From Gemmatimonadota bacterium (lineage in GTDB: Bacteria > Gemmatimonadota > Gemmatimonadetes > Longimicrobiales > Gaopeijiaceae), in NCBI GenBank assembly GCA_015664885.1, contig DQPL01000122.1:62001-126000 (forward strand): a stretch of DNA of 64,000 nt. Reading direction: 5' to 3'. The notes under the pieces were generated by a model. That model was not told the origin of the DNA, did not search any database, and was given only the letters and a program-made list of their open reading frames with translations. This document shows positions 1 through 64,000 of the stretch, one piece after another. A program made the position numbers and the translations under genes. Position 1 is the stretch's first letter, and each line of letters starts with the position of its first letter.

Positions 1-78
1 CGTGTCCAGGGTCGCTCCGGGGGGGTCTCCTCCGCGAAGCCTCCCCTTTTGCTGTTGGGCTTTTGGAGGGTTGCGACT

Positions 79-240
79 GTGGACTCCCAGCCGGACCGCG
101 AGGCGATGGTCGTGGGTCGACGGTTTAGTGACCTGACCGACGGCGATTTGGAGACGGCGCTGGCAGAGAGTCGCGACCCCTCCGTCGTCGACCGCAGCAA
201 GGCGTTCTTCTCCGAGGTCAGAGAGCGCCTGCGCTCCTGA
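79..240 (+). CDS. Small hypothetical protein, about 53 residues
   Basis: I do not recognise this short reading frame. It could begin at GTG 79, with a GGAGGG stretch about 10 bases upstream, and an in-frame TTG lies at 49. The predicted protein is charged, with a probable amphipathic C-terminal helix (VVDRSKAFFSEVRERL), and has no signal peptide or membrane segment. It runs the same way as the downstream sigma-factor operon but is separated from it by nearly 200 bases in which I see no other gene. Its codon use looks ordinary for this genome. It could be a chance frame. Confidence 0.3.
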   Translation: MDSQPDREAMVVGRRFSDLTDGDLETALAESRDPSVVDRSKAFFSEVRERLRS

Positions 241-435
241 TTCGGCGCGATTGGCCTCTTCCTCCCTTGCCGATGGCCCTCGGAGGCACCTCCAGCAGGG
301 GCTCCCGTGTCTAACAATACAGACGGTGGCGGACTCCAGAGGGTGTGCGATCCGAACCCTCGGGTGCCCTGAGGCCGTTCCGCGCTGTAGGTTGTTTGCG
401 ACTGACGCGGTTCTTCAACAAGGCGCGACTCTGCG

Positions 436-1020
436 GTGTCTTTAAACCGATCCGACATACCGACTGACGGCGATCTGGTCCAGCGAGCCAAACGGGGTGA
501 TGAATTCGCCTTCGGGCAGCTCGTGGAGCGGTATCAAACGGCTTCCTATGCGGTTGCCCTATCCGTCACTGGTCGGCACGAGGACGCCGAGGACGCAGCT
601 CAGGAGTCCTTTCTGGTAGCGCTGCAACGGCTCGACGAGTGCAGGAGTCCGGAGCGGTTCGCGGGGTGGTTGATGACCATCGTGCGCAACCGGTCTCGCA
701 ACCTCGTGAGGCGAGAGTCATTGCGGCATACGGATCAGGTCCCTCCAGGGGCCCAATCGCTGGTGCCGCTGCCGGATCGGGTTGCTGAGACCTTGGAGTT
801 GCGAGAGATGCTGAGGGAAGGCCTGGCCGCGCTTCCCGAAGTACAACGACAGATCGTGTTGCTGCACGACTTGGAGGGTTGGAAACACCGCGAGATCGCG
901 GATCGGTTGGGGTTGCCGTCCGGTACGGTTCGGTCGCACCTCCATTTCGCGAGGAAAGCGTTGCGGGCGTCGCTTAGTGGGATGCCAGCGGGGCCTGACT
1001 TGCAGAGGCAAGTGTTATGA
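436..1020 (+). CDS. ECF-family RNA polymerase sigma factor
   Basis: A 194-residue sigma-70 family protein of the extracytoplasmic-function type. Region 2 spans about residues 18-90, with the typical helix containing EDAEDAAQESF that contacts core polymerase and the -10 element. Region 4 spans about 135-185, with a helix-turn-helix around REIADRLGLPSGTVRSHL that binds the -35 element. Region 3 is absent, as expected for ECF factors. The start is GTG 436. The gene overlaps the next one by ATGA, and that product is a membrane protein in the position usually held by an anti-sigma factor. The export genes that follow in the same direction are plausible members of its regulon, but this is inference. 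Confidence 0.9.
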   Translation: MSLNRSDIPTDGDLVQRAKRGDEFAFGQLVERYQTASYAVALSVTGRHEDAEDAAQESFLVALQRLDECRSPERFAGWLMTIVRNRSRNLVRRESLRHTDQVPPGAQSLVPLPDRVAETLELREMLREGLAALPEVQRQIVLLHDLEGWKHREIADRLGLPSGTVRSHLHFARKALRASLSGMPAGPDLQRQVL

Positions 1021-1427
1021 GGGAAAACGTGCATAATGGGTCGGATTACACCGAGGGGCTCAATCAGGAAGACGAGCTAGCTCAGGCTCTGGGTCTTCTC
1101 GATCCGGCGCAGCAGGATCCGAGCTACTGGGTCCGTTTCCGTTCGTGGGTTGTCAGCAACGCTGGCGCCGAGTTGGCGCGACGCCGGCTAGTTCGTGAGC
1201 TAACGGTGGCGGACGTGATGAGCTCTTGGGCGAGGGCTGTGGTCTCCACCGCCGCTCTAGTCGCTGCGCTTGCGGGCCTATTGCTGGTGCGTGGCGCAGG
1301 CCCTCCGGCTCTGCAGCTGGTCGGCGTCGAGGAACTTCTGGTCAGCGAGGTCGAGGGCGAGACGATTCCGACCTTGCTCGCCCCCGAAACCAACGGAACG
1401 GTCGCCTTTGCGGCGGAGATTTTCTAA
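1017..1427 (+). CDS. Single-pass membrane protein, probable anti-sigma partner
   Basis: A 136-residue protein translationally coupled to the ECF sigma gene (ATG inside its stop codon). About 70 polar N-terminal residues would be cytoplasmic, followed by one membrane segment at about 75-91 (VVSTAALVAALAGLLLV) and a short acidic periplasmic tail. This topology and position match a membrane-bound anti-sigma factor. I see no zinc-finger HxxxCxxC motif and no strong family signature, so the function rests on context. The stop overlaps the ATG of the next gene (TAATG). Confidence 0.65.
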   Translation: MRENVHNGSDYTEGLNQEDELAQALGLLDPAQQDPSYWVRFRSWVVSNAGAELARRRLVRELTVADVMSSWARAVVSTAALVAALAGLLLVRGAGPPALQLVGVEELLVSEVEGETIPTLLAPETNGTVAFAAEIF

Positions 1428-1819
1428 TGGAACATGGATTGCGTACCAGGCTCGTAACCGCCGTGATGCTCGTAGTGGTCTTCGCGTCAGGCGTGTTGCT
1501 GGGCGTCGCAGGCGACGGCAACTTGGTCGCCGCTGAAAGCCAGGGTAAAAAGCAGAGCATGTACGAACAAGTCGGACCGACGCCCGATCAGATGGTCTTC
1601 ATCGACTCGATTGTGAAGGACCATAGCGCCGGCATGCGGGCGCTGCACGATGAGTTTCGTAGAGCGTACTACCCGAGCTACCGGGAGCTCATCGAGCATA
1701 CGCGGGGTGCGATCAAGGAGGTCTTCTCGGAGGAGCAGGCTGCGGAGTACCAAGCGTTGCTCAATGACTTCGATCGGCGAAAGGCTGCCGAGCGAAAAGA
1801 GGCGGAAGACCGGGACTAG
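1427..1819 (+). CDS. Small periplasmic helical protein, Spy/CpxP-like layout
   Basis: A 130-residue protein starting at ATG 1427, which overlaps the preceding stop. A hydrophobic segment at residues 12-30 could be a signal anchor or signal peptide. The remainder is strongly helical and charged, with a run like RALHDEFRRAYYPSYRELIEHTR and a C-terminal Lys/Glu-rich helix. Small helical periplasmic proteins of the Spy/CpxP/CnrX type are often encoded with ECF sigma and anti-sigma genes and sense envelope stress or metals. The resemblance here is in length and architecture only. Its place between the anti-sigma-like gene and a TolC-like gene supports an envelope role. Confidence 0.5.
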   Translation: MEHGLRTRLVTAVMLVVVFASGVLLGVAGDGNLVAAESQGKKQSMYEQVGPTPDQMVFIDSIVKDHSAGMRALHDEFRRAYYPSYRELIEHTRGAIKEVFSEEQAAEYQALLNDFDRRKAAERKEAEDRD

Positions 1820-1823
1820 CTCC

Positions 1824-3119
1824 ATGACATCGATAAGCCGTACCGCGGCCTGCGTACTCACAGGCCTGGCGTTTTTGGCGCCCCACTTCGCCGCCGCGCA
1901 GCAGACGATCAGCCTCGACGAGGCCGTTCAGCGGGCCTTGGGTCGCAGCACACAGATGCTGCAGCAGGACCAAATGGTGGACAACGCAGCACTGGCTGAG
2001 CGCTCGGCGTGGGGCGCGTTCCTGCCCAATCTGAGCATGAGCACAAGCGGCTCTTTGCGCAGCGCCAACGTTCTCGACCCGAATACCGGGCAGATCGTGC
2101 CTAGCAGCTCGGACTCGTACTCGGCGGGAGTTTCGGGCCGCGTGGATATTTTTCGGGGCGGTAGCCGTTTCGTCGAGCTCGACCGAGCGGACGCGGACAT
2201 GCAGGCAGCCGTGGCACGTCGAGAGAGCCAGCGCTTCGCCGTCGTGCTCCAGACCAAGAACTTCTTCTTCGCTGCGCTGCGACAGGCCGACCTGCTCGAG
2301 GTAGCTCTGCGGCGCGTCGAACAGGCGCAACAGAACCTGGAAATCGTCAGGGCGCGTTCGCAGGTGGGTCGTGCCACCATCTCCGATTCCCTCAGGGCGC
2401 GCCTGGACGTTGTAAACGCCCGGCAGTCCGTGCTGCAAAACGAGAACGCGCTGCGCGCGGCTCGTTTCTCCCTCGGGCGGCAGGTCGGTGAGGCTGCGCC
2501 TGTGGTCCCGGCTCGCCCCTCTGACCTGGCGCCCTCGGAATTGCCGCTCAGTGAGGCGGAGATCATGCGCTTGGCCGAAGACGCGTCACCGACTGTAGTC
2601 GCTTCCGCATACGCGACGCGATCAGCCGCCGCTTCGGTGCGGTCGGCACGGACCGGCTATTTGCCGTCGCTATCGATGAACAGCGGGTATAACTGGAATA
2701 ATCAGGAACGTTCATTCGATGGTGGACGCACGAGCTGGAGCCTGGGCTTGAGCCTGTCCTACCCCATTTTCAACAACTTCCAGCGCGAATCATCTCTTGA
2801 TCGGGCGCAGTTCTCCCAGAGGGTCGCGCGGCTGCAAGAGGACGACTCTCGACTCGCCGCCCGACAGGAAGCGGACGCGGCATTGTACAATCTGCGCACC
2901 GCTGAGCGGGCCATCGAGATTGCTCAGGAGGCGGAGCTCGTAGCAGGGGAGGACCTCAGAGTGGTCCGCGAACGGTATTCCGTAGGCGTAGCGACCATCC
3001 TCGACGTTTTGATTAGCCAGAATGCGGCCGATCAGGCCAGCGTCGACGTCGTCACGTCACGATATGACTATGTGCTGGCTCGGGCTGAGCTCGAGTCGAT
3101 TCTGGGGAGGGTGTTGTGA
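1824..3119 (+). CDS. TolC-family outer membrane efflux protein
   Basis: A 431-residue protein whose start at ATG 1824 is chosen because a signal peptide follows at once (hydrophobic core, then AAAQQ near residue 25). The mature protein shows the internal repeat of TolC-type channels: [14 protein letters not shown] near the start and a second long helical repeat beginning around residue 230 ([15 protein letters not shown]), plus Gln/Arg/Ala-rich coiled helices that build the periplasmic tunnel. It forms the outer-membrane exit duct for a tripartite pump. Its GTG neighbour overlaps the stop codon, and the following three genes encode the ATPase, adaptor and permease of such a pump, so the four very probably work as one complex. 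Confidence 0.88.
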
Positions 3120-3823
3120 GCGATTTGATCATCAAGACCGAGGGCCTGGTGAAGCACTACGTGCTCGGCTCGGAGACGGTGCGTGCAGTGCGCGGCGTGG
3201 ACCTCGAGATTCATGAGGGAGAGTTCGTGTCTGTCATGGGGCCGTCGGGCAGCGGCAAGTCCACGTTCATGAACATGATCGGGTGTCTGGATACGCCCAC
3301 CGAGGGCAAGTATTGGTTGAGCGGCCAACTCGTCAGTGAGCTGTCAGACGACCAGCTCGCGCGCGTGCGAAATCAACGGATTGGCTTTGTCTTCCAGACC
3401 TTCAATTTGCTGCCGCGCGCCACTGCGCTGCACAACGTCGAGTTGCCGCTGATCTACGCAGGTATGAGGGGCAAGGAGCGCAAGGAGCGCGCCGCCGAAA
3501 AGCTGGAGTTGGTCGGGCTGGCCGATCGCATGGCTCACAAGCCACCCGAGTTGTCCGGTGGCCAGCGGCAGCGGGTGGCCGTCGCGCGCGCGCTCGTGAA
3601 CGAGCCAGACCTTCTGCTGGCGGACGAGCCGACGGGGAACCTGGACTCGGTGACGAGCTCGGCGATCATGCGTCAGCTGGCCGAGCTCAACGAGCAGGGT
3701 CAGACGATCGTTCTGGTGACCCACGAGCACGACATCGCCGAGTACTCCAAGCGACAGGTGCACCTGAAGGACGGGCTCATCGAGCAGGACTTCTTCACCG
3801 AAGCGGCGGGAGCGACGACATGA
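3116..3823 (+). CDS. ABC transporter ATPase, MacB/LolD type
   Basis: A 235-residue nucleotide-binding subunit. Walker A is GPSGSGKST at about 42-50, the signature is [15 protein letters not shown] near 147, Walker B with catalytic Glu is [12 protein letters not shown] near 165, and the switch His is in LVTHEHD. The GNLD after Walker B and the pairing with a separate single permease are typical of the MacB/LolD/FtsE group, whose members drive mechanotransmission rather than classical import. GTG 3116 overlaps the TolC-like stop (GTGA), and its own stop overlaps the adaptor start. It would energise the permease encoded at 5369. Confidence 0.93.
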
Positions 3824-5358
3824 CTAAGCTGATCGGGCGGTTCGCGTTTCTCGCGTTGTTCGTGGTATCGGTCTCCGCCTGCGAGAGCGGAGAGGCGGCC
3901 GAAGCGGCCTCGAGCGTCGAAACCGTCGAGGTGGTGCGGGGCAATCTCCTGATCAGCGCGGAGGCCACCGGGACGGTGGAGCCGATCCGCGAGGTCGAGG
4001 TCAAGTCGAAGGCGTCCGGAGAGATTCTCAGGCTGCACGCCGACATTGGTGACGAGGTAAGGCCTGGGCAGATACTCGCGGACATCGACCCTCGGGACGT
4101 GCAGAACCGTTTCGATCAGACCGAGGCGGACCTCGAAGTGGCGCAAGTTCGGCTCGAGATCGCCGAATCCCAGATCGAGCGATCGACGCTCTTGCTCGAG
4201 CGGGAAGTCATCACGGCTCAAGAGCACGAAGGGGCTCGGGTCGAGTACGCCAATTCGAGGGCCAACTTGGTGAAGGCTCGTACGAACCACGAGCTCGCGG
4301 TGCTCCAGCTCGAGGACGTGCGCATCACCGCGCCGATGTCCGGCACGATCATCCAGAAGAACGTCGAAGAGGGCATGGTCATTCAGTCGGCGTCCGGCAA
4401 CGTGTCCGGTGGCACCACGCTCTTCCTGATGGCGAACCTTGGCGAAATGCAGGTTCGCACGCTCGTCGACGAAACGGACATGGGCCAGCTGGAACCCGGA
4501 ATGGTCGCCAACGTGACGGTCGAAGCGTTTCCCGACCGAACTTTTCGCGGGGAGGTCCAGAAGATCGAGCCGCAGGCGACTGTTGAGCAGAACGTGACGA
4601 TGTTCGCGGTCATCGTGAGCATCGACAATAGCGGACGGCTCTTGAAGCCGGGCATGAACGCTGAAGTCGAAGTGATGGTGGACGAGGCCGTGAACGTTCT
4701 CGTCGTGCCCAACAACGCGATCGTGAAGACGACCGATGTGGGTCCGGCGGCGATGGCGCTCGGTCTCGACGTGGAAAACATGGATCTGACCGCGTTCATG
4801 CGCGCCGGCGGGGGTGGCTTCAATCGAGGCCGTGAGGGAGGTCCGGGAGCCGGCCGCGGCGGCGACGGTGCCCAGCACGGCGGCGGCGAGCGTGGTCAGC
4901 GGGGAGGTGGCGACGGACAGAGCGCGCGTGGCGGGCAGCGCGGAGGCGGTCCAGGCGGGGCTGCCGCCGCTCAGATGCAAGCGCTTCAAGCTCAGCTCGA
5001 GGCAGGTGAGATCACCCAGGATGAGATGCGCGCACGCATGCAGAGCGCGATGGCGGGTTTCGCTGGCTTCGGTGGAGAAGGTGGACCGCCGCGCCGGTCC
5101 CGGGCCGCAGTCGTATTCGTAATGGGTGCCGACTCGGTGCCGACGCCGCGACAAGTGCAGATCGGACTGAACGACTGGGACCGCACGCAGATCGTGAGCG
5201 GTGTCGAGGAAGGCGAGGTGTTAGTCGTTGTTGGTGCCGCACAGCTCATGGCCCAGCAGCAGGCGTTCCTCGACCAGATGCGGGAGCGCATGGGTGGGGG
5301 TAACCCCTTTGGTGGCGGCACGCGGGGCGGGATGGGTGGCGGACGTGGTCGCAGGTAA
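3820..5358 (+). CDS. Periplasmic adaptor (MacA/HlyD-type) lipoprotein with Gly-rich insertion
   Basis: A 512-residue membrane-fusion protein. A lipobox (VSVSAC, Cys 21) suggests a lipoprotein anchor. Then come the barrel/lipoyl halves ([19 protein letters not shown] and [17 protein letters not shown]) flanking a coiled-coil hairpin at about 95-165, and the beta-barrel domain ([17 protein letters not shown]). Adaptors of this family bridge the inner-membrane permease and the TolC duct. Unusual is a low-complexity segment at about 328-384 made almost entirely of Gly, Arg, Gln and Ala, interrupting the region before the membrane-proximal domain, and a second Gly/Arg tail at the C terminus. ATG 3820 overlaps the ATPase stop. 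Confidence 0.9.
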
Positions 5359-5368
5359 CGGCTGACTC

Positions 5369-6583
5369 ATGCTCGTCTTCGAGATCATCGCGGTTGCGAT
5401 GGGCGCGATCCGCGCCAACGCCCTGCGTTCGGTGCTGACGACCCTCGGCATCGTCATCGGTGTCGGCGCGGTGATCACGATGGTTGCTCTCGGAGAGGGA
5501 GCGCAGCAGCGTGTGCAGCAGCAGATCGAGACCATGGGCACCACGGTTCTCACGATCCGTCCAGGCCAGCAGTTCTGGGGAGGCGTGTCCCGCGGGGAAA
5601 CGCAGATGAGGATCGAGGATGCCGAGGCGCTCAGGAGCGAGACACTCGGACTTCTGAAGGTCTCGCCTGAGCTGCAATCGCGGATGCAGGTCGCCTACCT
5701 TCGCTGGAACTCCAGCAACACGTTGATGGGCGTATGGCCGGAATACTTCGAGATCTACAACCACGAGGTAGTCGCCGGGCGTTTTTTCACGGAGGGTGAA
5801 TTGCGCGGGCGCCGACGCGTCGCGGTGCTTGGGCACAACCTGCCAGAGAGTCTCGGCGAGATCCCTCCCGAGTTGCTCATCGGCCAGACGATTCAACTTC
5901 GCGGCATCCCGTTCGAGGTCGTTGGTGTGCTCGCCGAGAAGGGCGACGCTGCATGGGTCCGGCCGGACGATCAGGTCTTCATACCGCAGTCCACTGCCCA
6001 GTACAGGGTGATGGGGGGCCGCGACCGGCTGAACGCGATCTACGCATCGACCGAGAGCACCGAGGAGCTCGACAGGGCGTACGGCGAGATCGATCGAATC
6101 ATGCGTCGAGAGCACCGCATTCGCCCTGGTGAGGAAGCGGATTTCAACATCCGCAACTCCGCCGACCTGCTCGAGACCTTCAACGAAACCAACGAGACGT
6201 TCACGCTTCTCCTTGCCGGCATCGCCGGCGTGAGTTTGCTCGTGGGCGGCATCGGCATCATGAACATCATGCTGGTGTCCGTGACCGAGCGGACCCGGGA
6301 GATCGGCGTGCGCAAGGCGCTGGGCGCCACTCGTCGCGCGATCATGATCCAGTTCCTCGTCGAGGCGCTCTTCTTGTGTGTTCTAGGCGGCCTGCTGGGG
6401 GTGGTCGTCGGCTACGGAGCTGCGGAGTTGATGACGAGGGTCGCCGAGTGGGAAACCGTCGTAGCGCCTCAGGCGGTGGCAGTCGCGCTGGCCTTCAGCG
6501 CCGGCATCGGACTCTTCTTCGGCATCTGGCCCGCGCGCAGGGCATCCATGCTCGACCCGATCGACGCGCTCAGGTACGAGTAG
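5369..6583 (+). CDS. ABC transporter permease, MacB-like
   Basis: A 404-residue permease with the MacB/FtsX topology: one N-terminal membrane segment (about 20-45), a large periplasmic domain of the MacB-PCD type (about 50-270), and three C-terminal membrane segments from about 275. The highly conserved motif GIGIMNIMLVSVTERTREIG and the following RKALGA, which couple the permease to its ATPase, are both present. It starts 10 bases after the adaptor gene and completes a MacAB-TolC-like set. The substrate cannot be read from the sequence; relatives export macrolides, peptides or lipoproteins. Confidence 0.92.
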   Translation: MLVFEIIAVAMGAIRANALRSVLTTLGIVIGVGAVITMVALGEGAQQRVQQQIETMGTTVLTIRPGQQFWGGVSRGETQMRIEDAEALRSETLGLLKVSPELQSRMQVAYLRWNSSNTLMGVWPEYFEIYNHEVVAGRFFTEGELRGRRRVAVLGHNLPESLGEIPPELLIGQTIQLRGIPFEVVGVLAEKGDAAWVRPDDQVFIPQSTAQYRVMGGRDRLNAIYASTESTEELDRAYGEIDRIMRREHRIRPGEEADFNIRNSADLLETFNETNETFTLLLAGIAGVSLLVGGIGIMNIMLVSVTERTREIGVRKALGATRRAIMIQFLVEALFLCVLGGLLGVVVGYGAAELMTRVAEWETVVAPQAVAVALAFSAGIGLFFGIWPARRASMLDPIDALRYE

Positions 6584-6604
6584 AGCTGCTCGGCTCTCCG
6601 CCTG

Positions 6605-7954
6605 CTATCTCCGTAGCAGAACCGTACTCGTCATCCCCTTGCGCACCAGCGCAAGTGAGATCGTTGCGTCGGCCCGGGCCAGTGCCAGGCGCAGACCCTG
6701 CACCGACCGCACGGCAACGCCATCGATCTGGGTGATGACATCGCCCGGCTCGATCCCGGCGGCGGCGGCAGGGGTCTTGTCGGGCACGTCGACCACTAGC
6801 ACGCCCCCTTCGACCCCCTCGAAATATGTCGCCAACTCTGCCCGCAGATCGATCAATTCTGCCCCTATCGCTCGGTTCTGACCGATCAGATAAGGCGTCA
6901 GGGGTCGGAACTCGCCTCTTTGCCCCCTTTCGACTTCTCTCTCCCGCTCACCATCAAACTCCCGGACCCTTCTCGGGGAGACGAGCACGTTGTAACGGTT
7001 TCCCGCGTTGGAGAGCGTCGCCTCTTGCATCGACTGCTGCACTCGCAAAGAACGCTGAGAGAGGTCCTCCATTACTGCGCGGAGTTGCACGAGCTGCCGG
7101 TCGTTTTCGTTGCCGCGCAGCGTGCCGGAAATGCGCATCAAGTCACGGACCCGCTCCCCCTCACGTGCGGACACCTCACGCAACATGCCGTTCAACTCGT
7201 CCATCGCGCGCTGCAACGAGTCGTGCTTCTCGCCGGGAAAAATGAAGAACGGGAACGGTGCTCGCGCTTCCTGGGCCGCCCATCTCCGTACTGATTCGTC
7301 GGCCTCCGGGAAGGGCCCCCGGACGTCCGGCCACGCGGATTCGGCCACGCGACCTACGGTGACTTCACGCGTCAAGATGCGGGCGATCAACGGATCCGGG
7401 GGTACGACCGTCACGTCAGGGGCGTCGATGGTCAACTCAGGGAGCGCGACGTTACGGCCCTGGGCCTGCACGAGTCGGACGCGGATCGAGCTCATCGCTC
7501 GTAGCGCGGTCTCGACCATGGAGTCTGACTGGACGCGAAACCTGTACACGGGTGTAGGCAGGGATGCGGCGCGATCCGCCGCCGTCAGATCGACCTGGTG
7601 CCGTTGTCCATTTCTCATGTACACGATCTGCACGGGGTCACCGGCATCCAGGTGTAGCCGATCGTTGACGTTTTGAAACCCTCTCACGTCGTCGATGTCG
7701 TTGATGCGGAGAATGAAATCGCCGGCGCGCAGACCGGCAGCGCGTGCCGGCCCGGAATCGTTCAGGCCCGTGACCACCAACACGACCCTTCTCGCGCCAT
7801 CGCGAGAGGTCTGGTTTCTGACTTCGAATTGAATGCCGATCCATCCCGTTGGGGCTCCCGCGACCTGCGGGGCGACAAATTGCGCCAGCACAGACACTGG
7901 CATCAGGATCAGCGCTCCGACGGCCGCAAGGCGGTACAGCGTTCGCATGAGCAT
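6605..7954 (-). CDS. Periplasmic protein with two PDZ domains
   Basis: A 449-residue secreted protein with an N-terminal signal peptide ending near VLAQF (residue 25). The first PDZ domain (about 37-130) contains ARAAGLRAGDFILRIND. The second is C-terminal (about 365-449) and contains AAAAGIEPGDVITQIDG. Between them lie about 200 residues of helical sequence with no catalytic triad that I can find, so this is not an HtrA-type protease but probably a PDZ scaffold or sensor. It is the last gene of a minus-strand set with an ECF sigma and a zinc-finger anti-sigma factor, and its start overlaps the anti-sigma stop. A role in detecting misfolded envelope proteins is inference from that arrangement. 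Confidence 0.75.
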   Translation of the reverse strand: MLMRTLYRLAAVGALILMPVSVLAQFVAPQVAGAPTGWIGIQFEVRNQTSRDGARRVVLVVTGLNDSGPARAAGLRAGDFILRINDIDDVRGFQNVNDRLHLDAGDPVQIVYMRNGQRHQVDLTAADRAASLPTPVYRFRVQSDSMVETALRAMSSIRVRLVQAQGRNVALPELTIDAPDVTVVPPDPLIARILTREVTVGRVAESAWPDVRGPFPEADESVRRWAAQEARAPFPFFIFPGEKHDSLQRAMDELNGMLREVSAREGERVRDLMRISGTLRGNENDRQLVQLRAVMEDLSQRSLRVQQSMQEATLSNAGNRYNVLVSPRRVREFDGEREREVERGQRGEFRPLTPYLIGQNRAIGAELIDLRAELATYFEGVEGGVLVVDVPDKTPAAAAGIEPGDVITQIDGVAVRSVQGLRLALARADATISLALVRKGMTSTVLLRR

Positions 7955-8628
7955 CAGTACCAGTTGCTCCGGCTCGCCACCAACTGCGCCGTCGCCTCTC
8001 GCTCACCGAGCACCGACACTAGGAACCCGTTCAGGTATGGATCACCTGGAGCCTGCCGCACCGCTGCCTGACTGACCGTGGCCAAGTACTCGAGCGCCGC
8101 CATCCGGCTCATCGGATCGCTCCCGGCCTCAACGCCGGACTCCGAGATCAGAAGTTGCTGATAGCGCGTGATTGCCGCGACGTAGTTCTGTTCGGCCACC
8201 CGCACCGCGGTCGCTGCCGCCTCGACGCTGGTCGAAGTCGCGAACGTAGCCGCACTGGACGGCATCGCGAGATCGCCCAGCGACTCCGGCGCCTCCGGCG
8301 AGGTGAGCAGAGCTCCTGCACCGGCTCCCGAGAGGAAGAGCACTGCTGCGGCTGCGGCTCGCATCCACCCCGGCGTCTGAGCGAGGCCAATGCGGCGGAA
8401 CCGTCCAGGGTCGTTCATCAGCCCTTCGGAGCGCAAGCGCGCCTCGAGCCCATGCCAATCCCCCTGCGGAGCCCTGATCTCCGGCAGCGAACGCAGCGCA
8501 TCCGTCTGACTGCGAATCGCCTCCAATTCTGCCGAGCACGCTTCGCACTCGGCGATGTGGGCCGCTTCCTCGGGCTGGGGAGTCTGATCAACCAGCCGCG
8601 CCAGAATCTCAGTGTTTAGATGCTCCAT
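7954..8628 (-). CDS. Zinc-finger anti-sigma factor, membrane-bound
   Basis: A 224-residue protein with the anti-sigma zinc motif AHIAECEACSAEL near residues 23-34 (His, Cys, Cys spaced HxxxCxxC), which normally sits against sigma regions 2 and 4. One membrane segment follows at about 93-112. The periplasmic half is Ala-rich and helical. It overlaps the sigma gene by 13 bases and the PDZ gene at its other end, indicating translational coupling. It should hold the sigma factor inactive until an envelope signal releases it. The signal is not evident. Confidence 0.85.
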   Translation of the reverse strand: MEHLNTEILARLVDQTPQPEEAAHIAECEACSAELEAIRSQTDALRSLPEIRAPQGDWHGLEARLRSEGLMNDPGRFRRIGLAQTPGWMRAAAAAVLFLSGAGAGALLTSPEAPESLGDLAMPSSAATFATSTSVEAAATAVRVAEQNYVAAITRYQQLLISESGVEAGSDPMSRMAALEYLATVSQAAVRQAPGDPYLNGFLVSVLGEREATAQLVASRSNWY

Positions 8629-9197
8629 GCTTCTGCTCCACTTTCCTGCGCTGCGCCGTCCAAGGCCGTGAGCATGTCTCGCATCTTCGCTCGCGCCTTG
8701 AATAGCTGTGACTTCGATGTGCCGGATGTTACGCCCAGCGTGTCTCCGATCTCCTCATGTGTATAGCCCTCCACATCGTGGAGGATCAGCACGCGTCTCA
8801 TGCCATACGGGAGCTCGTCCAGAGCTCGCTCGAGCCGCTGTTGCAACAATGCGTCTCCTCCGCGAGGCGCGACCGGCACTTGTTCGGGTACCGGTCCTTC
8901 CCGCTTCTTTCTGGTCTCCGACTTCCGGAGTGCCTGCAGCGCCGCGTTTACCGCGATGCGGTGCAGCCACGTCGAGAAGCGCGCGTCGCCTCTGAACGTA
9001 GGTAGCGCCCGGATCGCTCGGATCCAGGCCTCCTGCGCATAGTCCTGAGCCAGATCGTCGTCGCCGGCGATTCGGCGCACCACGGCGTAGACCCTTGGTG
9101 AATACCGGTCGTATAGCTGCCGGATCGCTCGGGCGTCGCCATCGGCGGCCAACCGGATCAGCTGACTCTCAGAAGGTCCCGTCGAGATCTCTTTCAT
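8616..9197 (-). CDS. ECF-family RNA polymerase sigma factor (second)
   Basis: A 193-residue ECF sigma factor. Region 2 covers about 25-95 (LAQDYAQEAWIRAIRALP, then FSTWLHRIAVNAAL), and region 4 about 125-175 (LILHDVEGYTHEEIGDTLGV and SKSQLFKARAKM). It is closest in style to the RpoE/SigW group. It leads a three-gene minus-strand operon with a zinc-finger anti-sigma factor and a PDZ protein. The 134-base gap to the divergent protease gene must contain its promoter, but I could not pick out a convincing GGAAC/CGT pair there. Confidence 0.9.
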   Translation of the reverse strand: MKEISTGPSESQLIRLAADGDARAIRQLYDRYSPRVYAVVRRIAGDDDLAQDYAQEAWIRAIRALPTFRGDARFSTWLHRIAVNAALQALRKSETRKKREGPVPEQVPVAPRGGDALLQQRLERALDELPYGMRRVLILHDVEGYTHEEIGDTLGVTSGTSKSQLFKARAKMRDMLTALDGAAQESGAEAWSI

Positions 9198-9331
9198 TCC
9201 TGTCCTTCGATGCGCCGTCCCCCGTGCAGGGTTGCATCTACGACTGTCGATCTAATAGGCGCCACGGTGGACGTTCGTTACTTGAACGATGCCGCTGGCG
9301 CGCCTGAGGTTCAATGGCCTAGTGTCAAACA

Positions 9332-10147
9332 ATGACTCGCCCCGCAAATGGACTCCCTCGCCCGGGACAGGCGCTGGGACTCGTCGCCTTCGTGGCGCTT
9401 CTCTTTCTTCTCTTGGGCGTTCGCCTTCAGATCTGGCTCGGCGAGAGCGGGCTGCTCGCCGCCGAGTGGCTCCTGCTCTTCCTACCGGCGCTGCTCTTTG
9501 TGTACTTGGGGGGCTTCGACGTCCGGAGCACGCTATCGCTCGGCCGTCCTACTCGGCGCGGCGCATTAGGGGCATTGCTGCTGATAGCGGGTGCCACCCC
9601 GGCCGCGTGGTTCGTCGGGTGGCTGCAAACGTTCTTCCTGCCGATCCCCTGGGAGATTCTCGAGGGTCTCGAAGAGCTCGTGACAGCCGACAGCGCGGGG
9701 CGCCTCGTGTGGCTACTGCTGCTCCTCGCGGTGACGCCCGCCTTCTGTGAGGAGATCGTTTTCCGGGGTGTGCTTCTCGCGGGTACGCGCAAGCTGGATC
9801 CCTGGCGGTTCGTCTTGCTCAACGGCGCGTTGTTCGGCGCGTTCCATCTGTCGTTCCAGACAGTGATCCGGTTCCTCCCGACCGCCTGCTTGGGTATCGT
9901 CATCGCTTGGGCTGTGTGGCGCACCGCCTCGATCTGGACCGGTGTGCTCATGCATCTCATCAACAACGCGTCGATCGTCGTACTCGCGTCCATGCCCAGC
10001 TCGAGGGAACTGCTGTCAGATCCCGAGGCTCCACCTCCGCTTTGGCTGGTTCCGTTCGCAGTGGCTGCGCTGACGCTGGGCGTCCGCATGCTGCGCGCTG
10101 AAGGTGCGGACGCTTCTCATTCAAAAAAAAACGAAAGCGAGACTTGA
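9332..10147 (+). CDS. CPBP-family intramembrane metalloprotease
   Basis: A 271-residue, very hydrophobic protein with about seven to eight membrane segments. The three motifs of the CPBP (Abi/Rce1) family are visible: EEIVFRG near residue 148, the FxxxH motif in FGAFHLSFQ near 170, and a third conserved stretch in HLINNAS near 210. The glutamates and histidines form the predicted metal site within the membrane. Family members process prenylated or lipidated proteins or act in bacteriocin self-protection; the target here is unknown. Nine consecutive A bases occur just before the stop. Its TGA overlaps an ATG (TGATG) that opens the interrupted 5' part of thrC. Confidence 0.85.
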   Translation: MTRPANGLPRPGQALGLVAFVALLFLLLGVRLQIWLGESGLLAAEWLLLFLPALLFVYLGGFDVRSTLSLGRPTRRGALGALLLIAGATPAAWFVGWLQTFFLPIPWEILEGLEELVTADSAGRLVWLLLLLAVTPAFCEEIVFRGVLLAGTRKLDPWRFVLLNGALFGAFHLSFQTVIRFLPTACLGIVIAWAVWRTASIWTGVLMHLINNASIVVLASMPSSRELLSDPEAPPPLWLVPFAVAALTLGVRMLRAEGADASHSKKNESET

Positions 10148-10224
10148 TGTCGAAGCAGTCACACTTCCCCGGCGCCAGCCACCTCGAGTGCACAGGCACC
10201 GGAGAAATCGTGGAGAGCTAACAG
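10147..10224 (+). pseudogene. N-terminal segment of threonine synthase, cut off by in-frame TAA
   Basis: ATG 10147 overlaps the protease stop and opens 24 codons ending at TAA 10219. The frame is the same as the thrC frame that resumes right after it. The encoded HLECTGTGEIVES, joined to the downstream GLSAVGKPLFARYDL, matches the usual start of bacterial threonine synthases, where a short metal-knuckle-like stretch precedes a conserved GxPLxxRYDL. Only the single TAA breaks the expected protein. The second and later knuckle cysteines are already missing, so zinc is probably not bound. Confidence 0.6.
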
Positions 10225-11337
10225 TTGATTGGGTTGTCGGCTGTGGGCAAACCGCTCTTCGCGCGCTACGACCTGGACGCCGTCGCCGACCGGTTCACGC
10301 CGGACGCGGTCGCCGGGCGTGAGGCCGGCCTGTGGCGTTACGAGGAGGTTCTTCCGGTGCGGAATCGTTCCGCCCAAGTGAAGCTGGGGGAGGGTTGGAC
10401 ACCGCTCATCGATGCCCCGCGCTGTGCGTCGCGTCTCGGCGTCAGCAGGGTGTGGATCAAGGACGAAGGTCAGAATCCGACCGGTAGCTTCAAGGATCGC
10501 GGTCTCTGCCTCGCAGTTTCGCGGGCTCTCGAGTTGGGCGCGAAGGAACTCGCGCTTCCTTCTGCCGGCAACGCCGGCAGTGCCGCCGCGGCATACGGAG
10601 CCGCCGCTGGTCTACGCGTGCATGTGGTCGTTCCTTCTGACACGCCCAGGCCGATCCTCGAAGAGATGGCCGCGTTCGGAGCGGACGTTGAGCTGCTCAA
10701 TGGCCTCATCAGTGATTGTGGCAAGGTCGTGAGAAAGGGCGTCGAGCAGTACGGATGGTTCGACCTCTCCACGCTCAAGGAGCCGTATCGCGTAGAGGGG
10801 AAGAAGACGACGGGCTACGAGCTCCACGAGCAGCTGGGGGGGCGACTTCCCGACTCGATCGTCTACCCTACCGGCGGTGGCACCGGTCTGATCGGGATGT
10901 GGAAGGCCTTCGACGAAATGGAGCGTCTGGGCTGGATCGGCTCCGAGCGACCCAAGATGTTCACCGTTCAGGCCTCCGGCTGCGCGCCCATGGTGCGGGC
11001 GTGGGCGGCCGGGGAGGAGGAGAGCGCCGAGATGTGGCAAGGAGCTACCACGTACGCCTCGGGTCTGCGTGTGCCCGGGACGGTGGGGGACTTCCTCATC
11101 CTGCGGGCTCTCCGTGAGTCTGGCGGCGGGGCGGTCGCGGTTGCGGACCATGTGATGGCGGAATGGGTCCGCCACATTGGCACGGATACTGGAATCTTCG
11201 CGGCACCAGAGGGTGGCGCGACGGCAGCCGCGGTCCCCATGCTGATGGAGATGGGCCTGATCTCTACCGACGATGAGGTGGTACTCTTCAATACGGGAAG
11301 TGGTCTCAAATACGTTGGAATGGAGCCTATCGACTAG
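10225..11337 (+). CDS. thrC: Threonine synthase (PLP-dependent)
   Basis: A 370-residue PLP enzyme that converts O-phosphohomoserine to threonine. The PLP lysine lies in NPTGSFKDRG (about residue 90), the phosphate-binding glycine loop is seen in YPTGGGTGLIG, and the substrate region in SAGNAGSAAAAY. The only possible start downstream of an in-frame TAA (10219) is TTG 10225, with GGAGAG 9-14 bases upstream. Conserved family residues (GKPLFARYDL) begin ten residues later, so most of the fold is intact. The gene stands alone between the protease and a small membrane protein. No threonine attenuator is evident in front of it. Confidence 0.85.
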   Translation: MIGLSAVGKPLFARYDLDAVADRFTPDAVAGREAGLWRYEEVLPVRNRSAQVKLGEGWTPLIDAPRCASRLGVSRVWIKDEGQNPTGSFKDRGLCLAVSRALELGAKELALPSAGNAGSAAAAYGAAAGLRVHVVVPSDTPRPILEEMAAFGADVELLNGLISDCGKVVRKGVEQYGWFDLSTLKEPYRVEGKKTTGYELHEQLGGRLPDSIVYPTGGGTGLIGMWKAFDEMERLGWIGSERPKMFTVQASGCAPMVRAWAAGEEESAEMWQGATTYASGLRVPGTVGDFLILRALRESGGGAVAVADHVMAEWVRHIGTDTGIFAAPEGGATAAAVPMLMEMGLISTDDEVVLFNTGSGLKYVGMEPID

Positions 11338-11350
11338 TGATGGCACGCTG

Positions 11351-11602
11351 ATGGTCGCCCTTTTCTGGATCGTCTTCTGGGCGGGACTGGTCGTACTGGC
11401 CTTCGCCGCCGGCATCAGTCTCCGGGTGCGCCTGCATAGGCACGTGCGCGCTCGCATTCCCGTGCTCGACGACGAGGCCCTGGACACGATCCTGAACACT
11501 GGGATCCTCACCGACGACGATGAACCGCTCGACATCCGAGAGATCGATGAGGAAGAGCGAAAGTTCTGGTCCGAGAGCTGGGACGAGCCTGAGGAATTGT
11601 GA
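11351..11602 (+). CDS. Small single-pass membrane protein of unknown function
   Basis: An 83-residue protein starting at ATG 11351, 13 bases after thrC. One N-terminal membrane segment (about 3-23, FWIVFWAGLVVLAFAAGISL) is followed by an Arg/His-rich stretch and an acidic tail (DEEERKFWSESWDEPEEL). I do not recognise the family. The spacing from thrC suggests co-transcription. Confidence 0.55.
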   Translation: MVALFWIVFWAGLVVLAFAAGISLRVRLHRHVRARIPVLDDEALDTILNTGILTDDDEPLDIREIDEEERKFWSESWDEPEEL

Positions 11603-11634
11603 GCGGGCGGAGGCTCTTCGGAGCTGCCTCGTCT

Positions 11635-12168
11635 TCAGCTCGGCTCGAATCGGTAGTAGATGCCGGGCAGCGGAACCCACCTACCGGTGAGCGGTAGCTC
11701 GTCCTCGGGGTCGGTGCGCCGAACCCAAAGAGCTCGACTCACGTTCAGGCTGGCACCCAGCGAGTGCGCGCTGGCCAGGTTCCAGTCGACGCCCACGGGC
11801 GCCCTCAGCACAGCCGCGAGGCCGAGTCTCCCGTCCGACGGCTTGGCAGCCACCAGCCAAAGGCCGGCACCCACGAAGGGTCTCGCGGCCTTGGCGCCGA
11901 AGTACTGCTTTACCGCGATCGAGAGGCTCAGGTCTTGAAAGGCCCAGGTGCCCAAGGTCAGGTCGAGGCTGCGGTTGCCGTCGAAGAACTCGAGCACCAG
12001 ACCCATTGTGCCCACACCTCCGACGCTGACCCCGATCCGGACGCCAGAGTCGTCCGCGGCGCTCTGACCATTGATGGCCGAAGGGACACAGATCAAGGCC
12101 AAGATCACCGCCGCGGGAAGGGCGACACTCGGCACCGAGATGGGGCTGGACATGGAGAGTCGGGTCAT
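11635..12168 (-). CDS. Secreted hypothetical protein, possible small beta-barrel
   Basis: A 177-residue protein with a hydrophobic signal peptide (about 15-35, ending INGQS). The mature part is rich in alternating Gly/aromatic strands (VRIGVSVGGVGTMGLVLEFF, RPFVGAGLWLVAA) and ends in IYYRF near the C terminus. This suggests a small outer-membrane barrel or porin-like protein, but I cannot assign a family. ATG 12168 is chosen because the signal peptide follows; ATG 12153 is an alternative. It lies tail-to-tail with the small membrane protein and is divergent from the glycosidase gene. Confidence 0.55.
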   Translation of the reverse strand: MTRLSMSSPISVPSVALPAAVILALICVPSAINGQSAADDSGVRIGVSVGGVGTMGLVLEFFDGNRSLDLTLGTWAFQDLSLSIAVKQYFGAKAARPFVGAGLWLVAAKPSDGRLGLAAVLRAPVGVDWNLASAHSLGASLNVSRALWVRRTDPEDELPLTGRWVPLPGIYYRFEPS

Positions 12169-12219
12169 GAGAGCCGGAAGGTAGACAGGAGGTCGGGACG
12201 GGTCCACGGGCGGTCTCAC

Positions 12220-13149
12220 CTGCCTCGTCCCGCCGGATTTGTCGTAGCCCTGCTGACGTTGGCTGCGCTGGTGCCGGCTTGCGTTCCCCCTGATACGCCG
12301 CCTAGGCTCGACACTCGACTTCCAGCGGCGGTCTTCGAGATTGTCCAGCCGGACACGGTTCGCACGGAACGAATCGCCCCGGGCGTCCTGTACCGGTACC
12401 TGTGGTCTCCCTTGGGCCCGTGGGCCGTGCATCTGGTCGAGTCGGCACTCGACCAACGCTGCGATGTCGTGCTGGACGTCCTGCAGGCGGAGCCGCGAGA
12501 GACGGGGGGGGAAGGCCGAGAGCTCGTGACCAGCATGGTCGAGCGCGTCGGACCCGCGGTGCTGGCTGCGGTCAATGCCGACTTCTTCACGCCCGAAGGA
12601 CGGACGGTTGGCGCCGAAGTCGTAGATGGCAGGGTGACCGCGGCGCGCGCGCGCCCGGCGTTGGCTTGGAAGCCCGGCGAGCCCCCGTGGATCGGAGTGC
12701 CGAGCGTGCAAGGCGCGTGGATCGATGTCGGTTGGCCCATCTCGATAGAGGGTGGGGACGGTCAGACCCAAGCCGTGGGTGGCTTCCCAGAGCTGCTGGA
12801 CCAGGGCGAGCGAGTTGGAGACCTCGAGGTGCGCGAGCGCGTTGCCTTTGCGGCCTCTCGTCAGCCGCGGACCGCCGTGGCTTACGCCCCTGAACGTGGC
12901 CTCCTGTGGCTCGTGGTAGTCGATGGGCGCCAGCCGCCGCATTCGAACGGGATGACGCTGCCCGAGCTCGCGTCCCTCTTCGAGGCGCTCGGCGCGACTG
13001 AGGCACTCAACCTGGACGGGGGCGGCTCCTCGGTCATGGTGCTCGGCGGACGGGCCATCAACAGCCCATCGGATGCGGACGGCGAGCGCGCAGTCGTAAA
13101 CGCACTCGCCATCCGTCGGGACCGAGCAGCGTGTGAAGCTGCGAAGTAG
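12220..13149 (+). CDS. Phosphodiester glycosidase-family lipoprotein
   Basis: A secreted protein of the NAGPA/phosphodiester-glycosidase (formerly DUF2233) family. The N terminus has a lipoprotein signal (VVALLTLAALVPAC). Conserved catalytic-domain motifs include VLAAVNADFFTPEGRTVG, GLLWLVVVDGRQPPHSNGMT and EALNLDGGGSSVMVLGG near the C terminus. The family removes sugar phosphodiesters from polysaccharides or glycoconjugates. The start is uncertain: the frame has no ATG, GTG or TTG at the right place. CTG 12220 opens the signal peptide, and an AGGAGG lies at 12187-12192, about 28 bases upstream, too far to serve it well. A sequence error at the start, or a non-standard start codon, is possible. 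Confidence 0.7.
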   Translation: MPRPAGFVVALLTLAALVPACVPPDTPPRLDTRLPAAVFEIVQPDTVRTERIAPGVLYRYLWSPLGPWAVHLVESALDQRCDVVLDVLQAEPRETGGEGRELVTSMVERVGPAVLAAVNADFFTPEGRTVGAEVVDGRVTAARARPALAWKPGEPPWIGVPSVQGAWIDVGWPISIEGGDGQTQAVGGFPELLDQGERVGDLEVRERVAFAASRQPRTAVAYAPERGLLWLVVVDGRQPPHSNGMTLPELASLFEALGATEALNLDGGGSSVMVLGGRAINSPSDADGERAVVNALAIRRDRAACEAAK

Positions 13150-13213
13150 CGATGCCCGTGGCTCCGAGGCCGAATCCGCTGGACACCGACCCTGCGGACT
13201 GCTCTTTTCTACG

Positions 13214-13253
13214 CTCCGTAGGCTCGGGGGGGCGGCCTCTCGAGCGTACGGAG
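13214..13253 (+). promoter_or_regulatory. Long inverted repeat in the leader of a TonB receptor gene
   Basis: Arms CTCCGTA at 13214-13220 and GCTC at 13222-13225 pair with GAGC at 13242-13245 and TACGGAG at 13247-13253, leaving one G-G mismatch and a 16-base G-rich loop. It sits 41 bases before the receptor ATG. No T run follows, so it is more likely a leader hairpin or operator than a terminator. I saw no cobalamin- or TPP-riboswitch core around it. Confidence 0.4.
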
Positions 13254-13293
13254 TCGCCCGCTCAGGGAATCCAGCTCCACTTCAGGAGAAGTC

Positions 13294-15474
13294 ATGTACG
13301 GCGGAAAGAACAGGAGCCCAAGAAAACCACGGCCCATCGCCATGATCATACTCGTTGCTATGATTGCTCTGACGCCGCCGAGCGGTGTTTTCGCGGCGCC
13401 CGCGTCGTCTGCTCCGTTGCTGCCACAACAGAGTGACACGATTCCGCTGGCACCGGTCGAAGTACAGGTTCTGCGGACGCCCATATCGCAGAGCGCTTCA
13501 CCGCTTCCGGTCTCGGTGTTGACCGGGAGGGATCTGCAGCGCGGGCGAAGTGGCTTCTTCTTAGGGGACGCTCTCCAGCTGCTTCCCGGCGTGCAGGTGC
13601 AGAACCGCTTCAACCCCGCCGTCGGGGAGCGGGTTGCAATTCGCGGATTCGGAGCTCGTGCCCAGTTCGGACTCCGAGGGATTAGAGTGGTCGTGGACGG
13701 GATCCCGGCGACGCTTCCCGATGGACAGAGTAGCCTCGATCACTTGGATATCGGTTCGCTCTCGCGGGTAGAGGCGCTGCGGGGACCAGCATCTGCGCTG
13801 TTTGGAAACGCAGCGGGCGGGGTGCTGTCCTTCACGACCCGACCTCCTGCGACGACGCCGTTCGACACGGAAGTCATGGGCGTGACAGGCAGTGACGGGC
13901 TATGGCGCGGCCAGGTGACTGCATCTGGAACGGTGGACGAAACGGGCTACCTGGTGACCGTGTCGGGGCAGAGGTGGAACGGCTATCGTACGATAGCCGC
14001 CGGCTCGCCGCGCATCGATACGCTCGGCACGAACTACGGAGGGTCTGATCGGCTCGGGTTCAACGCGCGAGTCACGACTCCGCTCGCGGGAGGCCAACTC
14101 TCCCTGACCGCGAATGCGCTGGATCTGGACGCCGAGAACGCCGGGTCGAAGAAGGACGACGCCGACGTCCTCTTCCGTGAAGTCAACGACCTCTATCTCA
14201 GGTTCAGGACCGGGAAAACGCTAAAGCAGCAGCAGGCTGGCGTGCGCTGGGCAGGACCTCTCGGGGGTGCGCTTGAAGCCGACTTCTCGGCATACGGCGT
14301 GCACCGGACCATCAACAATCCCATTCCCTTCGACGTCATCGATCTCGCGAGGAAGGGAGGGGGCGTTCGCGCCCAGCTGGGCAGTACGGTTGCCGCTGGT
14401 TCTGGGGAGTTCAACTGGTTAGGCGGGTTCGAATACAACTTGCAGAACGACGACCGCTCGGAGATCTCGAGAGGCTTCGGGACGGGGCAGCCTGCCGCGG
14501 GAGCCACCCCGTTCCTCGATCAGGCTGAGGACGTGCGGAGCGCGAGTCTCTTTTTTCAGGGCACACTGCAGCTACCAAGTGGAGCGATCGCTCTCGCAGG
14601 CCTCCGGTACGACAACCATGAATTCACTGCCGACGATCACGTGCCCGTGACTGCGGAGAACGCCGATGACTCAGGTACGCGGACTATGGACGCGGTAAGT
14701 CCTTCCATCGGAATCAGCATACCGGCGGGCGAGTCCGTCCACTTGTTTGCTTCGGCTAGCACCGTGTTCGAAACACCAACGACCAGCGAACTGGGAAATC
14801 AGCCGAATGCGGCTGGTGGTTTCAACCCAAGCCTCGATCCGATGAGGGGAGAGTCCTTCGAGTTGGGGATCCGTGGCACCGTGGGATCGAATGCCGCCTT
14901 CGAACTCACTGGATACAACACGAATCTGCGCAACGAACTCGTCCGCTTTGAGCTGGAGGGCTTCGACGACGTGAGCTACTTCCGGAACTCCGGCGAGTCG
15001 CGGCATCGCGGTCTGGAAGCGACGCTGTCCGTCGTGTCGGACGACGGAGCCGTCCGGGCGGATGTGACGTACGCACGCATCGACGCACAATTCGAGGAGT
15101 ACGTGTTGGGTGGGGACGACCTGAGCGGAAACAAGCTTCCAGGTGTGTCGCCGAACCGAGGCCAGGCTGTTCTCCGCTTTAGCCCCGGGGGGGCGTGGGC
15201 CGAGATTGCCGGGACGTACGTGGACGAAGTGCCTGTCAACGATCGCAATACGACGACGACGCCCTCCTACTTCCTAGTGGATCTCAGGGCCGGACTCGAC
15301 GAGATCGCGCTGGGCACCATGAACCTGTCCCCGTGGGTCGCGCTGACGAATGCGCTGGACCAAGATTACATCGCTTCGGTGGCCGTGAATGCGTTCGGTA
15401 GCCGCTTCTTCGAGCCAGGACCCGATATGTCCTTCCAGATCGGCTTCCGAGCATTCTGGGGAGGCAGCCGCTAG
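13294..15474 (+). CDS. TonB-dependent outer membrane receptor
   Basis: A 726-residue receptor starting at ATG 13294 behind AGGAGAAG. After a signal segment (about 12-38), the plug domain contains a TonB-box-like region near PVEVQVLRTPI, followed by LQLLPGVQVQNR, VAIRGFGARAQFGLRGI and VDGIPATLPDGQSSLDHLD. The LRGPASALFGNAAGG motif is typical of FecA/siderophore-type plugs. The remaining 550 residues form the 22-strand barrel (FETPTTSELGNQP, FELGIRG, GLEATLS). It would import an iron chelate or similar ligand using TonB energy. A stable hairpin lies in its leader. It is convergent with the gene at 15671. Confidence 0.92.
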   Translation: MYGGKNRSPRKPRPIAMIILVAMIALTPPSGVFAAPASSAPLLPQQSDTIPLAPVEVQVLRTPISQSASPLPVSVLTGRDLQRGRSGFFLGDALQLLPGVQVQNRFNPAVGERVAIRGFGARAQFGLRGIRVVVDGIPATLPDGQSSLDHLDIGSLSRVEALRGPASALFGNAAGGVLSFTTRPPATTPFDTEVMGVTGSDGLWRGQVTASGTVDETGYLVTVSGQRWNGYRTIAAGSPRIDTLGTNYGGSDRLGFNARVTTPLAGGQLSLTANALDLDAENAGSKKDDADVLFREVNDLYLRFRTGKTLKQQQAGVRWAGPLGGALEADFSAYGVHRTINNPIPFDVIDLARKGGGVRAQLGSTVAAGSGEFNWLGGFEYNLQNDDRSEISRGFGTGQPAAGATPFLDQAEDVRSASLFFQGTLQLPSGAIALAGLRYDNHEFTADDHVPVTAENADDSGTRTMDAVSPSIGISIPAGESVHLFASASTVFETPTTSELGNQPNAAGGFNPSLDPMRGESFELGIRGTVGSNAAFELTGYNTNLRNELVRFELEGFDDVSYFRNSGESRHRGLEATLSVVSDDGAVRADVTYARIDAQFEEYVLGGDDLSGNKLPGVSPNRGQAVLRFSPGGAWAEIAGTYVDEVPVNDRNTTTTPSYFLVDLRAGLDEIALGTMNLSPWVALTNALDQDYIASVAVNAFGSRFFEPGPDMSFQIGFRAFWGGSR

Positions 15475-15480
15475 GAGGTT

Positions 15481-15670
15481 CTACCTGCGGTCTTGGATGG
15501 TCGCCAGAAGGATCGCAACTTCGGCACCCCGGGGGACGAGCGCGCGCCGTGAGGCGCTCGCCCCGTCCGAGCGCGTTGCGTCCAGACGCAAGCTCGACCC
15601 GTGAGGGACGTCACAAAGCAGGAAGATGCCGCCGCGCATCGGTCTTGGTCTCGACCGTCGCACGGCTCCC
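15481..15670 (-). pseudogene. Out-of-frame C-terminal part of the carboxypeptidase-regulatory-domain protein
   Basis: Directly after the stop of the gene at 15671-17167, another minus-strand frame reads a typical end of a carboxypeptidase-regulatory-like repeat: GGIFLLCDVPHGSSLRL and ending VAILLATIQDRR (stop at 15481). The upstream gene stops in the middle of its second such repeat (GRVTDASGRPQADVVIKLAW). The two halves are one domain separated by a change of frame near 15671-15695. Confidence 0.6.
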
Positions 15671-17167
15671 TTACGACCCGAGTGTCCACTCACGAGGCGT
15701 TTCGCCAGCGGGGCCTCGAGGGACTGCGAGCAACTGCGGTCGGTACGAGTCCGTTTCTTCCCACGCCAGCTTTATCACGACGTCCGCTTGGGGCCGACCC
15801 GACGCGTCGGTCACTCTGCCGAGTAATGGTGCCGTCTGGGGCGGGCGTAGAGTTCCACCGCAAAGCTCGTCCAACACGTCGGCGAGCGCGGGCACCCGTA
15901 GGGTGACGTGCGTCATCTCACCAAGCTGGCTCACGACCTCGGTGACCGGAGCGGGGAGCCCGAGTGTGTCGAGCAGCGTGTGCCGAACGACGAGCTTGTG
16001 CAGGCCGCCGGCGAGGCCAGGCAGCAGAAAGGGCCCGTCTGCTTCAACCGCGCGCTCCTCGCCGCTACCCAGAACGCGAACAGTGGCCGAGGCGGCCTCG
16101 CCCACTCGTATGGAGTCTTGTGCCGAGCCCGCGATCGTGGCTGTGGACGATTCGAGCACGATCTCGCCTGAACTATCGGCGACGCGCCACGCGATGCCGC
16201 CCTCGTCCCGGTACCCGCGTCGACGCAAGCGGCCGCGTCGGTGGACATCCATGATCGGCATGTGGATCCACCACTCCCGCACGATCCAAGTCCCGTTCGG
16301 TAGTCGTGTGAAGTTCACGAACCCACCTGGCTCCCCGATCTCCTTGTTCGAGGAGACATTCACGTACGAAAACTCCAGCCGGTCCAGTTCGGCGGTTTCT
16401 TCGTCGAGCCATAGCACGCCCTCGATATCCGGTAGCGTCCGACCCTCGACGGGCTCGAAAACCAGGCCGATGGAGCCGGCTTCGCCGCGACGCACTCCCA
16501 TGCAATGTGTGTCGATGAACGCGTCACTCAGAAACGCCTCGGCGTCCGGGGCGTGGTAGATCGTGCCGGACTCGACATCCTCCTGGACGAAGCCGTCGGC
16601 TATTAGCCCCTCCACGGGCACACTCACGAACGGCGCGTTAGTTGAGCCCCGCTTGAACGCCCGATTCTCGTCCAGGATGCGCTCTCCACTGCGGTCGAGG
16701 TCCCGAACAAAATGAAGCAGCGTATAGCGGTAGATGCCCGTCGACTGCGTCCATGCCGCGGCCTCGAGAGCTTTTCGGGCCTCCTCCCAAACTCGGGCGG
16801 TGACGCGCCCTTCCTCGGGCCGGACTTCGCACCGACGCGATCCTGAGACGTCGAGCCCACGAAGGCGAATGGGGCGGATCGGGACAGCGATGCGTCGGAA
16901 CGTACCGCGCACGGGCACGTCGAAGGGATCCGTCGTAAGGCTCGCGTACCCGATCCGGTCCACACGGACGTGGTAGCGTCCGGGGTGGTCCGCCCGCATC
17001 GTGAAACCGCCGCCGGCGTCGGAGAGCACTCGGTCGACGGCCTCGCCATCGAAGTCGAATAAAACGACCATCGCGCCGGCTAGACGTGTCCCGGTGCCGT
17101 CCTCTGCGGCGACACCTCGCACGGTCTGCGCCGCGAGGTGACTCGCGAGCGCCATCAAGCACATCAA
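15671..17167 (-). CDS. Secreted protein with carboxypeptidase regulatory-like domains, C terminus frameshifted
   Basis: A 498-residue exported protein (signal peptide MMCLMALASHLAAQT). The first carboxypeptidase regulatory-like, Ig-type fold covers about 15-100 (LAGAMVVLFDFDGEAVDRVL, GGGFTMRA, YHVRVDRIGY). The middle (about 110-330) resembles the large domain common in Gemmatimonadota proteins of this class (GVLWLDEETAELDRLEF, WIVREWWIHMPI). A second regulatory-like repeat begins near residue 440 but is broken by a stop; its continuation is in another frame down to 15481. Function is unknown; such proteins are usually surface or periplasmic. It faces the TonB receptor tail-to-tail. Confidence 0.65.
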   Translation of the reverse strand: MMCLMALASHLAAQTVRGVAAEDGTGTRLAGAMVVLFDFDGEAVDRVLSDAGGGFTMRADHPGRYHVRVDRIGYASLTTDPFDVPVRGTFRRIAVPIRPIRLRGLDVSGSRRCEVRPEEGRVTARVWEEARKALEAAAWTQSTGIYRYTLLHFVRDLDRSGERILDENRAFKRGSTNAPFVSVPVEGLIADGFVQEDVESGTIYHAPDAEAFLSDAFIDTHCMGVRRGEAGSIGLVFEPVEGRTLPDIEGVLWLDEETAELDRLEFSYVNVSSNKEIGEPGGFVNFTRLPNGTWIVREWWIHMPIMDVHRRGRLRRRGYRDEGGIAWRVADSSGEIVLESSTATIAGSAQDSIRVGEAASATVRVLGSGEERAVEADGPFLLPGLAGGLHKLVVRHTLLDTLGLPAPVTEVVSQLGEMTHVTLRVPALADVLDELCGGTLRPPQTAPLLGRVTDASGRPQADVVIKLAWEETDSYRPQLLAVPRGPAGETPREWTLGS

Positions 17168-17266
17168 GACCAGACATGGAATTCACACCCGTGAACTATA
17201 CGTCGCGGGCCGGCTCTCCGCCCGCCCGGGGTGCCGACGCCCGGGGGCGGCCGCTAGCTTGGCGCC

Positions 17267-18601
17267 ATGAGCCCACTCCCGACTTTCCACGGACATTTGC
17301 TCGAGACCTGCCGACGCAGGCGCGAGGTAGTTCTGAGCCAATTGGGCTCCGCTGTCATGATCCTGCCTTCAGCCTCGCTACGCTACCGATCGAGGGACAC
17401 CGAGTACAGGTATCGCCCCGACAGCGAGCTGTATTACCTGAGCGGGGCGACCGAGCCGGAAACGCTACTCGTGCTCGTGGGTGGGGACGATCCTCGTTTC
17501 GTTCTCTTCGTTCGCCCGCGCGACGCGGGGGCGGAGCTGTGGGCAGGTCCGCGGCTCGGACCGGATGCCGCTACGGAGCGCTATGGCGCTGATGAGTGCT
17601 ACTCGGTTGCGGAGCTGGACGAAAAGCTGCCCGGTTTGCTGCAGGAGGGCGACAGACTCCATTACCGGCTCGGTGCGGAAGAGAGGACGGACGGCTTCGT
17701 TCGCAAGGCGCTCGCTTGGGCCCGCGGCAGCGGCATGCGCCGGGGCACTGGACCCCGCGGGCTAGTCGATCCCGGAGAGATTCTCGATGAGTTGCGCCTT
17801 CGTAAGGATGTCGAGGAGGTCGAGGCGATCCGCGTCGCGGCGCGCATCAGCGCTGAGGGGCACCGGTCGGGTGCCGCCGTCATCGCGGAAGGCGTAGGAG
17901 AGTGGATCGTGGAGGCGGCCGTGGACGCTGGCTTTCGGGCGGCGGGGGCCAACGGTCCGGGCTTCCCGACGATCGTTGGGTCCGGCACCAACGCCTGTAC
18001 CCTCCACTACGTGGAGAACCGGGACACGATCGACGATGAGGCGCTGGTCTTGATCGACGCTGGAGCCGAGGTGGCGATGTACAACGGGGACATCACGCGC
18101 ACCTATCCGGCCGCTGGTGGCTTCTCAGACACGCAGCGCGACGTCTATCGAATTGTCGAGGCCGCGCGTCGCGCTGCGGTGGAGCAGGTCTCCCCGGGGG
18201 TCACGATCGCTTCGGTACATGAAGCCGCGGCCCGTACGATCCTCGAGGGGTTGGTGGGGCTCGGGGTGCTCTCGGGGCCAATGGAGGAGCTGTTCAGCGA
18301 GGCCGCGTACCGACTGTTCTTCCCGCACCAGACGTCCCATTGGCTCGGGCTCGACGTGCACGACCCCGGCGATTACGCGAAGGCGGGCGAATCGAGAGTG
18401 CTCGAGCCGGGCATGGTCTTCACGATAGAGCCCGGTCTCTACTTCCGTCCCGAAGCCTGCGAAGATGCCGCTGCTCGGTTCTCGGGCATCGGAGTGCGCA
18501 TCGAAGACGACGTGCTGGTGACCGACGACGGCTGCGAGGTGCTGACTGCCGCGCTACCGACGGGCGAGTCTGAGGTCGAGGATCTGGTAGGCGCCCGTTG
18601 A
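17267..18601 (+). CDS. pepP: Xaa-Pro aminopeptidase (M24B)
   Basis: A 444-residue aminopeptidase P. The N-terminal domain (about 8-130) contains RYRPDSELYYLSG, and the C-terminal pita-bread domain holds the dimetal ligands: Asp in LIDAGAEVAMYNGDITRTYP, His in FPHQTSHWLGLDVHDPGD, Glu in FTIEPGLYF and Glu in GIGVRIEDDVLVT. It removes N-terminal residues that precede proline, acting in the cytoplasm with manganese. The ATG follows about 95 bases of GC-rich intergenic DNA. The next gene's TTG overlaps its stop, so it leads into the folate block. Confidence 0.92.
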   Translation: MSPLPTFHGHLLETCRRRREVVLSQLGSAVMILPSASLRYRSRDTEYRYRPDSELYYLSGATEPETLLVLVGGDDPRFVLFVRPRDAGAELWAGPRLGPDAATERYGADECYSVAELDEKLPGLLQEGDRLHYRLGAEERTDGFVRKALAWARGSGMRRGTGPRGLVDPGEILDELRLRKDVEEVEAIRVAARISAEGHRSGAAVIAEGVGEWIVEAAVDAGFRAAGANGPGFPTIVGSGTNACTLHYVENRDTIDDEALVLIDAGAEVAMYNGDITRTYPAAGGFSDTQRDVYRIVEAARRAAVEQVSPGVTIASVHEAAARTILEGLVGLGVLSGPMEELFSEAAYRLFFPHQTSHWLGLDVHDPGDYAKAGESRVLEPGMVFTIEPGLYFRPEACEDAAARFSGIGVRIEDDVLVTDDGCEVLTAALPTGESEVEDLVGAR

Positions 18602-19461
18602 CGACGCCCGCCGCCGGACGCCACGCCCTCCTGCTCCAGCGCCTGCAGCAGCCGGGCCCGCTCGTGGCAGTGGAGCTACGACCGCCACGGTCGGATCTGG
18701 AGCCCGAAGACGGCATGGGCGCATGGATCGACCTGCACCACTCGCTCGGCCGGCTGACCAGCGACGACCTTTTCGTCTTTCTCACGGACAACGCTGTGGG
18801 GGGGGCTGAAGAGGAGAACCTTGCGCACGTCGGCGCGAACGTTGGTGAAGATGTCGACTTACGCCGGATTATCCCGATTCTGACCACGAAGCACTCGGTC
18901 GACTACTGCATGATGTTCGCGTCGCGCGCACAATCCGAGGGGTTCGATGCGCTCACCGTCCTCGGAGGCGACAAGTCGGTGGGTGTCCCGCGTTGCGTGC
19001 CTCACGGACGCGACCTTCGAGAGCTCCTGCGCGAGCGACTGCCCGATCTCGTACTGGGAGGGTGGGCCAACCCGCACCGCGACGCAGAAGAGCAGGTCGC
19101 GTTCTTGACCGCGGATGACGCCACCACGGACTTCGCGCTGACCCAGGTCGTTTCGCATCACAGCTTGGCAGGGGTCGAGCGATTCCTCGAGCGGATGCAC
19201 GAGGTCGGAGCCACAGTACCCACGGTCTTCGGCGTCTTCTTCTACCGCAGCGCCAACCCGAGGACTCTAGAGGCCCTGGGAGGATTCTTCCCGGTCCCGG
19301 CCGAAGAAGTGACACACGAATTCGAGAGCGCGTCCGCCGAGGAGATCTGCGCGCGGACGATTCGAGTCCTGCGAAGCGTAGGAGCACAAAAGATATACAT
19401 CAGCAACCTAGGCAACCGAGGCGCCGGCCGTCGCCTGAAGAGGATCATGGACCAGGTCTAG
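18598..19461 (+). CDS. Methylenetetrahydrofolate reductase-like protein
   Basis: A 287-residue TIM-barrel protein of the MTHFR superfamily. LVAVELRPPRSDL resembles the first strand of MetF, FDALTVLGGDKS corresponds to the folate-binding segment (usually LRGDxP), and DFALTQVVSHHSLAG corresponds to the ATQPIF-like strand. Several canonical MetF residues are altered, so the substrate may differ from methylene-THF. TTG 18598 overlaps the pepP stop (TTGA). It converges with the methyltransferase-MTHFR fusion that carries its own more canonical reductase domain, giving two MTHFR-type proteins side by side. Confidence 0.65.
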   Translation: MTTPAAGRHALLLQRLQQPGPLVAVELRPPRSDLEPEDGMGAWIDLHHSLGRLTSDDLFVFLTDNAVGGAEEENLAHVGANVGEDVDLRRIIPILTTKHSVDYCMMFASRAQSEGFDALTVLGGDKSVGVPRCVPHGRDLRELLRERLPDLVLGGWANPHRDAEEQVAFLTADDATTDFALTQVVSHHSLAGVERFLERMHEVGATVPTVFGVFFYRSANPRTLEALGGFFPVPAEEVTHEFESASAEEICARTIRVLRSVGAQKIYISNLGNRGAGRRLKRIMDQV

Positions 19462-19507
19462 CCCCTAGGAGCGGTCCCTCTACGGGCTGCCCGCACCCGC
19501 AAGACGA

Positions 19508-21355
19508 TTAAGCGGTCGCGCTGACCCCCGCCTCACGAAGCACCCGCAGTGCGACGTCCACGCGTCTGCTAGGCGCGCTGAGGTGATACCCCTGCACATG
19601 CGGCCGTACAGCCTCGATCATCTCGAGAGCGATGAGCACCCCTTCCTCGAGCGCTGCCTCTGGACCGCTTTCCTGGGCACCGCGCATGCGCTCCACGATT
19701 GCGTCCGGCACTACCACGCCGGGGACCTCGTGCGCGAGAAATTCCGCGTTCCGCAGGCTCAGGAAGGGCCAAATCCCCGCGATCATAGGGATGCTTCCGC
19801 TTCCCACGCGTTCCAGGAAGCGCTCCAGCGCTTCTGGGTCGAAAATCGGTTGTGTGACCGCGAAGTTGGCCCCGGCTTCGACCTTGTACCGGTAGCGTTC
19901 GACTTCGCGCTCTTGGTCGACCGCGCCGGGGTTGGCCGCGACGCCTTGTACGAACTCCGTGGGCGCCCCGATCGAGTTCCCGCCAGGGTCGATGCCGCGG
20001 TTCAGGCCGTTCATGACGTTGGTCATTCCGATGGAGTCGATGTCGAAGACGGCAGTCGCGTCGGGGTAGGGGCCCTGAAGCAGCGGCTCGCCGCTGACCA
20101 CCAACACATTTCGAATGCCTGCCGCGGCGGCTCCCAGCAGGTCAGAGATCATGCCGAGCATGTTGCGGTCCCTACAGGTGTAGTGCACCAGCGATTCAAT
20201 ACCGACCTCGTGTTCGACGATCAGCGCCGCGGAGAGAGCGCCCATTCGACTCACCGACCTCGGATTGTCGACAATCGCAAGTGTGTCGACTCCCGCGACC
20301 TTCAGGCGGCGGGCGGGCTCGATCAGCGCGGCCCGGTCCCAGCCGCGCGGCGGAATGATCTCTACCGATACAACCGGCTCTCCCCGAGCCAGCTTCCGAC
20401 CCCATGCGGAGCGAACCTCGAGCGGCACGGCCTCTGTCGCTATGTCCACGCCTGCCTCCGCCACGGGCTCAGCGGTGGCGACGGTCTTGGGTTGCAGAGA
20501 CGCTACAGCCTTACGGATCTGCTTGACGTGGTCCGGGGTCGTGCCGCAGCACCCGCCGACGAAGCGCACGCCGGCGTCGATCATGCGCTTCGCGTATTGC
20601 GCCATGTATTCGGGGCTGGCCAAGTACATCTTCCGGTCTCGCACGGTGCGGGGCAGGCCGGCATTAGGCTGTGCGATCAGCGGCAAGTTGGTCGCCTCCG
20701 CCATCTCCTCGATGGCATCGAGCATGACTGCTGGGCCGACCGAACAATTCAGGCCGACGACATCGACTCCGAGGTCGGTGAGCTCGCGCGCGATCAATGT
20801 CGCATCGTTGCCATAAGCGGTTTTGCCGCCCGGGCCCACCGTCATTTGCGCGATAATCGGTAGGTCGCTCAGCCCTCGCACGGCTCCGACGGCGCATCCG
20901 ATCTCGCTCATGTCCGAGAACGTCTCAAGCACGAACCCATCGACCCCGCCCTCGAGCAGCCCGTTCACCTGTCTTCGGAAGAAGTTGACCGCCTCTGAAC
21001 GTGCTGTTGGGCCCCATGGTTCGATGCGAATGCCGAGAGGGCCGATGGCACCGGCCACGCTCGCGCGTTTGCCCGCGGCGGCCCGCGCCAGTTCCGCCGC
21101 CGCCCGGTTGATCTCTTCGGTCTGCTCGGCCAGCCCATACGACGAGAGCTTCACCGGGTTGGCGCCGAAGGTGTTGGTTTCGAGGATCTCGGCGCCGGCC
21201 GACACATACTCGTCGTGGATCTGACGCACGAGCTCGGGTCGGCGCCTATTGAGCTCATCGTAGCACACGTTGACGAACACGCCGCGGCCGTACAGCAGTG
21301 TACCCATCGCGCCGTCGAATACGTGAACGAGTCCGTCCTCGATCAATGCCCTCAC
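19508..21355 (-). CDS. Homocysteine S-methyltransferase / methylenetetrahydrofolate reductase fusion
   Basis: A 615-residue two-domain enzyme like Bacillus YitJ. Residues 1-290 are a homocysteine methyltransferase domain ([27 protein letters not shown], and zinc ligands Cys in GLNCSVG and [12 protein letters not shown]). Residues about 320-610 are a canonical MTHFR ([33 protein letters not shown]). It could make 5-methyl-THF and transfer methyl groups to homocysteine, or feed MetH. GTG 21355 overlaps the MetH stop (GTGA), so it is the second gene of the metH operon and shares its leader control. Confidence 0.9.
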
Positions 21356-24300
21356 GGAGTGTCTCCTTCCGGATCGTAACCGAGATTGGGCGACAACCAG
21401 AGTTCCGCCTCGGCAATGCTCCAGCCCTTCCGCCCGGCGTAGTCTTCCACCTGATCCCGTCCGATTCGGCCCACTCCGAAGTACGCCGCGTCCGGATGCG
21501 ACAGGTACCAACCACTCACGGATGCTGTAGGAGTCATCGCGAAGCTCTCGGTGAGCCGGATTCCGAGAGAGTTCTCGACGTCTAGCAGCTCGAAGAGTGT
21601 TCGCTTCTCGGTATGGTCCGGACAGGCGGGGTAACCGGGGGCCGGTCGGATCCCTCTGTACGCCTCTCGGACGAGCGCGTCGTTCGACAGCTCTTCCTTC
21701 GCAGCATACCCCCACAGTTCGCGGCGTACCCGCTCATGCATCGACTCGGCCAGCGCCTCCGCGAGTCGGTCCGCTACCGACTTCACCAGGATCGCACCGT
21801 AGTCGTCGTTGGCGTCCTCCAACTCACGAGCCATCTCCTCTACGCCAATGCCGGCTGTAACCGCGAAACCACCGACCCAATCGTGCTTCCCGGAATCCGC
21901 CGGGGCGACGAAATCCGCCAGGCAACGGTTCACCCGCCCATCCTTCGCGAACTGTTGGCGAAGATGGTGAAGCACGGTGAGGCGTTCTCTGCGGCCAGCG
22001 TCGGTGTACAGCTCGACGTCGTCGCCGATCGCGTTTGCCGGGAAGAAGCCGCTGACGGCGCGTGCGCTCACGCGACCATCTGCGACGAGACGGTCCAAGA
22101 GTGCCTCGGCATCGGCCTTGAGGCTGCGAGCCTGTTCGCCGACGATCTCATCGTCGAGGATCGCGGGATACTTGCCCGCCAACTCCCAGGCCTGGAAAAA
22201 GGGCGTCCAATCGATGTACTGCCGCAGTTCCGCGATCTCCACGTCGAAGACATGAACCCCTTGCTGGAACGGTGCTGGCGGGTCGTATGATGACCAATCC
22301 AGCTGCTCGGCCCGCTCTCGAGCCACCGCGATGGGCAGCAACTCGGTTCGAGCGGTGCGCTGCGCACGCCGCGCACGCTCGGACTCATAGCCGGCCCGCA
22401 CCTCGGCGATGTAGGTATCTCGGCCTTCGTCGTCCAACAGCGCAGACACGACTCCCACCGCTCTGGAGGCGTCCAGCACGTGCACAGTGGCCCCGTTGTA
22501 GTGGTGCTCGATCTTCACCGCGGTGTGCACCTTAGATGTCGTCGCGCCGCCAATCAGGAGGGGCGTATCAAAGCCCGTCCTCTCCATCTCCTTGGCGACG
22601 TGCACCATCTGAAGGAGTGACGGTGTGATCAGCCCCGACAGGCCGATCACATCGACCTGCTGCGCGCGTGCGGTCTCCAGGATGCGCTCGGAGGGCACCA
22701 TGACCCCGAGGTCGATCACCGAGTAGCCGTTACACTGCAGCACGACACCAACGATACTCTTGCCGATATCGTGCACGTCACCCTTGACGGTGGCGAGCAG
22801 CACCGTGCCCTTGTCGGTCGTGCCCGACTTCTCGGCCTCCAAGAACGGCGTGAGGTAGCTCACCGCCTTCTTCATCACCCGCGCGCTCTTCACAACTTGT
22901 GGCAAGAACATGCGACCGCTGCCGAAGAGGTCGCCGACGACGTTCATGCCGTCCATGAGCGGCCCCTCGATCACATCGAGCGCCAGCGGCAACTCCCGGC
23001 GCGCTGCTTCTGCGTCCTGCTCGACGAATTTGTCGATGCCTTGCACGAGCGCGTGCTTCAGCCGCTCGTGCACATCGAGCTCGCGCCACGTCAGGTCCTC
23101 GTCGGTGCGGTGTTTGGTGGTGCCGGACCGCGTTAGGGCGATCTGAGTGAGTGTCTCCGTCGCGTCCGGAGATCGTACGAAGAGCACATCTTCCACGGGC
23201 TCGAGCAGATCGGCTGGAATCTCGTCGTAGACCGGTAGTGCACCCGCGTTCACGATGCCCATGTCGAGTCCTGCGTTGATCGCGTGGTAGAGAAAGGCCG
23301 TGTGCATGGCCTCTCTCACCTCTGGGCTGCCGCGGAAGGAGAACGACACGTTGCTGATGCCGCCGCTCGTCAGCGCGTGTGGACACGATTTCTTGATTTG
23401 TCGGACCGCCTCGATGAAGCGGATCGCGTATTCGTCGTGCTCTTCGATTCCGGTCGCCACGGCGAAGACGTTGGCGTCGAAGATGATGTCCTCGGGAAGG
23501 AAACCCTCTTCGTCGACGAGGATCCTGTAGACGCGCTCACAGATCTCCACCTTGCGCTCCAGTGTGTCCGCTTGACCCTCTTCGTCGAACGCCATGACCA
23601 CTGCTGCCGCACCATACCGGCGTACGGTGCGGGCTCGTTCACGGAACGCGTCTTCGCCGTCCTTCAGCGAAATCGAATTCACGACGCCCTTGCCCTGAAG
23701 GGTCTTGAGGCCGGCCTCGATCACCTCCCAGTCGGAGGAGTCCACCATGACCGGGATGCGCGCGATCTCGGGCTCGGACGCCAGCAGGTTGAGGAAGCGC
23801 GGCATCGCCGCGACTCCGTCGAGCAGCCCCTCATCCATGTTCACGTCGATGATCTGCGATCCGCCTTGAACCTGCTGAAGCGCCACCTCGATCGCGGTCT
23901 CGTAGTCTTCTTCCTTGATGAGGGTGGCGAATCGCCTCGAGCCCGAGACGTTTGTGCGCTCGCCGACGTTCACGAAAAGCGATTCGGGACCGATCGTGAG
24001 CGGCTCCAGACCGGACAGCCGAGTCCGCCGGGGCGGCTCGGGGACCGTGCGTGGCGGACGGCCGACGACGACATCTGCGATCGCCCGGATGTGATCCGGG
24101 GTCGTGCCGCAGCAGCCACCCACGATGTTCAGGAATCCTGCGTCCACGAAGTCCGACGTCACGCTCGCCATGTGGTCCGGCGTGTCGTCGTATTCGCCGA
24201 ACTCGTTGGGAAGCCCGGCGTTGGGATAGCAGCTGATCGGCAGCCGAGCCACGTCGGACAGCTCTTCGAGATGCGGTCGCAGCTGATCGATTCCGAGCGC

Positions 24301-25077
24301 GCAGTTCAGCCCCACGCTGAGCAGGCCGCTTTCCCGACCCGGTCCGGGATGCACGCCGTGAGCGATGGCGTTGTAGAACGCCTCGGGTGTCTGTCCGGAG
24401 AGCGTACGCCCGCTCTGGTCGGTGATCGTCCCGGACATCATCACCGGTATGTCGACCGCCACTTCGGCGAGCACCAGAGAGAGCGCGTACAGTGCCGCTT
24501 TCGCGTTCAGCGTGTCGAATGCGGTCTCGACCAGTAGGATGTCCACGCCGCCTTCGAGTAGGCCATGCGCCTGTTCCTGATACGCCCGGACGAGCTCATC
24601 GAACGTGACGTTGCGCGCGCCGGGGTCGCCCACGTCGGGCGAGATGGACGCCGTGCGGTTCGTGGGGCCGAGCGCGCCGGCAACCCAACGAGTACGGGAT
24701 GGGTCGCGCGCGTCGGCGGCGTCGGCGGCTTCGCGCGCGAGACGAGCGCCGGCGCGATTGAGCTCACGCGCGATCTCTTCCAGCCCATAGTCCTCGAGCG
24801 AAATTCGGTTGGCGTTGAACGTATTGGTCTCGATCAGGTCCGCGCCCGCCTCCAGGTATTCGGCGTGGATATCGCGGATCAAGGCGGGCTGCGAGAGGCA
24901 CAGGATGTCATTGGCTCCGAAAAGATCGGAGTCGGTGTCGGCGAAGCGTTGACCCCGGAAGTCCTCTTCACCGAGCTCGTGGCGCTGAATCATCGTGCCC
25001 ATCGCGCCGTCTAGGACGAGGATCCTGTGCTGCAACTCTTCCCGAATCAAACCGGCCCGGCCAGCGGATGACGCCAT
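21352..25077 (-). CDS. metH: Cobalamin-dependent methionine synthase
   Basis: A 1241-residue enzyme with all four MetH modules in order: homocysteine domain ([32 protein letters not shown]), pterin domain (about 365-620, [14 protein letters not shown]), cobalamin domain ([14 protein letters not shown] with the cobalt-ligating His) and C-terminal SAM-binding activation domain ([29 protein letters not shown]). It methylates homocysteine from 5-methyl-THF. The start is set at ATG 25077, with GAGGA 6 bases upstream. A longer frame back to 25182 exists but would translate the terminator and aptamer structures. The downstream fusion gene is coupled to it. Confidence 0.97.
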
Positions 25078-25089
25078 GGATTCCTCGAC

Positions 25090-25123
25090 AAAAAAAGGCC
25101 CCTCGCGACGGTGCGCGACAGGG
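25090..25123 (-). terminator. Intrinsic terminator in the metH leader
   Basis: On the minus strand, CCCT (25123-25120) and CGCG (25117-25114) pair with CGCG (25107-25104) and AGGG (25103-25100), with a 2-base bulge and a 6-base loop. GGCC and seven consecutive T bases (25096-25090) follow. The T run ends 13 bases before the metH ATG. A terminator between promoter and start codon implies attenuation. Confidence 0.75.
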
Positions 25124-25127
25124 CGGT

Positions 25128-25200
25128 GGTCTTTTAGCTCGTTCGCGGGCTCGTCACACTGGACGGGTCCCGCGGGCCGCAATACTCCTCAAATCGCCCC
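25128..25200 (-). promoter_or_regulatory. SAM-II/SAM-V-like riboswitch candidate upstream of metH
   Basis: Read on the minus strand: GGGC, GATTTGAGGAGTATTGC, GCCC (a 4-bp P1-like stem), then a stable inserted hairpin (CGCGGG 25174-25169 with CCCGCG 25149-25144, plus an inner CGTC/GACG), then GCTAAAAGACC (25138-25128). GAUUU, UAUUGC and GCUAAAA are the invariant parts of the SAM-II core. The pseudoknot pair that is CC...GG in the known metX aptamer is GG (25188-25187)...CC (25129-25128) here, a compensatory change. It abuts the leader terminator. The inserted hairpin and short P1 are atypical. Confidence 0.6.
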
Positions 25201-25309
25201 AGATCTACTCAGAGGAAACTAGCGTCACTCACGGGGAGCGCCAAGTTACAGGAAACCCGCGACGCTCTGCTCCGCCATTGGCGAACGAATCCAGCCGACG
25301 CTGCTCGAA

Positions 25310-26218
25310 ATGACGATGAACCGCTGGCCGGCTCGACCGCATGTCGGCACCTCGTTCTACAAGGCGCACGGCCTGGGCAACGATTACCTGGTGTTCCGAG
25401 AGGGTTCCGGCTGGTGTGCGACTCCCGACGCGATCCGAGCGGTGTGCGACCGACATCGCGGGATCGGTTCGGACGGCGTGGTGGTGCTGCTCGCCAACCA
25501 GGACGACGACCTGCTACGCCTGCGCATGTTCAATCCGGATGGCAGTGAGTTCGAGCGCAGCGGGAACGGACTGCGCATCCTCGCGTCCTACCTCGCTCGC
25601 GAGGGCCTCGTGGGTGTGGAGCCCTTCGCGGTCGAGGTCGGTGGGGCTCTGGTCGAGATGACCGTGCACGGAGTTCAGGGCTCCACGTACGATGTCTCAG
25701 CTGACATGGGGCGCTGCTACGTCGGGCCCGAGGCCGTCGGACTGAACCAGAGCGCGCTCGACGAGCATGGTGGGTTCGCCGGTCCGGATGGCGCGCCGCT
25801 CCATGTCGTCCCGGTGTCGGTGGGCAATCCACACCTGGTTGCGCTCGTGCCCGAAGCGACCGAAGCGCTGCTCGAGTCGATCGGCCCTTTCTTGTCGTCC
25901 CACGCCGCTCTCAGCGAGGGAGCGAACGTGCAACTCGCGACGCCGTGCGGTCCCGGGCACGTGCGAGCCCTCATTTGGGAGCGGGGCGTGGGGCGCACCA
26001 GCGCCTCGGGTACCAGCGCCTGCGCGGTAGCGATCGCGGCGGTCGCTGAAGGGCTCATGGAGGCGGGCGACGTCAACGTTGAGATGCCCGGCGGCTCTCT
26101 CGTCGTATCGGTGACGTCGGAGTACGACACCGTGCTGCGCGGGCCCGTCGAGGAAATATTGAGTGGCCAACTAGCGACCGAGTGGGTGTCGCGGCTCGCA
26201 CCGCCTACAGGTAACTAG
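25310..26218 (+). CDS. dapF: Diaminopimelate epimerase-like protein, catalytic Cys pair replaced by Ser
   Basis: A 302-residue protein with the two-lobed DapF fold: FYKAHGLGNDYLVF at the start, HRGIGSDGVVVL, NPDGSEFERSGNGLRI, VGNPHLVALV and the second-lobe loop ending TSACAVA. DapF inverts one centre of LL-diaminopimelate for lysine and peptidoglycan using two cysteines as base and acid. Here the first (normally CGNG) is Ser 84 in RSGNG, and the second (normally ACGxGAC) is Ser 233 in ASGTSAC. Ser/Ser variants annotated as DapF may exist in databases; the activity is uncertain. ATG 25316 is an alternative start. It diverges from metH and converges with lptG. Confidence 0.8.
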   Translation: MTMNRWPARPHVGTSFYKAHGLGNDYLVFREGSGWCATPDAIRAVCDRHRGIGSDGVVVLLANQDDDLLRLRMFNPDGSEFERSGNGLRILASYLAREGLVGVEPFAVEVGGALVEMTVHGVQGSTYDVSADMGRCYVGPEAVGLNQSALDEHGGFAGPDGAPLHVVPVSVGNPHLVALVPEATEALLESIGPFLSSHAALSEGANVQLATPCGPGHVRALIWERGVGRTSASGTSACAVAIAAVAEGLMEAGDVNVEMPGGSLVVSVTSEYDTVLRGPVEEILSGQLATEWVSRLAPPTGN

Positions 26219-26255
26219 GCGAGTAAGCTGCGCTATGCGCCAAGGCCGGTCTGGC

Positions 26256-27326
26256 CTACGTACGCACTCGCGCCAAGAGTACCAGCGCCGCCCCGAAGAA
26301 GACGAAATTGGGGAGCCACGCCGCGGTAAGCGGTGAGATCGCGCCCGCTCCACCGACTGCGCCAGAGATCTTGAGCATCAGGATATAGACGATCACGGTC
26401 CCCAGGGAAATCCCGATCCCGTAGGCGTTTCCACCCCGCTTGTTGCTCGTCGCCAGTGGCGCACCGAACAAGAGCACGACGAGCGTCGCGACGGCGATCG
26501 ACAGCTTCTGCTCACGTCTCACCAGCAGCTCGTCTGCGTTGCCCCCTGTCCGCTCCAGGATGCCCGCCAGGTGATCGATCTCGGCATAGGTCATCTCGTC
26601 AGGCTCACGCGGAGCTTCCAGCAACTCATCCGGTCTCTCGACCATGTCGCGCATGACGAGGCGATTGAACTGGATGGACTGCTCCGCCGAATCGGGTGTG
26701 AGGGTGCGCAGGTATCCTCTCTGCAGCCGCCAGCCTTGGATCGAATCCCAGACCGCGGATTCCGCGAGTACGTGTAGTCCGTTGGAACCGTCCACGGGTG
26801 GTCGCTCGATCACAACGGTCGACATGTGTCCGTCGCCTGCCGTGAGCCGACCGATCTGCCATGTCATGCCGCTCTCCGAGCGATAGACGAAGCCGGAGCG
26901 CCACGAGCGTCGCGGGTCCTCGTTTCTGAGGATCGCCGCCGCGATGCGGTTACCGTGCGGCTCGAGCTCGGTGAGCGCTAGCGCCACCCCGGTGAGTAGC
27001 ACGCCCATGACCACGATCGGCACGATCACCCGGTGAAACGAGATGCCCCCGGCCTTGGCGGCGACGAGCTCACGGTGGGTCGTCATCCCGTGGACGGTGA
27101 AGACCGCCGCGATCAGGGCGGCGAAGGGGAACGACCACTTGATGAACATCGGCATCATGAACACGTAGGCCTGCGCCACCTCGGCGACGGACAGGCCCCG
27201 ATCGATGAAGTCGTCCATGTTCTCCGTGATGTGGCCGATCACGAGCAACGGCGGGCCGGCGATCACGAAGACGGAGAAGTGGCGCAGGAAGGTCCCGGCA
27301 ACGAGCCGGTCGAGAATCCGGATCAC
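26256..27326 (-). CDS. lptG: LPS export permease LptG-like
   Basis: A 356-residue LptF/LptG-family permease. GTG 27326 overlaps the upstream gene's stop (GTGA). Three N-terminal membrane segments (FVIAGPPLLVIGHI, FPFAALIAAVFTVHGMT, VPIVVMGVLLTGVALALTEL) precede a periplasmic jelly-roll-like domain of about 150 residues, followed by three C-terminal segments. The N-terminal MIRILDRLVAGTFLRHF matches the coupling-helix start typical of this family. With LptF it forms the inner-membrane pair that extracts lipopolysaccharide and, with LptB, pushes it to the LptC/A/D bridge. Assignment as G rather than F follows gene order and length only. Confidence 0.85.
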   Translation of the reverse strand: MIRILDRLVAGTFLRHFSVFVIAGPPLLVIGHITENMDDFIDRGLSVAEVAQAYVFMMPMFIKWSFPFAALIAAVFTVHGMTTHRELVAAKAGGISFHRVIVPIVVMGVLLTGVALALTELEPHGNRIAAAILRNEDPRRSWRSGFVYRSESGMTWQIGRLTAGDGHMSTVVIERPPVDGSNGLHVLAESAVWDSIQGWRLQRGYLRTLTPDSAEQSIQFNRLVMRDMVERPDELLEAPREPDEMTYAEIDHLAGILERTGGNADELLVRREQKLSIAVATLVVLLFGAPLATSNKRGGNAYGIGISLGTVIVYILMLKISGAVGGAGAISPLTAAWLPNFVFFGAALVLLARVRT

Positions 27327-28780
27327 GGAGCCATACCTTCTTTTCGGCCTCGTAGAAGGCGTGCAAGGCTGTCGCCGAGGTTGCCCATAAGGTCGTCGAG
27401 CTTGCCGCCGCGGACGGTGGATCCCGCGCGTCCCATACGGCTGACCAGGACGATGCCGACGATGAAGAAGACCACGTTGGCCGTCCACATCGTGACCGCG
27501 GGGCTCGCGATCTTCCGGTCCGCCAGGATCTCGCCGCCTATGAGTCCGGTCCAATAGATGCTGAAGATCAAGCTCGATGCCAGCACGACCATCCCGACTC
27601 CACCCCTCGGGAAGCGCAACGCGAGGGGCGGTCCGAGCAAGGTGAAGACGATGCACGCGAAGGCGATTGCGAGCTTCTTATGGATTTCGACCTGGTAGCG
27701 ATATGCGGTCTGTTCCAACGACTCTCCACGAATCGACCGCGTGCGGCTGGAGATCACGGCGCCTTGCGTGACCGGATCCCGGGAAAGCAGGGTTTCACCG
27801 TCTCCGGTGCCTGCGACCAACCCGCGCGCTCGGCCGGCACGAAGGTCCCAGGCGGCGGCCGAGTCGTTGTCGGTGGGGCGCCCCAGAGCCAGTCTCACGG
27901 CCTGCAGCGTCGTGGCATAACTCGCGGCCTCAACGGAGTCGAGTTCGATCTGTCTCGCCCTTGCGTTCTCGGCGAGCAGGGCGAAGCCCATCTCACGATC
28001 CGAGCGTTCGGCTCCACCGGCGCGCCTCACCAATTCGTTTCCGACGCCGCGTAGCGGAATGATCTGTTTGTCGAAGAACAGCCGCTGGAAGCCCCCTATG
28101 CGGTCGCTCTGTACCTCGTGCACTACGCCGTCGTAGAGGGTCAAGTATAGATCCGTCTTCTCTTCGTTGAAGACCATCTCGCCACGGGCGGCGTAGGTCG
28201 TACGCCGACGGACCGGATTATTCCCGTCGAAAATCGTGACTTCTTCCAGCGTATTCTCGAGTCGGTCGATGTGAGTCGCGGTCAAAAAATACCTGTCGAG
28301 CCCCGATTCGGTGGGGATCTCATTTACGACCAACTCCCGTAATTCGAGCGTCGGGCTCTTGCGAGCGATGTCCACCATGAGGTTTCTTAACCGATGGTTG
28401 GATGCCGGCAGCACAACGTCGTTGAAGTAGAGCATGACGCCGGTCATGAGCGCGCCCATCGCCACGAGAGGAAGGATGAGGCGCGCTGGCCGTATGCCTC
28501 CGGCTGACATCGCGGTGATCTCATTCGCCGAGGTCATCTCGCTGAATGCATAGAGCACAGCAACGAGCACTGACATCGGGAGGGACAACGCGATCGTATG
28601 AGGTAAGGAGAGGGCCAGAAACTCAACCACCACCCTCCACGAGAGCCCTTTGCCCAGAAGCCCTTCGATTCGTTGCGCGACCGCGTTGAGAAAGATGAGC
28701 GCGGTCAGCGTCGAGAGGGCGAACAGGAAAGGGCCGACGTGGACCCTGATCAAGTATCTGGTAAGGACTCCCATGCCCAT
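27323..28780 (-). CDS. lptF: LPS export permease LptF-like
   Basis: A 485-residue LptF/LptG-family permease, longer than usual because of an enlarged periplasmic domain (about 100-380). The N terminus reads VLTRYLIRVHVGPFLFAL, the next conserved segment is ALSLPMSVLVAVLYAFSEMTSANEITAM with the family's ExxAMSAGG, and three C-terminal membrane helices begin near 380 (IAFACIVFTLLGPPLAL). It is the first gene of the minus-strand lptFG pair and diverges from the giant SprA-like gene, about 90 bases away. The start could be ATG 28780 or 28774. Confidence 0.88.
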   Translation of the reverse strand: MGMGVLTRYLIRVHVGPFLFALSTLTALIFLNAVAQRIEGLLGKGLSWRVVVEFLALSLPHTIALSLPMSVLVAVLYAFSEMTSANEITAMSAGGIRPARLILPLVAMGALMTGVMLYFNDVVLPASNHRLRNLMVDIARKSPTLELRELVVNEIPTESGLDRYFLTATHIDRLENTLEEVTIFDGNNPVRRRTTYAARGEMVFNEEKTDLYLTLYDGVVHEVQSDRIGGFQRLFFDKQIIPLRGVGNELVRRAGGAERSDREMGFALLAENARARQIELDSVEAASYATTLQAVRLALGRPTDNDSAAAWDLRAGRARGLVAGTGDGETLLSRDPVTQGAVISSRTRSIRGESLEQTAYRYQVEIHKKLAIAFACIVFTLLGPPLALRFPRGGVGMVVLASSLIFSIYWTGLIGGEILADRKIASPAVTMWTANVVFFIVGIVLVSRMGRAGSTVRGGKLDDLMGNLGDSLARLLRGRKEGMAP

Positions 28781-28867
28781 CGCAGCGTCCGAGAAATCGT
28801 GGCTTATGACGTGTCGGCCACTCCCTACCCCCAGTCCGGCCCGTCTGTTCGGCCGTTAGGGGAACTC

Positions 28868-31800
28868 GTGCGCGTTCTTCACCTCTTTCTCGGGCTGGCG
28901 CTGCTCATACCCGTGCTTCCGGCCAGCGGCGGAACGCCCGACCGTACGGAGGTTCCGAGCCTCGAGATCGAGCTCGACACGATTCTGCGCGGCGACTTGT
29001 CGATCCCGCCGACGACGGTTCGGGCGGGCTTGGTCGCCGCCCCGGATGAGCCCCATGTTCGGCTCGGGCTGAAGCGGATCCCCGTATATGATGGCCGCCT
29101 GGGGCTTCGAGTGGTCCGTGAAGTGCCCGGATTGGTGCTTGCCAGGCTCCCATCCGACATCGCCGCCCCTTTGCTCGACCCCACGCAACTCTGGAGAGTG
29201 CTCGCTTTGGGGCAGAACCCAGCCGACTCGGCGTTGTTCTTGCCCGCTCCCCCGCCACCGCTGCGTCCGGTGATCGAAGCTCCACTTGGGCAGGAGGCGA
29301 CGCCTCGGTTTCGTAGCGAATACGCCGACCTGGCTCTCAACGTCACGAGCCGGATGGAAATCGGTGGCGAGTGGGCGCGGTTTCAGCCCTGCGACGCACA
29401 GTTCAAGGTCAGCTGCAATCCCAATCTCATACCCCAACTGAGCCCTGAGCTGCAGTTCGGCGTGCAGGTCGATGGCACTATCGCGGATCGCATCCGCGTG
29501 GACGTGGACTTCGACCAATCGCGCGAGTTCGATGCCTCGAACCGCATCAACATCTTCTATGAGGGACGGGAGGACGACATCCTCAAGCGCCTCGAGGTTG
29601 GCGATGTCGACTTCCGGTTGCCCACCAACTCCCGCTATCTGACCGAGGGCATCCCTGCCGGGAACTTCGGATTCCAGGCGGAGGGCCAGCTCGGCCCGCT
29701 CGAGTTCCAGTCGGTGTGGGCGCAGCAACGGGGCGACCTGAACACCCGCCAGTTCAGGCTAACGGGTCTTGGCGACCAGCGGGGCTTCGTTCAGCAGGAC
29801 ACGCTGGTGCTCGATGACGCGGATTATGTTCGCGGTCAGTTCTTCTTCCTGGTCGACCCGCGCGAGATAGACGAGTACCCGCACGTGGACGCGTTGGGAT
29901 TGGATCCTGCCTCTGCGCCGCCGTCGGTGGTGCCAGGATTCGATCCGATTCAGTTGTACCGGTTCGAGGATGATCCGGTCTTCCAGCAGCAGGTCGCGGG
30001 CTTCATTCAGGCGGACGCGGTCGCGGAAGGCGAGGGCGGGACGGTGACGGAGTCCGGGTGGTTCCGCTACCTCCAGCCCGGACTCGACTATTCTGTGCAC
30101 CCGAGCGGACTCTGGGTGGTCTTGCGTGCGCCGCTCAGAAGAGACGAAATGCTCGCCGTCACGTACGTAACGGCGCTCGGCGATACCGTTGGAGACTACA
30201 ACCCTGAGAGACTTCACAATGCCGGATCACGCCCCACGCTCAAGTTGCTCAAGGCGTCTGGGGCGAACCATCAGCCCGGCCGCGCCACCTGGGATCAGGA
30301 GATGCACCAGGTCTATCGCGTTTCGGGGTCTCCTGACGTGGAGCATTCGTCGGTGGATCTCACGATTTCACTCGGTGAGTTGTCCGCCGGCCGGACTTTC
30401 AAACGGGGCCCGACGGGTGAGGACGTAACCTTCATGAGACTCTTCGGCCTGGACGAGGAGGCTCCCGTCGACGCCATCGACCCTTCGTTCGTGTACTCGC
30501 CGGGCGCGGAGTTCTTCCAGGAACAGCCACCGGTGCAGGGCACCTTCATCGTGTTCCCGACGCTGCACCCTTTCGCGGAACCGCCGCCGCTTCCGGCGTC
30601 GGGACTAACCGACGTCGAAACCAGCCGGATTCTCGCTGAGGACGCGAACGAGCGGATCTACGACGAGGAGGATCCGGTCGAGCGCGACAACGCAGGGCGC
30701 TTTCGACTCACGCTCGCCTATCGTCTGCGCAGCGAGGGGGTCATCTCTTCGTTCTCGCTGGGGGCGTTCGGTATTCGAGACGGGAGTGAACGCATATTCC
30801 TCGGAGACCGATTGCTGACTCAGGGGGTCGACTACGAGATCGACTACGATGTCGGTCAGGTGCGGCTGCTCGAGCCCGAGCAACTCTTCTCATCGAACCC
30901 CGATGCTCCGATTCGCACGACTTGGGAGCAGCGCGCGCTTTTCCAAGTCTCGCCCACGCAGGTGTTCGGCATCAGCACCCACGCCGACCTCGGTACTGGC
31001 GGGGGCATCGACGTACTGGGGCTCTACCGTTCGGAACGCAGCGTGGTCACGCGGCCGATTCTCGGGACCGAGCCCGGAGCGGCGTTGCTCGGTGGCGTGA
31101 GCGGGTCCTACCGGACTCGGCTGGAATGGGTCGACGGCGTTCTCGACCGGCTTCCCGGGCTGCGCCTCGACGGCGAGACCTCGGTTTCGGTGAGGGGCGA
31201 GGTGGCCGTGTCGTTGCCGAACCCCAACACGGCGGGTCAGGCGTTTCTCGATGACTTCGACGCCCGCGCTCAGCTCCCGGTGTCATTGCTCTCTCACAAC
31301 TGGGCGCTCGGCAGCGCGCCGACGCTGCGGGACGGCGCGCGCACGATTCTGCCGCCGACGCTCGACGCCTCGACTGCCGTTTCGCTCGTATGGCAGCACT
31401 CGTGGGTGGAACAGTCGTTGGTCGGCGACAGCGTCGGCGTGCACGAGGGATTCTTCCCCAAACGTGACATCGATCGGCAGATCCGAGTCGCGGGTGCCGA
31501 GGTGCGCGAACCGGGGATGATCCTCTCGTTCGGAAGTGGGCCGGTGCAAGAGCCATCCTGGCGATCCATCACGACCTCGCTTTCCACGAACGGGCTCGAC
31601 CTGACCAAGACGGAGTTCATCGAGTTCTATACCGCGGGGGCAGAGGAACTCACGCTGGTCATCGACCTGGGCACGGTCAGTGAGGACGCCTTCTTCGTCG
31701 ACTCCCTCGGTAATACAAGCGGTATGCGTGCAACGACGGGCGAGGAATGGGGACTCGACCAACTCGATCAAGAGGCCGATCCCCTGCTCGGTGAAATCTG

Positions 31801-34800
31801 GAACGACCAGGCCGACTCGCGCGGCGTCTGGGTTGAGACCTGCGAAAGCGAGCGTGGTCGCATTTTTGCAATCGGCCAAGACGAGGCGACGTGTACCCGA
31901 GGGAACGGGCGCCAGGATACAGAGGACCTCGATCGGGACGGCAATCTGGACACTAACGAGCGCCATCTGCGCTACCTGGTGCGCCTCGACGGTAGCTCGC
32001 CCTTCTTGGCCCGCACAAAAGCCGAGACCGGCACCGACTTCCAGCTGTATCGGATCCCGGTCCGGGGCACCGACGCGGTCGAGGTTGGCGGTGTGTTCAG
32101 CGACGCCGATTTGCGCGCCGTGCGGCACATGCGCTTGACGCTCACCGGGGCCCACAACCGGCGCCTGCGGATCGCGCGCATGCGCCTGGTCGGCTCACGC
32201 TGGATCAAGCGCGCCGGAGAAGGCGTGCTGACTGGCATCATCGGAGACACCCTCGCGGCCTTCGGCCGAGTGGAGGTCGCCTCGGTTTCACGAGTCACCG
32301 AAGGCGAGGAATACGCTTCACCACCGGGCGTGCTGGAAGAACTCGTAGACCCCACTTCGGCGTTTTCGGGGGAGGGCATCGAGTTCAACGAGAAGTCGCT
32401 CGGCTTGCGCTTCGAGGACGTGCCGCAGCACGGTCGCGCCGAGGTCTATCACCGCTTCGCTCAGCGGCCGCGGAACTTCTTGGCCTACCGGCAGGCTCGG
32501 CTGTGGGTGGTGCCGCGCGAGGGCGACTTCGGACCCGACCAACCGCACTACTTCTTTTTCAAGGTGGGGAGCGACGCCGAGAACTTCTATCTCTTCCGAA
32601 CCCCGCTTCAGCCTCCGGCGAGCGTCGGCGGGGTCGCTGCAGGCGATTGGCTACCGCAAATCGTGATCGACTTCGACGAGTGGTTCGACCTGCGCCGTCG
32701 TGCGGAGGAGGCGCTCTTGCTCACGCCCCGGGGGCCGGGCGACCCGCCCGTGACGGTGTGGGCCTCGGACTCGACCTACGCGGTGGTACTCAAAGACCGT
32801 GGACGCGCGCCCAACCTTGCAGCGGTCCGGGAGATGTCGCTGGGGGTGTGGAACGAAGGCATGCTACCGCTGACCGGTGAGATTTGGATCGACGAGCTCC
32901 GCCTCGGCCGCTCTGTCCGGGACGCCGGCGTGGCGACGTCTCTGGACTTCGAGCTGGACGGCGCCGGTGTGCTCACGACCCGGGCGAGCCTCACCAGCCG
33001 AGGTGCGTACTTCCGTCAGCTGCGAGACGCCCCGACCTATCAGGACGACCGTACGGTCAGTGTGAACTCGAGGCTGGCGCTCGACCGGTGGATGCCGGCC
33101 GAGTGGGGGATCGACCTCCCCGTCACGTTGGACTATGACCGCACGACCCAGGCGCCGCGCTTTCTCGCCAACTCCGACATCGAGGCGGAGAGCTTGACAG
33201 GGCTGCGCGCCACGGACGCTCGACAGACGCGCCTAGGTCTCTCCTTTCGCAAGCGGACCCGGTCCGCGGATCCATGGGTCGGACTGCTGGTCGACGGACT
33301 CGATGCCCGGCTTGCCTATTCGTCGATCGCTGGATCCTCCGTCACGACCCAACACGACTCCAAGGCCGTCGACGCCGGCTTGTCCTGGGTACGAGACCCG
33401 ACCCTGCGCGACTTCGGAATCGTTCCCGGCTTTGCGACCGGGGTTGTGCGCACGCTCCTGCCTGGCTTTCTGGAAGACAAGGTGCTGGGCTCGCGTCTGC
33501 GCTGGAGTCCCGAACGGGTTTCTGTCGGCACCAGCTATTCGAGAATCGACAGCCGCATTCAGCGCTTCGACCGCATCATCGAGCATGCGGACGATTCCTT
33601 GGCTCTCGTGACCCGTGCTCCGCGCGAAGCCTTGCAGACTGCAGCCGATGTCCGGTTCAGGCCCTTGCCGCCGCTGTCGGCGAGCTTGACGATCGCGACT
33701 GTGAGGGACGTGCTGCCACCTGAGGACGCCGTCACAGACCGGCGCGTGCGCGCGCTCATCCAGGACAAGCGCACTCGTGCCGCCGGCCTCGACCTCGGGT
33801 GGGAGACCAATCGCTCTCTGGAAACCCGCGTGTCCTACCGCCCGAGCGTCTTCACGTGGCTGAGGAGTGACTTCGATTGGAGCACGGTGTACCGGGCCGA
33901 CCGCAACGCCAATCTGCTGGACCGTCAGATTCTTGGGCAGGACACGACGCTTGCGCTCGCTCGCAACGCGAGCGGTCGGCGCGACTGGCGAGCGAATTTC
34001 TCCCTCGACCCCACTCGGATGGTCGAGTCGTGGCTCGGTGCAGGCCAGGAGGACGATCCCGTGAGTATTTCCGAGTTCCGGTCCGTGGTCGGCGCTCTGC
34101 GTCCAATCACGGTGGCGTACCGGGATGGAATCATCTCACGCTTTAACCGTGACCCGGTCGACCCGGGGCTCGGCTATCAGTTCGGTTTCGGAGGACCGGA
34201 GGGTTTTCGACTCATGCAAGGCGATACGGCAGCGACCCTGACGGACCGGTCCGCGTGGACGTTCGGCTCGGGCGTAGTGCTGCCGGGCGGATTCGGTATC
34301 GACGCCGGATTCGAACGGACCGAGGCCACGACGCTGGATACGCGAAGCGACCGGCGCACGGTGCTTAGGCGGTGGCCCGACGTGCGCGCTCGGCTACCCG
34401 CACTGACCCTGCCCGCCGCGACCAGGATCCGGTCCGTCAGCCTCTCTTCGGGCATCACGCGCATCGAGCGAGCAACCGAATTCGGCGGCCAGGGCCTGCA
34501 ACGCCGCTTCGATGAGGACGTGCAGATTCCGCTCAACGTCTCCGTGGCTTGGCTCGGCACTCTGGTGACGAGCTACCGCGGAGCGTATCGAGAGGGGCGG
34601 GGCGTCGATCCAACGGGCCAGACGGAGCGGGACCGACGAGAGCACCGTATCACGGTGTCTTCGCTGTTCGTTCCGCCCGGGCGGCTCGCTAGCCACCTCG
34701 ATCGTGCCGTTAGGGTCTCGCTGCTCGCGGGATACGCTTCGGAGCGCGAGTGCCGCACGACCACGGCGCGCGAGGAATGCGTCGCCTTCATCGATCAAAT

Positions 34801-34987
34801 CCTCCGCAGCGTCAACCTGTCGCTCGACACCAGCGTCAGCGGTTTCGAGGTGGGCGTTCAGATGAGTTACGACGACCGTCAGTCTTTCGTCGGGCAGCGT
34901 ACCGGCTCGACGCAGTTCCAGCTCATGCTTTGGGGGCAGCTCCAGTTCTCGGCTGGCATGATCCCGAGGCGCTTGCCCGGTCTATAG
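28868..34987 (+). CDS. Giant SprA-like outer membrane protein (type IX secretion translocon homologue)
   Basis: A protein of about 2039 residues. GTG 28868 is chosen because AGGGGAAC precedes it and a signal peptide follows (VLHLFLGLALLIPVLPASGG). The N-terminal third matches SprA in its strand pattern: QFGVQVDGTIADRIRVDVDF, NIFYEGREDDILKRLEVGDV and LGPLEFQSVWAQQRGD. The middle has TAGQAFLDDFDARAQLPVS and SDADLRAVRHMRLTLTGA, again as in SprA, and the last 700 residues look like barrel strands. In Bacteroidota SprA is the 36-strand outer-membrane pore of the type IX system. No other T9SS gene (porV, gldKLMN, porU) is in this window, so a secretion role is inference. It is among the largest genes likely in the genome. 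Confidence 0.8.
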   Translation: MRVLHLFLGLALLIPVLPASGGTPDRTEVPSLEIELDTILRGDLSIPPTTVRAGLVAAPDEPHVRLGLKRIPVYDGRLGLRVVREVPGLVLARLPSDIAAPLLDPTQLWRVLALGQNPADSALFLPAPPPPLRPVIEAPLGQEATPRFRSEYADLALNVTSRMEIGGEWARFQPCDAQFKVSCNPNLIPQLSPELQFGVQVDGTIADRIRVDVDFDQSREFDASNRINIFYEGREDDILKRLEVGDVDFRLPTNSRYLTEGIPAGNFGFQAEGQLGPLEFQSVWAQQRGDLNTRQFRLTGLGDQRGFVQQDTLVLDDADYVRGQFFFLVDPREIDEYPHVDALGLDPASAPPSVVPGFDPIQLYRFEDDPVFQQQVAGFIQADAVAEGEGGTVTESGWFRYLQPGLDYSVHPSGLWVVLRAPLRRDEMLAVTYVTALGDTVGDYNPERLHNAGSRPTLKLLKASGANHQPGRATWDQEMHQVYRVSGSPDVEHSSVDLTISLGELSAGRTFKRGPTGEDVTFMRLFGLDEEAPVDAIDPSFVYSPGAEFFQEQPPVQGTFIVFPTLHPFAEPPPLPASGLTDVETSRILAEDANERIYDEEDPVERDNAGRFRLTLAYRLRSEGVISSFSLGAFGIRDGSERIFLGDRLLTQGVDYEIDYDVGQVRLLEPEQLFSSNPDAPIRTTWEQRALFQVSPTQVFGISTHADLGTGGGIDVLGLYRSERSVVTRPILGTEPGAALLGGVSGSYRTRLEWVDGVLDRLPGLRLDGETSVSVRGEVAVSLPNPNTAGQAFLDDFDARAQLPVSLLSHNWALGSAPTLRDGARTILPPTLDASTAVSLVWQHSWVEQSLVGDSVGVHEGFFPKRDIDRQIRVAGAEVREPGMILSFGSGPVQEPSWRSITTSLSTNGLDLTKTEFIEFYTAGAEELTLVIDLGTVSEDAFFVDSLGNTSGMRATTGEEWGLDQLDQEADPLLGEIWNDQADSRGVWVETCESERGRIFAIGQDEATCTRGNGRQDTEDLDRDGNLDTNERHLRYLVRLDGSSPFLARTKAETGTDFQLYRIPVRGTDAVEVGGVFSDADLRAVRHMRLTLTGAHNRRLRIARMRLVGSRWIKRAGEGVLTGIIGDTLAAFGRVEVASVSRVTEGEEYASPPGVLEELVDPTSAFSGEGIEFNEKSLGLRFEDVPQHGRAEVYHRFAQRPRNFLAYRQARLWVVPREGDFGPDQPHYFFFKVGSDAENFYLFRTPLQPPASVGGVAAGDWLPQIVIDFDEWFDLRRRAEEALLLTPRGPGDPPVTVWASDSTYAVVLKDRGRAPNLAAVREMSLGVWNEGMLPLTGEIWIDELRLGRSVRDAGVATSLDFELDGAGVLTTRASLTSRGAYFRQLRDAPTYQDDRTVSVNSRLALDRWMPAEWGIDLPVTLDYDRTTQAPRFLANSDIEAESLTGLRATDARQTRLGLSFRKRTRSADPWVGLLVDGLDARLAYSSIAGSSVTTQHDSKAVDAGLSWVRDPTLRDFGIVPGFATGVVRTLLPGFLEDKVLGSRLRWSPERVSVGTSYSRIDSRIQRFDRIIEHADDSLALVTRAPREALQTAADVRFRPLPPLSASLTIATVRDVLPPEDAVTDRRVRALIQDKRTRAAGLDLGWETNRSLETRVSYRPSVFTWLRSDFDWSTVYRADRNANLLDRQILGQDTTLALARNASGRRDWRANFSLDPTRMVESWLGAGQEDDPVSISEFRSVVGALRPITVAYRDGIISRFNRDPVDPGLGYQFGFGGPEGFRLMQGDTAATLTDRSAWTFGSGVVLPGGFGIDAGFERTEATTLDTRSDRRTVLRRWPDVRARLPALTLPAATRIRSVSLSSGITRIERATEFGGQGLQRRFDEDVQIPLNVSVAWLGTLVTSYRGAYREGRGVDPTGQTERDRREHRITVSSLFVPPGRLASHLDRAVRVSLLAGYASERECRTTTAREECVAFIDQILRSVNLSLDTSVSGFEVGVQMSYDDRQSFVGQRTGSTQFQLMLWGQLQFSAGMIPRRLPGL

Positions 34988-35049
34988 CAGCGGGAGTACC
35001 CGGCTCCTCGGGACATGCCCGTGTCCCCTGGGCGACGCCAGTTTTCTAG

Positions 35050-35280
35050 ATGCACGAATCCGAGACCCGAGCGCTGCGTCGGACCGTGCTGTTGTTGTTC
35101 GCCGTGAGCGCCGTGCGTTTCGTATGGCCGGTCGGGGCTGTGGTCCCGGACGTCGAGGAAGTGACCGATTCCTTGCTCGCCGCCAGCCAGGAACGACTTG
35201 CTGACGCGGAGCGCAGGTCCCGCCTACTCGAGCTAGGCGAGCGCATCGACCCCAACCTGGCGTCTGCCCAGGAGCTGGAT
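35050..35280 (+). pseudogene. ComEA-like helix-hairpin-helix protein, 5' fragment
   Basis: ATG 35050 opens a frame with a membrane segment (about 11-30) and an Arg/Glu-rich linker ending in RIDPNLASAQELDR. That last motif is the start of the helix-hairpin-helix of ComEA/DNA-binding competence proteins, which normally continues LPGIGPxxAxRI. Instead the sequence switches at about 35280 into a piece of an unrelated aldolase. The frame then reads junk to a stop at 35325. ComEA proteins bind incoming DNA in the periplasm; this copy lacks its hairpin and cannot be functional. Confidence 0.65.
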
Positions 35281-35509
35281 CGTGGTCTTCCTGGGGCCCA
35301 CCGACCTCGCTACCTCGACTGGTGAGGAGGGTCCCAACGCTCGGAGGGTCGAGGCACTCGTGCAACAGGTGCTCGAGGTTTTCGTCGCGAGGGGCGTCCC
35401 CTGTGGATATCCCATCGTGGCGCGCTCGCACGAAGACGCCGAACGCGAAACCGCGAGACGGCTCGCAGAAGGCTTCAAGGTGCTGGCGGTCATGACCATC
35501 ACACGCTAG
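35279..35509 (+). pseudogene. HpcH/HpaI-type aldolase, 3' fragment
   Basis: From 35279 one frame reads IVVFLGPTDLATSTG, the conserved last third of HpcH/HpaI (2-keto-3-deoxy sugar-acid) aldolases, then a long helix and EGFKVLAVMTITR to a stop at 35509. The first two thirds of the enzyme, with the metal ligands and catalytic Arg, are absent. No ribosome-binding site precedes it. It is joined in the same orientation to the comEA-like fragment, the shared CTGGATCGT-like bases lying at the join. Confidence 0.65.
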
Positions 35510-35551
35510 GCGAGCCGATCCTGCCTACATCACGCTTCGGACGCCGATCTC

Positions 35552-36127
35552 CTAGGGCGTGATGATGCCCGAAAACTGGATGTGAATCAGTGGCCTGACC
35601 CTCATCAGGCCGAACATGACCACCGGTGGCTCCACGCCGTAGGTGGTCATGTCCAACGCCAGCTCCCCCTCCATCCGGACACCCGCCCCGGACGGCGTCA
35701 GCGAGAGAGGGAAGCTCACCTCTTTCGTGGAATCGAGGATGGTGAGCGTGCCGGTCGTAGCTGCGCCCTGGCCACTCGCCTCGTAGCCTCCGAGCCGGAA
35801 GGTGATCTCCGTGAACTCGTCCGCCCTCATCGCCTCCAAGAGATGTTCCCTCATCTCCTCCTGAGGACACACGAAGTCCTTTACCCGCAGACTGAGCGTG
35901 GCGGCCTGGACTCCATCCGCGAGCCCTCGCACCGCGGTCGACGATCCTGCCGTGACCTGGGCGGTGCCCGGCACCGTGCAGGTCCAGCCCCGTATGGTCG
36001 AGCTCCCGGAGACCGTGAAGTCGATAGTCGCCTCCTGCGCCGCAGCCGTGCCGCCCTGCAACAGCGCCAGAGCAACGACGCCAGCGGTCACGATCCGTGC
36101 AAGACGCGTTTGGCTAGCCGTGGACAT
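35552..36127 (-). CDS. YceI-like periplasmic protein
   Basis: A 191-residue secreted protein starting at ATG 36127 behind GGAGG. The signal peptide ends AAAQEA near residue 30. The mature part follows the YceI lipocalin-like layout: ATIDFTVSGSSTIRGW, then VKDFVCPQEEMREHLLEAM and MRADEFTEITFRL, and a final beta strand ending IHIQFSGIITP. YceI proteins are single-domain beta barrels that bind polyisoprenoid or similar lipids. Two cysteines (in WTCTVPG and DFVCPQ) could form a disulfide. It is probably co-transcribed with the upstream oxidase gene, 20 bases away. Confidence 0.75.
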   Translation of the reverse strand: MSTASQTRLARIVTAGVVALALLQGGTAAAQEATIDFTVSGSSTIRGWTCTVPGTAQVTAGSSTAVRGLADGVQAATLSLRVKDFVCPQEEMREHLLEAMRADEFTEITFRLGGYEASGQGAATTGTLTILDSTKEVSFPLSLTPSGAGVRMEGELALDMTTYGVEPPVVMFGLMRVRPLIHIQFSGIITP

Positions 36128-36147
36128 GACCTCCGCATTCACTGGCC

Positions 36148-37575
36148 TCACAGCCCGAAGCCCCACTGGTTGTGCCGCATCATGATGGGATTCTTTGCTT
36201 CCATCACGAAGCGGGAGGTGATCTCGTCGATCGAGTTGGTCCGAGTCTGCCGCATGACCATGCGAAACTCGGCCATGATCAGATCGATGACCTTCTCGAC
36301 CCCGTCCTCGCCAAACGCGCCGAGTCCCCACACATAGGGACGCCCGATTCCGACTGCGTCGGCGCCCAGCGCCATGGCCTTGAAGACGTCGGTCCCGCGA
36401 CGGACCCCACTGTCGATCATGACGGGGACCCGTCCTCGTACCGCTGCGACGACTTCAGGCAAGGCGTCGATCGTCGACCACATACTGTTCACCGCGCGCC
36501 CACCGTGGTTGGACACGTAGATCGCGTCGGCGCCGTGTTCGACCGCCAGCTCTGCCTCCTCTGCGGTGACGATGCCCTTCAGCACGAGGTTCATGTCACT
36601 CGCGTCCTTGAGCCGCTTGACATAGTCCCATGTGTAGGGAGGACGCTCGCCGGAGGTCCCCTCGAGCCCACGGTTCATGGGCCGCTGGTAGCCCTGCTGA
36701 TGATTGTGGCAGCTCTGGCAGAGCTGGAAGTCCATGCCCTCGCCAACGAGAGACCGGCGGTTCAGCTCGCGGTTGCTTCCGCCCAACAGGTCGATGGTCC
36801 ACACCAATGTGGGGCAACCCGCGCTCGCCACACGGGAGATAAGCCGCTGGTTACGGTTCCAGTCGGGCGTCGTGTAGATCTGGAACCAGTGCGGCTCGCC
36901 CCGCGCCTCCGCAATCTCGTCATACGAGTTCGAGCTCACATGCGACTGGAGCTGCAGCACGCCCCTGCGTCGAGCTGCCCGCCCGGCGCCCGCCTCCCCC
37001 TGCGTGTGGTAGGCCTGTAGGGCCGCCACCGGGCAGAGGAACAGCGGTGCATCGAAGCGCTGTCCGAGAATGTCTATCGAGGTGTCGAACCCGGTTGGGG
37101 CTGAGGAGGGGAGCCGTCGGGGACGGAGCATCAGACGCTGGAATCCCTCCCTGTTCGCGACCCGGGTCTCGAAGTCGTCGACGCCCATATGCAGGTAGTC
37201 CCAGTGCTGGGCCAGGCTGTTCTCATGGAGCACGCTCTCGAAGTCCCACACGTTGGTCGCATCGTCGGGGGATGTCACGAGGCTCCCCGTCAACTGTTCT
37301 TCCTGGGCTTGTTGCGGAGGGAGCTGCTGGGTAGGAATTTCCTGGAGGGCGCGGCTCTCGCGGACGTAGTCCGATAGCACCGGCTCGCCGCAGTTGACGC
37401 AGGGGACCGGTGGCGGTGTGTGGGTCGGTACTTCGGCCGCGACGGGCTCCAGCCAGCTCGGCGGTACGGCGGAGTAGGCCAGGGCCGCCAGCGGACTCGC
37501 GGCCAGGAACTGGAAGAACCTGCGCCGACTTGTCCCCTGATCCGGGAGAGACGTTGGCGATCCCTTCTGTGTCAT
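36148..37575 (-). CDS. Tat-exported FMN-dependent alpha-hydroxy-acid dehydrogenase
   Basis: A 475-residue flavoenzyme. The start at ATG 37575 gives a twin-arginine signal (SRRRFFQFLAASPLAALAY). The TIM barrel has the FMN-family motifs: LFLCPVAAL, HWFQIYTT, LVLKGIVTAEEAELAVEHGA, the catalytic ISxHGG region as YVSNHGGRAVN, and IDSGVRRGTDVFKAMALGA. The family oxidises L-lactate, glycolate or mandelate. Two Cys pairs are unusual: CVNCGEP in the N-terminal linker and CQSCHNH in the loop before the active-site strand. CQSCH fits the CXXCH covalent-haem motif, which together with Tat export would suggest a periplasmic flavocytochrome. A structural role for these cysteines is equally possible. Confidence 0.82.
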   Translation of the reverse strand: MTQKGSPTSLPDQGTSRRRFFQFLAASPLAALAYSAVPPSWLEPVAAEVPTHTPPPVPCVNCGEPVLSDYVRESRALQEIPTQQLPPQQAQEEQLTGSLVTSPDDATNVWDFESVLHENSLAQHWDYLHMGVDDFETRVANREGFQRLMLRPRRLPSSAPTGFDTSIDILGQRFDAPLFLCPVAALQAYHTQGEAGAGRAARRRGVLQLQSHVSSNSYDEIAEARGEPHWFQIYTTPDWNRNQRLISRVASAGCPTLVWTIDLLGGSNRELNRRSLVGEGMDFQLCQSCHNHQQGYQRPMNRGLEGTSGERPPYTWDYVKRLKDASDMNLVLKGIVTAEEAELAVEHGADAIYVSNHGGRAVNSMWSTIDALPEVVAAVRGRVPVMIDSGVRRGTDVFKAMALGADAVGIGRPYVWGLGAFGEDGVEKVIDLIMAEFRMVMRQTRTNSIDEITSRFVMEAKNPIMMRHNQWGFGL

Positions 37576-37982
37576 GTCCGGTCTCCTCGAGTGCGCGAGC
37601 CGTATGCCCACCGGCTTCGTTCCGAAAGTGGAGGCGGGCTGCTAGCGGTGCAACATGCGGTCGCGCTGAGCTCGTGGCCCCTCATCTTACACGCCAGACA
37701 AGAGCGGCAGATGCTCCGTGTGGGGTGGGTCGCTTCGACCTCGGCGGTTCCGAGCGAGTGTGGGGGAGGAGACGTGTTGTCGGAGGAGCCGCGACTTGTC
37801 CGCCTTGGCCCGCGGCACGTGCTTTTTTGTGCGCCGGGACTCACGGGCGAAGCCGTCGCTTCGTCTGCTGGCCTCGTCGGGGCGATCAATCGACTCGGTC
37901 AAGAGACGTAGTTATGGCATCGTGGTGTGAAAGAGGAGGAGTGGTGGGGTCCGTGCCTCCCGCGGTGGAATAAGCCGCGGCC
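37576..37982. other. Intergenic region without a recognisable gene
   Basis: About 400 bases between divergent genes. Short open frames run in several directions but none has a family motif, signal peptide or good ribosome-binding site. It should hold the promoters for the Tat-exported dehydrogenase and for the broken sugar dehydrogenase. I see no clear -35/-10 pair or repeat. Confidence 0.5.
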
Positions 37983-39066
37983 GTGCTCACGCTGGCCGCG
38001 CTTCTCGGCGCGCCCTCAGGGGCCGCCGGCCAGGAGATCCCCGACTCCGCGATCGTCACTGTCATCGCACAAGGCCTCCAGACCGTGCGGGCCCTGGCTG
38101 AGGCGCCCGACGGGTGCCTCAGCGTGACGGAGCACGGGGGCCTCGTTCGCACGATCGTGGAAGGCGAGCTCGCCCACGAGCCGTGGCCAGAGCTCGCAGT
38201 GCACGAAGTCCTGGGAGACGAAGCCGGGCTGATGGGGGTCGCCATCGACCCCGACTTTGCTTCGAACGGGTTCGTCTACCTGTGCTACTCGATGGAAACG
38301 GCACCGAGGACTGTCGTGAACCGCGTGGTTCGAATGCGGGACTCCAGCGGCGTCGGCGTGGAGGAAACGGTGCTTTTGGACTCCATGCCCGGCGGCTCCT
38401 ATCACGACGGATATGCGCTCGCATTCGGTCCAGACGGCTTGGTCTACGTCTCGACTGGGGACGCGTACGACCGGTCGACTCCCCAAGATCTCTCGTCGGC
38501 CGGAGGGAAGATCCTTCGCATCGACCGGGACGACATGTCTCCCTCGGACAACCCGTTTCCAGACTCTCTGGTGTGGGCGCTCGGGCTGCGGAACCCGCAA
38601 GGCTTCGGTTGGGACCCTGAGAGCGGGCTCATGTTCGCCACGGACCACGGACCACGGCACGAACGACATCAACGAGATCAACGTGATTACGCGCGGTGGA
38701 AACTACGGTTGGCCTGTGGTCTCCACGGAGCACCAAGTTCCGGAGTACCGGTCACCGCTTCTCGTGCACGATGTGCCGCCGGCCGGGCTGACCTTCGTGG
38801 TCGGCGATCGCTATCCAGAACTCAGCGGAAATCTGATCTTCGCCGGACTGGGCGAGGGGTCGTTGACCAGGGTCGTGCTCACGGAAGGCTCAGATCCGCG
38901 TGTGCTGAGGATCCAGCCGCTGCTGGGCTCTGAATTCGGGAGGATCCGCACGGTCATCCAGGGCGCTGACGGCTACCTGTACTTCGCGACCAGCAATCGT
39001 GATGGGCGGGGAGATCCTGGTCCGGCCGACGACCGGGCCTTTCGGGTTAGCTCGTTCGTGTATTGA
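37983..39066 (+). pseudogene. PQQ-type sorbosone/aldose dehydrogenase, frameshifted by a 7-bp duplication
   Basis: GTG 37983 opens a signal peptide (LTLAALLGAPSGAAGQ) and a soluble glucose/sorbosone dehydrogenase beta-propeller: LAEAPDGCLSVTEHGGLVR, GLMGVAIDPDFASNGFVYL and LGLRNPQGFGWDP. At 38640-38653 the heptamer ACGGACC occurs twice in tandem and the frame is lost after MFATDHG. The expected continuation, NDINEINVITRGGNYGWPVV to a C-terminal DDRAFRVSSFVY, is in the +1-shifted frame and ends at 39066. Removing one heptamer restores ATDHGTNDINEINV exactly. The intact enzyme would oxidise sugars in the periplasm. Confidence 0.85.
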
Positions 39067-39271
39067 GGCCCTGATCCAGTGGCTCCGCGATTCTCTGGTC
39101 GACGCCTCCGACCCTGAAGTCGGAGTGGAGGAGCCACACGTGGTCCTCGTTCTCAACTGGTTCGAAGAGCTGAAGCAGCGCGTCGGGAACTGAAGGCCTA
39201 GATCGTCGGGCTCGCGTCTGCGGAAGGAGTGCGGATCGTCGCACCCCCCGCACGGAGCCCATCCCAAAGAG

Positions 39272-39586
39272 CTAAGCCAGCCCCGTCCCCCAGGCAGTCA
39301 ATACCAACGCCACCACGACTGCCACCCAAACCGCAGGGTGAGCCCACACCGGCCGTAGCTCGCGCTTCACCTCCTTGAGGCGATTGTTGTTCAGCGCGAT
39401 GGCCATGTGGCCCTCTTCATCTTTGTGACCACTCACGAGGCGCGCGGACAGGAGCTCGTTGACAGCCTTCTGGTACTTCTCGGGCTGTTGCGAGAAGCCG
39501 GGGATGCTTCCCGGGCGTGTATACTGTCCGTCGTTCGCCTCGTACTGGCGCGAGAGCTCACGGAGAATGGCTTTCTTTGGGGACAT
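39272..39586 (-). CDS. Small protein with C-terminal membrane anchor
   Basis: A 104-residue protein of unknown family. The N-terminal 75 residues look like a small winged-helix-style domain (KKAILRELSRQYEAND, KYQKAVNELLSARLVSG, EEGHMAIALNNNRLKEVKREL), and the C terminus is one membrane segment (AVWVAVVVALVLTAWGTGLA). This layout suggests a tail-anchored regulator, but that is a guess. It is separated by about 200 bases of unassigned DNA from the broken dehydrogenase and diverges from the RNA candidate. Confidence 0.55.
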   Translation of the reverse strand: MSPKKAILRELSRQYEANDGQYTRPGSIPGFSQQPEKYQKAVNELLSARLVSGHKDEEGHMAIALNNNRLKEVKRELRPVWAHPAVWVAVVVALVLTAWGTGLA

Positions 39587-39656
39587 CCTAATCTCGATCT
39601 CGTTCTAAAAACGGCTGTAACTTCCGTTCAGTGGACACTACTATACGGAAGAAAGG

Positions 39657-39845
39657 GTTCCGGAGTTTGAGACCATGAGACGCTGCGGAACTACGGAGAG
39701 TTGGACTGTTGGCTGGGCGACTCGGAGCAGTGGCGCGCAGCCCACTGGCGTGAGTTTCGGCACGTCACAGTGCCCGCATAAATATGAGGTCCGTAAGGCG
39801 TTGGAGGGGAACGCGTTAGATGGCCCGTTTCAGGCCCCCTTTTTC
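39657..39845 (+). ncRNA. Candidate 6S-like structured RNA
   Basis: A gene-free stretch of about 190 bases that folds back along its length. Pairs run inward as GTTCC 39657-39661 with GGAAC 39808-39812; GACGC 39679-39683 with GCGTT 39798-39802; GCGGA 39685-39689 with TCCGT 39790-39794; a 15/18-base central bubble; ACTGT 39705-39709 with ACAGT 39767-39771; ACTC 39720-39723 with GAGT 39752-39755; and CAGTGG 39728-39733 with CCACTG 39742-39747. A TACTAT -10-like element lies at 39639 and a T-run terminator follows. Length, long bulged rod and central bubble fit 6S RNA. Confidence 0.5.
39806..39845 (+). terminator. Intrinsic terminator after the structured RNA candidate
   Basis: GGGG plus AACG (39806-39813) can pair with CGTT (39827-39830) and CCCC (39835-39838), and alternatively GGCC (39822-39825) pairs with GGCC (39833-39836). 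Five or more T bases follow directly. It closes the RNA region and separates it from the TonB receptor gene downstream. Confidence 0.6.
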
Positions 39846-39952
39846 GCTTTATATGTTTTTTGCAGATCGTCCCTCTTTGTGACAATTTCCGGCACGATTT
39901 GCGGGGCACCACACCGGGATCGATGAACTTCCTTGTATGGAGGGACCTTCGT

Positions 39953-42760
39953 ATGCGATGTAGCAACAGCCTCAAATGGCTTGCCGCCTTTGCCGCTTTG
40001 GCAGTCGGTACAGCCGATCTCGCCGCTCAGTCCAGTGCGACCCTGATGGGGCGCATCACGGACGAGACCGGCGCTGCAGTCTCCGGCGCCCAGATTGTCA
40101 TCACCAACCAGGTGACAGGCACTCAGAATGGGGGCTTGTCACAAGCTGATGGCCGCTACTCCGTTGCCGGTCTTCGCGCGGGCGGCCCCTACCTGGTGTA
40201 CGTGCGCATGATCGGGTTCGGTCGCCATGCGGTCGACGACATCACGTTGGCAGCTGGTCAGTCGATGTCGCTGGACTTCCGCCTCAGCCAAGAGGCCATC
40301 GCGATCGACGCGCTCGAGGTCTTCGCGACGCGCGCGATTGAGCGAAAGACCCCGGTGGCATTCTCCAACGTCAGTAAGGTCCAGATCCAGAACCAGCTCG
40401 GTTCGCGCGATCTGCCCTTGGTGCTCAACGTGACGCCCAGCGTGTATGCTACGGCGCAGGGTGGTGGCGCGGGTGACGCGCGCATCAACGTGCGTGGCTT
40501 CAGCCAGCGTAATGTCGCCGTGATGATCAACGGCGTGCCCGTCAACGACATTGAGAACGGCTGGGTCTACTGGTCGAACTGGGACGGCCTCGGCGACGCC
40601 TCCACCAGCATCCAGCTCCAGCGCGGCCTCTCGGCGGTGAACCTGGCTACGCCATCGATCGGTGGCACGCTCAACGTCATCACCGATCCTTCGGCGCAAT
40701 CCGGCAGCTTCTCCTACAAGCAGGAAGTTGGTCTCGGCGACCTCGATGACGGTAGCTGGGGCCTTGGTCGCAACCTGCTGAAAGAGACCTTCATCGTGAA
40801 CTCGGGGGAGCACAATGGCTTCGCCGTGACGGCGTCCGTGGTGCGCAAGACGGGTAGTGGAGTCTTCCGCGGCTTCACGAACGGTGACGCCACCTGGACT
40901 GACGCCTGGTCCTACTACCTGGCCACGTCCTATCAGATCAACGCGCGCAACCGACTCGAGTTCTACGCGGTGGGCGCGCCGCAGCGGCACGGGCAGAACC
41001 TGTACAAGCTGAACATCGGCACGATCGATCAGGACTTTGCTCGCTCGCTGGACGACTACGACCCGGCGGCTCTGGGCAAGTTTGCGGTAGAGGGTGGCCG
41101 GCGAGGCAGCCCGAACGTCGGGCCGGTTAGTTCCTCTTATACAGCCCAGCAGTTTGCCAGCACGGGCCCTGATGGTGGCGGCCTGTTCGACCGCCACGAC
41201 CCGAACTTCATCAACGAGCGGGAAAACTATTTCCACAAGCCGCAGGTCAACCTGAATTGGTACTCCTACTTCGGGAACGGCCTCACACTGACGACCGTCA
41301 GCTACTACTCCGGTGGTAACGGTGGCGGCACGGGTACCTACGGCTCGCTCGGGTGGGACTACACGTACACGCAGCGCTTCGCGGATTGGGACGCGACCAT
41401 CGCGCGCAATGTCGCGAACGGCGCCGGCGGCTCGCGCGGCATTCTGCGCAACTCGGTGAACAACCAGTGGACCATCGGTGCAATCTCGAAGCTGCGGAAG
41501 GACTTCCAGTCGGGCTTCACGGGTGAGATCGGCGTCGATTGGCGCACGGCCAACATCGAGCACTACCGCGAGGTGCGGGATCTGCTCGGCGGCTCCTTCT
41601 ACGACGACTGCGGCCGCGGCTGCAGCTCCGACTTCTGGAGCGGGAACGACGGCCAGCGCGGCCTGGGCGACAAGATCGCCTACTTCAACCAGAACGACGT
41701 CAGCTGGCTCGGCGCCTACGTCCAGGGAGAGAAGACTTCCGTGGACGGATCGCTCTACGGCATGGTCGGTTTGTCCCAGAACTCGTACACGTTCGAGGAC
41801 TTCTTCGCTCGCGACCCCGCGACGGGCCAGCCGCTCGTGCTCGAGAGCGGCAACATCGCCGGCCTGCAGGTCAAGGGTGGGGCCGTGCGTAACGTGACCA
41901 ACGAATGGTCGCTGTTCGGGAACGCCGGCTACGTGTCGAAGGTTCCGATCTTCGACGCCGTTATCGACGACAACAACGGCGTCATCAACGCGAACCCGAA
42001 GAACGAGAAGTTCCTCTCGTTCGAAGGTGGCGTACAGTATCGGTCGATGGACCGAGGTGTTTCGTTCGACGCGAACTTTTACTACACGAAGTGGAACGAC
42101 CGGACCTACAACCTCTTCGTCCGGAACCTCGAGGGTGACGGCCGCGACGGGCTCGTGAACCTGCTGGGCGTGAACGCGGTCCACATGGGCATTGAGACCC
42201 AGGCAGCGATTCAGGCGTCGGACATGCTACGCTTCGACGTCGCGCTGTCCGTAGGGAACTGGAAGTATCTGAACGACGTCCAGGGCACTTACAAGCCGGA
42301 CGACCAGGCGAGTGAGACCGAGACGCTCGACTTCTACATCAAGGATCTGAAGGTCGCCGACGCGCCGCAGACTCAGCTTGCCGTCAGCGCGTCGCTGTTC
42401 CCGGTGGACGGCATGTACCTCTCGCTGGTCTCCAAGCTCTATGGGAACCACTACGCGGCGTTTGATCCGTTCAGTCGTCAGGACGCGTCTGATCGGGCCC
42501 AGTCCTGGCAAGCGCCAGGTTATGGGACGTTCGACCTGCACGCTTCCTACCGCCTCGGTAACGTACTTCCGGGCGCGGGAGACGTTCGTGTTTTCCTGAA
42601 CGTGTACAACCTGACCGACAACGTTTACGTGCAGGACGCGGTCGACGATTCGCGCTTCAACGCTTACCGGGACAACGGCGGACACGACGCGGATTCCGCT
42701 GAGGTCTTCCTCGGGTATCCGCGCAACATCAACCTCGGCTTCCAATTCAACTTCCGGTAG
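39953..42760 (+). CDS. Large TonB-dependent receptor with carboxypeptidase-like N-terminal extension
   Basis: A 935-residue receptor. ATG 39953 follows GGAGGG and opens a signal peptide (LKWLAAFAALAVGTADLAAQ). An Ig-like carboxypeptidase regulatory domain (ATLMGRITDETGAAVSGAQI, about 25-110) comes first, then the plug (LGSRDLPLVLNVTPSVYAT, INVRGFSQRNVAVMINGVPV, LQRGLSAVNLATPSIGGTLN), then the barrel, ending NLGFQFNFR. This is the SusC-like or oligosaccharide/peptide-uptake layout. No SusD partner is adjacent. Its codon use is notably uniform and it has a strong UUCG-loop terminator, so it is probably highly expressed. Confidence 0.9.
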   Translation: MRCSNSLKWLAAFAALAVGTADLAAQSSATLMGRITDETGAAVSGAQIVITNQVTGTQNGGLSQADGRYSVAGLRAGGPYLVYVRMIGFGRHAVDDITLAAGQSMSLDFRLSQEAIAIDALEVFATRAIERKTPVAFSNVSKVQIQNQLGSRDLPLVLNVTPSVYATAQGGGAGDARINVRGFSQRNVAVMINGVPVNDIENGWVYWSNWDGLGDASTSIQLQRGLSAVNLATPSIGGTLNVITDPSAQSGSFSYKQEVGLGDLDDGSWGLGRNLLKETFIVNSGEHNGFAVTASVVRKTGSGVFRGFTNGDATWTDAWSYYLATSYQINARNRLEFYAVGAPQRHGQNLYKLNIGTIDQDFARSLDDYDPAALGKFAVEGGRRGSPNVGPVSSSYTAQQFASTGPDGGGLFDRHDPNFINERENYFHKPQVNLNWYSYFGNGLTLTTVSYYSGGNGGGTGTYGSLGWDYTYTQRFADWDATIARNVANGAGGSRGILRNSVNNQWTIGAISKLRKDFQSGFTGEIGVDWRTANIEHYREVRDLLGGSFYDDCGRGCSSDFWSGNDGQRGLGDKIAYFNQNDVSWLGAYVQGEKTSVDGSLYGMVGLSQNSYTFEDFFARDPATGQPLVLESGNIAGLQVKGGAVRNVTNEWSLFGNAGYVSKVPIFDAVIDDNNGVINANPKNEKFLSFEGGVQYRSMDRGVSFDANFYYTKWNDRTYNLFVRNLEGDGRDGLVNLLGVNAVHMGIETQAAIQASDMLRFDVALSVGNWKYLNDVQGTYKPDDQASETETLDFYIKDLKVADAPQTQLAVSASLFPVDGMYLSLVSKLYGNHYAAFDPFSRQDASDRAQSWQAPGYGTFDLHASYRLGNVLPGAGDVRVFLNVYNLTDNVYVQDAVDDSRFNAYRDNGGHDADSAEVFLGYPRNINLGFQFNFR

Positions 42761-42799
42761 GTTGACCATGGGCGCACCAGCGCCCTAGCGCAGTCGGTT

Positions 42800-42827
42800 G
42801 GCCCCGTCACCTTCGGGTGGCGGGGCC
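42800..42827 (+). terminator. Perfect 12-bp hairpin with TTCG loop after the TonB receptor
   Basis: GGCCCCGTCACC (42800-42811) pairs along its whole length with GGTGGCGGGGCC (42816-42827) across a TTCG tetraloop. Only TT follows, so release may rely on stem strength. It lies 40 bases after the receptor stop and 21 bases before the next ATG. Confidence 0.75.
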
Positions 42828-42848
42828 TTCCCTGTGCTGGCGGATGCC

Positions 42849-43622
42849 ATGACTCACGACATCACGACCATCCTCATTCTGTTTGGCGTCGGCCTGGTTG
42901 CTGGCACCATCAATGTGATCGCCGGCGGGGGATCGATGATCACGCTCCCGGTGCTGATTCTGCTCGGATTGCCGCCCAATGTTGCGAACGGCACGAACCG
43001 GGTCGTGATCCTCGTACAGAACACGGGTGCCACATGGAGCTTCCACAGACTTGGGCTGGCCTCGGTCCCGTGGCTTCGACTCGCGTTGGCCCCCGCGCTG
43101 GTCGGTGTCGCCTTTGGTACCTGGGCCGCAGTGCACGTCGGCGACCTGGCGTTTCAGAGGATCCTGGCTCTGGTCCTCGTCCTGGCAGCGGGCTGGATTT
43201 TCTGGCACCCCACGGACTCGGTCGCTGACGCGAAGATGTTTCCACCCGAGGGCACGGAGCCCTTGCTCCTGAGACTGATCTTCTGCGGCGTGGGTTTCTA
43301 CGGTGTGGGTTTCTACGGCGGATTCATTCAGGCGGGACTGGGATTCATCACGCTCGCCGTGACCTCGTCTTACGGTTTGGACCTCATCCGTTCCAACGTG
43401 GTGAAGGTCTCACTCGTCTTGATGTTCACGCCGCTCGCGCTCGCCATATTCGCATACAACGGACGCGTGGACTGGGCGACGGGCTTCCTGCTCGCGGCGG
43501 GCACCTTCGTCGGCGCGCTCGTCGGAGTGCGGCTGCAGGTGCTCAAGGGCCAGAGGTGGGTACGGGGCGTGCTGACCGTGGTCGTCGTGGCCTTCGCGGT
43601 CCGCCTACTCATCGGCGGGTGA
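42849..43622 (+). CDS. TSUP (TauE/SafE) family permease
   Basis: A 257-residue membrane protein with about eight hydrophobic segments arranged as two repeats. The first begins GVGLVAGTINVIAGGGSMITLPVLI, with the Gly-rich GxxAGxxxxxxGxGG-type signature of the TSUP family, and the second contains YGGFIQAGLGFITLA, the mirrored signature. Family members export sulfite, sulfoacetate or similar anions. The substrate cannot be told here. The start is ATG 42849. An earlier in-frame ATG at 42798 would translate the terminator hairpin. Confidence 0.8.
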   Translation: MTHDITTILILFGVGLVAGTINVIAGGGSMITLPVLILLGLPPNVANGTNRVVILVQNTGATWSFHRLGLASVPWLRLALAPALVGVAFGTWAAVHVGDLAFQRILALVLVLAAGWIFWHPTDSVADAKMFPPEGTEPLLLRLIFCGVGFYGVGFYGGFIQAGLGFITLAVTSSYGLDLIRSNVVKVSLVLMFTPLALAIFAYNGRVDWATGFLLAAGTFVGALVGVRLQVLKGQRWVRGVLTVVVVAFAVRLLIGG

Positions 43623-43629
43623 AATACGT

Positions 43630-43669
43630 GGGGGAGCGCCGTTTCCGACGCCCCCCGTAAGCCGCTTAC
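43630..43669. terminator. GC-rich hairpins between convergent genes
   Basis: GGGGG 43630-43634 and GCG 43636-43638 pair with CGC 43649-43651 and CCCCC 43652-43656. A second small hairpin is formed by CGTAAG and CTTACG around 43656-43670. They fill the gap between the convergent TSUP and ahcY genes and could end transcription from either side, although neither has a T run. Confidence 0.5.
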
Positions 43670-43701
43670 GTGGCGGCGATGCTTCCAAGGCCTGGCCGCC
43701 G

Positions 43702-45180
43702 CTAGTACCGGTAGTACTCGGGCTTGTAAGGGCCTTCCTTGGGCACGTTGATGTATGCCGCCTGTTCGTCGGTGAGCACGCTCAGCTTCGCCCCCAGCTT
43801 GTCGAGGTGCAGCCTCGCGACTTTCTCGTCGAGGTGCTTGGGCAGCACATACACCTTCTTCTCGTAGCTCTCGTTGTGCGCCAGCTCGATCTGCGCGATG
43901 ACCTGATTGGTGAAGCTGGCGGACATCACGAAGCTCGGGTGGCCAGTCGCACAGCCCAGGTTCATCAAGCGACCCTCAGCGAGGATCAAAACGGAGTGTC
44001 CGTCCTGGAAGGTCCACTCGTGGTACTGCGGCTTGATCTCCTTTTTTTCTATCCCGGGGAACTTCTCGAGACCCGCCATGTCGATCTCGTTGTCGAAGTG
44101 CCCGATGTTCGCGACAATGGCCTTGTCCTTCATTTGGGCCATATGCTCGGCCGTGATGATGTCGCGGTTTCCCGTGGCACTAATGAACACGTCGGCGGTG
44201 CCGAGCACGTCCTCCAAGGTCTGCACGGAGTAGCCCTCCATCGTCGCCTGCAGCGCGCAGATCGGGTCGACCTCCGCGATGGTGACTCGCGCGCCCTGCG
44301 CCTTGAGCGCCTGAGCGCACCCCTTGCCGACGTCACCGTACCCGATCACCATCGCCGACTTTCCCGAGAGCATGACGTCAGTTGCCCGGTTGAGGCCGTC
44401 GATCACCGAGTGACGGCACCCATATAGGTTGTCGAACTTCGACTTCGTGACCGAGTCGTTGACGTTGATCGCGGGAAAGAGAAGCGTCCCAGCCTCCTCC
44501 ATCTCGTACAAACGGTGCACGCCGGTAGTGGTCTCCTCGGAGACGCCACGCACCGTCGATGCGATACGCTCCCACTTGCCCGGATCGTCGGACAGGGTCG
44601 TACGCAGTAGCTCGAGAATCACTCCCCACTCGGCGGGATCGGAGTCGACGTCGAACGCCGGAACGTTGTCTACGGTGCCGTACTCCGAGCCTTTGTGCAG
44701 CAGTAGAGTCGCGTCACCGCCGTCATCCACGATGAGGTCTGGACCCGAACCGTCGGGCCACGTGAGCATCTGGTCGGTGCACCACCAATACTCTTCGAGC
44801 GTCTCACCCTTCCAGGCGAATACTGGCACGCCACTGGGAGCCTCAGGTGTTCCATCGCGTCCGACCACGATGGCGGAGGCCGCGTGGTCCTGTGTCGAAA
44901 AGATGTTGCACGACGCCCAGCGAACGTCGGCCCCGAGGTCCACGAGGGTCTCGATGAGTACCGCGGTCTGCACCGTCATGTGCAGCGATCCGGCGACCTT
45001 GAGTCCCGCGAGCGACTGTTGCGGGCCGTACTCGGCACGAGCCGCCATGAGGCCGGGCATCTCGTGCTCGGCCAGGCGTATCTCGCTGCGTCCCCACTCC
45101 GCGAGCGAGATATCCTTCACTTTGAAAGCAGGCCGAACGGCACCTTCCTTTTGCTCGGGCAGAACTGCGGTATAAGTCAT
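43702..45180 (-). CDS. ahcY: S-adenosylhomocysteine hydrolase
   Basis: A 492-residue enzyme that splits SAH into homocysteine and adenosine. Family hallmarks are [17 protein letters not shown] at the start, the NAD-binding [17 protein letters not shown] near 270, [32 protein letters not shown], and the invariant C-terminal lysine-tyrosine end (YKPEYYRY) that reaches the partner subunit's NAD. It is preceded 58 bases upstream by an ArsR-methyltransferase gene in the same direction, behind GAGAGGA. It returns homocysteine to the MetH/fusion enzymes encoded at 19.5-25 kb. Confidence 0.97.
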
Positions 45181-45238
45181 GGATTCCTCTCAGCTAGGTA
45201 GGTCATTCAAGGGAAGAGTGTCGGATGAAGTGGCCGAG

Positions 45239-46183
45239 TCAGGAGCGTTCGGCCGAAGCAAGAAAGAGCAGGGGACCTGAGGCTGACGCCTCCGGGCGTA
45301 GCGGCTGCGTCCTCGCGGCGTCGAAGCCGGCGTCCGCGAGCCACTGTGCGACCTGACTGAGCTCGAAACCCGGCCACACGTGACCCATGTCCTCGGCGTA
45401 TCCGTGCCCGCGCTCGTGAGCTCGCATGTCCACGACAATGACTCGGCCGCCCGGTCTGAGTGCGCGGTGCACCTCGTTCAGGACGAGCGCCGGATCGACG
45501 ACGTAGTGCAGGACCAGACCGAGCACGGCCAGGTCGAGCTCGCCGTCCGCGATCGGTAGCAGTTCGAGGTCTCCTTGCCGCAGTTCGACGTTGTCGGCCG
45601 CTTCGAGCCGCAGCCGAGCGGCTGCGAGCATCTCCGCGGAACGATCGATACCGATGACCCGGCGAACGAAGGGTGCCACCATCTCGGAGAAGGCACCCGT
45701 TCCCGCTCCCAGGTCGCCCACCACCCAGTCTGAGTCCAAGAGCCCGAGCAGAGGCCCGAACGACGCGGAGGGGCCGAAGAGTTCCTCGCGAAGCTCGTCC
45801 CAGCGCCCAGCCGCGTCGGCAAAAAAGGCCTCCGATCGGCGGCGCCGCACGTCCCTAACCGCGCCGGCGCGCTCGGCGTCGATTGCGTAGATGCCCTGCC
45901 CAGCGACCTCGGTCCGCACCAGTGACCAGAGCTCTTCCGCACCCCTGTCGAGCGTGGGCGACAGGCGGTAGTGGCGGCTGCGACCGTCAGCCCGCCCCTG
46001 CAGCCACCCTTCGGACATGAGCGTTTTGAGGTGTCGGCTGACGTTGGGCTGGGGCGCCTGAAGTACCGTGCAGAGCTCAGAGACTGTGAACTCGCTCTGC
46101 TGCAACAGAGTGAGGATGCGCGTGCGCGTCTCGTCGCCGAGCGCAGCGAGGTGGTCCAGGATCGAAGTCGCAGTTGTATTCAT
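45239..46183 (-). CDS. ArsR-type regulator fused to SAM-dependent methyltransferase
   Basis: A 314-residue, two-domain protein. The N-terminal winged helix (about 1-90) contains LGDETRTRILTLLQ, VSELCTVLQAPQPNVSRHLKTL and a wing ending GRSRHYRLS; it lacks the metal-binding CxC of ArsR/SmtB. The C-terminal class I methyltransferase domain (about 120-310) has VGDLGAGTGAFSEMVA as SAM-binding motif I. Proteobacterial SahR, an ArsR-family SAH sensor next to ahcY, is a known precedent. ATG 46183 is preferred; ATG 46201 lies within an inverted repeat that may be the operator. SAH is a plausible ligand of the methyltransferase pocket. Confidence 0.82.
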   Translation of the reverse strand: MNTTATSILDHLAALGDETRTRILTLLQQSEFTVSELCTVLQAPQPNVSRHLKTLMSEGWLQGRADGRSRHYRLSPTLDRGAEELWSLVRTEVAGQGIYAIDAERAGAVRDVRRRRSEAFFADAAGRWDELREELFGPSASFGPLLGLLDSDWVVGDLGAGTGAFSEMVAPFVRRVIGIDRSAEMLAAARLRLEAADNVELRQGDLELLPIADGELDLAVLGLVLHYVVDPALVLNEVHRALRPGGRVIVVDMRAHERGHGYAEDMGHVWPGFELSQVAQWLADAGFDAARTQPLRPEASASGPLLFLASAERS

Positions 46184-46190
46184 AGATGCG

Positions 46191-46206
46191 GATACAAACA
46201 TATATC
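46191..46206. promoter_or_regulatory. Possible operator of the ArsR-methyltransferase/ahcY operon
   Basis: GATA (46191-46194) and TATC (46203-46206) form an inverted repeat with an 8-base AT-rich spacer in an otherwise GC-rich genome, immediately before the preferred start codon of the regulator. The AAACATAT core recurs as part of a perfect palindrome at 52034. Autoregulation would be typical for an ArsR-type gene. Confidence 0.4.
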
Positions 46207-46331
46207 AATACCCACTGGCCGCAAGCAGGGCGTGCATGGGCTAACCAACGCCCGTCCACGTGCCGATCCTTGAGTCATCGCTCGCGGCCCGTCGCTCCAC
46301 GGTCCGGAGCTCCCCCGAATGGGAGAATGGA

Positions 46332-47387
46332 GTGCCCAAAAATCACCCGCACGCGCCGCACGACGACATCGTCTATCCGGCCGCGATCCCGTTTGTCCTT
46401 GTGCATGTCGCGTGCTTTGGGGCGATCTGGACGGGGGTTCCCAAACAGGCGCTGTGGGTTGCTCTGGCGCTGTACTTCGTGCGCATGTGGGCGATCACGG
46501 CGGGGTATCACCGCTACTTCAGCCACCGCTCCTACAAGACGAGCAGGCTCTTCCAGTTCTGTTTGGCGTTGTTGGGACAGAGTTCAGCCCAGCGGGGCGT
46601 GATCTGGTGGGCCGCGGTTCATCGTCACCACCACCTGCATTCGGACAACCCCGAGGACGTGCATTCGCCACCCCACCACGGCTTCTGGTACTCGCACGTG
46701 CTCTGGATCTTCAATCCCAAGTATGGCAAGCCAGACTATTCGGCGGTTCGCGACCTCACTCGCTTTCGTGAGCTCGGCATCCTCGATCCCAACCTATACG
46801 CACCGGCGGCGCTTTTGGCGTTTACACTCTTACTCTGGGGCGGCTGGTCGATGATGGTGGTCGGATTTTGTTGGAGCACCGTGCTGCTGTTCCACTGCAC
46901 GTTCTTCATCAATTCACTCGCGCACGAGCACGGCTCACAGCGGTACCTCACCGGTGATGATTCTCGGAACAACTTCTTGCTGGCGCTTATCACGCTCGGC
47001 GAGGGGTGGCACAACAATCACCATCACTATCAGAGCTCGACGCGACAGGGCTTCCGGTGGTGGGAGATAGACGTCTCCTTCTACGTCCTGTCCGCGATGT
47101 CGTGGTTCCGCCTCGTCTGGGACTTGCGCGAGCCGCCTGAAGCGATCGTGCGGGGAGAGAGACCGGTGGGACGAAAGGTGCTGGAGAAGGTCGCCGCCGA
47201 ACTGGCCGGCACGTTCAGTGTCGAGGCGATCTGCGACCACCTACCCACGGTTCCCGAGTTGCGAGAGAAGGCCGAGCAGATGTTCGAGGCGGGCTCCTCG
47301 CTCGACGCGATCGTGGCGCGTGCCCACGAGATCCTGGCTCAGGCGGTCGCAGCCCACCTAGGCGATAAGGCGGCAGTGCGCGCGTAA
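46332..47387 (+). CDS. Membrane acyl-CoA desaturase (delta-9 type)
   Basis: A 351-residue di-iron membrane desaturase. All histidine boxes are present: HRYFSHRSYKT (HxxxxH), AVHRHHHLHSDNPED (HxxHH) and WHNNHHHYQSSTRQG (HxxHH), plus the conserved SLAHEHGSQRY. It introduces a double bond into acyl chains at the inner membrane, probably to keep lipids fluid. About 85 residues beyond the last box form a soluble helical extension not usual in short bacterial desaturases. The start is GTG 46332 or GTG 46260. It diverges from the ArsR-methyltransferase gene, so its promoter overlaps that gene's control region. Confidence 0.9.
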   Translation: MPKNHPHAPHDDIVYPAAIPFVLVHVACFGAIWTGVPKQALWVALALYFVRMWAITAGYHRYFSHRSYKTSRLFQFCLALLGQSSAQRGVIWWAAVHRHHHLHSDNPEDVHSPPHHGFWYSHVLWIFNPKYGKPDYSAVRDLTRFRELGILDPNLYAPAALLAFTLLLWGGWSMMVVGFCWSTVLLFHCTFFINSLAHEHGSQRYLTGDDSRNNFLLALITLGEGWHNNHHHYQSSTRQGFRWWEIDVSFYVLSAMSWFRLVWDLREPPEAIVRGERPVGRKVLEKVAAELAGTFSVEAICDHLPTVPELREKAEQMFEAGSSLDAIVARAHEILAQAVAAHLGDKAAVRA

Positions 47388-47521
47388 GAGCGCACGGTCG
47401 AGCCCGTAAGCAGTCGGAACGTGTCATTGCTTGCCCCGCTAGGCGACCTGGCACATTCTTCGTCGCCCTGCTTCCGGGACGCACCAGCCCCGGGACATGA
47501 ACTGCCAAATCGGAAACACGC

Positions 47522-49225
47522 ATGAACTGGCTACAGACCGTAGTCGACTTCGCCCAAAGATGGGTCATCGACATCGGAATCCCATACGGGGACGAGGTCA
47601 TTCCGCTGATGGTGATCCTCCTGCTCGGCACCGGATTCTACCTCACGGTGCGAACAGGATTCGTGCAGCTCTCCCGGTTGGGACACGGTTTCGGGGTGAC
47701 GTCCGGTAAGTATGATGATCCGGACGATCCGGGTGACGTCTCGCACTTTCAGGCGCTGACCACGGCGCTCTCGGCGACCGTCGGAATTGGCAACATCGCC
47801 GGCGTCGCGATGGCGATTCATTGGGGTGGCCCAGGTGCGCTCTTCTGGATGTGGGTGACAGCGTTCGTGGGAATGGCCACCAAGTACTCGGAGGTAACGC
47901 TGGCTCAGAAGTACCGCGTGGTCGACGAAGTCGGGAAGGTGGCGGGTGGACCGATGTACTACATCGAGAAAGGCCTCGGTCCGCGCTGGAAGCCGATGGC
48001 GATTTTCTTTGCGGTCATGCTCGGGTTCACTGCGTTCCTGACCGGCAACGCCGTGCAGGCCCAGACCGTCGCGGACTCGATGTTCGACGCGTTCAGAATC
48101 CCGCAGATGTACACGGGCTTCTTCACGGTGACGGTTGTCGCCGCCGTCGTTCTTGGCGGCATCGGTCGCATTGGAAAAGTGACGGCGGTCTTGGCCCCCA
48201 TCATGGCCGCGATCTACGTATTCGGCGCGCTCGTCATCATCGTGCTCAACATCGGGGCTCTCCCGGCTGCGGTGGGTCTGATCTTCACGGAGGCCTTCAA
48301 CCCGCAGGCAGGCGTCGCCGGCGTAGGCACTGGTGTTTTCCTCATTACGCTCATGTGGGGGGTCCGGCGCGGTCTGTTCTCCAACGAGGCGGGGCAGGGT
48401 TCCGCCCCGATTGCACACGCCGCGGCGAAGACCGACGAGCCTGTATCCGAAGGCGTGGTCGCGCTGCTCGAGCCTTTCATCGACACCATCATCATCTGCT
48501 CGTTCACAGGTCTCGTCATCATCATGACGGGTGTCTACTCGGCGCGTTTCCCCACTGAGCTGACGCTGGGCGGAGGCGATATCACGTATACCACGATGAC
48601 TGCGGATAACCACTCCGAAGGCATCACCCCCCCCGCCGAGATCGCGATCGCCGAGGGGCTGCACGTGAATTCTGGCGTCGGCGCAAGCCTCGTTTCATGG
48701 CATGAGGCCAGCGTCGAGCCGTTGTACACCGACGAGGCGCGCACGCAACTCTTCACGGGGACGGTCTATCCGGACCGAGGCGAGGCCATCGCCGCCGACG
48801 GCGATGTCTTGACGTCACTCTACGGTGAAGCGGTAGAGGCAGGTGCTCCACTCACAATGGCCGCCTTCAACAGGGGGCTGCAGCCGCTGGGCGACTGGGG
48901 TCATTACATCGTGGTTTTGGGTGTTCTGCTCTTCGGCATCTCGACCGCGATCTCGTGGAGTTACTACGGAGATCGCTGTGCCTACTACGTGTTCGGCGCG
49001 CGCGCGATCTTACCCTACAAGATCATCTACCTGGGCATGCACCTCTTTGGCGCCAACGTCGCGGCCGTGGGTGTGATCTGGGCTTTGGGAGACGTCGCTC
49101 TCTCCATCGTCATCTGGCCGAACCTGATCGCCTTGCTGCTTCTGGCGCCGGTCGTGGTGGAAGAAACCAAGAGCTACTTCGACCGTCGTCCGTGGGAACG
49201 TCGTGCTGCTGGCGGAGGCGACTGA
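47522..49225 (+). CDS. AGCS-family sodium:alanine/glycine symporter
   Basis: A 567-residue carrier. Motifs of the AGCS family are evident: FQALTTALSATVGIGNIAGV, ALFWMWVTAFVGMATKYSEV, GPMYYIEKGLG, WGVRRGLFSNEAGQGSAPIA and near the end LFGISTAISWSYYGDRCAYYV. It brings small neutral amino acids into the cell with sodium. Compared with typical members an extra-long hydrophilic loop of about 100 residues (about 340-445) sits before the last membrane segments, predicted to face the periplasm. No glycine riboswitch is visible in the 130-base leader. Confidence 0.92.
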   Translation: MNWLQTVVDFAQRWVIDIGIPYGDEVIPLMVILLLGTGFYLTVRTGFVQLSRLGHGFGVTSGKYDDPDDPGDVSHFQALTTALSATVGIGNIAGVAMAIHWGGPGALFWMWVTAFVGMATKYSEVTLAQKYRVVDEVGKVAGGPMYYIEKGLGPRWKPMAIFFAVMLGFTAFLTGNAVQAQTVADSMFDAFRIPQMYTGFFTVTVVAAVVLGGIGRIGKVTAVLAPIMAAIYVFGALVIIVLNIGALPAAVGLIFTEAFNPQAGVAGVGTGVFLITLMWGVRRGLFSNEAGQGSAPIAHAAAKTDEPVSEGVVALLEPFIDTIIICSFTGLVIIMTGVYSARFPTELTLGGGDITYTTMTADNHSEGITPPAEIAIAEGLHVNSGVGASLVSWHEASVEPLYTDEARTQLFTGTVYPDRGEAIAADGDVLTSLYGEAVEAGAPLTMAAFNRGLQPLGDWGHYIVVLGVLLFGISTAISWSYYGDRCAYYVFGARAILPYKIIYLGMHLFGANVAAVGVIWALGDVALSIVIWPNLIALLLLAPVVVEETKSYFDRRPWERRAAGGGD

Positions 49226-49229
49226 GGTC

Positions 49230-50045
49230 TTAGCTCCCTACAGCCTCAATGAAGGCCGCGGCCCGGCCCGGATCGACTCCGGCGCCGGGCCGCCCGTCGT
49301 TCATGATCGCGCTGCCGACGATGGCACCGTCCGCCAGGGAGAGCAGCTCAGATGCATGCTCCGTCGCTAGCCCACTTCCGATCAGTACTGGTGCCCCGCC
49401 GCCGGTGTCCTTGACTACGCGCAGATCGTCGGCGCTCGCTGCGTGGTTCGTCCCGGGCCCGCTCACGATGAGCGCGTCCGCCAGTCCTCGGTGCCAGGTG
49501 TCGGCTGCGGCGTCGCTGAGCGTCGATCCAGCGGGAGAGGACGCATGTTTGACGTGTACGTCGGCCAGGATGCGCACGTCTACGCCCAGGTCCGAGCGCC
49601 GGCGGAGCGTGTCGTATGCCTTTCCCTCGATGAGCCCCTGGTCGGTGTACATCGATCCGGTGTGTACGTTGACGCGAATGAACGCAGCCCCCGTTACCGC
49701 GGCGATCGCCATCGCCGCAGCAGCGTCGTTGCGCAGCACGTTCACGCCGACGGGTAATGAAACCGTGGCCATGACTCTGAGTACGGCGGCGGTCATGGCG
49801 GCCACGGTTTCCGCGGGCACCGAGTCGGCGAAGAAGGGCACGTCGAGGAAGTTCTCGACCAGGACTCCGTCGAAGCCCGCTTCCTGCAACGTATGCGCGT
49901 CGCGCGCTGCCCGGTCGAGCGCGGCGTCCGTGGATCCGATCCACCGCGGCGACCCGGGTAGCGGCAGCAGATGCACCATCCCGATGAGCGGCTTCTTGTC
50001 GGGCCAGACATCGGCGATTCCTTGCACCTGCTCGCCGCCCGTCAC
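49230..50045 (-). CDS. BtpA/SgcQ-family protein
   Basis: A 271-residue TIM-barrel protein. MVHLLPLPGSPRW near the start, ENFLDVPF, PVGVNVLRNDAAAAMAIA and FIRVNVHTGSMYTDQGLIEG are the family signatures seen in BtpA (photosystem I biogenesis factor) and SgcQ. In heterotrophs the function is unproven; a sugar-phosphate or nucleoside-type aldolase or hydrolase role has been proposed. ATG 50045 overlaps the stop of the DNA polymerase IV gene, so the two are probably co-transcribed. It is convergent with the AGCS gene. Confidence 0.8.
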   Translation of the reverse strand: MTGGEQVQGIADVWPDKKPLIGMVHLLPLPGSPRWIGSTDAALDRAARDAHTLQEAGFDGVLVENFLDVPFFADSVPAETVAAMTAAVLRVMATVSLPVGVNVLRNDAAAAMAIAAVTGAAFIRVNVHTGSMYTDQGLIEGKAYDTLRRRSDLGVDVRILADVHVKHASSPAGSTLSDAAADTWHRGLADALIVSGPGTNHAASADDLRVVKDTGGGAPVLIGSGLATEHASELLSLADGAIVGSAIMNDGRPGAGVDPGRAAAFIEAVGS

Positions 50046-51322
50046 TTGGCGTCCCCCTTGGGGACTCTCGGCGCGTGATCGTCTTCCACGAGTCGCCCCG
50101 GCATGACGGCCTCTCGCCCAAATCGGTTCCTCAGTTCGTCGACCGTGCGCGAGACCGTTCGCTCGCGCTCCGTCTCGCCCGCGACGGGTTCCGCGAACAG
50201 GCCCAACTGGGATGTAGCACTCGATGCCACGAGGCCGGTCAGGCCAACACCGAGTAGACGGGCGGGAACCCGCCTCTTGCGGCGGAGCTCCGCGAGCAAC
50301 GTCTTGGCGACCCCGTAGATTGCGTGGTCGGACTCGATCGGTTCCGGCACCGTGCGACTGTGCTGGCGCGTCTTGAAGTCGTGGTCGCGCAGCTTGACCG
50401 TGACCGTCTTGGCTCGGAATGACTGTTGTCGCATGGTCCGGGCCACCGACCCGGCCTGCCGCATCAACCGTCGCTCCAACTCCTCGTCATCGTCGATATC
50501 CGCGAAGAAGGTGCGTTCGGAGGAGATCGACTTGCGACGTTCCCGCGGGTCCACCTCGCTCGAGTCGACCCCGCGGATACGCCGATATAACCACGCTCCC
50601 CGTCGCTCTCCGAACCAGCGTTGCAGCCACTCGATCTGCACCGCGTAGGCGTCCTCGACACGCACCAGGCCCCGTTTCTCGAGCGCTGCCGCCAACGAAG
50701 GGCCGATGCCGGGCAGGTCGGCCAAGTCCAGTCCGCGCAGAAAAGCCTCTTCTTCACCGGCGGGCACGATGTGGACTCCGGCGGGCTTGGCGAAGTTGGT
50801 CGCCAACTTGGCGATCACCCTGCGCGTGCCGCCACCGAGCGACACGGAGACTTTCGTGCGCTCGAGCACCGTCTCGCGGATGCGCCACGCGGTTTCCGCG
50901 AAGCTCTCGTTCTGGAAGAGGCGCTCGGTGCCGGTCAGGTCGAGATAGAACTCGTCGACCGACGCGGCTTGCACGACTGGAGACAAATCCATGAGGGCCT
51001 CTTTCACCGACTGACTTCTGGCACTGACCGCACTTCGCGGCACGCCGACGACGGTAGCGTCGGGGCAAAGGCGTAGCGCGTGGGCCGTTGGCATCGCGGA
51101 GCGCACGCCGTAGGCCCGCGCTTCGTAGGACGCGGAGGTCACTACTCCTCTCCCCGTCGGCGAGCCACCGACGATGAGAAGCGGTGCCTTGCCGGCCCCC
51201 TCCGGGTCCTCGAGTCGAGCGACTTGCACGAAGAAGGCATCGCAGTCCACGAGTAGGATGCGTTTCACGGGCGCTGATTCCGGCAAGATGACGTCGGCTC
51301 GGGTCGGATTGCTGATGGCCAT
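50042..51322 (-). CDS. dinB: Y-family DNA polymerase IV
   Basis: A lesion-bypass polymerase of about 426 residues. The N-terminal ILLVDCDAFFVQVARLEDP carries the first catalytic Asp, VVTSASYEARAYGVRSAMP is the fingers motif, and QAASVDEFYLDLTG holds the Asp-Glu pair. A helix-hairpin-helix thumb (DLADLPGIGPSLAAALE) and little-finger domain follow. The VARLEDP in place of VExxxDP is a modest departure. Starts at ATG 51322/51325 or GTG 51268 are possible; the last would begin two residues before the family's usual start. I saw no LexA box in the short gap to the divergent sod gene. Confidence 0.9.
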   Translation of the reverse strand: MAISNPTRADVILPESAPVKRILLVDCDAFFVQVARLEDPEGAGKAPLLIVGGSPTGRGVVTSASYEARAYGVRSAMPTAHALRLCPDATVVGVPRSAVSARSQSVKEALMDLSPVVQAASVDEFYLDLTGTERLFQNESFAETAWRIRETVLERTKVSVSLGGGTRRVIAKLATNFAKPAGVHIVPAGEEEAFLRGLDLADLPGIGPSLAAALEKRGLVRVEDAYAVQIEWLQRWFGERRGAWLYRRIRGVDSSEVDPRERRKSISSERTFFADIDDDEELERRLMRQAGSVARTMRQQSFRAKTVTVKLRDHDFKTRQHSRTVPEPIESDHAIYGVAKTLLAELRRKRRVPARLLGVGLTGLVASSATSQLGLFAEPVAGETERERTVSRTVDELRNRFGREAVMPGRLVEDDHAPRVPKGDAK

Positions 51323-51375
51323 CATGAGGCGTACAATCTCCGCGCCTACGACAACAAAGCCAAGGAGCCCGGCAG

Positions 51376-51996
51376 ATGGCCTATCCGTTCGCCCTTCCCG
51401 ACCTCGCATACGCGCACGACGCGCTCGAGCCAACCATCGACGCACGCACGATGGAGATCCACCACGGCAAGCACCATGCGGCTTACACCAGCAAGCTGAA
51501 CGCGGCGCTCGAGGGCCATCCCGACCTCCACGGTAAGTCTGCCGAGGACCTGCTCGCCGGGCTCGACTCGTTGCCCGACTCCATTCAGGGCGCGGTGCGA
51601 AACAACGGCGGCGGATACGTGAACCACACGCTGTTCTGGGACGTCATGACGCCGGGTGGTGCCAGCGCGCCTTCGGGCGATCTGGCTGCAGCGATCGACG
51701 CCGCATTTTCTTCCCTCGATGACTTCAAGGCCAAGTTCCAAGCGAACGCCGGTGGGCAGTTCGGCTCCGGATGGGGTTGGCTCTGTGTCGATGCGGACGG
51801 AGGCTTGCAGGGTTTCTCCACCGCGAACCAGGACAGCCCGGTCATGCGAGGGCTTACTCCAATTCTGGGCGTGGACGTGTGGGAGCATGCCTACTATCTG
51901 AACTACCAGAACCGGCGCCCAGACTACCTTACCGCCTTCTGGAACGTCGTGAATTGGGATATTGTGGGGGCACGCTACGATGCGGCTCAAAGCTGA
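51376..51996 (+). CDS. sodA: Iron/manganese superoxide dismutase
   Basis: A 206-residue cytoplasmic SOD. The metal ligands are His in [10 protein letters not shown], His in [11 protein letters not shown], and Asp and His in [32 protein letters not shown] and [10 protein letters not shown] favour the manganese rather than iron group, but residue type alone does not settle this. It diverges from dinB, 53 bases away from that gene's start codon. A hairpin that could end the transcript lies about 75 bases downstream. Confidence 0.95.
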
Positions 51997-52033
51997 GTCG
52001 AGTAGGGCTGAAAAGACCAGCTTGTGTATCGGC

Positions 52034-52052
52034 AAACATATGTTTACATATG
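52034..52052. repeat. Palindromic CATATG pair downstream of sod
   Basis: AAACATATGTTT (52034-52045) is a perfect 12-base palindrome followed directly by a second CATATG (52047-52052). Its AT content stands out against the surrounding GC-rich DNA. It shares the AAACATAT core with the putative operator at 46191. It lies between sod and the LysM gene, in a position suited to control of the latter. Confidence 0.4.
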
Positions 52053-52072
52053 TGAAGGGTGATAGGACGAAG

Positions 52073-52090
52073 GGCCGGTTGTAGCCGGCC
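52073..52090 (+). terminator. GGCCGG/CCGGCC hairpin
   Basis: A perfect 6-bp stem (52073-52078 with 52085-52090) around TTGTAG. GTTG follows instead of a T run, so it is a weak terminator candidate for sod. Confidence 0.4.
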
Positions 52091-52123
52091 GTTGTCCGTG
52101 GGACCTCAGGGACGAGAGCCGGA

Positions 52124-52879
52124 GTGACTCAGCGTACTTCTCATTCGATCGCGCGATGCCTCGCCGTTGCGGCTTCGTTGGTGGCGCTGTCCGCCGCTCC
52201 GGCGTCGAGTCAGAGTCTCAGGGGCTCCGCCGCGTCGCTCGACCTGCAGAACAGAGTCGCCCGTCAGCACGATTTCACCTTTATCGACACCTCCGAGCGC
52301 GTCCGTCGTTTTGCATCCATGGGGCTGCTGGTACGCTTGAGACCCGGACGAGACTTCGAGCTGCACTCGGTGTCGTTCCCCTATTCACGACCCGAGGTGG
52401 CGCTCTTCGTCGAGCGGCTATCCGGCCAGTACCGTGCCGCCTGCGGGGAGCAGCTGGTGGTCACGAGCCTCACTCGGCCCACGACCAGGCAACCGCGCAA
52501 TGCGTCTTCGCGCTCCGTTCATCCGACGGGAATGGCGGTCGACCTGAGGTACAGCAGGAATCGGAACTGCCGCGTGTGGCTGGAGCGTGTGCTCACGCAG
52601 TTGGAGGCCACGGGTGTGCTGGAGGCCACGCGAGAGCGCTACCCGGCGCACTACCACGTAGCGTTGTTCCCGAAGCCGTATGCGGCGTACGTCCAGGGCA
52701 AGTCGACTCGGTCGGCCCAGCGCGTGCAGCAAGTGGCCTACACGGTCCGGTCCGGCGATTCGTTGTGGACGATCGCTCGCAAGCATGGCACCACCGTCGA
52801 AGTGCTCCAGCGCACCAACGGGATCCGCGGTAGCAGGATCTACGAGGGACAGGTCCTGGACCTTCCAGGGAGCCGGTGA
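52124..52879 (+). CDS. Secreted LAS-type peptidase-like protein with LysM domain
   Basis: A 251-residue exported protein (signal peptide ending ASSQS, residue 29). The middle domain (about 60-190) has SRSVHPTGMAVDLRY, the SxHxxGxAxD zinc-site signature of LAS metallopeptidases, and PAHYHVALFP supplying the third ligand. This resembles VanY/MepA-type and DUF5715 proteins that cut peptidoglycan cross-links. A C-terminal LysM (about 205-250, AYTVRSGDSLWTIARKHGTT) binds peptidoglycan. The product is therefore probably a wall-bound murein peptidase. GTG 52124 follows GCCGGA closely; the AT-rich palindrome lies upstream. Confidence 0.75.
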   Translation: MTQRTSHSIARCLAVAASLVALSAAPASSQSLRGSAASLDLQNRVARQHDFTFIDTSERVRRFASMGLLVRLRPGRDFELHSVSFPYSRPEVALFVERLSGQYRAACGEQLVVTSLTRPTTRQPRNASSRSVHPTGMAVDLRYSRNRNCRVWLERVLTQLEATGVLEATRERYPAHYHVALFPKPYAAYVQGKSTRSAQRVQQVAYTVRSGDSLWTIARKHGTTVEVLQRTNGIRGSRIYEGQVLDLPGSR

Positions 52880-52934
52880 CGCTCAACGAACTTCCTGGCG
52901 TCGGCTGTCCCGTCACCTCTTCAACAGCCTTCTA

Positions 52935-53561
52935 GTGAGTGACGCACCCACGGCTCGCACGATCGATCCGGATGAGATCTCGGGTCGTGACCGGTATCAG
53001 TTGCTCACGTCGCTCGTCGTGCCGAGGCCGATCGGCTGGATTTCGACCTGGGGTGTGAACGACGAGCCGAACCTGGCGCCGTTCAGCTACTTCAACGCCC
53101 TCGCTTCCACCCCCATGCTGGTTGGGGTATCGATCGGGCATCGTTCGAGCGGCCCGAAGGACACCCTCGTCAACATTCGCGATCGGCGCGCTTTCTGCGT
53201 CAACATCGTGACCGAGCCGTTCTTGAATGCGATGAATTCCACGTCGGCCGACGTGGCGCCCGGCATCGACGAGTTCGGCTTGGCCGGTCTCGAGCCGGTT
53301 CCATGCAAGCGGGTGAGTGCGCCGTTCGTGCACGGCTGTCCAGCGGTCATGGAATGCGAGCTGCAACAGGAGGTCTCTCTTGGTGATGCGCCCAACACGC
53401 TGATGATCGGGCGCGTAGTCGTTTTGCACTTGGACCCTAGCCTCGAGGCCGTCGCGGGCACCTCCGCCATCGATCCGGAAGCGCTTCGACCTGTCGGGAG
53501 GCTATGGGGGGCCAGCTACGCTACGCTGGGCACTGTGATCTCCGTCCCTCGGCCGGAATAG
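52935..53561 (+). CDS. Flavin reductase-like (FMN-binding split barrel) protein
   Basis: A 208-residue protein of the flavin-reductase-domain family. RYQLLTSLVVPRPIGWISTW and APFSYFNALASTPMLVGVSI form the FMN-binding strands, and KDTLVNIRDRRAFCVNIVTE the next conserved motif. Members use FMN and reduce small molecules or store reducing power; the partner oxygenase is not evident. GTG 52935 is chosen since the preceding in-frame sequence is the LysM gene read out of frame. It starts about 55 bases after the LysM gene in the same direction. Confidence 0.85.
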   Translation: MSDAPTARTIDPDEISGRDRYQLLTSLVVPRPIGWISTWGVNDEPNLAPFSYFNALASTPMLVGVSIGHRSSGPKDTLVNIRDRRAFCVNIVTEPFLNAMNSTSADVAPGIDEFGLAGLEPVPCKRVSAPFVHGCPAVMECELQQEVSLGDAPNTLMIGRVVVLHLDPSLEAVAGTSAIDPEALRPVGRLWGASYATLGTVISVPRPE

Positions 53562-53684
53562 AGCACCTCTGTCTCGTGCCTGCGTTCTTCTACCTCGGGC
53601 TGCTGAGATCGACCGTGCCGCCCCAACTCGAGTGAGGAGGTCGCGTCATTTTCGCGGGAGCCGCAGGATAACCCCGGAGTCCTG

Positions 53685-53933
53685 ATGGAGCTGCAACGGC
53701 TCCTGTCCGAGGGGGCCCGAGCCCGGCACGATTTGAACAATCCGCTGACATCAGCGCTCGCCTCACGATTTCGGCCGTGGTTACTTCTAGCTGGCGATCA
53801 CGCGAGTGCCGGTGACACATTGGCTGCACTCGCGGCTCTCGACTCGGCCGATGCTCGTGCCACTTCTCCTGCATGCCTCGACGCGACTCGGCAGGTCCGG
53901 CTCGCGCTCGCTTCATCCTCGAACTCCAATTAG
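53685..53933 (+). CDS. Short hypothetical protein with H-box-like motif
   Basis: An 82-residue frame. The N-terminal ARHDLNNPLTSAL closely resembles the phosphoacceptor H-box of histidine kinases (HDLNNPLT), but the following dimerisation helix and ATPase domain are absent. The rest is Ala/Ser/Arg-rich and unremarkable. It may be a remnant of a kinase gene or a small DHp-like protein. The 120 bases before it hold no gene that I can see. Confidence 0.4.
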   Translation: MELQRLLSEGARARHDLNNPLTSALASRFRPWLLLAGDHASAGDTLAALAALDSADARATSPACLDATRQVRLALASSSNSN

Positions 53934-53943
53934 CTCGACTGAC

Positions 53944-54840
53944 ATGTCCAATCATCCAGCTTCCGGCGTCAATTTTCCTGGCCTACCAGCCACGGAACTC
54001 CCTTGGGATCGTGTCACCCTGTCCGTCGTGATTCCCGCGTACAATGAGACTGCGACCGTCGAGAGCCTTTTACGCCGGGTGCGTGAGGTACCGCTCAAGC
54101 TCGAAGTGATCGTCGTGGACGATGGCTCCACCGACGGGACCCGTGACCTGCTCGAAGAGCTCGAGGGTGAGTTGATCGATCAGCTGATCTTCCATGAGAA
54201 GAACGCGGGCAAGGGCGCTGCGCTGCGCACAGGCTTCGGAAGAGCAACCGGGGACGTCGTCGTCGTCCAGGACGCGGACCTCGAATACGATCCCTACGAG
54301 CTTCCCATCCTGCTCGAGCCGATCCTGAGCGGAAGAGCCGACGCGGTGTACGGTTCCCGCTTTCTGGGTGGGCCCCACCGTGTGCTCTTTTTCTGGCATT
54401 CAGTGGGCAATCGCTTGCTCACACTTCTCTCCAATATGTTCACAGACCTCAACCTCACGGACATGGAGACGGGCTACAAAATGGTGCGCACCGAGCTCCT
54501 GCAGTCCTTACCGCTATCCGCGTACCGGTTCGGAATCGAGCCCGAGTTGACCTCGAGGCTCGCGCAGGCGGGTGCTCGCATCTACGAGTTGCCGATCAGC
54601 TACCACGGACGCTCCTATGCCGAGGGCAAGAAGATCGGATGGAAGGACGGCGTGTCTGCGTTCTGGTCGATCCTCAGGTACAATATTTCGCCACCTCGCG
54701 TACCGAAGTGGACTCCGCCGTCGACCGATCCGTGGAACGAGCCCGATCGTATCGCGGCTGGCTCCGAGGGCGCCGCTGAGCCCGAAATCGGGTCCGGGTC
54801 CTCTGACTCCGGCTCCCCCGAGTCTCGCGAGAACAGCTAG
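53944..54840 (+). CDS. GT2 glycosyltransferase, dolichyl-phosphate mannosyltransferase-like
   Basis: A 298-residue family 2 glycosyltransferase starting at ATG 53944. The GT-A fold is clear: LSVVIPAYNETATVESLL, VIVVDDGSTDGTRDLL, NAGKGAALRTGFGRATGD, the metal motif VVVQDADLEYDP and acceptor-loop residues GSRFLGG and SYAEGKKIGWKDG. Relatives transfer mannose or glucose to polyprenyl phosphate. There are no C-terminal membrane helices, so it is peripheral; the last 50 residues are Ser/Glu/Pro-rich. The adjacent truncated TMTC-like gene and pilin gene suggest a former glycosylation unit. That link is inference. Confidence 0.88.
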   Translation: MSNHPASGVNFPGLPATELPWDRVTLSVVIPAYNETATVESLLRRVREVPLKLEVIVVDDGSTDGTRDLLEELEGELIDQLIFHEKNAGKGAALRTGFGRATGDVVVVQDADLEYDPYELPILLEPILSGRADAVYGSRFLGGPHRVLFFWHSVGNRLLTLLSNMFTDLNLTDMETGYKMVRTELLQSLPLSAYRFGIEPELTSRLAQAGARIYELPISYHGRSYAEGKKIGWKDGVSAFWSILRYNISPPRVPKWTPPSTDPWNEPDRIAAGSEGAAEPEIGSGSSDSGSPESRENS

Positions 54841-54847
54841 AAGCGAA

Positions 54848-55327
54848 GTGCCGACAACGCTCCCGAGGGCGCGAGTCCCCCTGCTGTTCGTCGCTGCCTC
54901 GGTGTACGCGAACTCGCTCGGCAATGGCTTCACGTTCGACGACAACTGGCTCATCGTCGAGAATCCGGTGGTCACGGAGGGCAGGGTCGCGGACGCGTTC
55001 ACTGCTCCCTACTGGCGCGGTGCGCGTGTCGGAACGGAAAACTATCGTCCGATCATGCTCTCGAGTTTCGGGCTCGAGTGGGCCGTCTTCGACGGGAGTG
55101 CCTTCGAGTTTCACGTCGTGAGCGTGCTCGTGCACGTGCTCGTTTGCCTGTTGGTGCTCGCGCTGCTGACCCGTTTTGTGTCGATTCCTGCGGCGTTTCT
55201 CGGAGCTCTTCTCTTTGCCGTGCACCCCGTGCACGTGGAGGCCGTGGCCAATGTCGTGGGGCGTGCGGAACTCTAGGCGGCTCTGGCGTACCTCGGGGCC
55301 TGCCTTTTTGGACTGGTGCTTGCTAAT
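54848..55327 (+). pseudogene. TMTC/DUF1736-like membrane glycosyltransferase, truncated
   Basis: GTG 54848 starts 142 codons with the N-terminal features of TMTC-type, polyprenyl-sugar-dependent O-glycosyltransferases: YANSLGNGFTFDDNWLIVEN, NYRPIMLSSFGLEWAVF and LGALLFAVHPVHVEAVANVVG. At 55274-55276 a TAG interrupts GRAEL; after it the same frame continues AALAYLGACLFGLVLA, the usual next membrane segment, for only about 17 codons before it runs into the pilin promoter and leader. At least 300 C-terminal residues, including the TPR repeats, are missing. It is coupled closely to the upstream GT2 gene. Confidence 0.75.
55308..55324 (+). promoter_or_regulatory. Sigma-54 (-24/-12) promoter for the pilin gene
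   Basis: TTGGACTGGTGCTTGCT matches the RpoN consensus in the invariant positions: GG at 55310-55311 and GC at 55322-55323 separated by exactly ten bases, TTGC intact. The start of transcription would be near 55335, about 45 bases before the pilin ATG. Pilin genes are commonly RpoN/PilR-controlled. Confidence 0.65.
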
Positions 55328-55378
55328 CTCCATCATATCGCAGAGCCGCATTTCATTCATTTTTTGGAGTTTCAGATC

Positions 55379-55771
55379 ATGCGAGACAAGAAGGGTTTCA
55401 CCCTTATTGAACTCCTGATCGTGGTCGTGATCATCGGAATCCTGGCGGTAATCGCCATTCCGAAGTTCTCCGCCACCCGGGAGAAGGTGTACTTCGCAGC
55501 GATGAAGTCGGATCTCAATAACCTGGCTAGCCAGCAGGAGATCTACTACGCGGACGCGTCTGCGTACTCGACATCGACCACGGATCTCTCGTTCACGAGT
55601 TCCGCTGGTGTCACCGTGGCTTTGGCCGCTACCAGCTCCGGCTGGTCCGCGAGCGCTGTGCACGCCGCGCTCGGAACGACTGAGGGTTGCGTCATCTACG
55701 TCGGTACGGCTGCCAGTCCTGCCACACCGGTGACGTCGAGCGCTCCAGGTGAGGTTGCCTGCACCAGATGA
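55379..55771 (+). CDS. pilA: Type IV major pilin-like protein
   Basis: A 130-residue prepilin. ATG 55379 lies 10 bases after GGAG. A short charged leader MRDKKG precedes the peptidase cut before Phe, and FTLIELLIVVVIIGILAVIA is the methylated N-terminal helix with the key Glu 5. Residues 30-60 (ATREKVYFAAMKSDLNNLAS) continue the spine helix; the small C-terminal domain has YYADASAYSTSTTDL and two Cys (GCVIYVG, GEVACTR) that probably form the D-loop disulfide. Such pilins drive twitching, adhesion or DNA uptake. The gene has its own RpoN promoter and a strong downstream hairpin. Confidence 0.93.
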   Translation: MRDKKGFTLIELLIVVVIIGILAVIAIPKFSATREKVYFAAMKSDLNNLASQQEIYYADASAYSTSTTDLSFTSSAGVTVALAATSSGWSASAVHAALGTTEGCVIYVGTAASPATPVTSSAPGEVACTR

Positions 55772-55828
55772 TTTGCTGATGCGACAGCGGATCTCCTCCG
55801 CGACGCCGCGATAATCAGAGCTGCGGGT

Positions 55829-55859
55829 GGGTGGTCCGGGCCTGAGGCCCGGGCCGCCC
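55829..55859 (+). terminator. 14-bp GC hairpin after pilA
   Basis: GGGTGGTCCGGGCC (55829-55842) pairs fully (two G-U wobbles) with GGCCCGGGCCGCCC (55846-55859) around TGA. No T run follows. It may terminate or protect the abundant pilin transcript. Confidence 0.55.
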
Positions 55860-55912
55860 AGTGCAGCAGCCACCGCCCCACCTTTCCCTTCTCATCCCCT
55901 CGAGTGGTGCTC

Positions 55913-55996
55913 ATGAACTCGACCCGCTCGGGCTTTACCCTGGTTGAGCTGGTAATCCTGATCGTCATCCTGCGGGATCATCCGTCCCGGAATTAG
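55913..55996 (+). pseudogene. Prepilin N-terminal remnant
   Basis: ATG 55913 encodes 27 residues: SGFTLVELVILIVILR, an unmistakable class III signal with Gly-Phe cut site and Glu 5, and then a stop at 55994-55996. The globular part is missing; the bases after the stop lead straight to aroC. It appears to be the stump of a second pilin-like gene lost by deletion. Confidence 0.7.
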
Positions 55997-56104
55997 CGAC
56001 TGGCGGCGATAGAGCGCGACGCCTGCCCTTGGTGCGCCCGAGCGCCTTGTCTATATATGCTCAGGTACCGTTTGGCCGAGCCGAACCACAACTCGTAGGC
56101 GAGC

Positions 56105-57310
56105 ATGAAGCGCATTTCGTTCCGCACCGCAGGCGAATCCCACGGACGGGGGCTTACCGCCCTCATCGAGGGAATCCCCGCGGGCCTGGAGCTCGACATG
56201 AAGCGCGACGTCGATCCCGAGCTCAAGCGGAGGCAGGGCGGGTACGGTCGGGGTCGGCGCATGCAGATCGAATCCGACCAGGCGGAGTTGCTCAGCGGCG
56301 TCCGTCTGGGCGAGACGCTCGGATCCCCCATCTCCATGACGATCTGGAATCGGGACTGGAAGAACTGGACGACTGCGATGAGCCATGAGCCGCCTGCCGA
56401 GGACGCGAATCCGAAGGCGCTGCGGCCGCACTACCTGCCACGCCCTGGACACGCGGATCTGGTCGGTGCGCTCAAGTACGACCGCCGCGACGTGCGTGAC
56501 ATCCTAGAACGGGCTAGCGCTCGCGAGACCGCGGCCCGCGTCGCATGTGGCGCGGTAGCGAAGCGCTTGCTCGCCGAGTTCGGCATCTCCATCGGGAGCC
56601 ACGTCGTCTCGATCGGCCCGGTAGAGGTGGAGATCGGCGAGCTGCCGCAGGACATCAACGCGGCCGCCGATCCCAACCCCGTACGGTGTCTGGACGACGA
56701 TGCCGCCACGCGCATCATGGAGGAGATCGATCGGGCGAAGGAACGCGGTGATACGCTCGGAGGCATCTTCGAGGTAGTGGTCACGGGTGCCCCCGTTGGG
56801 CTCGGAAGCTATGTCTCATGGGACCAGAAGCTGGACGGTCGGCTTGCCGGAGCCGTGATGTCGATTCAGGCGGTAAAGGGGGTCGAGCTCGGGATTGGCT
56901 TCGAGGGTGCACGACGTCCAGGCTCTCAGGTTCATGACCCTATCGTGCGTGCCGAGGAGAAACCGCGCTCGGGCGCCATCGGGCGGGCGTCGAACAGGGC
57001 TGGAGGGCTGGAGGGCGGCGTTACGACCGGAGAGCCGGTCGTTGTCCGTGGCGCGATGAAACCGATCTCTACGTTGAGGAAGCGGCTGCCGAGCGTGGAC
57101 TTGCGAGACGGCTCGGAGGGTGACGCGGCAGTCGAGCGCAGCGACGTGTGCGCGGTACCGGCCGCTGCGGTCGTAGCGGAGGCGATGGTCGCGTTGGTTA
57201 TTGCGGACGCGTTTTTGGAGAAGTTCGGCGGAGACTCGATCAGCGAGATCAGTCGAAACTTCGATGGTTATCTCACCTATCTGACCGAGCGCGGATTCGG
57301 AGAACGGTGA
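56105..57310 (+). CDS. aroC: Chorismate synthase
   Basis: A 401-residue FMN-dependent lyase that makes chorismate from EPSP, the last step of the shikimate pathway. ISFRTAGESHGRGL at the start, RPGHADLVGALKY, REDIxxRxSARET in the form RDILERASARETA, and GxxxGxxTGGPVV in the form EGGVTTGEPVVVRGAMKP are the family motifs. It begins the long conserved operon at the right end and is coupled to aroK by GTGA. Length matches actinobacterial and Gemmatimonadota forms. Confidence 0.96.
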   Translation: MKRISFRTAGESHGRGLTALIEGIPAGLELDMKRDVDPELKRRQGGYGRGRRMQIESDQAELLSGVRLGETLGSPISMTIWNRDWKNWTTAMSHEPPAEDANPKALRPHYLPRPGHADLVGALKYDRRDVRDILERASARETAARVACGAVAKRLLAEFGISIGSHVVSIGPVEVEIGELPQDINAAADPNPVRCLDDDAATRIMEEIDRAKERGDTLGGIFEVVVTGAPVGLGSYVSWDQKLDGRLAGAVMSIQAVKGVELGIGFEGARRPGSQVHDPIVRAEEKPRSGAIGRASNRAGGLEGGVTTGEPVVVRGAMKPISTLRKRLPSVDLRDGSEGDAAVERSDVCAVPAAAVVAEAMVALVIADAFLEKFGGDSISEISRNFDGYLTYLTERGFGER

Positions 57311-57849
57311 TCGCCTCTGGCCCCCTGCGAATACTGCTGGTGGGATTCATGGGATCGGGCAAGTCCACTGTCGGTGCGGAGCTGGCGGCTCGATTGGGCT
57401 GGCGCTTTGTCGATACGGACGATGTGGTGGAGCGAGAACAGGGCCTTCTGATCGAGCAGATCTTTTCGACGCTCGGTGAGGCGCGATTCCGGGTGCTCGA
57501 GCACGAGGTCATGCAGGCCCTCTTGCAGCAAGAGCAACTCGTCGTCGCTAGTGGCGGAGGCTGGGCCGCATCTCCGGGTCGGCTGAGTGACTTGGGTGCT
57601 GGCACCACTACTGTCTGGCTGAGGGTGAGTGCGGAGGAGGCAGTTCGTCGCGCCCAGGCTCAGTCGCACGACCGGCCTTTGCTGAGGCGGACGGACGCCC
57701 TCCGTGCGGTACGGGAACTGTTGCTTTTGCGGACGCCACTTTACGCCAAATCACAGTATGAGGTAGACACGGAGAGCTTCTCCGTAGAAGATGTGACGAT
57801 CCGGGTTATGGAGCTTCTGGGGCTCACTGGACCCACTACTAGAGACTGA
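57307..57849 (+). CDS. aroK: Shikimate kinase
   Basis: A 180-residue P-loop kinase that phosphorylates shikimate. Walker A is GFMGSGKSTVG (about 12-22), DTDDVVE contributes Mg and substrate contacts, FRVLEHEV follows the conserved arginine, and VASGGGWAASP is the conserved glycine loop. DRPLLRR holds the lid arginine. GTG 57307 overlaps the aroC stop. It sits directly before topA with no gap, so aroCK and the topA group are probably one transcript. Confidence 0.95.
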   Translation: MIASGPLRILLVGFMGSGKSTVGAELAARLGWRFVDTDDVVEREQGLLIEQIFSTLGEARFRVLEHEVMQALLQQEQLVVASGGGWAASPGRLSDLGAGTTTVWLRVSAEEAVRRAQAQSHDRPLLRRTDALRAVRELLLLRTPLYAKSQYEVDTESFSVEDVTIRVMELLGLTGPTTRD

Positions 57850-60330
57850 ATGAGCGACAACGGCGGCAGGCAGCTGGTCATCGTCGAGTCCCCGGCGAAG
57901 GCATGGACAATTGGAAAATACCTCGGAAAGGGGTATGAGGTTGTGGCGTCCGTAGGCCACGTCCGGGACCTGCCCACCAAAGAACTGGGCGTCGATATCG
58001 AGAACGGCTTCGAGCCCAAGTACGTGACCATCCGTGGTAAGGGCAAAGTGATCACGGAGCTCAAGAAGAAGGCCAAGGGCGTCGATCGCATCATCCTCGC
58101 GACGGACCCTGACCGTGAAGGTGAGGCGATCGCGTACCACGTCGCGGAGCAGTTGGGGTACGAGAAAGACCGAGAGCGTTTCCAGCGGGTCACGTTTCGC
58201 GAAGTGACCAAGAGCGCGGTCCAGGCTGCTCTGGCCGCTCCTGAGGAGCTGGACACCAAGAAGATCGAGGCTCAGCAGGCGCGCCGCATTCTCGACCGGT
58301 TGGTGGGATACCAAGTCAGCCCCATGCTCTGGAAGCCGATCCGGCCGGGGCTCTCGGCAGGCAGAGTACAGACCGTGGCGCTCGGGCTCATCTGCGAGCG
58401 CGAGGACGAGGTCAAAGCGTTCGTCGAACGAGAGTACTGGTCGATCACCGCGCACCTGCGCCGCGACGAGCAACCGTTCGAGGCCAAGCTGCACCAGATC
58501 GACAGCAAGAAATTCACGCTTGAGAACGAAGAGGCTGCTGCCGACGTGGTACGCGACGTTGCCGACGTACCCTTCGAGGTTACCGAGGTCAAGCGACGCG
58601 AGCGGCGGAAGAACCCGGCCGCGCCGTTCACGACATCTACGTTGCAGCAGGAAGCGGCCAAGCGGCTTCGCTTTTCGGCCCGCAGAACAATGTCCAACGC
58701 CCAGCGGCTCTACGAGGGTCGTACGATCGGTGGCAGGGGCCAGATAGGTCTGATCACGTACATGAGGACGGATTCGACTCGGGTGTCCCCGAGCGCGGTC
58801 GATGAAGCGCGTTCGTGGATCACATCAGAGTTCGGAGAGCCGTATGTCCCGAAGGCGCCGCGGCTGTATGGCGGCAAACAGCAGAGGGCGGCGCAGGACG
58901 CGCACGAGGCAGTGCGCCCAACAGATGTCACGATCCACCCTTCGGAAGCCTCACAATACCTCGAGCAGGACCAGGCAAAGCTGTACGAACTCATCTGGCT
59001 GCGCTTCGTCGCGAGTCAGATGTCGCCCGCGGTCTACGACACCACGACTGTGGACTTCGACCTAGCTGGCGCCTCAGAGCGACATTTCCTGTTCCGCTCG
59101 ACCGGCTCGATCGTGAAGTTCCGGGGATTCACGCGGCTCTACCTAGAGGCGACCGAAGCCGGAGAGCACCGGCGTCTCGACGATCTGGAGCCTCTCCCTG
59201 ATCTGAACAGTGGGGACGTTGCCGAGCTCGCGCGCACCGAGCCCAAGCAGCACTTCACCCAGCCTCCGCCGCGGTACTCGGAAGCGAGCCTCGTCAAGGA
59301 GATGGAGAAGCTCGGCATCGGGCGCCCCTCCACATATGAGCAGACCATTTCGGTGATCATCGACCGGGGCTACGTGGAACTCGAAGAGCGTCGATTCCAT
59401 CCAACCGACCTCGGCGAAGTCGTCTCGAAGTTGCTCGTCCGCCTTTTCCCGGATCTGTTCGACGTCGAGTTCACCAGCCGCATGGAAACCGAGCTCGATC
59501 GTGTCGAGGATGGTGAGGTCGAATGGCGCGCCCTGCTCGAGGACTTCTACCCACGACTTCGCGAGCGCATCGAAGCAGGCGAGGCAAACTCCGACGCGAT
59601 CATCAAGGAGATCCTCGCGGCTGAGGGAGAGGATTGCGACAAGTGCGGTCGCACCATGCTCGTACGATGGAATCGATTTGGTCGCTTTCTCGGCTGTTCC
59701 GGGTACCCCGAGTGCAAGAGCACCCGCTCCCTGGACGGCTTCAACCCCGAGGGTGACGAGCTGGGTCCGCATCCCGAACACGGACGTATGGTCCGACTCA
59801 AGTACGGGCCCTATGGCCCGTACATCGAACTCGAATCGGAGGAGGAAGGCAAGAAGCCCAAACGCTCGAGCCTGCCCAAGGGCAAGCAGCCTCAGGACGT
59901 GGATCTGGAGTATGCGCTGAGGATGCTCGAGCTACCGCGCGCGATCGGCGTGGACCCCGAGACCGACGAAGAGATCGTCGCGGGCCTCGGCCGTTTCGGC
60001 CCGTTCGTACGCAGGGGCAAGACCTTCGCGAGCCTCAAGGACAACGATCAGATGTGGTCGGTAAGCCTGGAGGACGCGGTCGAGTTGATTAAAGCCAAGC
60101 TTTCCGGAAAGCGAACCACGCTCAAGCAGCTCGGTATGCACCCCGACTCGGGCGACGAGCTGGTAATACTCTCCGGGCGGTACGGTCCGTATGTGACCGA
60201 CGGAAGCATCAACGCGACGCTGCCCAAGGGCACGGAGCCGGAGGACGTGGACCTCGACCTCGCGGTCGATTTGCTCGCCAAGAAAGCTGCCCGAAAGGGC
60301 GGAAAGAAGGGCCGCCGGGGCAAGAAGTGA
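57850..60330 (+). CDS. topA: DNA topoisomerase I
   Basis: An 826-residue type IA enzyme. The TOPRIM domain begins VIVESPAKAWTIGKYLG and holds ATDPDREGEAIAYHV; the active-site tyrosine is in GLITYMRTDSTRVS; SYxQTI appears as STYEQTISVIIDRGYV. A four-Cys zinc ribbon (CDKCGRTM then CSGYPEC) follows at about 598-625, and the C terminus carries repeated topoisomerase tail domains (GRFGPFVRRG, SGRYGPYVT) and a basic Lys/Gly-rich end. It relaxes negative supercoils. The stop overlaps the trmFO start. Confidence 0.97.
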   Translation: MSDNGGRQLVIVESPAKAWTIGKYLGKGYEVVASVGHVRDLPTKELGVDIENGFEPKYVTIRGKGKVITELKKKAKGVDRIILATDPDREGEAIAYHVAEQLGYEKDRERFQRVTFREVTKSAVQAALAAPEELDTKKIEAQQARRILDRLVGYQVSPMLWKPIRPGLSAGRVQTVALGLICEREDEVKAFVEREYWSITAHLRRDEQPFEAKLHQIDSKKFTLENEEAAADVVRDVADVPFEVTEVKRRERRKNPAAPFTTSTLQQEAAKRLRFSARRTMSNAQRLYEGRTIGGRGQIGLITYMRTDSTRVSPSAVDEARSWITSEFGEPYVPKAPRLYGGKQQRAAQDAHEAVRPTDVTIHPSEASQYLEQDQAKLYELIWLRFVASQMSPAVYDTTTVDFDLAGASERHFLFRSTGSIVKFRGFTRLYLEATEAGEHRRLDDLEPLPDLNSGDVAELARTEPKQHFTQPPPRYSEASLVKEMEKLGIGRPSTYEQTISVIIDRGYVELEERRFHPTDLGEVVSKLLVRLFPDLFDVEFTSRMETELDRVEDGEVEWRALLEDFYPRLRERIEAGEANSDAIIKEILAAEGEDCDKCGRTMLVRWNRFGRFLGCSGYPECKSTRSLDGFNPEGDELGPHPEHGRMVRLKYGPYGPYIELESEEEGKKPKRSSLPKGKQPQDVDLEYALRMLELPRAIGVDPETDEEIVAGLGRFGPFVRRGKTFASLKDNDQMWSVSLEDAVELIKAKLSGKRTTLKQLGMHPDSGDELVILSGRYGPYVTDGSINATLPKGTEPEDVDLDLAVDLLAKKAARKGGKKGRRGKK

Positions 60331-61640
60331 CGGTCACGGTGGTCGGGGGTGGGCTGGCGGGCTGTGAAGCCGCGCTTCAGCTAGCTCAAAGAGGACACGA
60401 GGTCCGCCTCCTCGAGATGCGTCCTGTGCGCAACACCGAGGCGCACCAGACCGGGGACCTCGGCGAGCTCGTATGCACGAACTCGTTCAAGAGCGAGGGC
60501 CCCGAGAACGCACACGGCCAGCTCAAGAGGGAGATGAGAGCGCTCGGATCGGTTCTTCTGCGCTCGGCCGATCAGTCGCGCGTGGCGGCGGGATCGGCGC
60601 TCGCTGTGGATCGGAGCCTCTTCTCACAGGCGATGACCGCAGCGGTGGAGGCGGAGGCACGAGTCCGGGTCGTGAGAGGGGAGTGCACCGAGCTGCCGGA
60701 AGGTCCAGCGATCATCGCCACGGGGCCGCTGACCTCGGACGCTCTATCCGGTGCCATTCAGACGGTTCTCGGCGATGGCGGCCTCGCGTTCTTCGACGCC
60801 ATCGCCCCGATCGTGCACCGTGACAGTGTGGACGAGAGTGTGGTTTTCGAGGCAGGTCGATTCGACGAGGACTCCGACTATCTGAATTGCCCGATGAACG
60901 AAGAGGAGTATGTCGCGTTCATCGACGCGCTGAACTCGGGCCAGGCCTACGAGGGCCACGATTGGGAGACGGTGCCGTATTTCGAGGGGTGTCTGCCCGT
61001 CGAGGTCATGGCGTCGCGGGGTCTCGACACGCTTCGCTTTGGACCCATGAAGCCGATCGGTCTCACCGACCCTCGGACGGGTGATCGACCCTGGGCCGTA
61101 GTCCAGCTCCGTCGCGAAGATCGCGCCGGCCAAATGTGGAATATGGTCGGTTTTCAGACCCGTCTACGGGTCGGCGAGCAGCGCCGTATCTTCGCCATGA
61201 TTCCGGGGCTTGCCGACGCGGAATTCCTGCGCGTGGGCTCGATCCACCGGAACAGCTATCTCAACTTCCCGGAGCGGCTCTCGTCGTATGGCGCCCCGGC
61301 TTCTCGTCCGGACGTGATCTTTGCCGGCCAGCTGACCGGCGTGGAGGGCTACACCGAGTCGGCCGCGAGTGGAATTCTGGCGGGGATCAACCTCGCTCGA
61401 CTGCTGGATGGCGAAGACGCGATCGTGCCGCCCGCGACGACCATGATCGGCGGGCTCTTCCAGTACCTGAGGGAAGCCAAGCCAGGTCACTTTCAACCGA
61501 TGAACTCGAACTGGGGTTTGGTCGAGCCGTTGCAAGAGCGGATCAAGGGCAAGAAGCAAAGGCGACAGATGCTTGCCGCGCGTGCCCAGGAACACTTTCT
61601 GGCCTGGATGGGGGGGCACGGACTGAGGGCGGTCTCCTGA
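60327..61640 (+). CDS. trmFO: Methylenetetrahydrofolate-tRNA (uracil-5-)-methyltransferase
   Basis: A 437-residue FAD enzyme that makes m5U54 in the tRNA T loop, with methylene-THF as carbon donor. The N-terminal VVGGGLAGCEAALQLAQ binds FAD; ELVCTNSFKSEGPENAHGQL and YLNCPMNEEEY carry the conserved cysteines, and FAGQLTGVEGYTESAASG is the C-terminal FAD motif. It starts at GTG 60327, overlapping topA. Its methylene-THF use links it to the folate genes at 18-25 kb. Confidence 0.96.
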   Translation: MTVTVVGGGLAGCEAALQLAQRGHEVRLLEMRPVRNTEAHQTGDLGELVCTNSFKSEGPENAHGQLKREMRALGSVLLRSADQSRVAAGSALAVDRSLFSQAMTAAVEAEARVRVVRGECTELPEGPAIIATGPLTSDALSGAIQTVLGDGGLAFFDAIAPIVHRDSVDESVVFEAGRFDEDSDYLNCPMNEEEYVAFIDALNSGQAYEGHDWETVPYFEGCLPVEVMASRGLDTLRFGPMKPIGLTDPRTGDRPWAVVQLRREDRAGQMWNMVGFQTRLRVGEQRRIFAMIPGLADAEFLRVGSIHRNSYLNFPERLSSYGAPASRPDVIFAGQLTGVEGYTESAASGILAGINLARLLDGEDAIVPPATTMIGGLFQYLREAKPGHFQPMNSNWGLVEPLQERIKGKKQRRQMLAARAQEHFLAWMGGHGLRAVS

Positions 61641-62563
61641 ACCCTCATGCGGCGGGCCAGGAGGTTCGAGACTTTCTGCGACACCTAGCCGACGAACGGC
61701 AACTCTCCCGCCACACGGTCACGGCCTATGAGCTCGACCTGCGCCAGCTGACCGAGTTCTTGACCGAGTATCTCGGCCATGGGGACTGGCGTTGGGCCGA
61801 CAAGGAGGTAGACCGTCTCGCTCTGCGGGGCTTCATGGGCTGGCTCGGTCGCAGGGGACTGAGCAGGCGCACGGTCGGTCGAAAGCTTTCTGCGACCCGA
61901 TCCTTCTTCAGATTCTTGCATGGCGAGGACCGCATTGCCAGCAACCCGGCTGGTGCCGTTCGGGCTCCCAAGACCGCAAAGACGCTACCGGGACATCTGA
62001 CTCGTGGTGACGCATCAGACGTGTTCACTGAAGCCGAGAAGCGAGCTGAACAGAATACGCTTGCTGCTGCCCGGGATCTCGTCATTCTCGAGCTTCTATA
62101 CGGCAGCGGTTTACGGCTCTCCGAGCTGTACGCCCTCGACCTGGACGCGATTGACCGGGGCTCGAAGCTGGTGCGCGTGATGGGCAAGGGCAGAAAGGAG
62201 CGCATCGTTCCTGTTTCTGAAGCGTCTCTTGCGGCGATCGCCCACTACGAGCCACGGCGCGCGGAGGTGCGGAACCGTGCGGACGATGCGCTGCTGGTGA
62301 ACGCGCGCGGCGGACGGCTCTCTCGGCGCTCCATTCAAGCCGCAGTGCGCGCGTGTTTCGAGGTTGCTGCCGGTGCACGCGGACTCTCCCCCCACGCGCT
62401 ACGCCACTCCTTCGCGACGCATCTGTTGGAAGCGGGAGCCGATCTGCTCGCGGTCAAGGAGCTGCTCGGCCATGTGTCGCTGTCCACGACCCAGATCTAC
62501 ACCCACACCACGAAAGATCGCTTGCGTCGGGTCTACAAGGACGCGCACCCGCGGGGCGAGTAG
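61637..62563 (+). CDS. xerC: Tyrosine recombinase XerC
   Basis: A 308-residue site-specific recombinase for dif/cer resolution. The SAM-like core-binding domain is at about 5-95, and the catalytic domain has Arg in [12 protein letters not shown], Lys near [21 protein letters not shown] (His, Arg), [13 protein letters not shown] (His and the nucleophile Tyr). The N terminus has no ATG, GTG or TTG at a suitable place; CTG 61637 overlaps the trmFO stop (CTGA) in the NTGA style of the operon, with GAGGG just upstream. Confidence 0.9.
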
Positions 62564-62679
62564 CCGCACCAGCCCGGACTGCCATTTCGGCAGCTTCTGC
62601 ATTAGATTCGTGGCCCCACGCTTGCACCCTGCGCCTCCGTTCAGCCGTGCGGCGAGGAATTCTACAAGAGCCAGGACAG

Positions 62680-63246
62680 ATGAGTCTATTGGAAGTTCGA
62701 GCGACCACCGTGCTAGCCGTCCGCCGTGACGGTCGAGTCGCCATGGGTGGAGACGGACAAGTCACGATGGGTGATACCGTCGTGAAGAGCAAAGCGCGCA
62801 AAGTCCGAGCCTTGAAGGACGGCAGCATCCTCGCGGGATTTGCCGGAGCCGTCGCGGACGCGTTCACGCTCTTCGAGAAGCTGGAGGAGAAGCTGGAGCG
62901 TTATCCGGCCAATATGCGTAGGGCCGTGGTCGAGCTCGCCAAGGACTGGCGCACCGATCGCTACCTACGCCGCTTGGACGCGCTACTCGCGGTGGCGGAT
63001 AAGGAGCACTTGTTCCTGCTGAGCGGTACAGGTGACGTCATCGAACCCGATGACGGGGTGCTGGCGATAGGCTCCGGCGGCTCTTTCGCTCTGGCCGCCG
63101 CCCGCGCGCTGCAGGAGCATTCGAGCCTCGAAGCTCCCGAGATTGTCCGGCACGCGTTGGAGATCGCAGGGGACATTTGTATCTACACGAATCGGGACAT
63201 CGTCGTGCTCGAGTTGGGCGAAGACCATGATGGAGGGGAAAAATGA
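62680..63246 (+). CDS. hslV: HslV (ClpQ) proteolytic subunit
   Basis: A 188-residue N-terminal-threonine peptidase. ATG 62680 encodes [18 protein letters not shown]; removal of eight residues would expose Thr 9 as nucleophile, as in the ClpQ forms that carry a short propeptide. [13 protein letters not shown] and [20 protein letters not shown] are the family motifs. It forms the two-ring chamber capped by HslU. The ATG of hslU overlaps its stop (ATGA). About 115 bases without a gene separate it from xerC. Confidence 0.95.
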
Positions 63247-64000
63247 CGAGCAACGCGCTCGAATCTCAGGGCCCGCCAGAACAGGCGCTGACATCTGAGT
63301 CAGAGCCCCAGGACCTCGTCTGGCTCGACGAACTCACTCCGAGTCAGATCGTCTCCGAGCTCGACAAGTACATCATCGGACAGGACGATGCCAAGAAGGC
63401 GGTCGCGATCGTGCTGCGGAATCGCTGGCGGCGGCAGCGTGTCGAGGAGGAGATGCGGCACGAGATCGCACCCAACAACCTCATCCTCATCGGCCCGACT
63501 GGCGTGGGGAAGACAGAAATCGCACGCCGCCTCGCAGGCCTTGCGGGGGCCCCATTCCTGAAGGTGGAGGCCTCCAAGTTCACCGAGGTAGGATATGTGG
63601 GTCGAGACGTCGAGTCGATGATCCGTGATCTGGTCGACATTTCCATCAACCTGGTGCGCGCGGATCGCGAGTACGAGGTGCAGGAAACCGCCGGTAAGCG
63701 TGCAGAGGAGCGCATTTTGGAGCTGCTGTTGCCCGTGTCGAATCCGGACCCGGAGCCGCCTACGGGTGATGAGCGGCCGCACATTTTCGTTGCGGGGCCG
63801 ACGGGCGTGGCCGAAGAACAGGAAGAGGGGGTGCTCGAACGTCGCCAACGCACCAGAGAGAAGCTGCGCAAGCTCCTCATAGACGGAAAACTCGAGGACC
63901 GCGAGATCGAGATCGAAGTGAGCCAGGCTCCGAACATCGAAGGCATGATGATCCCCGTGGGCGGTGGCGACGGGCTCGATCACAACTTCACCGAAATGTT
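63243..64000 (+). CDS. hslU: HslU (ClpY) ATPase, 5' part; runs off the window
   Basis: The first 252 residues of the AAA+ unfoldase that feeds HslV. After about 25 acidic residues comes [26 protein letters not shown], then Walker [17 protein letters not shown] and [20 protein letters not shown] with the pore motif GYVG. The intermediate I domain begins about residue 140 and contains a stretch ([12 protein letters not shown]) that I would not expect in short HslU forms. No stop occurs before the window end; Walker B is beyond it. ATG 63243 is coupled to hslV. Confidence 0.95.

Follow-up and report, generated by a model that had tools for sequence, protein, structure and literature searches.

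A SAM-II-type riboswitch variant with an inserted hairpin proposed for the metH leader of a Gemmatimonadota bacterium

Standard annotation sees no riboswitch before metH in a Gemmatimonadota bacterium of the Gaopeijiaceae, yet a SAM-II-type element precedes this gene in most sampled genomes of the family. The window, by which we mean the whole stretch of DNA analyzed, comprises 64,000 nt of assembly GCA_015664885.1 (contig DQPL01000122.1, positions 62,001 to 126,000). In window coordinates, the leader of metH occupies the minus strand from 25203 to 25090 and reads, from 25203, TCTGGGGC, GATTTGAGGAGTATTGCG and GCCC, then the hairpin GCGGGACCCGTCCAGTGTGACGAGCCCGC, GAACGA, GCTAAAAGACC, ACC, GCCCTGTCGCGCACCGTCGCGAGGGGCC, TTTTTTT and GTCGAGGAATCC, up to the ATG of metH at 25077, 12 bases past the T run. 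On the same strand, GATTTGAGGAGTATTGC spans 25195-25179 and GCTAAAAGACC spans 25138-25128. A sequence-only reading of this DNA had described a SAM-II-like aptamer joined to a terminator, and all the leader parts that it named, including the seven T, were confirmed on the minus strand. The open reading frame (ORF) for a homocysteine S-methyltransferase/methylenetetrahydrofolate reductase comes next after metH, in a presumed operon; its NCBIfam match begins at residue 130, and the true start is probably internal to the ORF. The features, all on the minus strand, are as follows.

25239..25244, minus strand: putative -35 box TTGGCG, too weak to pass the cut-off of the generic scan for promoters
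25216..25221, minus strand: putative -10 box TAGTTT after a 17-nt spacer (pattern TTGG-N17-TANNNT)
25196..25199, minus strand: P1 5' strand GGGC (25200 is one more G), in pairs with changes on both sides
25178..25195, minus strand: aptamer core GAUUUGAGGAGUAUUGCG, with the triplex strand GAUUU and the P2a and P2b 5' strands
25188-25187, minus strand: P2a 5' strand GG, within the core
25182-25179, minus strand: P2b 5' strand UUGC, within the core
25174..25177, minus strand: P1 3' strand GCCC, with the same both-side changes
25145..25173, minus strand: inserted hairpin P3 (GCGGG...CCCGC), folding at -15.8 kcal/mol; very variable in sequence in relatives, in which hairpins persist
25128..25143, minus strand: AAC linker, GCUAAAA and P2a 3' strand; the P2a pairs covary
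25138-25132, minus strand: GCUAAAA, that is, the P2b 3' strand and the ligand-side A run, invariant in 25 leaders
25129-25128, minus strand: P2a 3' strand CC, in covarying pairs
25120..25125, minus strand: CGCCCU, terminator 5' arm and complement of GGGGCG at 25200-25195; possible antiterminator
25090..25124, minus strand: intrinsic terminator GCCCTGTCGCG-CACCGT-CGCGAGGGGC, then C and seven T; stem at -14.6 kcal/mol
25083..25086, minus strand: Shine-Dalgarno-like GAGG, outside and beyond the terminator
21352..25077, minus strand: metH, vitamin-B12-dependent methionine synthase (NCBIfam NF007024, 2006 bits; TIGR02082, 1692 bits)
19508..21715, minus strand: bifunctional homocysteine S-methyltransferase/methylenetetrahydrofolate reductase ORF (NCBIfam NF006396, 683 bits)

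The leader is no chance pattern: it was found once in the whole source genome, and about 40 relatives have the same arrangement before metH. All of the 25 metH leaders aligned from the window's family carry the element. In this alignment, with the window among its members, the core blocks GAUUU, UAUUGC and GCUAAAA were invariant or nearly so and in that order, and 28 columns were invariant; 98.5% of cells were paired, three pairs were changed on both sides, the covariation score was reached by none of 500 shuffles, and structures slid along the alignment paired in just 17-50%. P1 pair 8/28 was CG, UG or UA, P2a pair 16/88 was GC or AU, and P2a pair 18/86 was CG or UA, with the exception of the window and its sister species, where it was A/A; the window's P2a has only 2 bp, the third pair of the helix being this mismatch. 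P2b did not vary across the leaders, and the covariation support therefore comes from P1 and P2a. A larger set of 83 distinct sequences (family leaders together with canonical and intermediate forms) was fitted to R1, a covariance model made from leaders of the window's family only, whose structure holds P1 and not P2. Here 98.2% were paired, with 46 both-side-changed cells versus 11.7 in shuffles; pair 5/32 was GC, UA or CG, pair 8/29 was CG, UG or UA, and pair 17/126 was GC, AU, CG or GU. The minimum free energy of the whole leader was ordinary (z 0.8), a measure that does not test a pseudoknot. Conserved blocks and covarying P1 and P2a pairs were thus obtained from the alignment of relatives that the sequence-only reading had proposed. 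Its claim of real pairing in the pseudoknot held up through this covariation; its claim of a special change from CC/GG to GG/CC did not, because GG is already present in 14 of the 20 aligned canonical SAM-II loci of the phylum.

Database models were silent on the window. In cmscan against Rfam 15, no family reached its gathering score there (36 bits for SAM-II), no SAM family appeared at E up to 10 in the window leader or in the metH loci of 19 relatives, and SAM-V (RF01826) gave no match at E up to 10 in the window and 39 relatives' loci. RF00521 (SAM_alpha) matched over its full length, though below threshold (17-23 bits), at 10 of 20 loci; none of the 10 has the hairpin, and no competing SAM family appeared. 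Across the phylum, RF00521 was above its cut-off in 221 of 395 genomes; the source genome was without any such match. This silence does not amount to absence, because conservation and reciprocal models were positive. R1 matched 180 of the 395 genomes, including loci independently found by RF00521, and the two models agreed on places in other families (e.g., G371:C49, G382:C45, and G013:C1). A second model, R2, was built solely from canonical loci outside the window's family (20 loci); its best match in the window was 25198-25175 (E 4e-4 in 64 kb; next best, E 3), where it aligned just the 5' half, the 3' half scoring 5 bits. Nearly all of 50 metH loci of the window's family were matched by R2 at E below 0.01, and hairpin-less family loci were matched over the full length (E down to 1.6e-13). 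The sub-threshold RF00521 matches and the R2 matches in hairpin-less forms thus arrange canonical, short and P3-bearing elements in a graded series. Conservation, covariation and reciprocal covariance-model searches agree on the SAM-II-like aptamer that had been read from the letters; of the two outcomes named beforehand as jointly speaking against it, the Rfam miss came true and the lack of conservation in relatives did not, the element being strongly conserved.

P3 folds in the P3-bearing leaders examined despite strongly differing sequence and a length of about 14 to 47 nt, and in 25 of 40 leaders no more than 5% of shuffles folded as well as the native hairpin (some rows of the shuffle table begin at an earlier TTGC and hence include extra front bases). 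The linker after P3 (AAC, two bases, GCUAAAA) resembles the canonical SAM-II linker, and P3 therefore appears to have taken the place of the 5' part of the canonical P1-P2 linker. In a tree of MetH proteins, 31 P3-bearing leaders fell into one group (support 87/95), and two further P3 rows (genera g3 and g20) lay outside it; one row (L064) is misplaced, its protein probably having been taken from the wrong gene. The series from canonical through short to P3-bearing forms is a natural experiment on a pseudoknot riboswitch gaining a hairpin.

The same series blurs the boundary between SAM-II and SAM-V. The window form shares with SAM-II (the metA motif, RF00521) the order of parts, the GAUUU/UAUUGC/GCUAAAA core, the P1 and P2 pseudoknot, a methionine gene downstream, a terminator after the aptamer and reciprocal model matches within the phylum. 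It differs in having a P1 of 4 bp rather than the 6 of the phylum's canonical form, a P2a of 2-3 bp in the variant, no Rfam model match and a P3; SAM-II is described as having no P3 (PMC6061858), a trait from which the window and its P3-bearing relatives depart. In the SAM-V crystal structure, P1 has 4 pairs, a P3 stem-loop follows straight after P1, A-minor adenines are present and P2a has 2 pairs (PMC6061858). Against that structure, the 4-bp P1, the P3 immediately following the P1 3' strand, the adenines (an AA linker) before the P2 strand and the short P2a (2 bp) of the window form would all suit SAM-V (metY) or a relative of it. We nevertheless hold that assignment to be quite improbable: set against the matches of SAM_alpha at hairpin-less loci, the SAM-V model found nothing, P3-less intermediates connect the element to the phylum's canonical SAM-II, and P3 forms occur mainly in one MetH clade. 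SAM-V, moreover, acts on translation by hiding the ribosome site, with the Shine-Dalgarno sequence inside P2a, whereas the window form has a transcription terminator and its GAGG (25086-25083) lies beyond it. Relatedness through hairpin-less forms and the grouping of 31 P3-bearing leaders in one clade therefore argue for a new structural variant of SAM-II. Judged by sequence, the P3 form is a true, conserved and Rfam-invisible member of the SAM-II lineage, in a comparison for which published SAM-II alignments were covered only partly with respect to optional hairpins. A broader proposal, to which we give slightly less than an even chance, is that SAM-II rebuilt the SAM-V architecture in one family while keeping its terminator platform, and that SAM-II and SAM-V are the ends of one continuum and not separate classes.

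The terminator hairpin runs from 25124 to 25098 and is followed by C and by the T run at 25096-25090. The generic promoter and terminator scan reported nothing at the leader, and missed the terminator probably because of a bulged G in the stem. Nearly all P3-bearing leaders have a hairpin after the aptamer, and several canonical SAM-II loci in the phylum also show a hairpin with a T run. The sequence-only reading had held that SAM-II elements mostly block ribosome binding; this was mistaken, as published work links SAM-II for the most part with terminators (PMC1273637, PMC2258182, and PMC6061858). Such terminators being common, the part of its claim of an unusual design that concerned the terminator falls away, leaving the inserted hairpin and the short P1 as the only unusual features. 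A SAM-II aptamer with predicted transcription termination is also described for Sinorhizobium meliloti metZ, a different gene in a different phylum, with no P3 mentioned in the part of that source considered (PMC9373788). In five leaders of genus g8 (L034, L037, L044, L048, and L052), the post-aptamer hairpin is without a clear U run and ends in UUCG, and the expression platform may therefore differ within the group. Control of ribosome access by this hairpin in most members, in place of termination, would fit those genus g8 leaders and a canonical SAM-II element of another family (L012) that lies a few bases from the metH start codon; it is unlikely given that, in the window, GAGG is not part of the hairpin and there are seven T in the U run.

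By its sequence, the leader combines SAM-II homology, conservation, P1 and P2 pseudoknot pairing, P3 and a terminator-like hairpin with a U run directly after the aptamer, and we consider it highly probable that it works as a SAM-II-type OFF riboswitch that senses SAM, in a structural variant that gained P3 after P1 and ahead of the pseudoknot's 3' half. The leader RNA would be expected to bind SAM, since it retains the conserved blocks that surround the ligand pocket. With SAM bound, P1 and P2 would be locked and the terminator hairpin would be free to form, so that plentiful SAM would halt transcription before metH. SAH-responsive switches in other bacteria also target methionine-cycle genes, and metH makes methionine from homocysteine; these points, together with the shortened P1 and the added P3, could speak for a SAM-II-derived aptamer with a changed ligand, such as SAH or another metabolite of the SAM cycle. 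We regard this as very improbable, since the SAM-pocket blocks of SAM-II and SAM-V (GAUUU, UAUU, and GCUAAAA) are kept, in an alignment with 28 invariant columns.

A weaker part of the proposal concerns how the SAM-II-type switch would avoid termination. Without SAM, the P1 5' strand GGGGCG might pair with the CGCCCU terminator arm and so block termination. This pairing was calculated at -13.6 kcal/mol in the window, and 27 to 31 of 36 leaders adopted the antiterminator fold when the RNA ended before the 3' arm. The two strands showed no coevolution: leaders paired no better with their own tails than with swapped tails, and shuffled tails matched in composition folded in this way in 76% of cases versus 29 of 36 native ones. 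The antiterminator, with support no better than base composition predicts, is therefore kept as a mere possibility.

The putative promoter would start transcription a few bases before P1, where the start has been described for SAM-II (PMC1273637), and the TTGG-N17-TANNNT pattern recurs upstream of many P3-bearing leaders with almost constant spacing. An ORF from TTG at 25182 is open into metH, and the leader might on that account be read as coding for an N-terminal extension of MetH. This reading was rejected, and its probability is negligible: in 27 of 34 relatives the leader is interrupted by an in-frame stop, in a frame that varies among them, and changes in the leader track base pairs and not codons.

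A scan of the genomes of 84,980 species for the core and the P1 3' strand returned 15 loci, all in named Gemmatimonadota or groups within, and none of the papers searched mentions SAM-II alongside Gemmatimonadetes or Gemmatimonadota. One genome of the window's family (G034, genus g3) has a canonical SAM-II before metX and the P3 form before metH; canonical elements before metX in genus g3 were also seen at L141 (201-258) and L142 (201-258). The metH leaders of genus g2 (L123-L133 and L137) carry a very short SAM-II-like form with a P1 of 3-4 bp and a short linker, for which one of three tested had an Rfam match, below threshold. No element match was obtained before metH in genera g5 (L169 and L170) and g19/g140 (L172 and L173), where the switch may therefore have been lost or have diverged too far. 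In the metH leaders of family f4 (L012, L015, and L018), canonical SAM-II stops a few bases before the start codon (GCCAGGATG), which suggests that metH there is under translation control. L006 contains a pair of canonical SAM-II-like elements (1511-1569, minus strand, and 1791-1848, plus strand), separated by about 220 bases, which apparently serve divergent genes.
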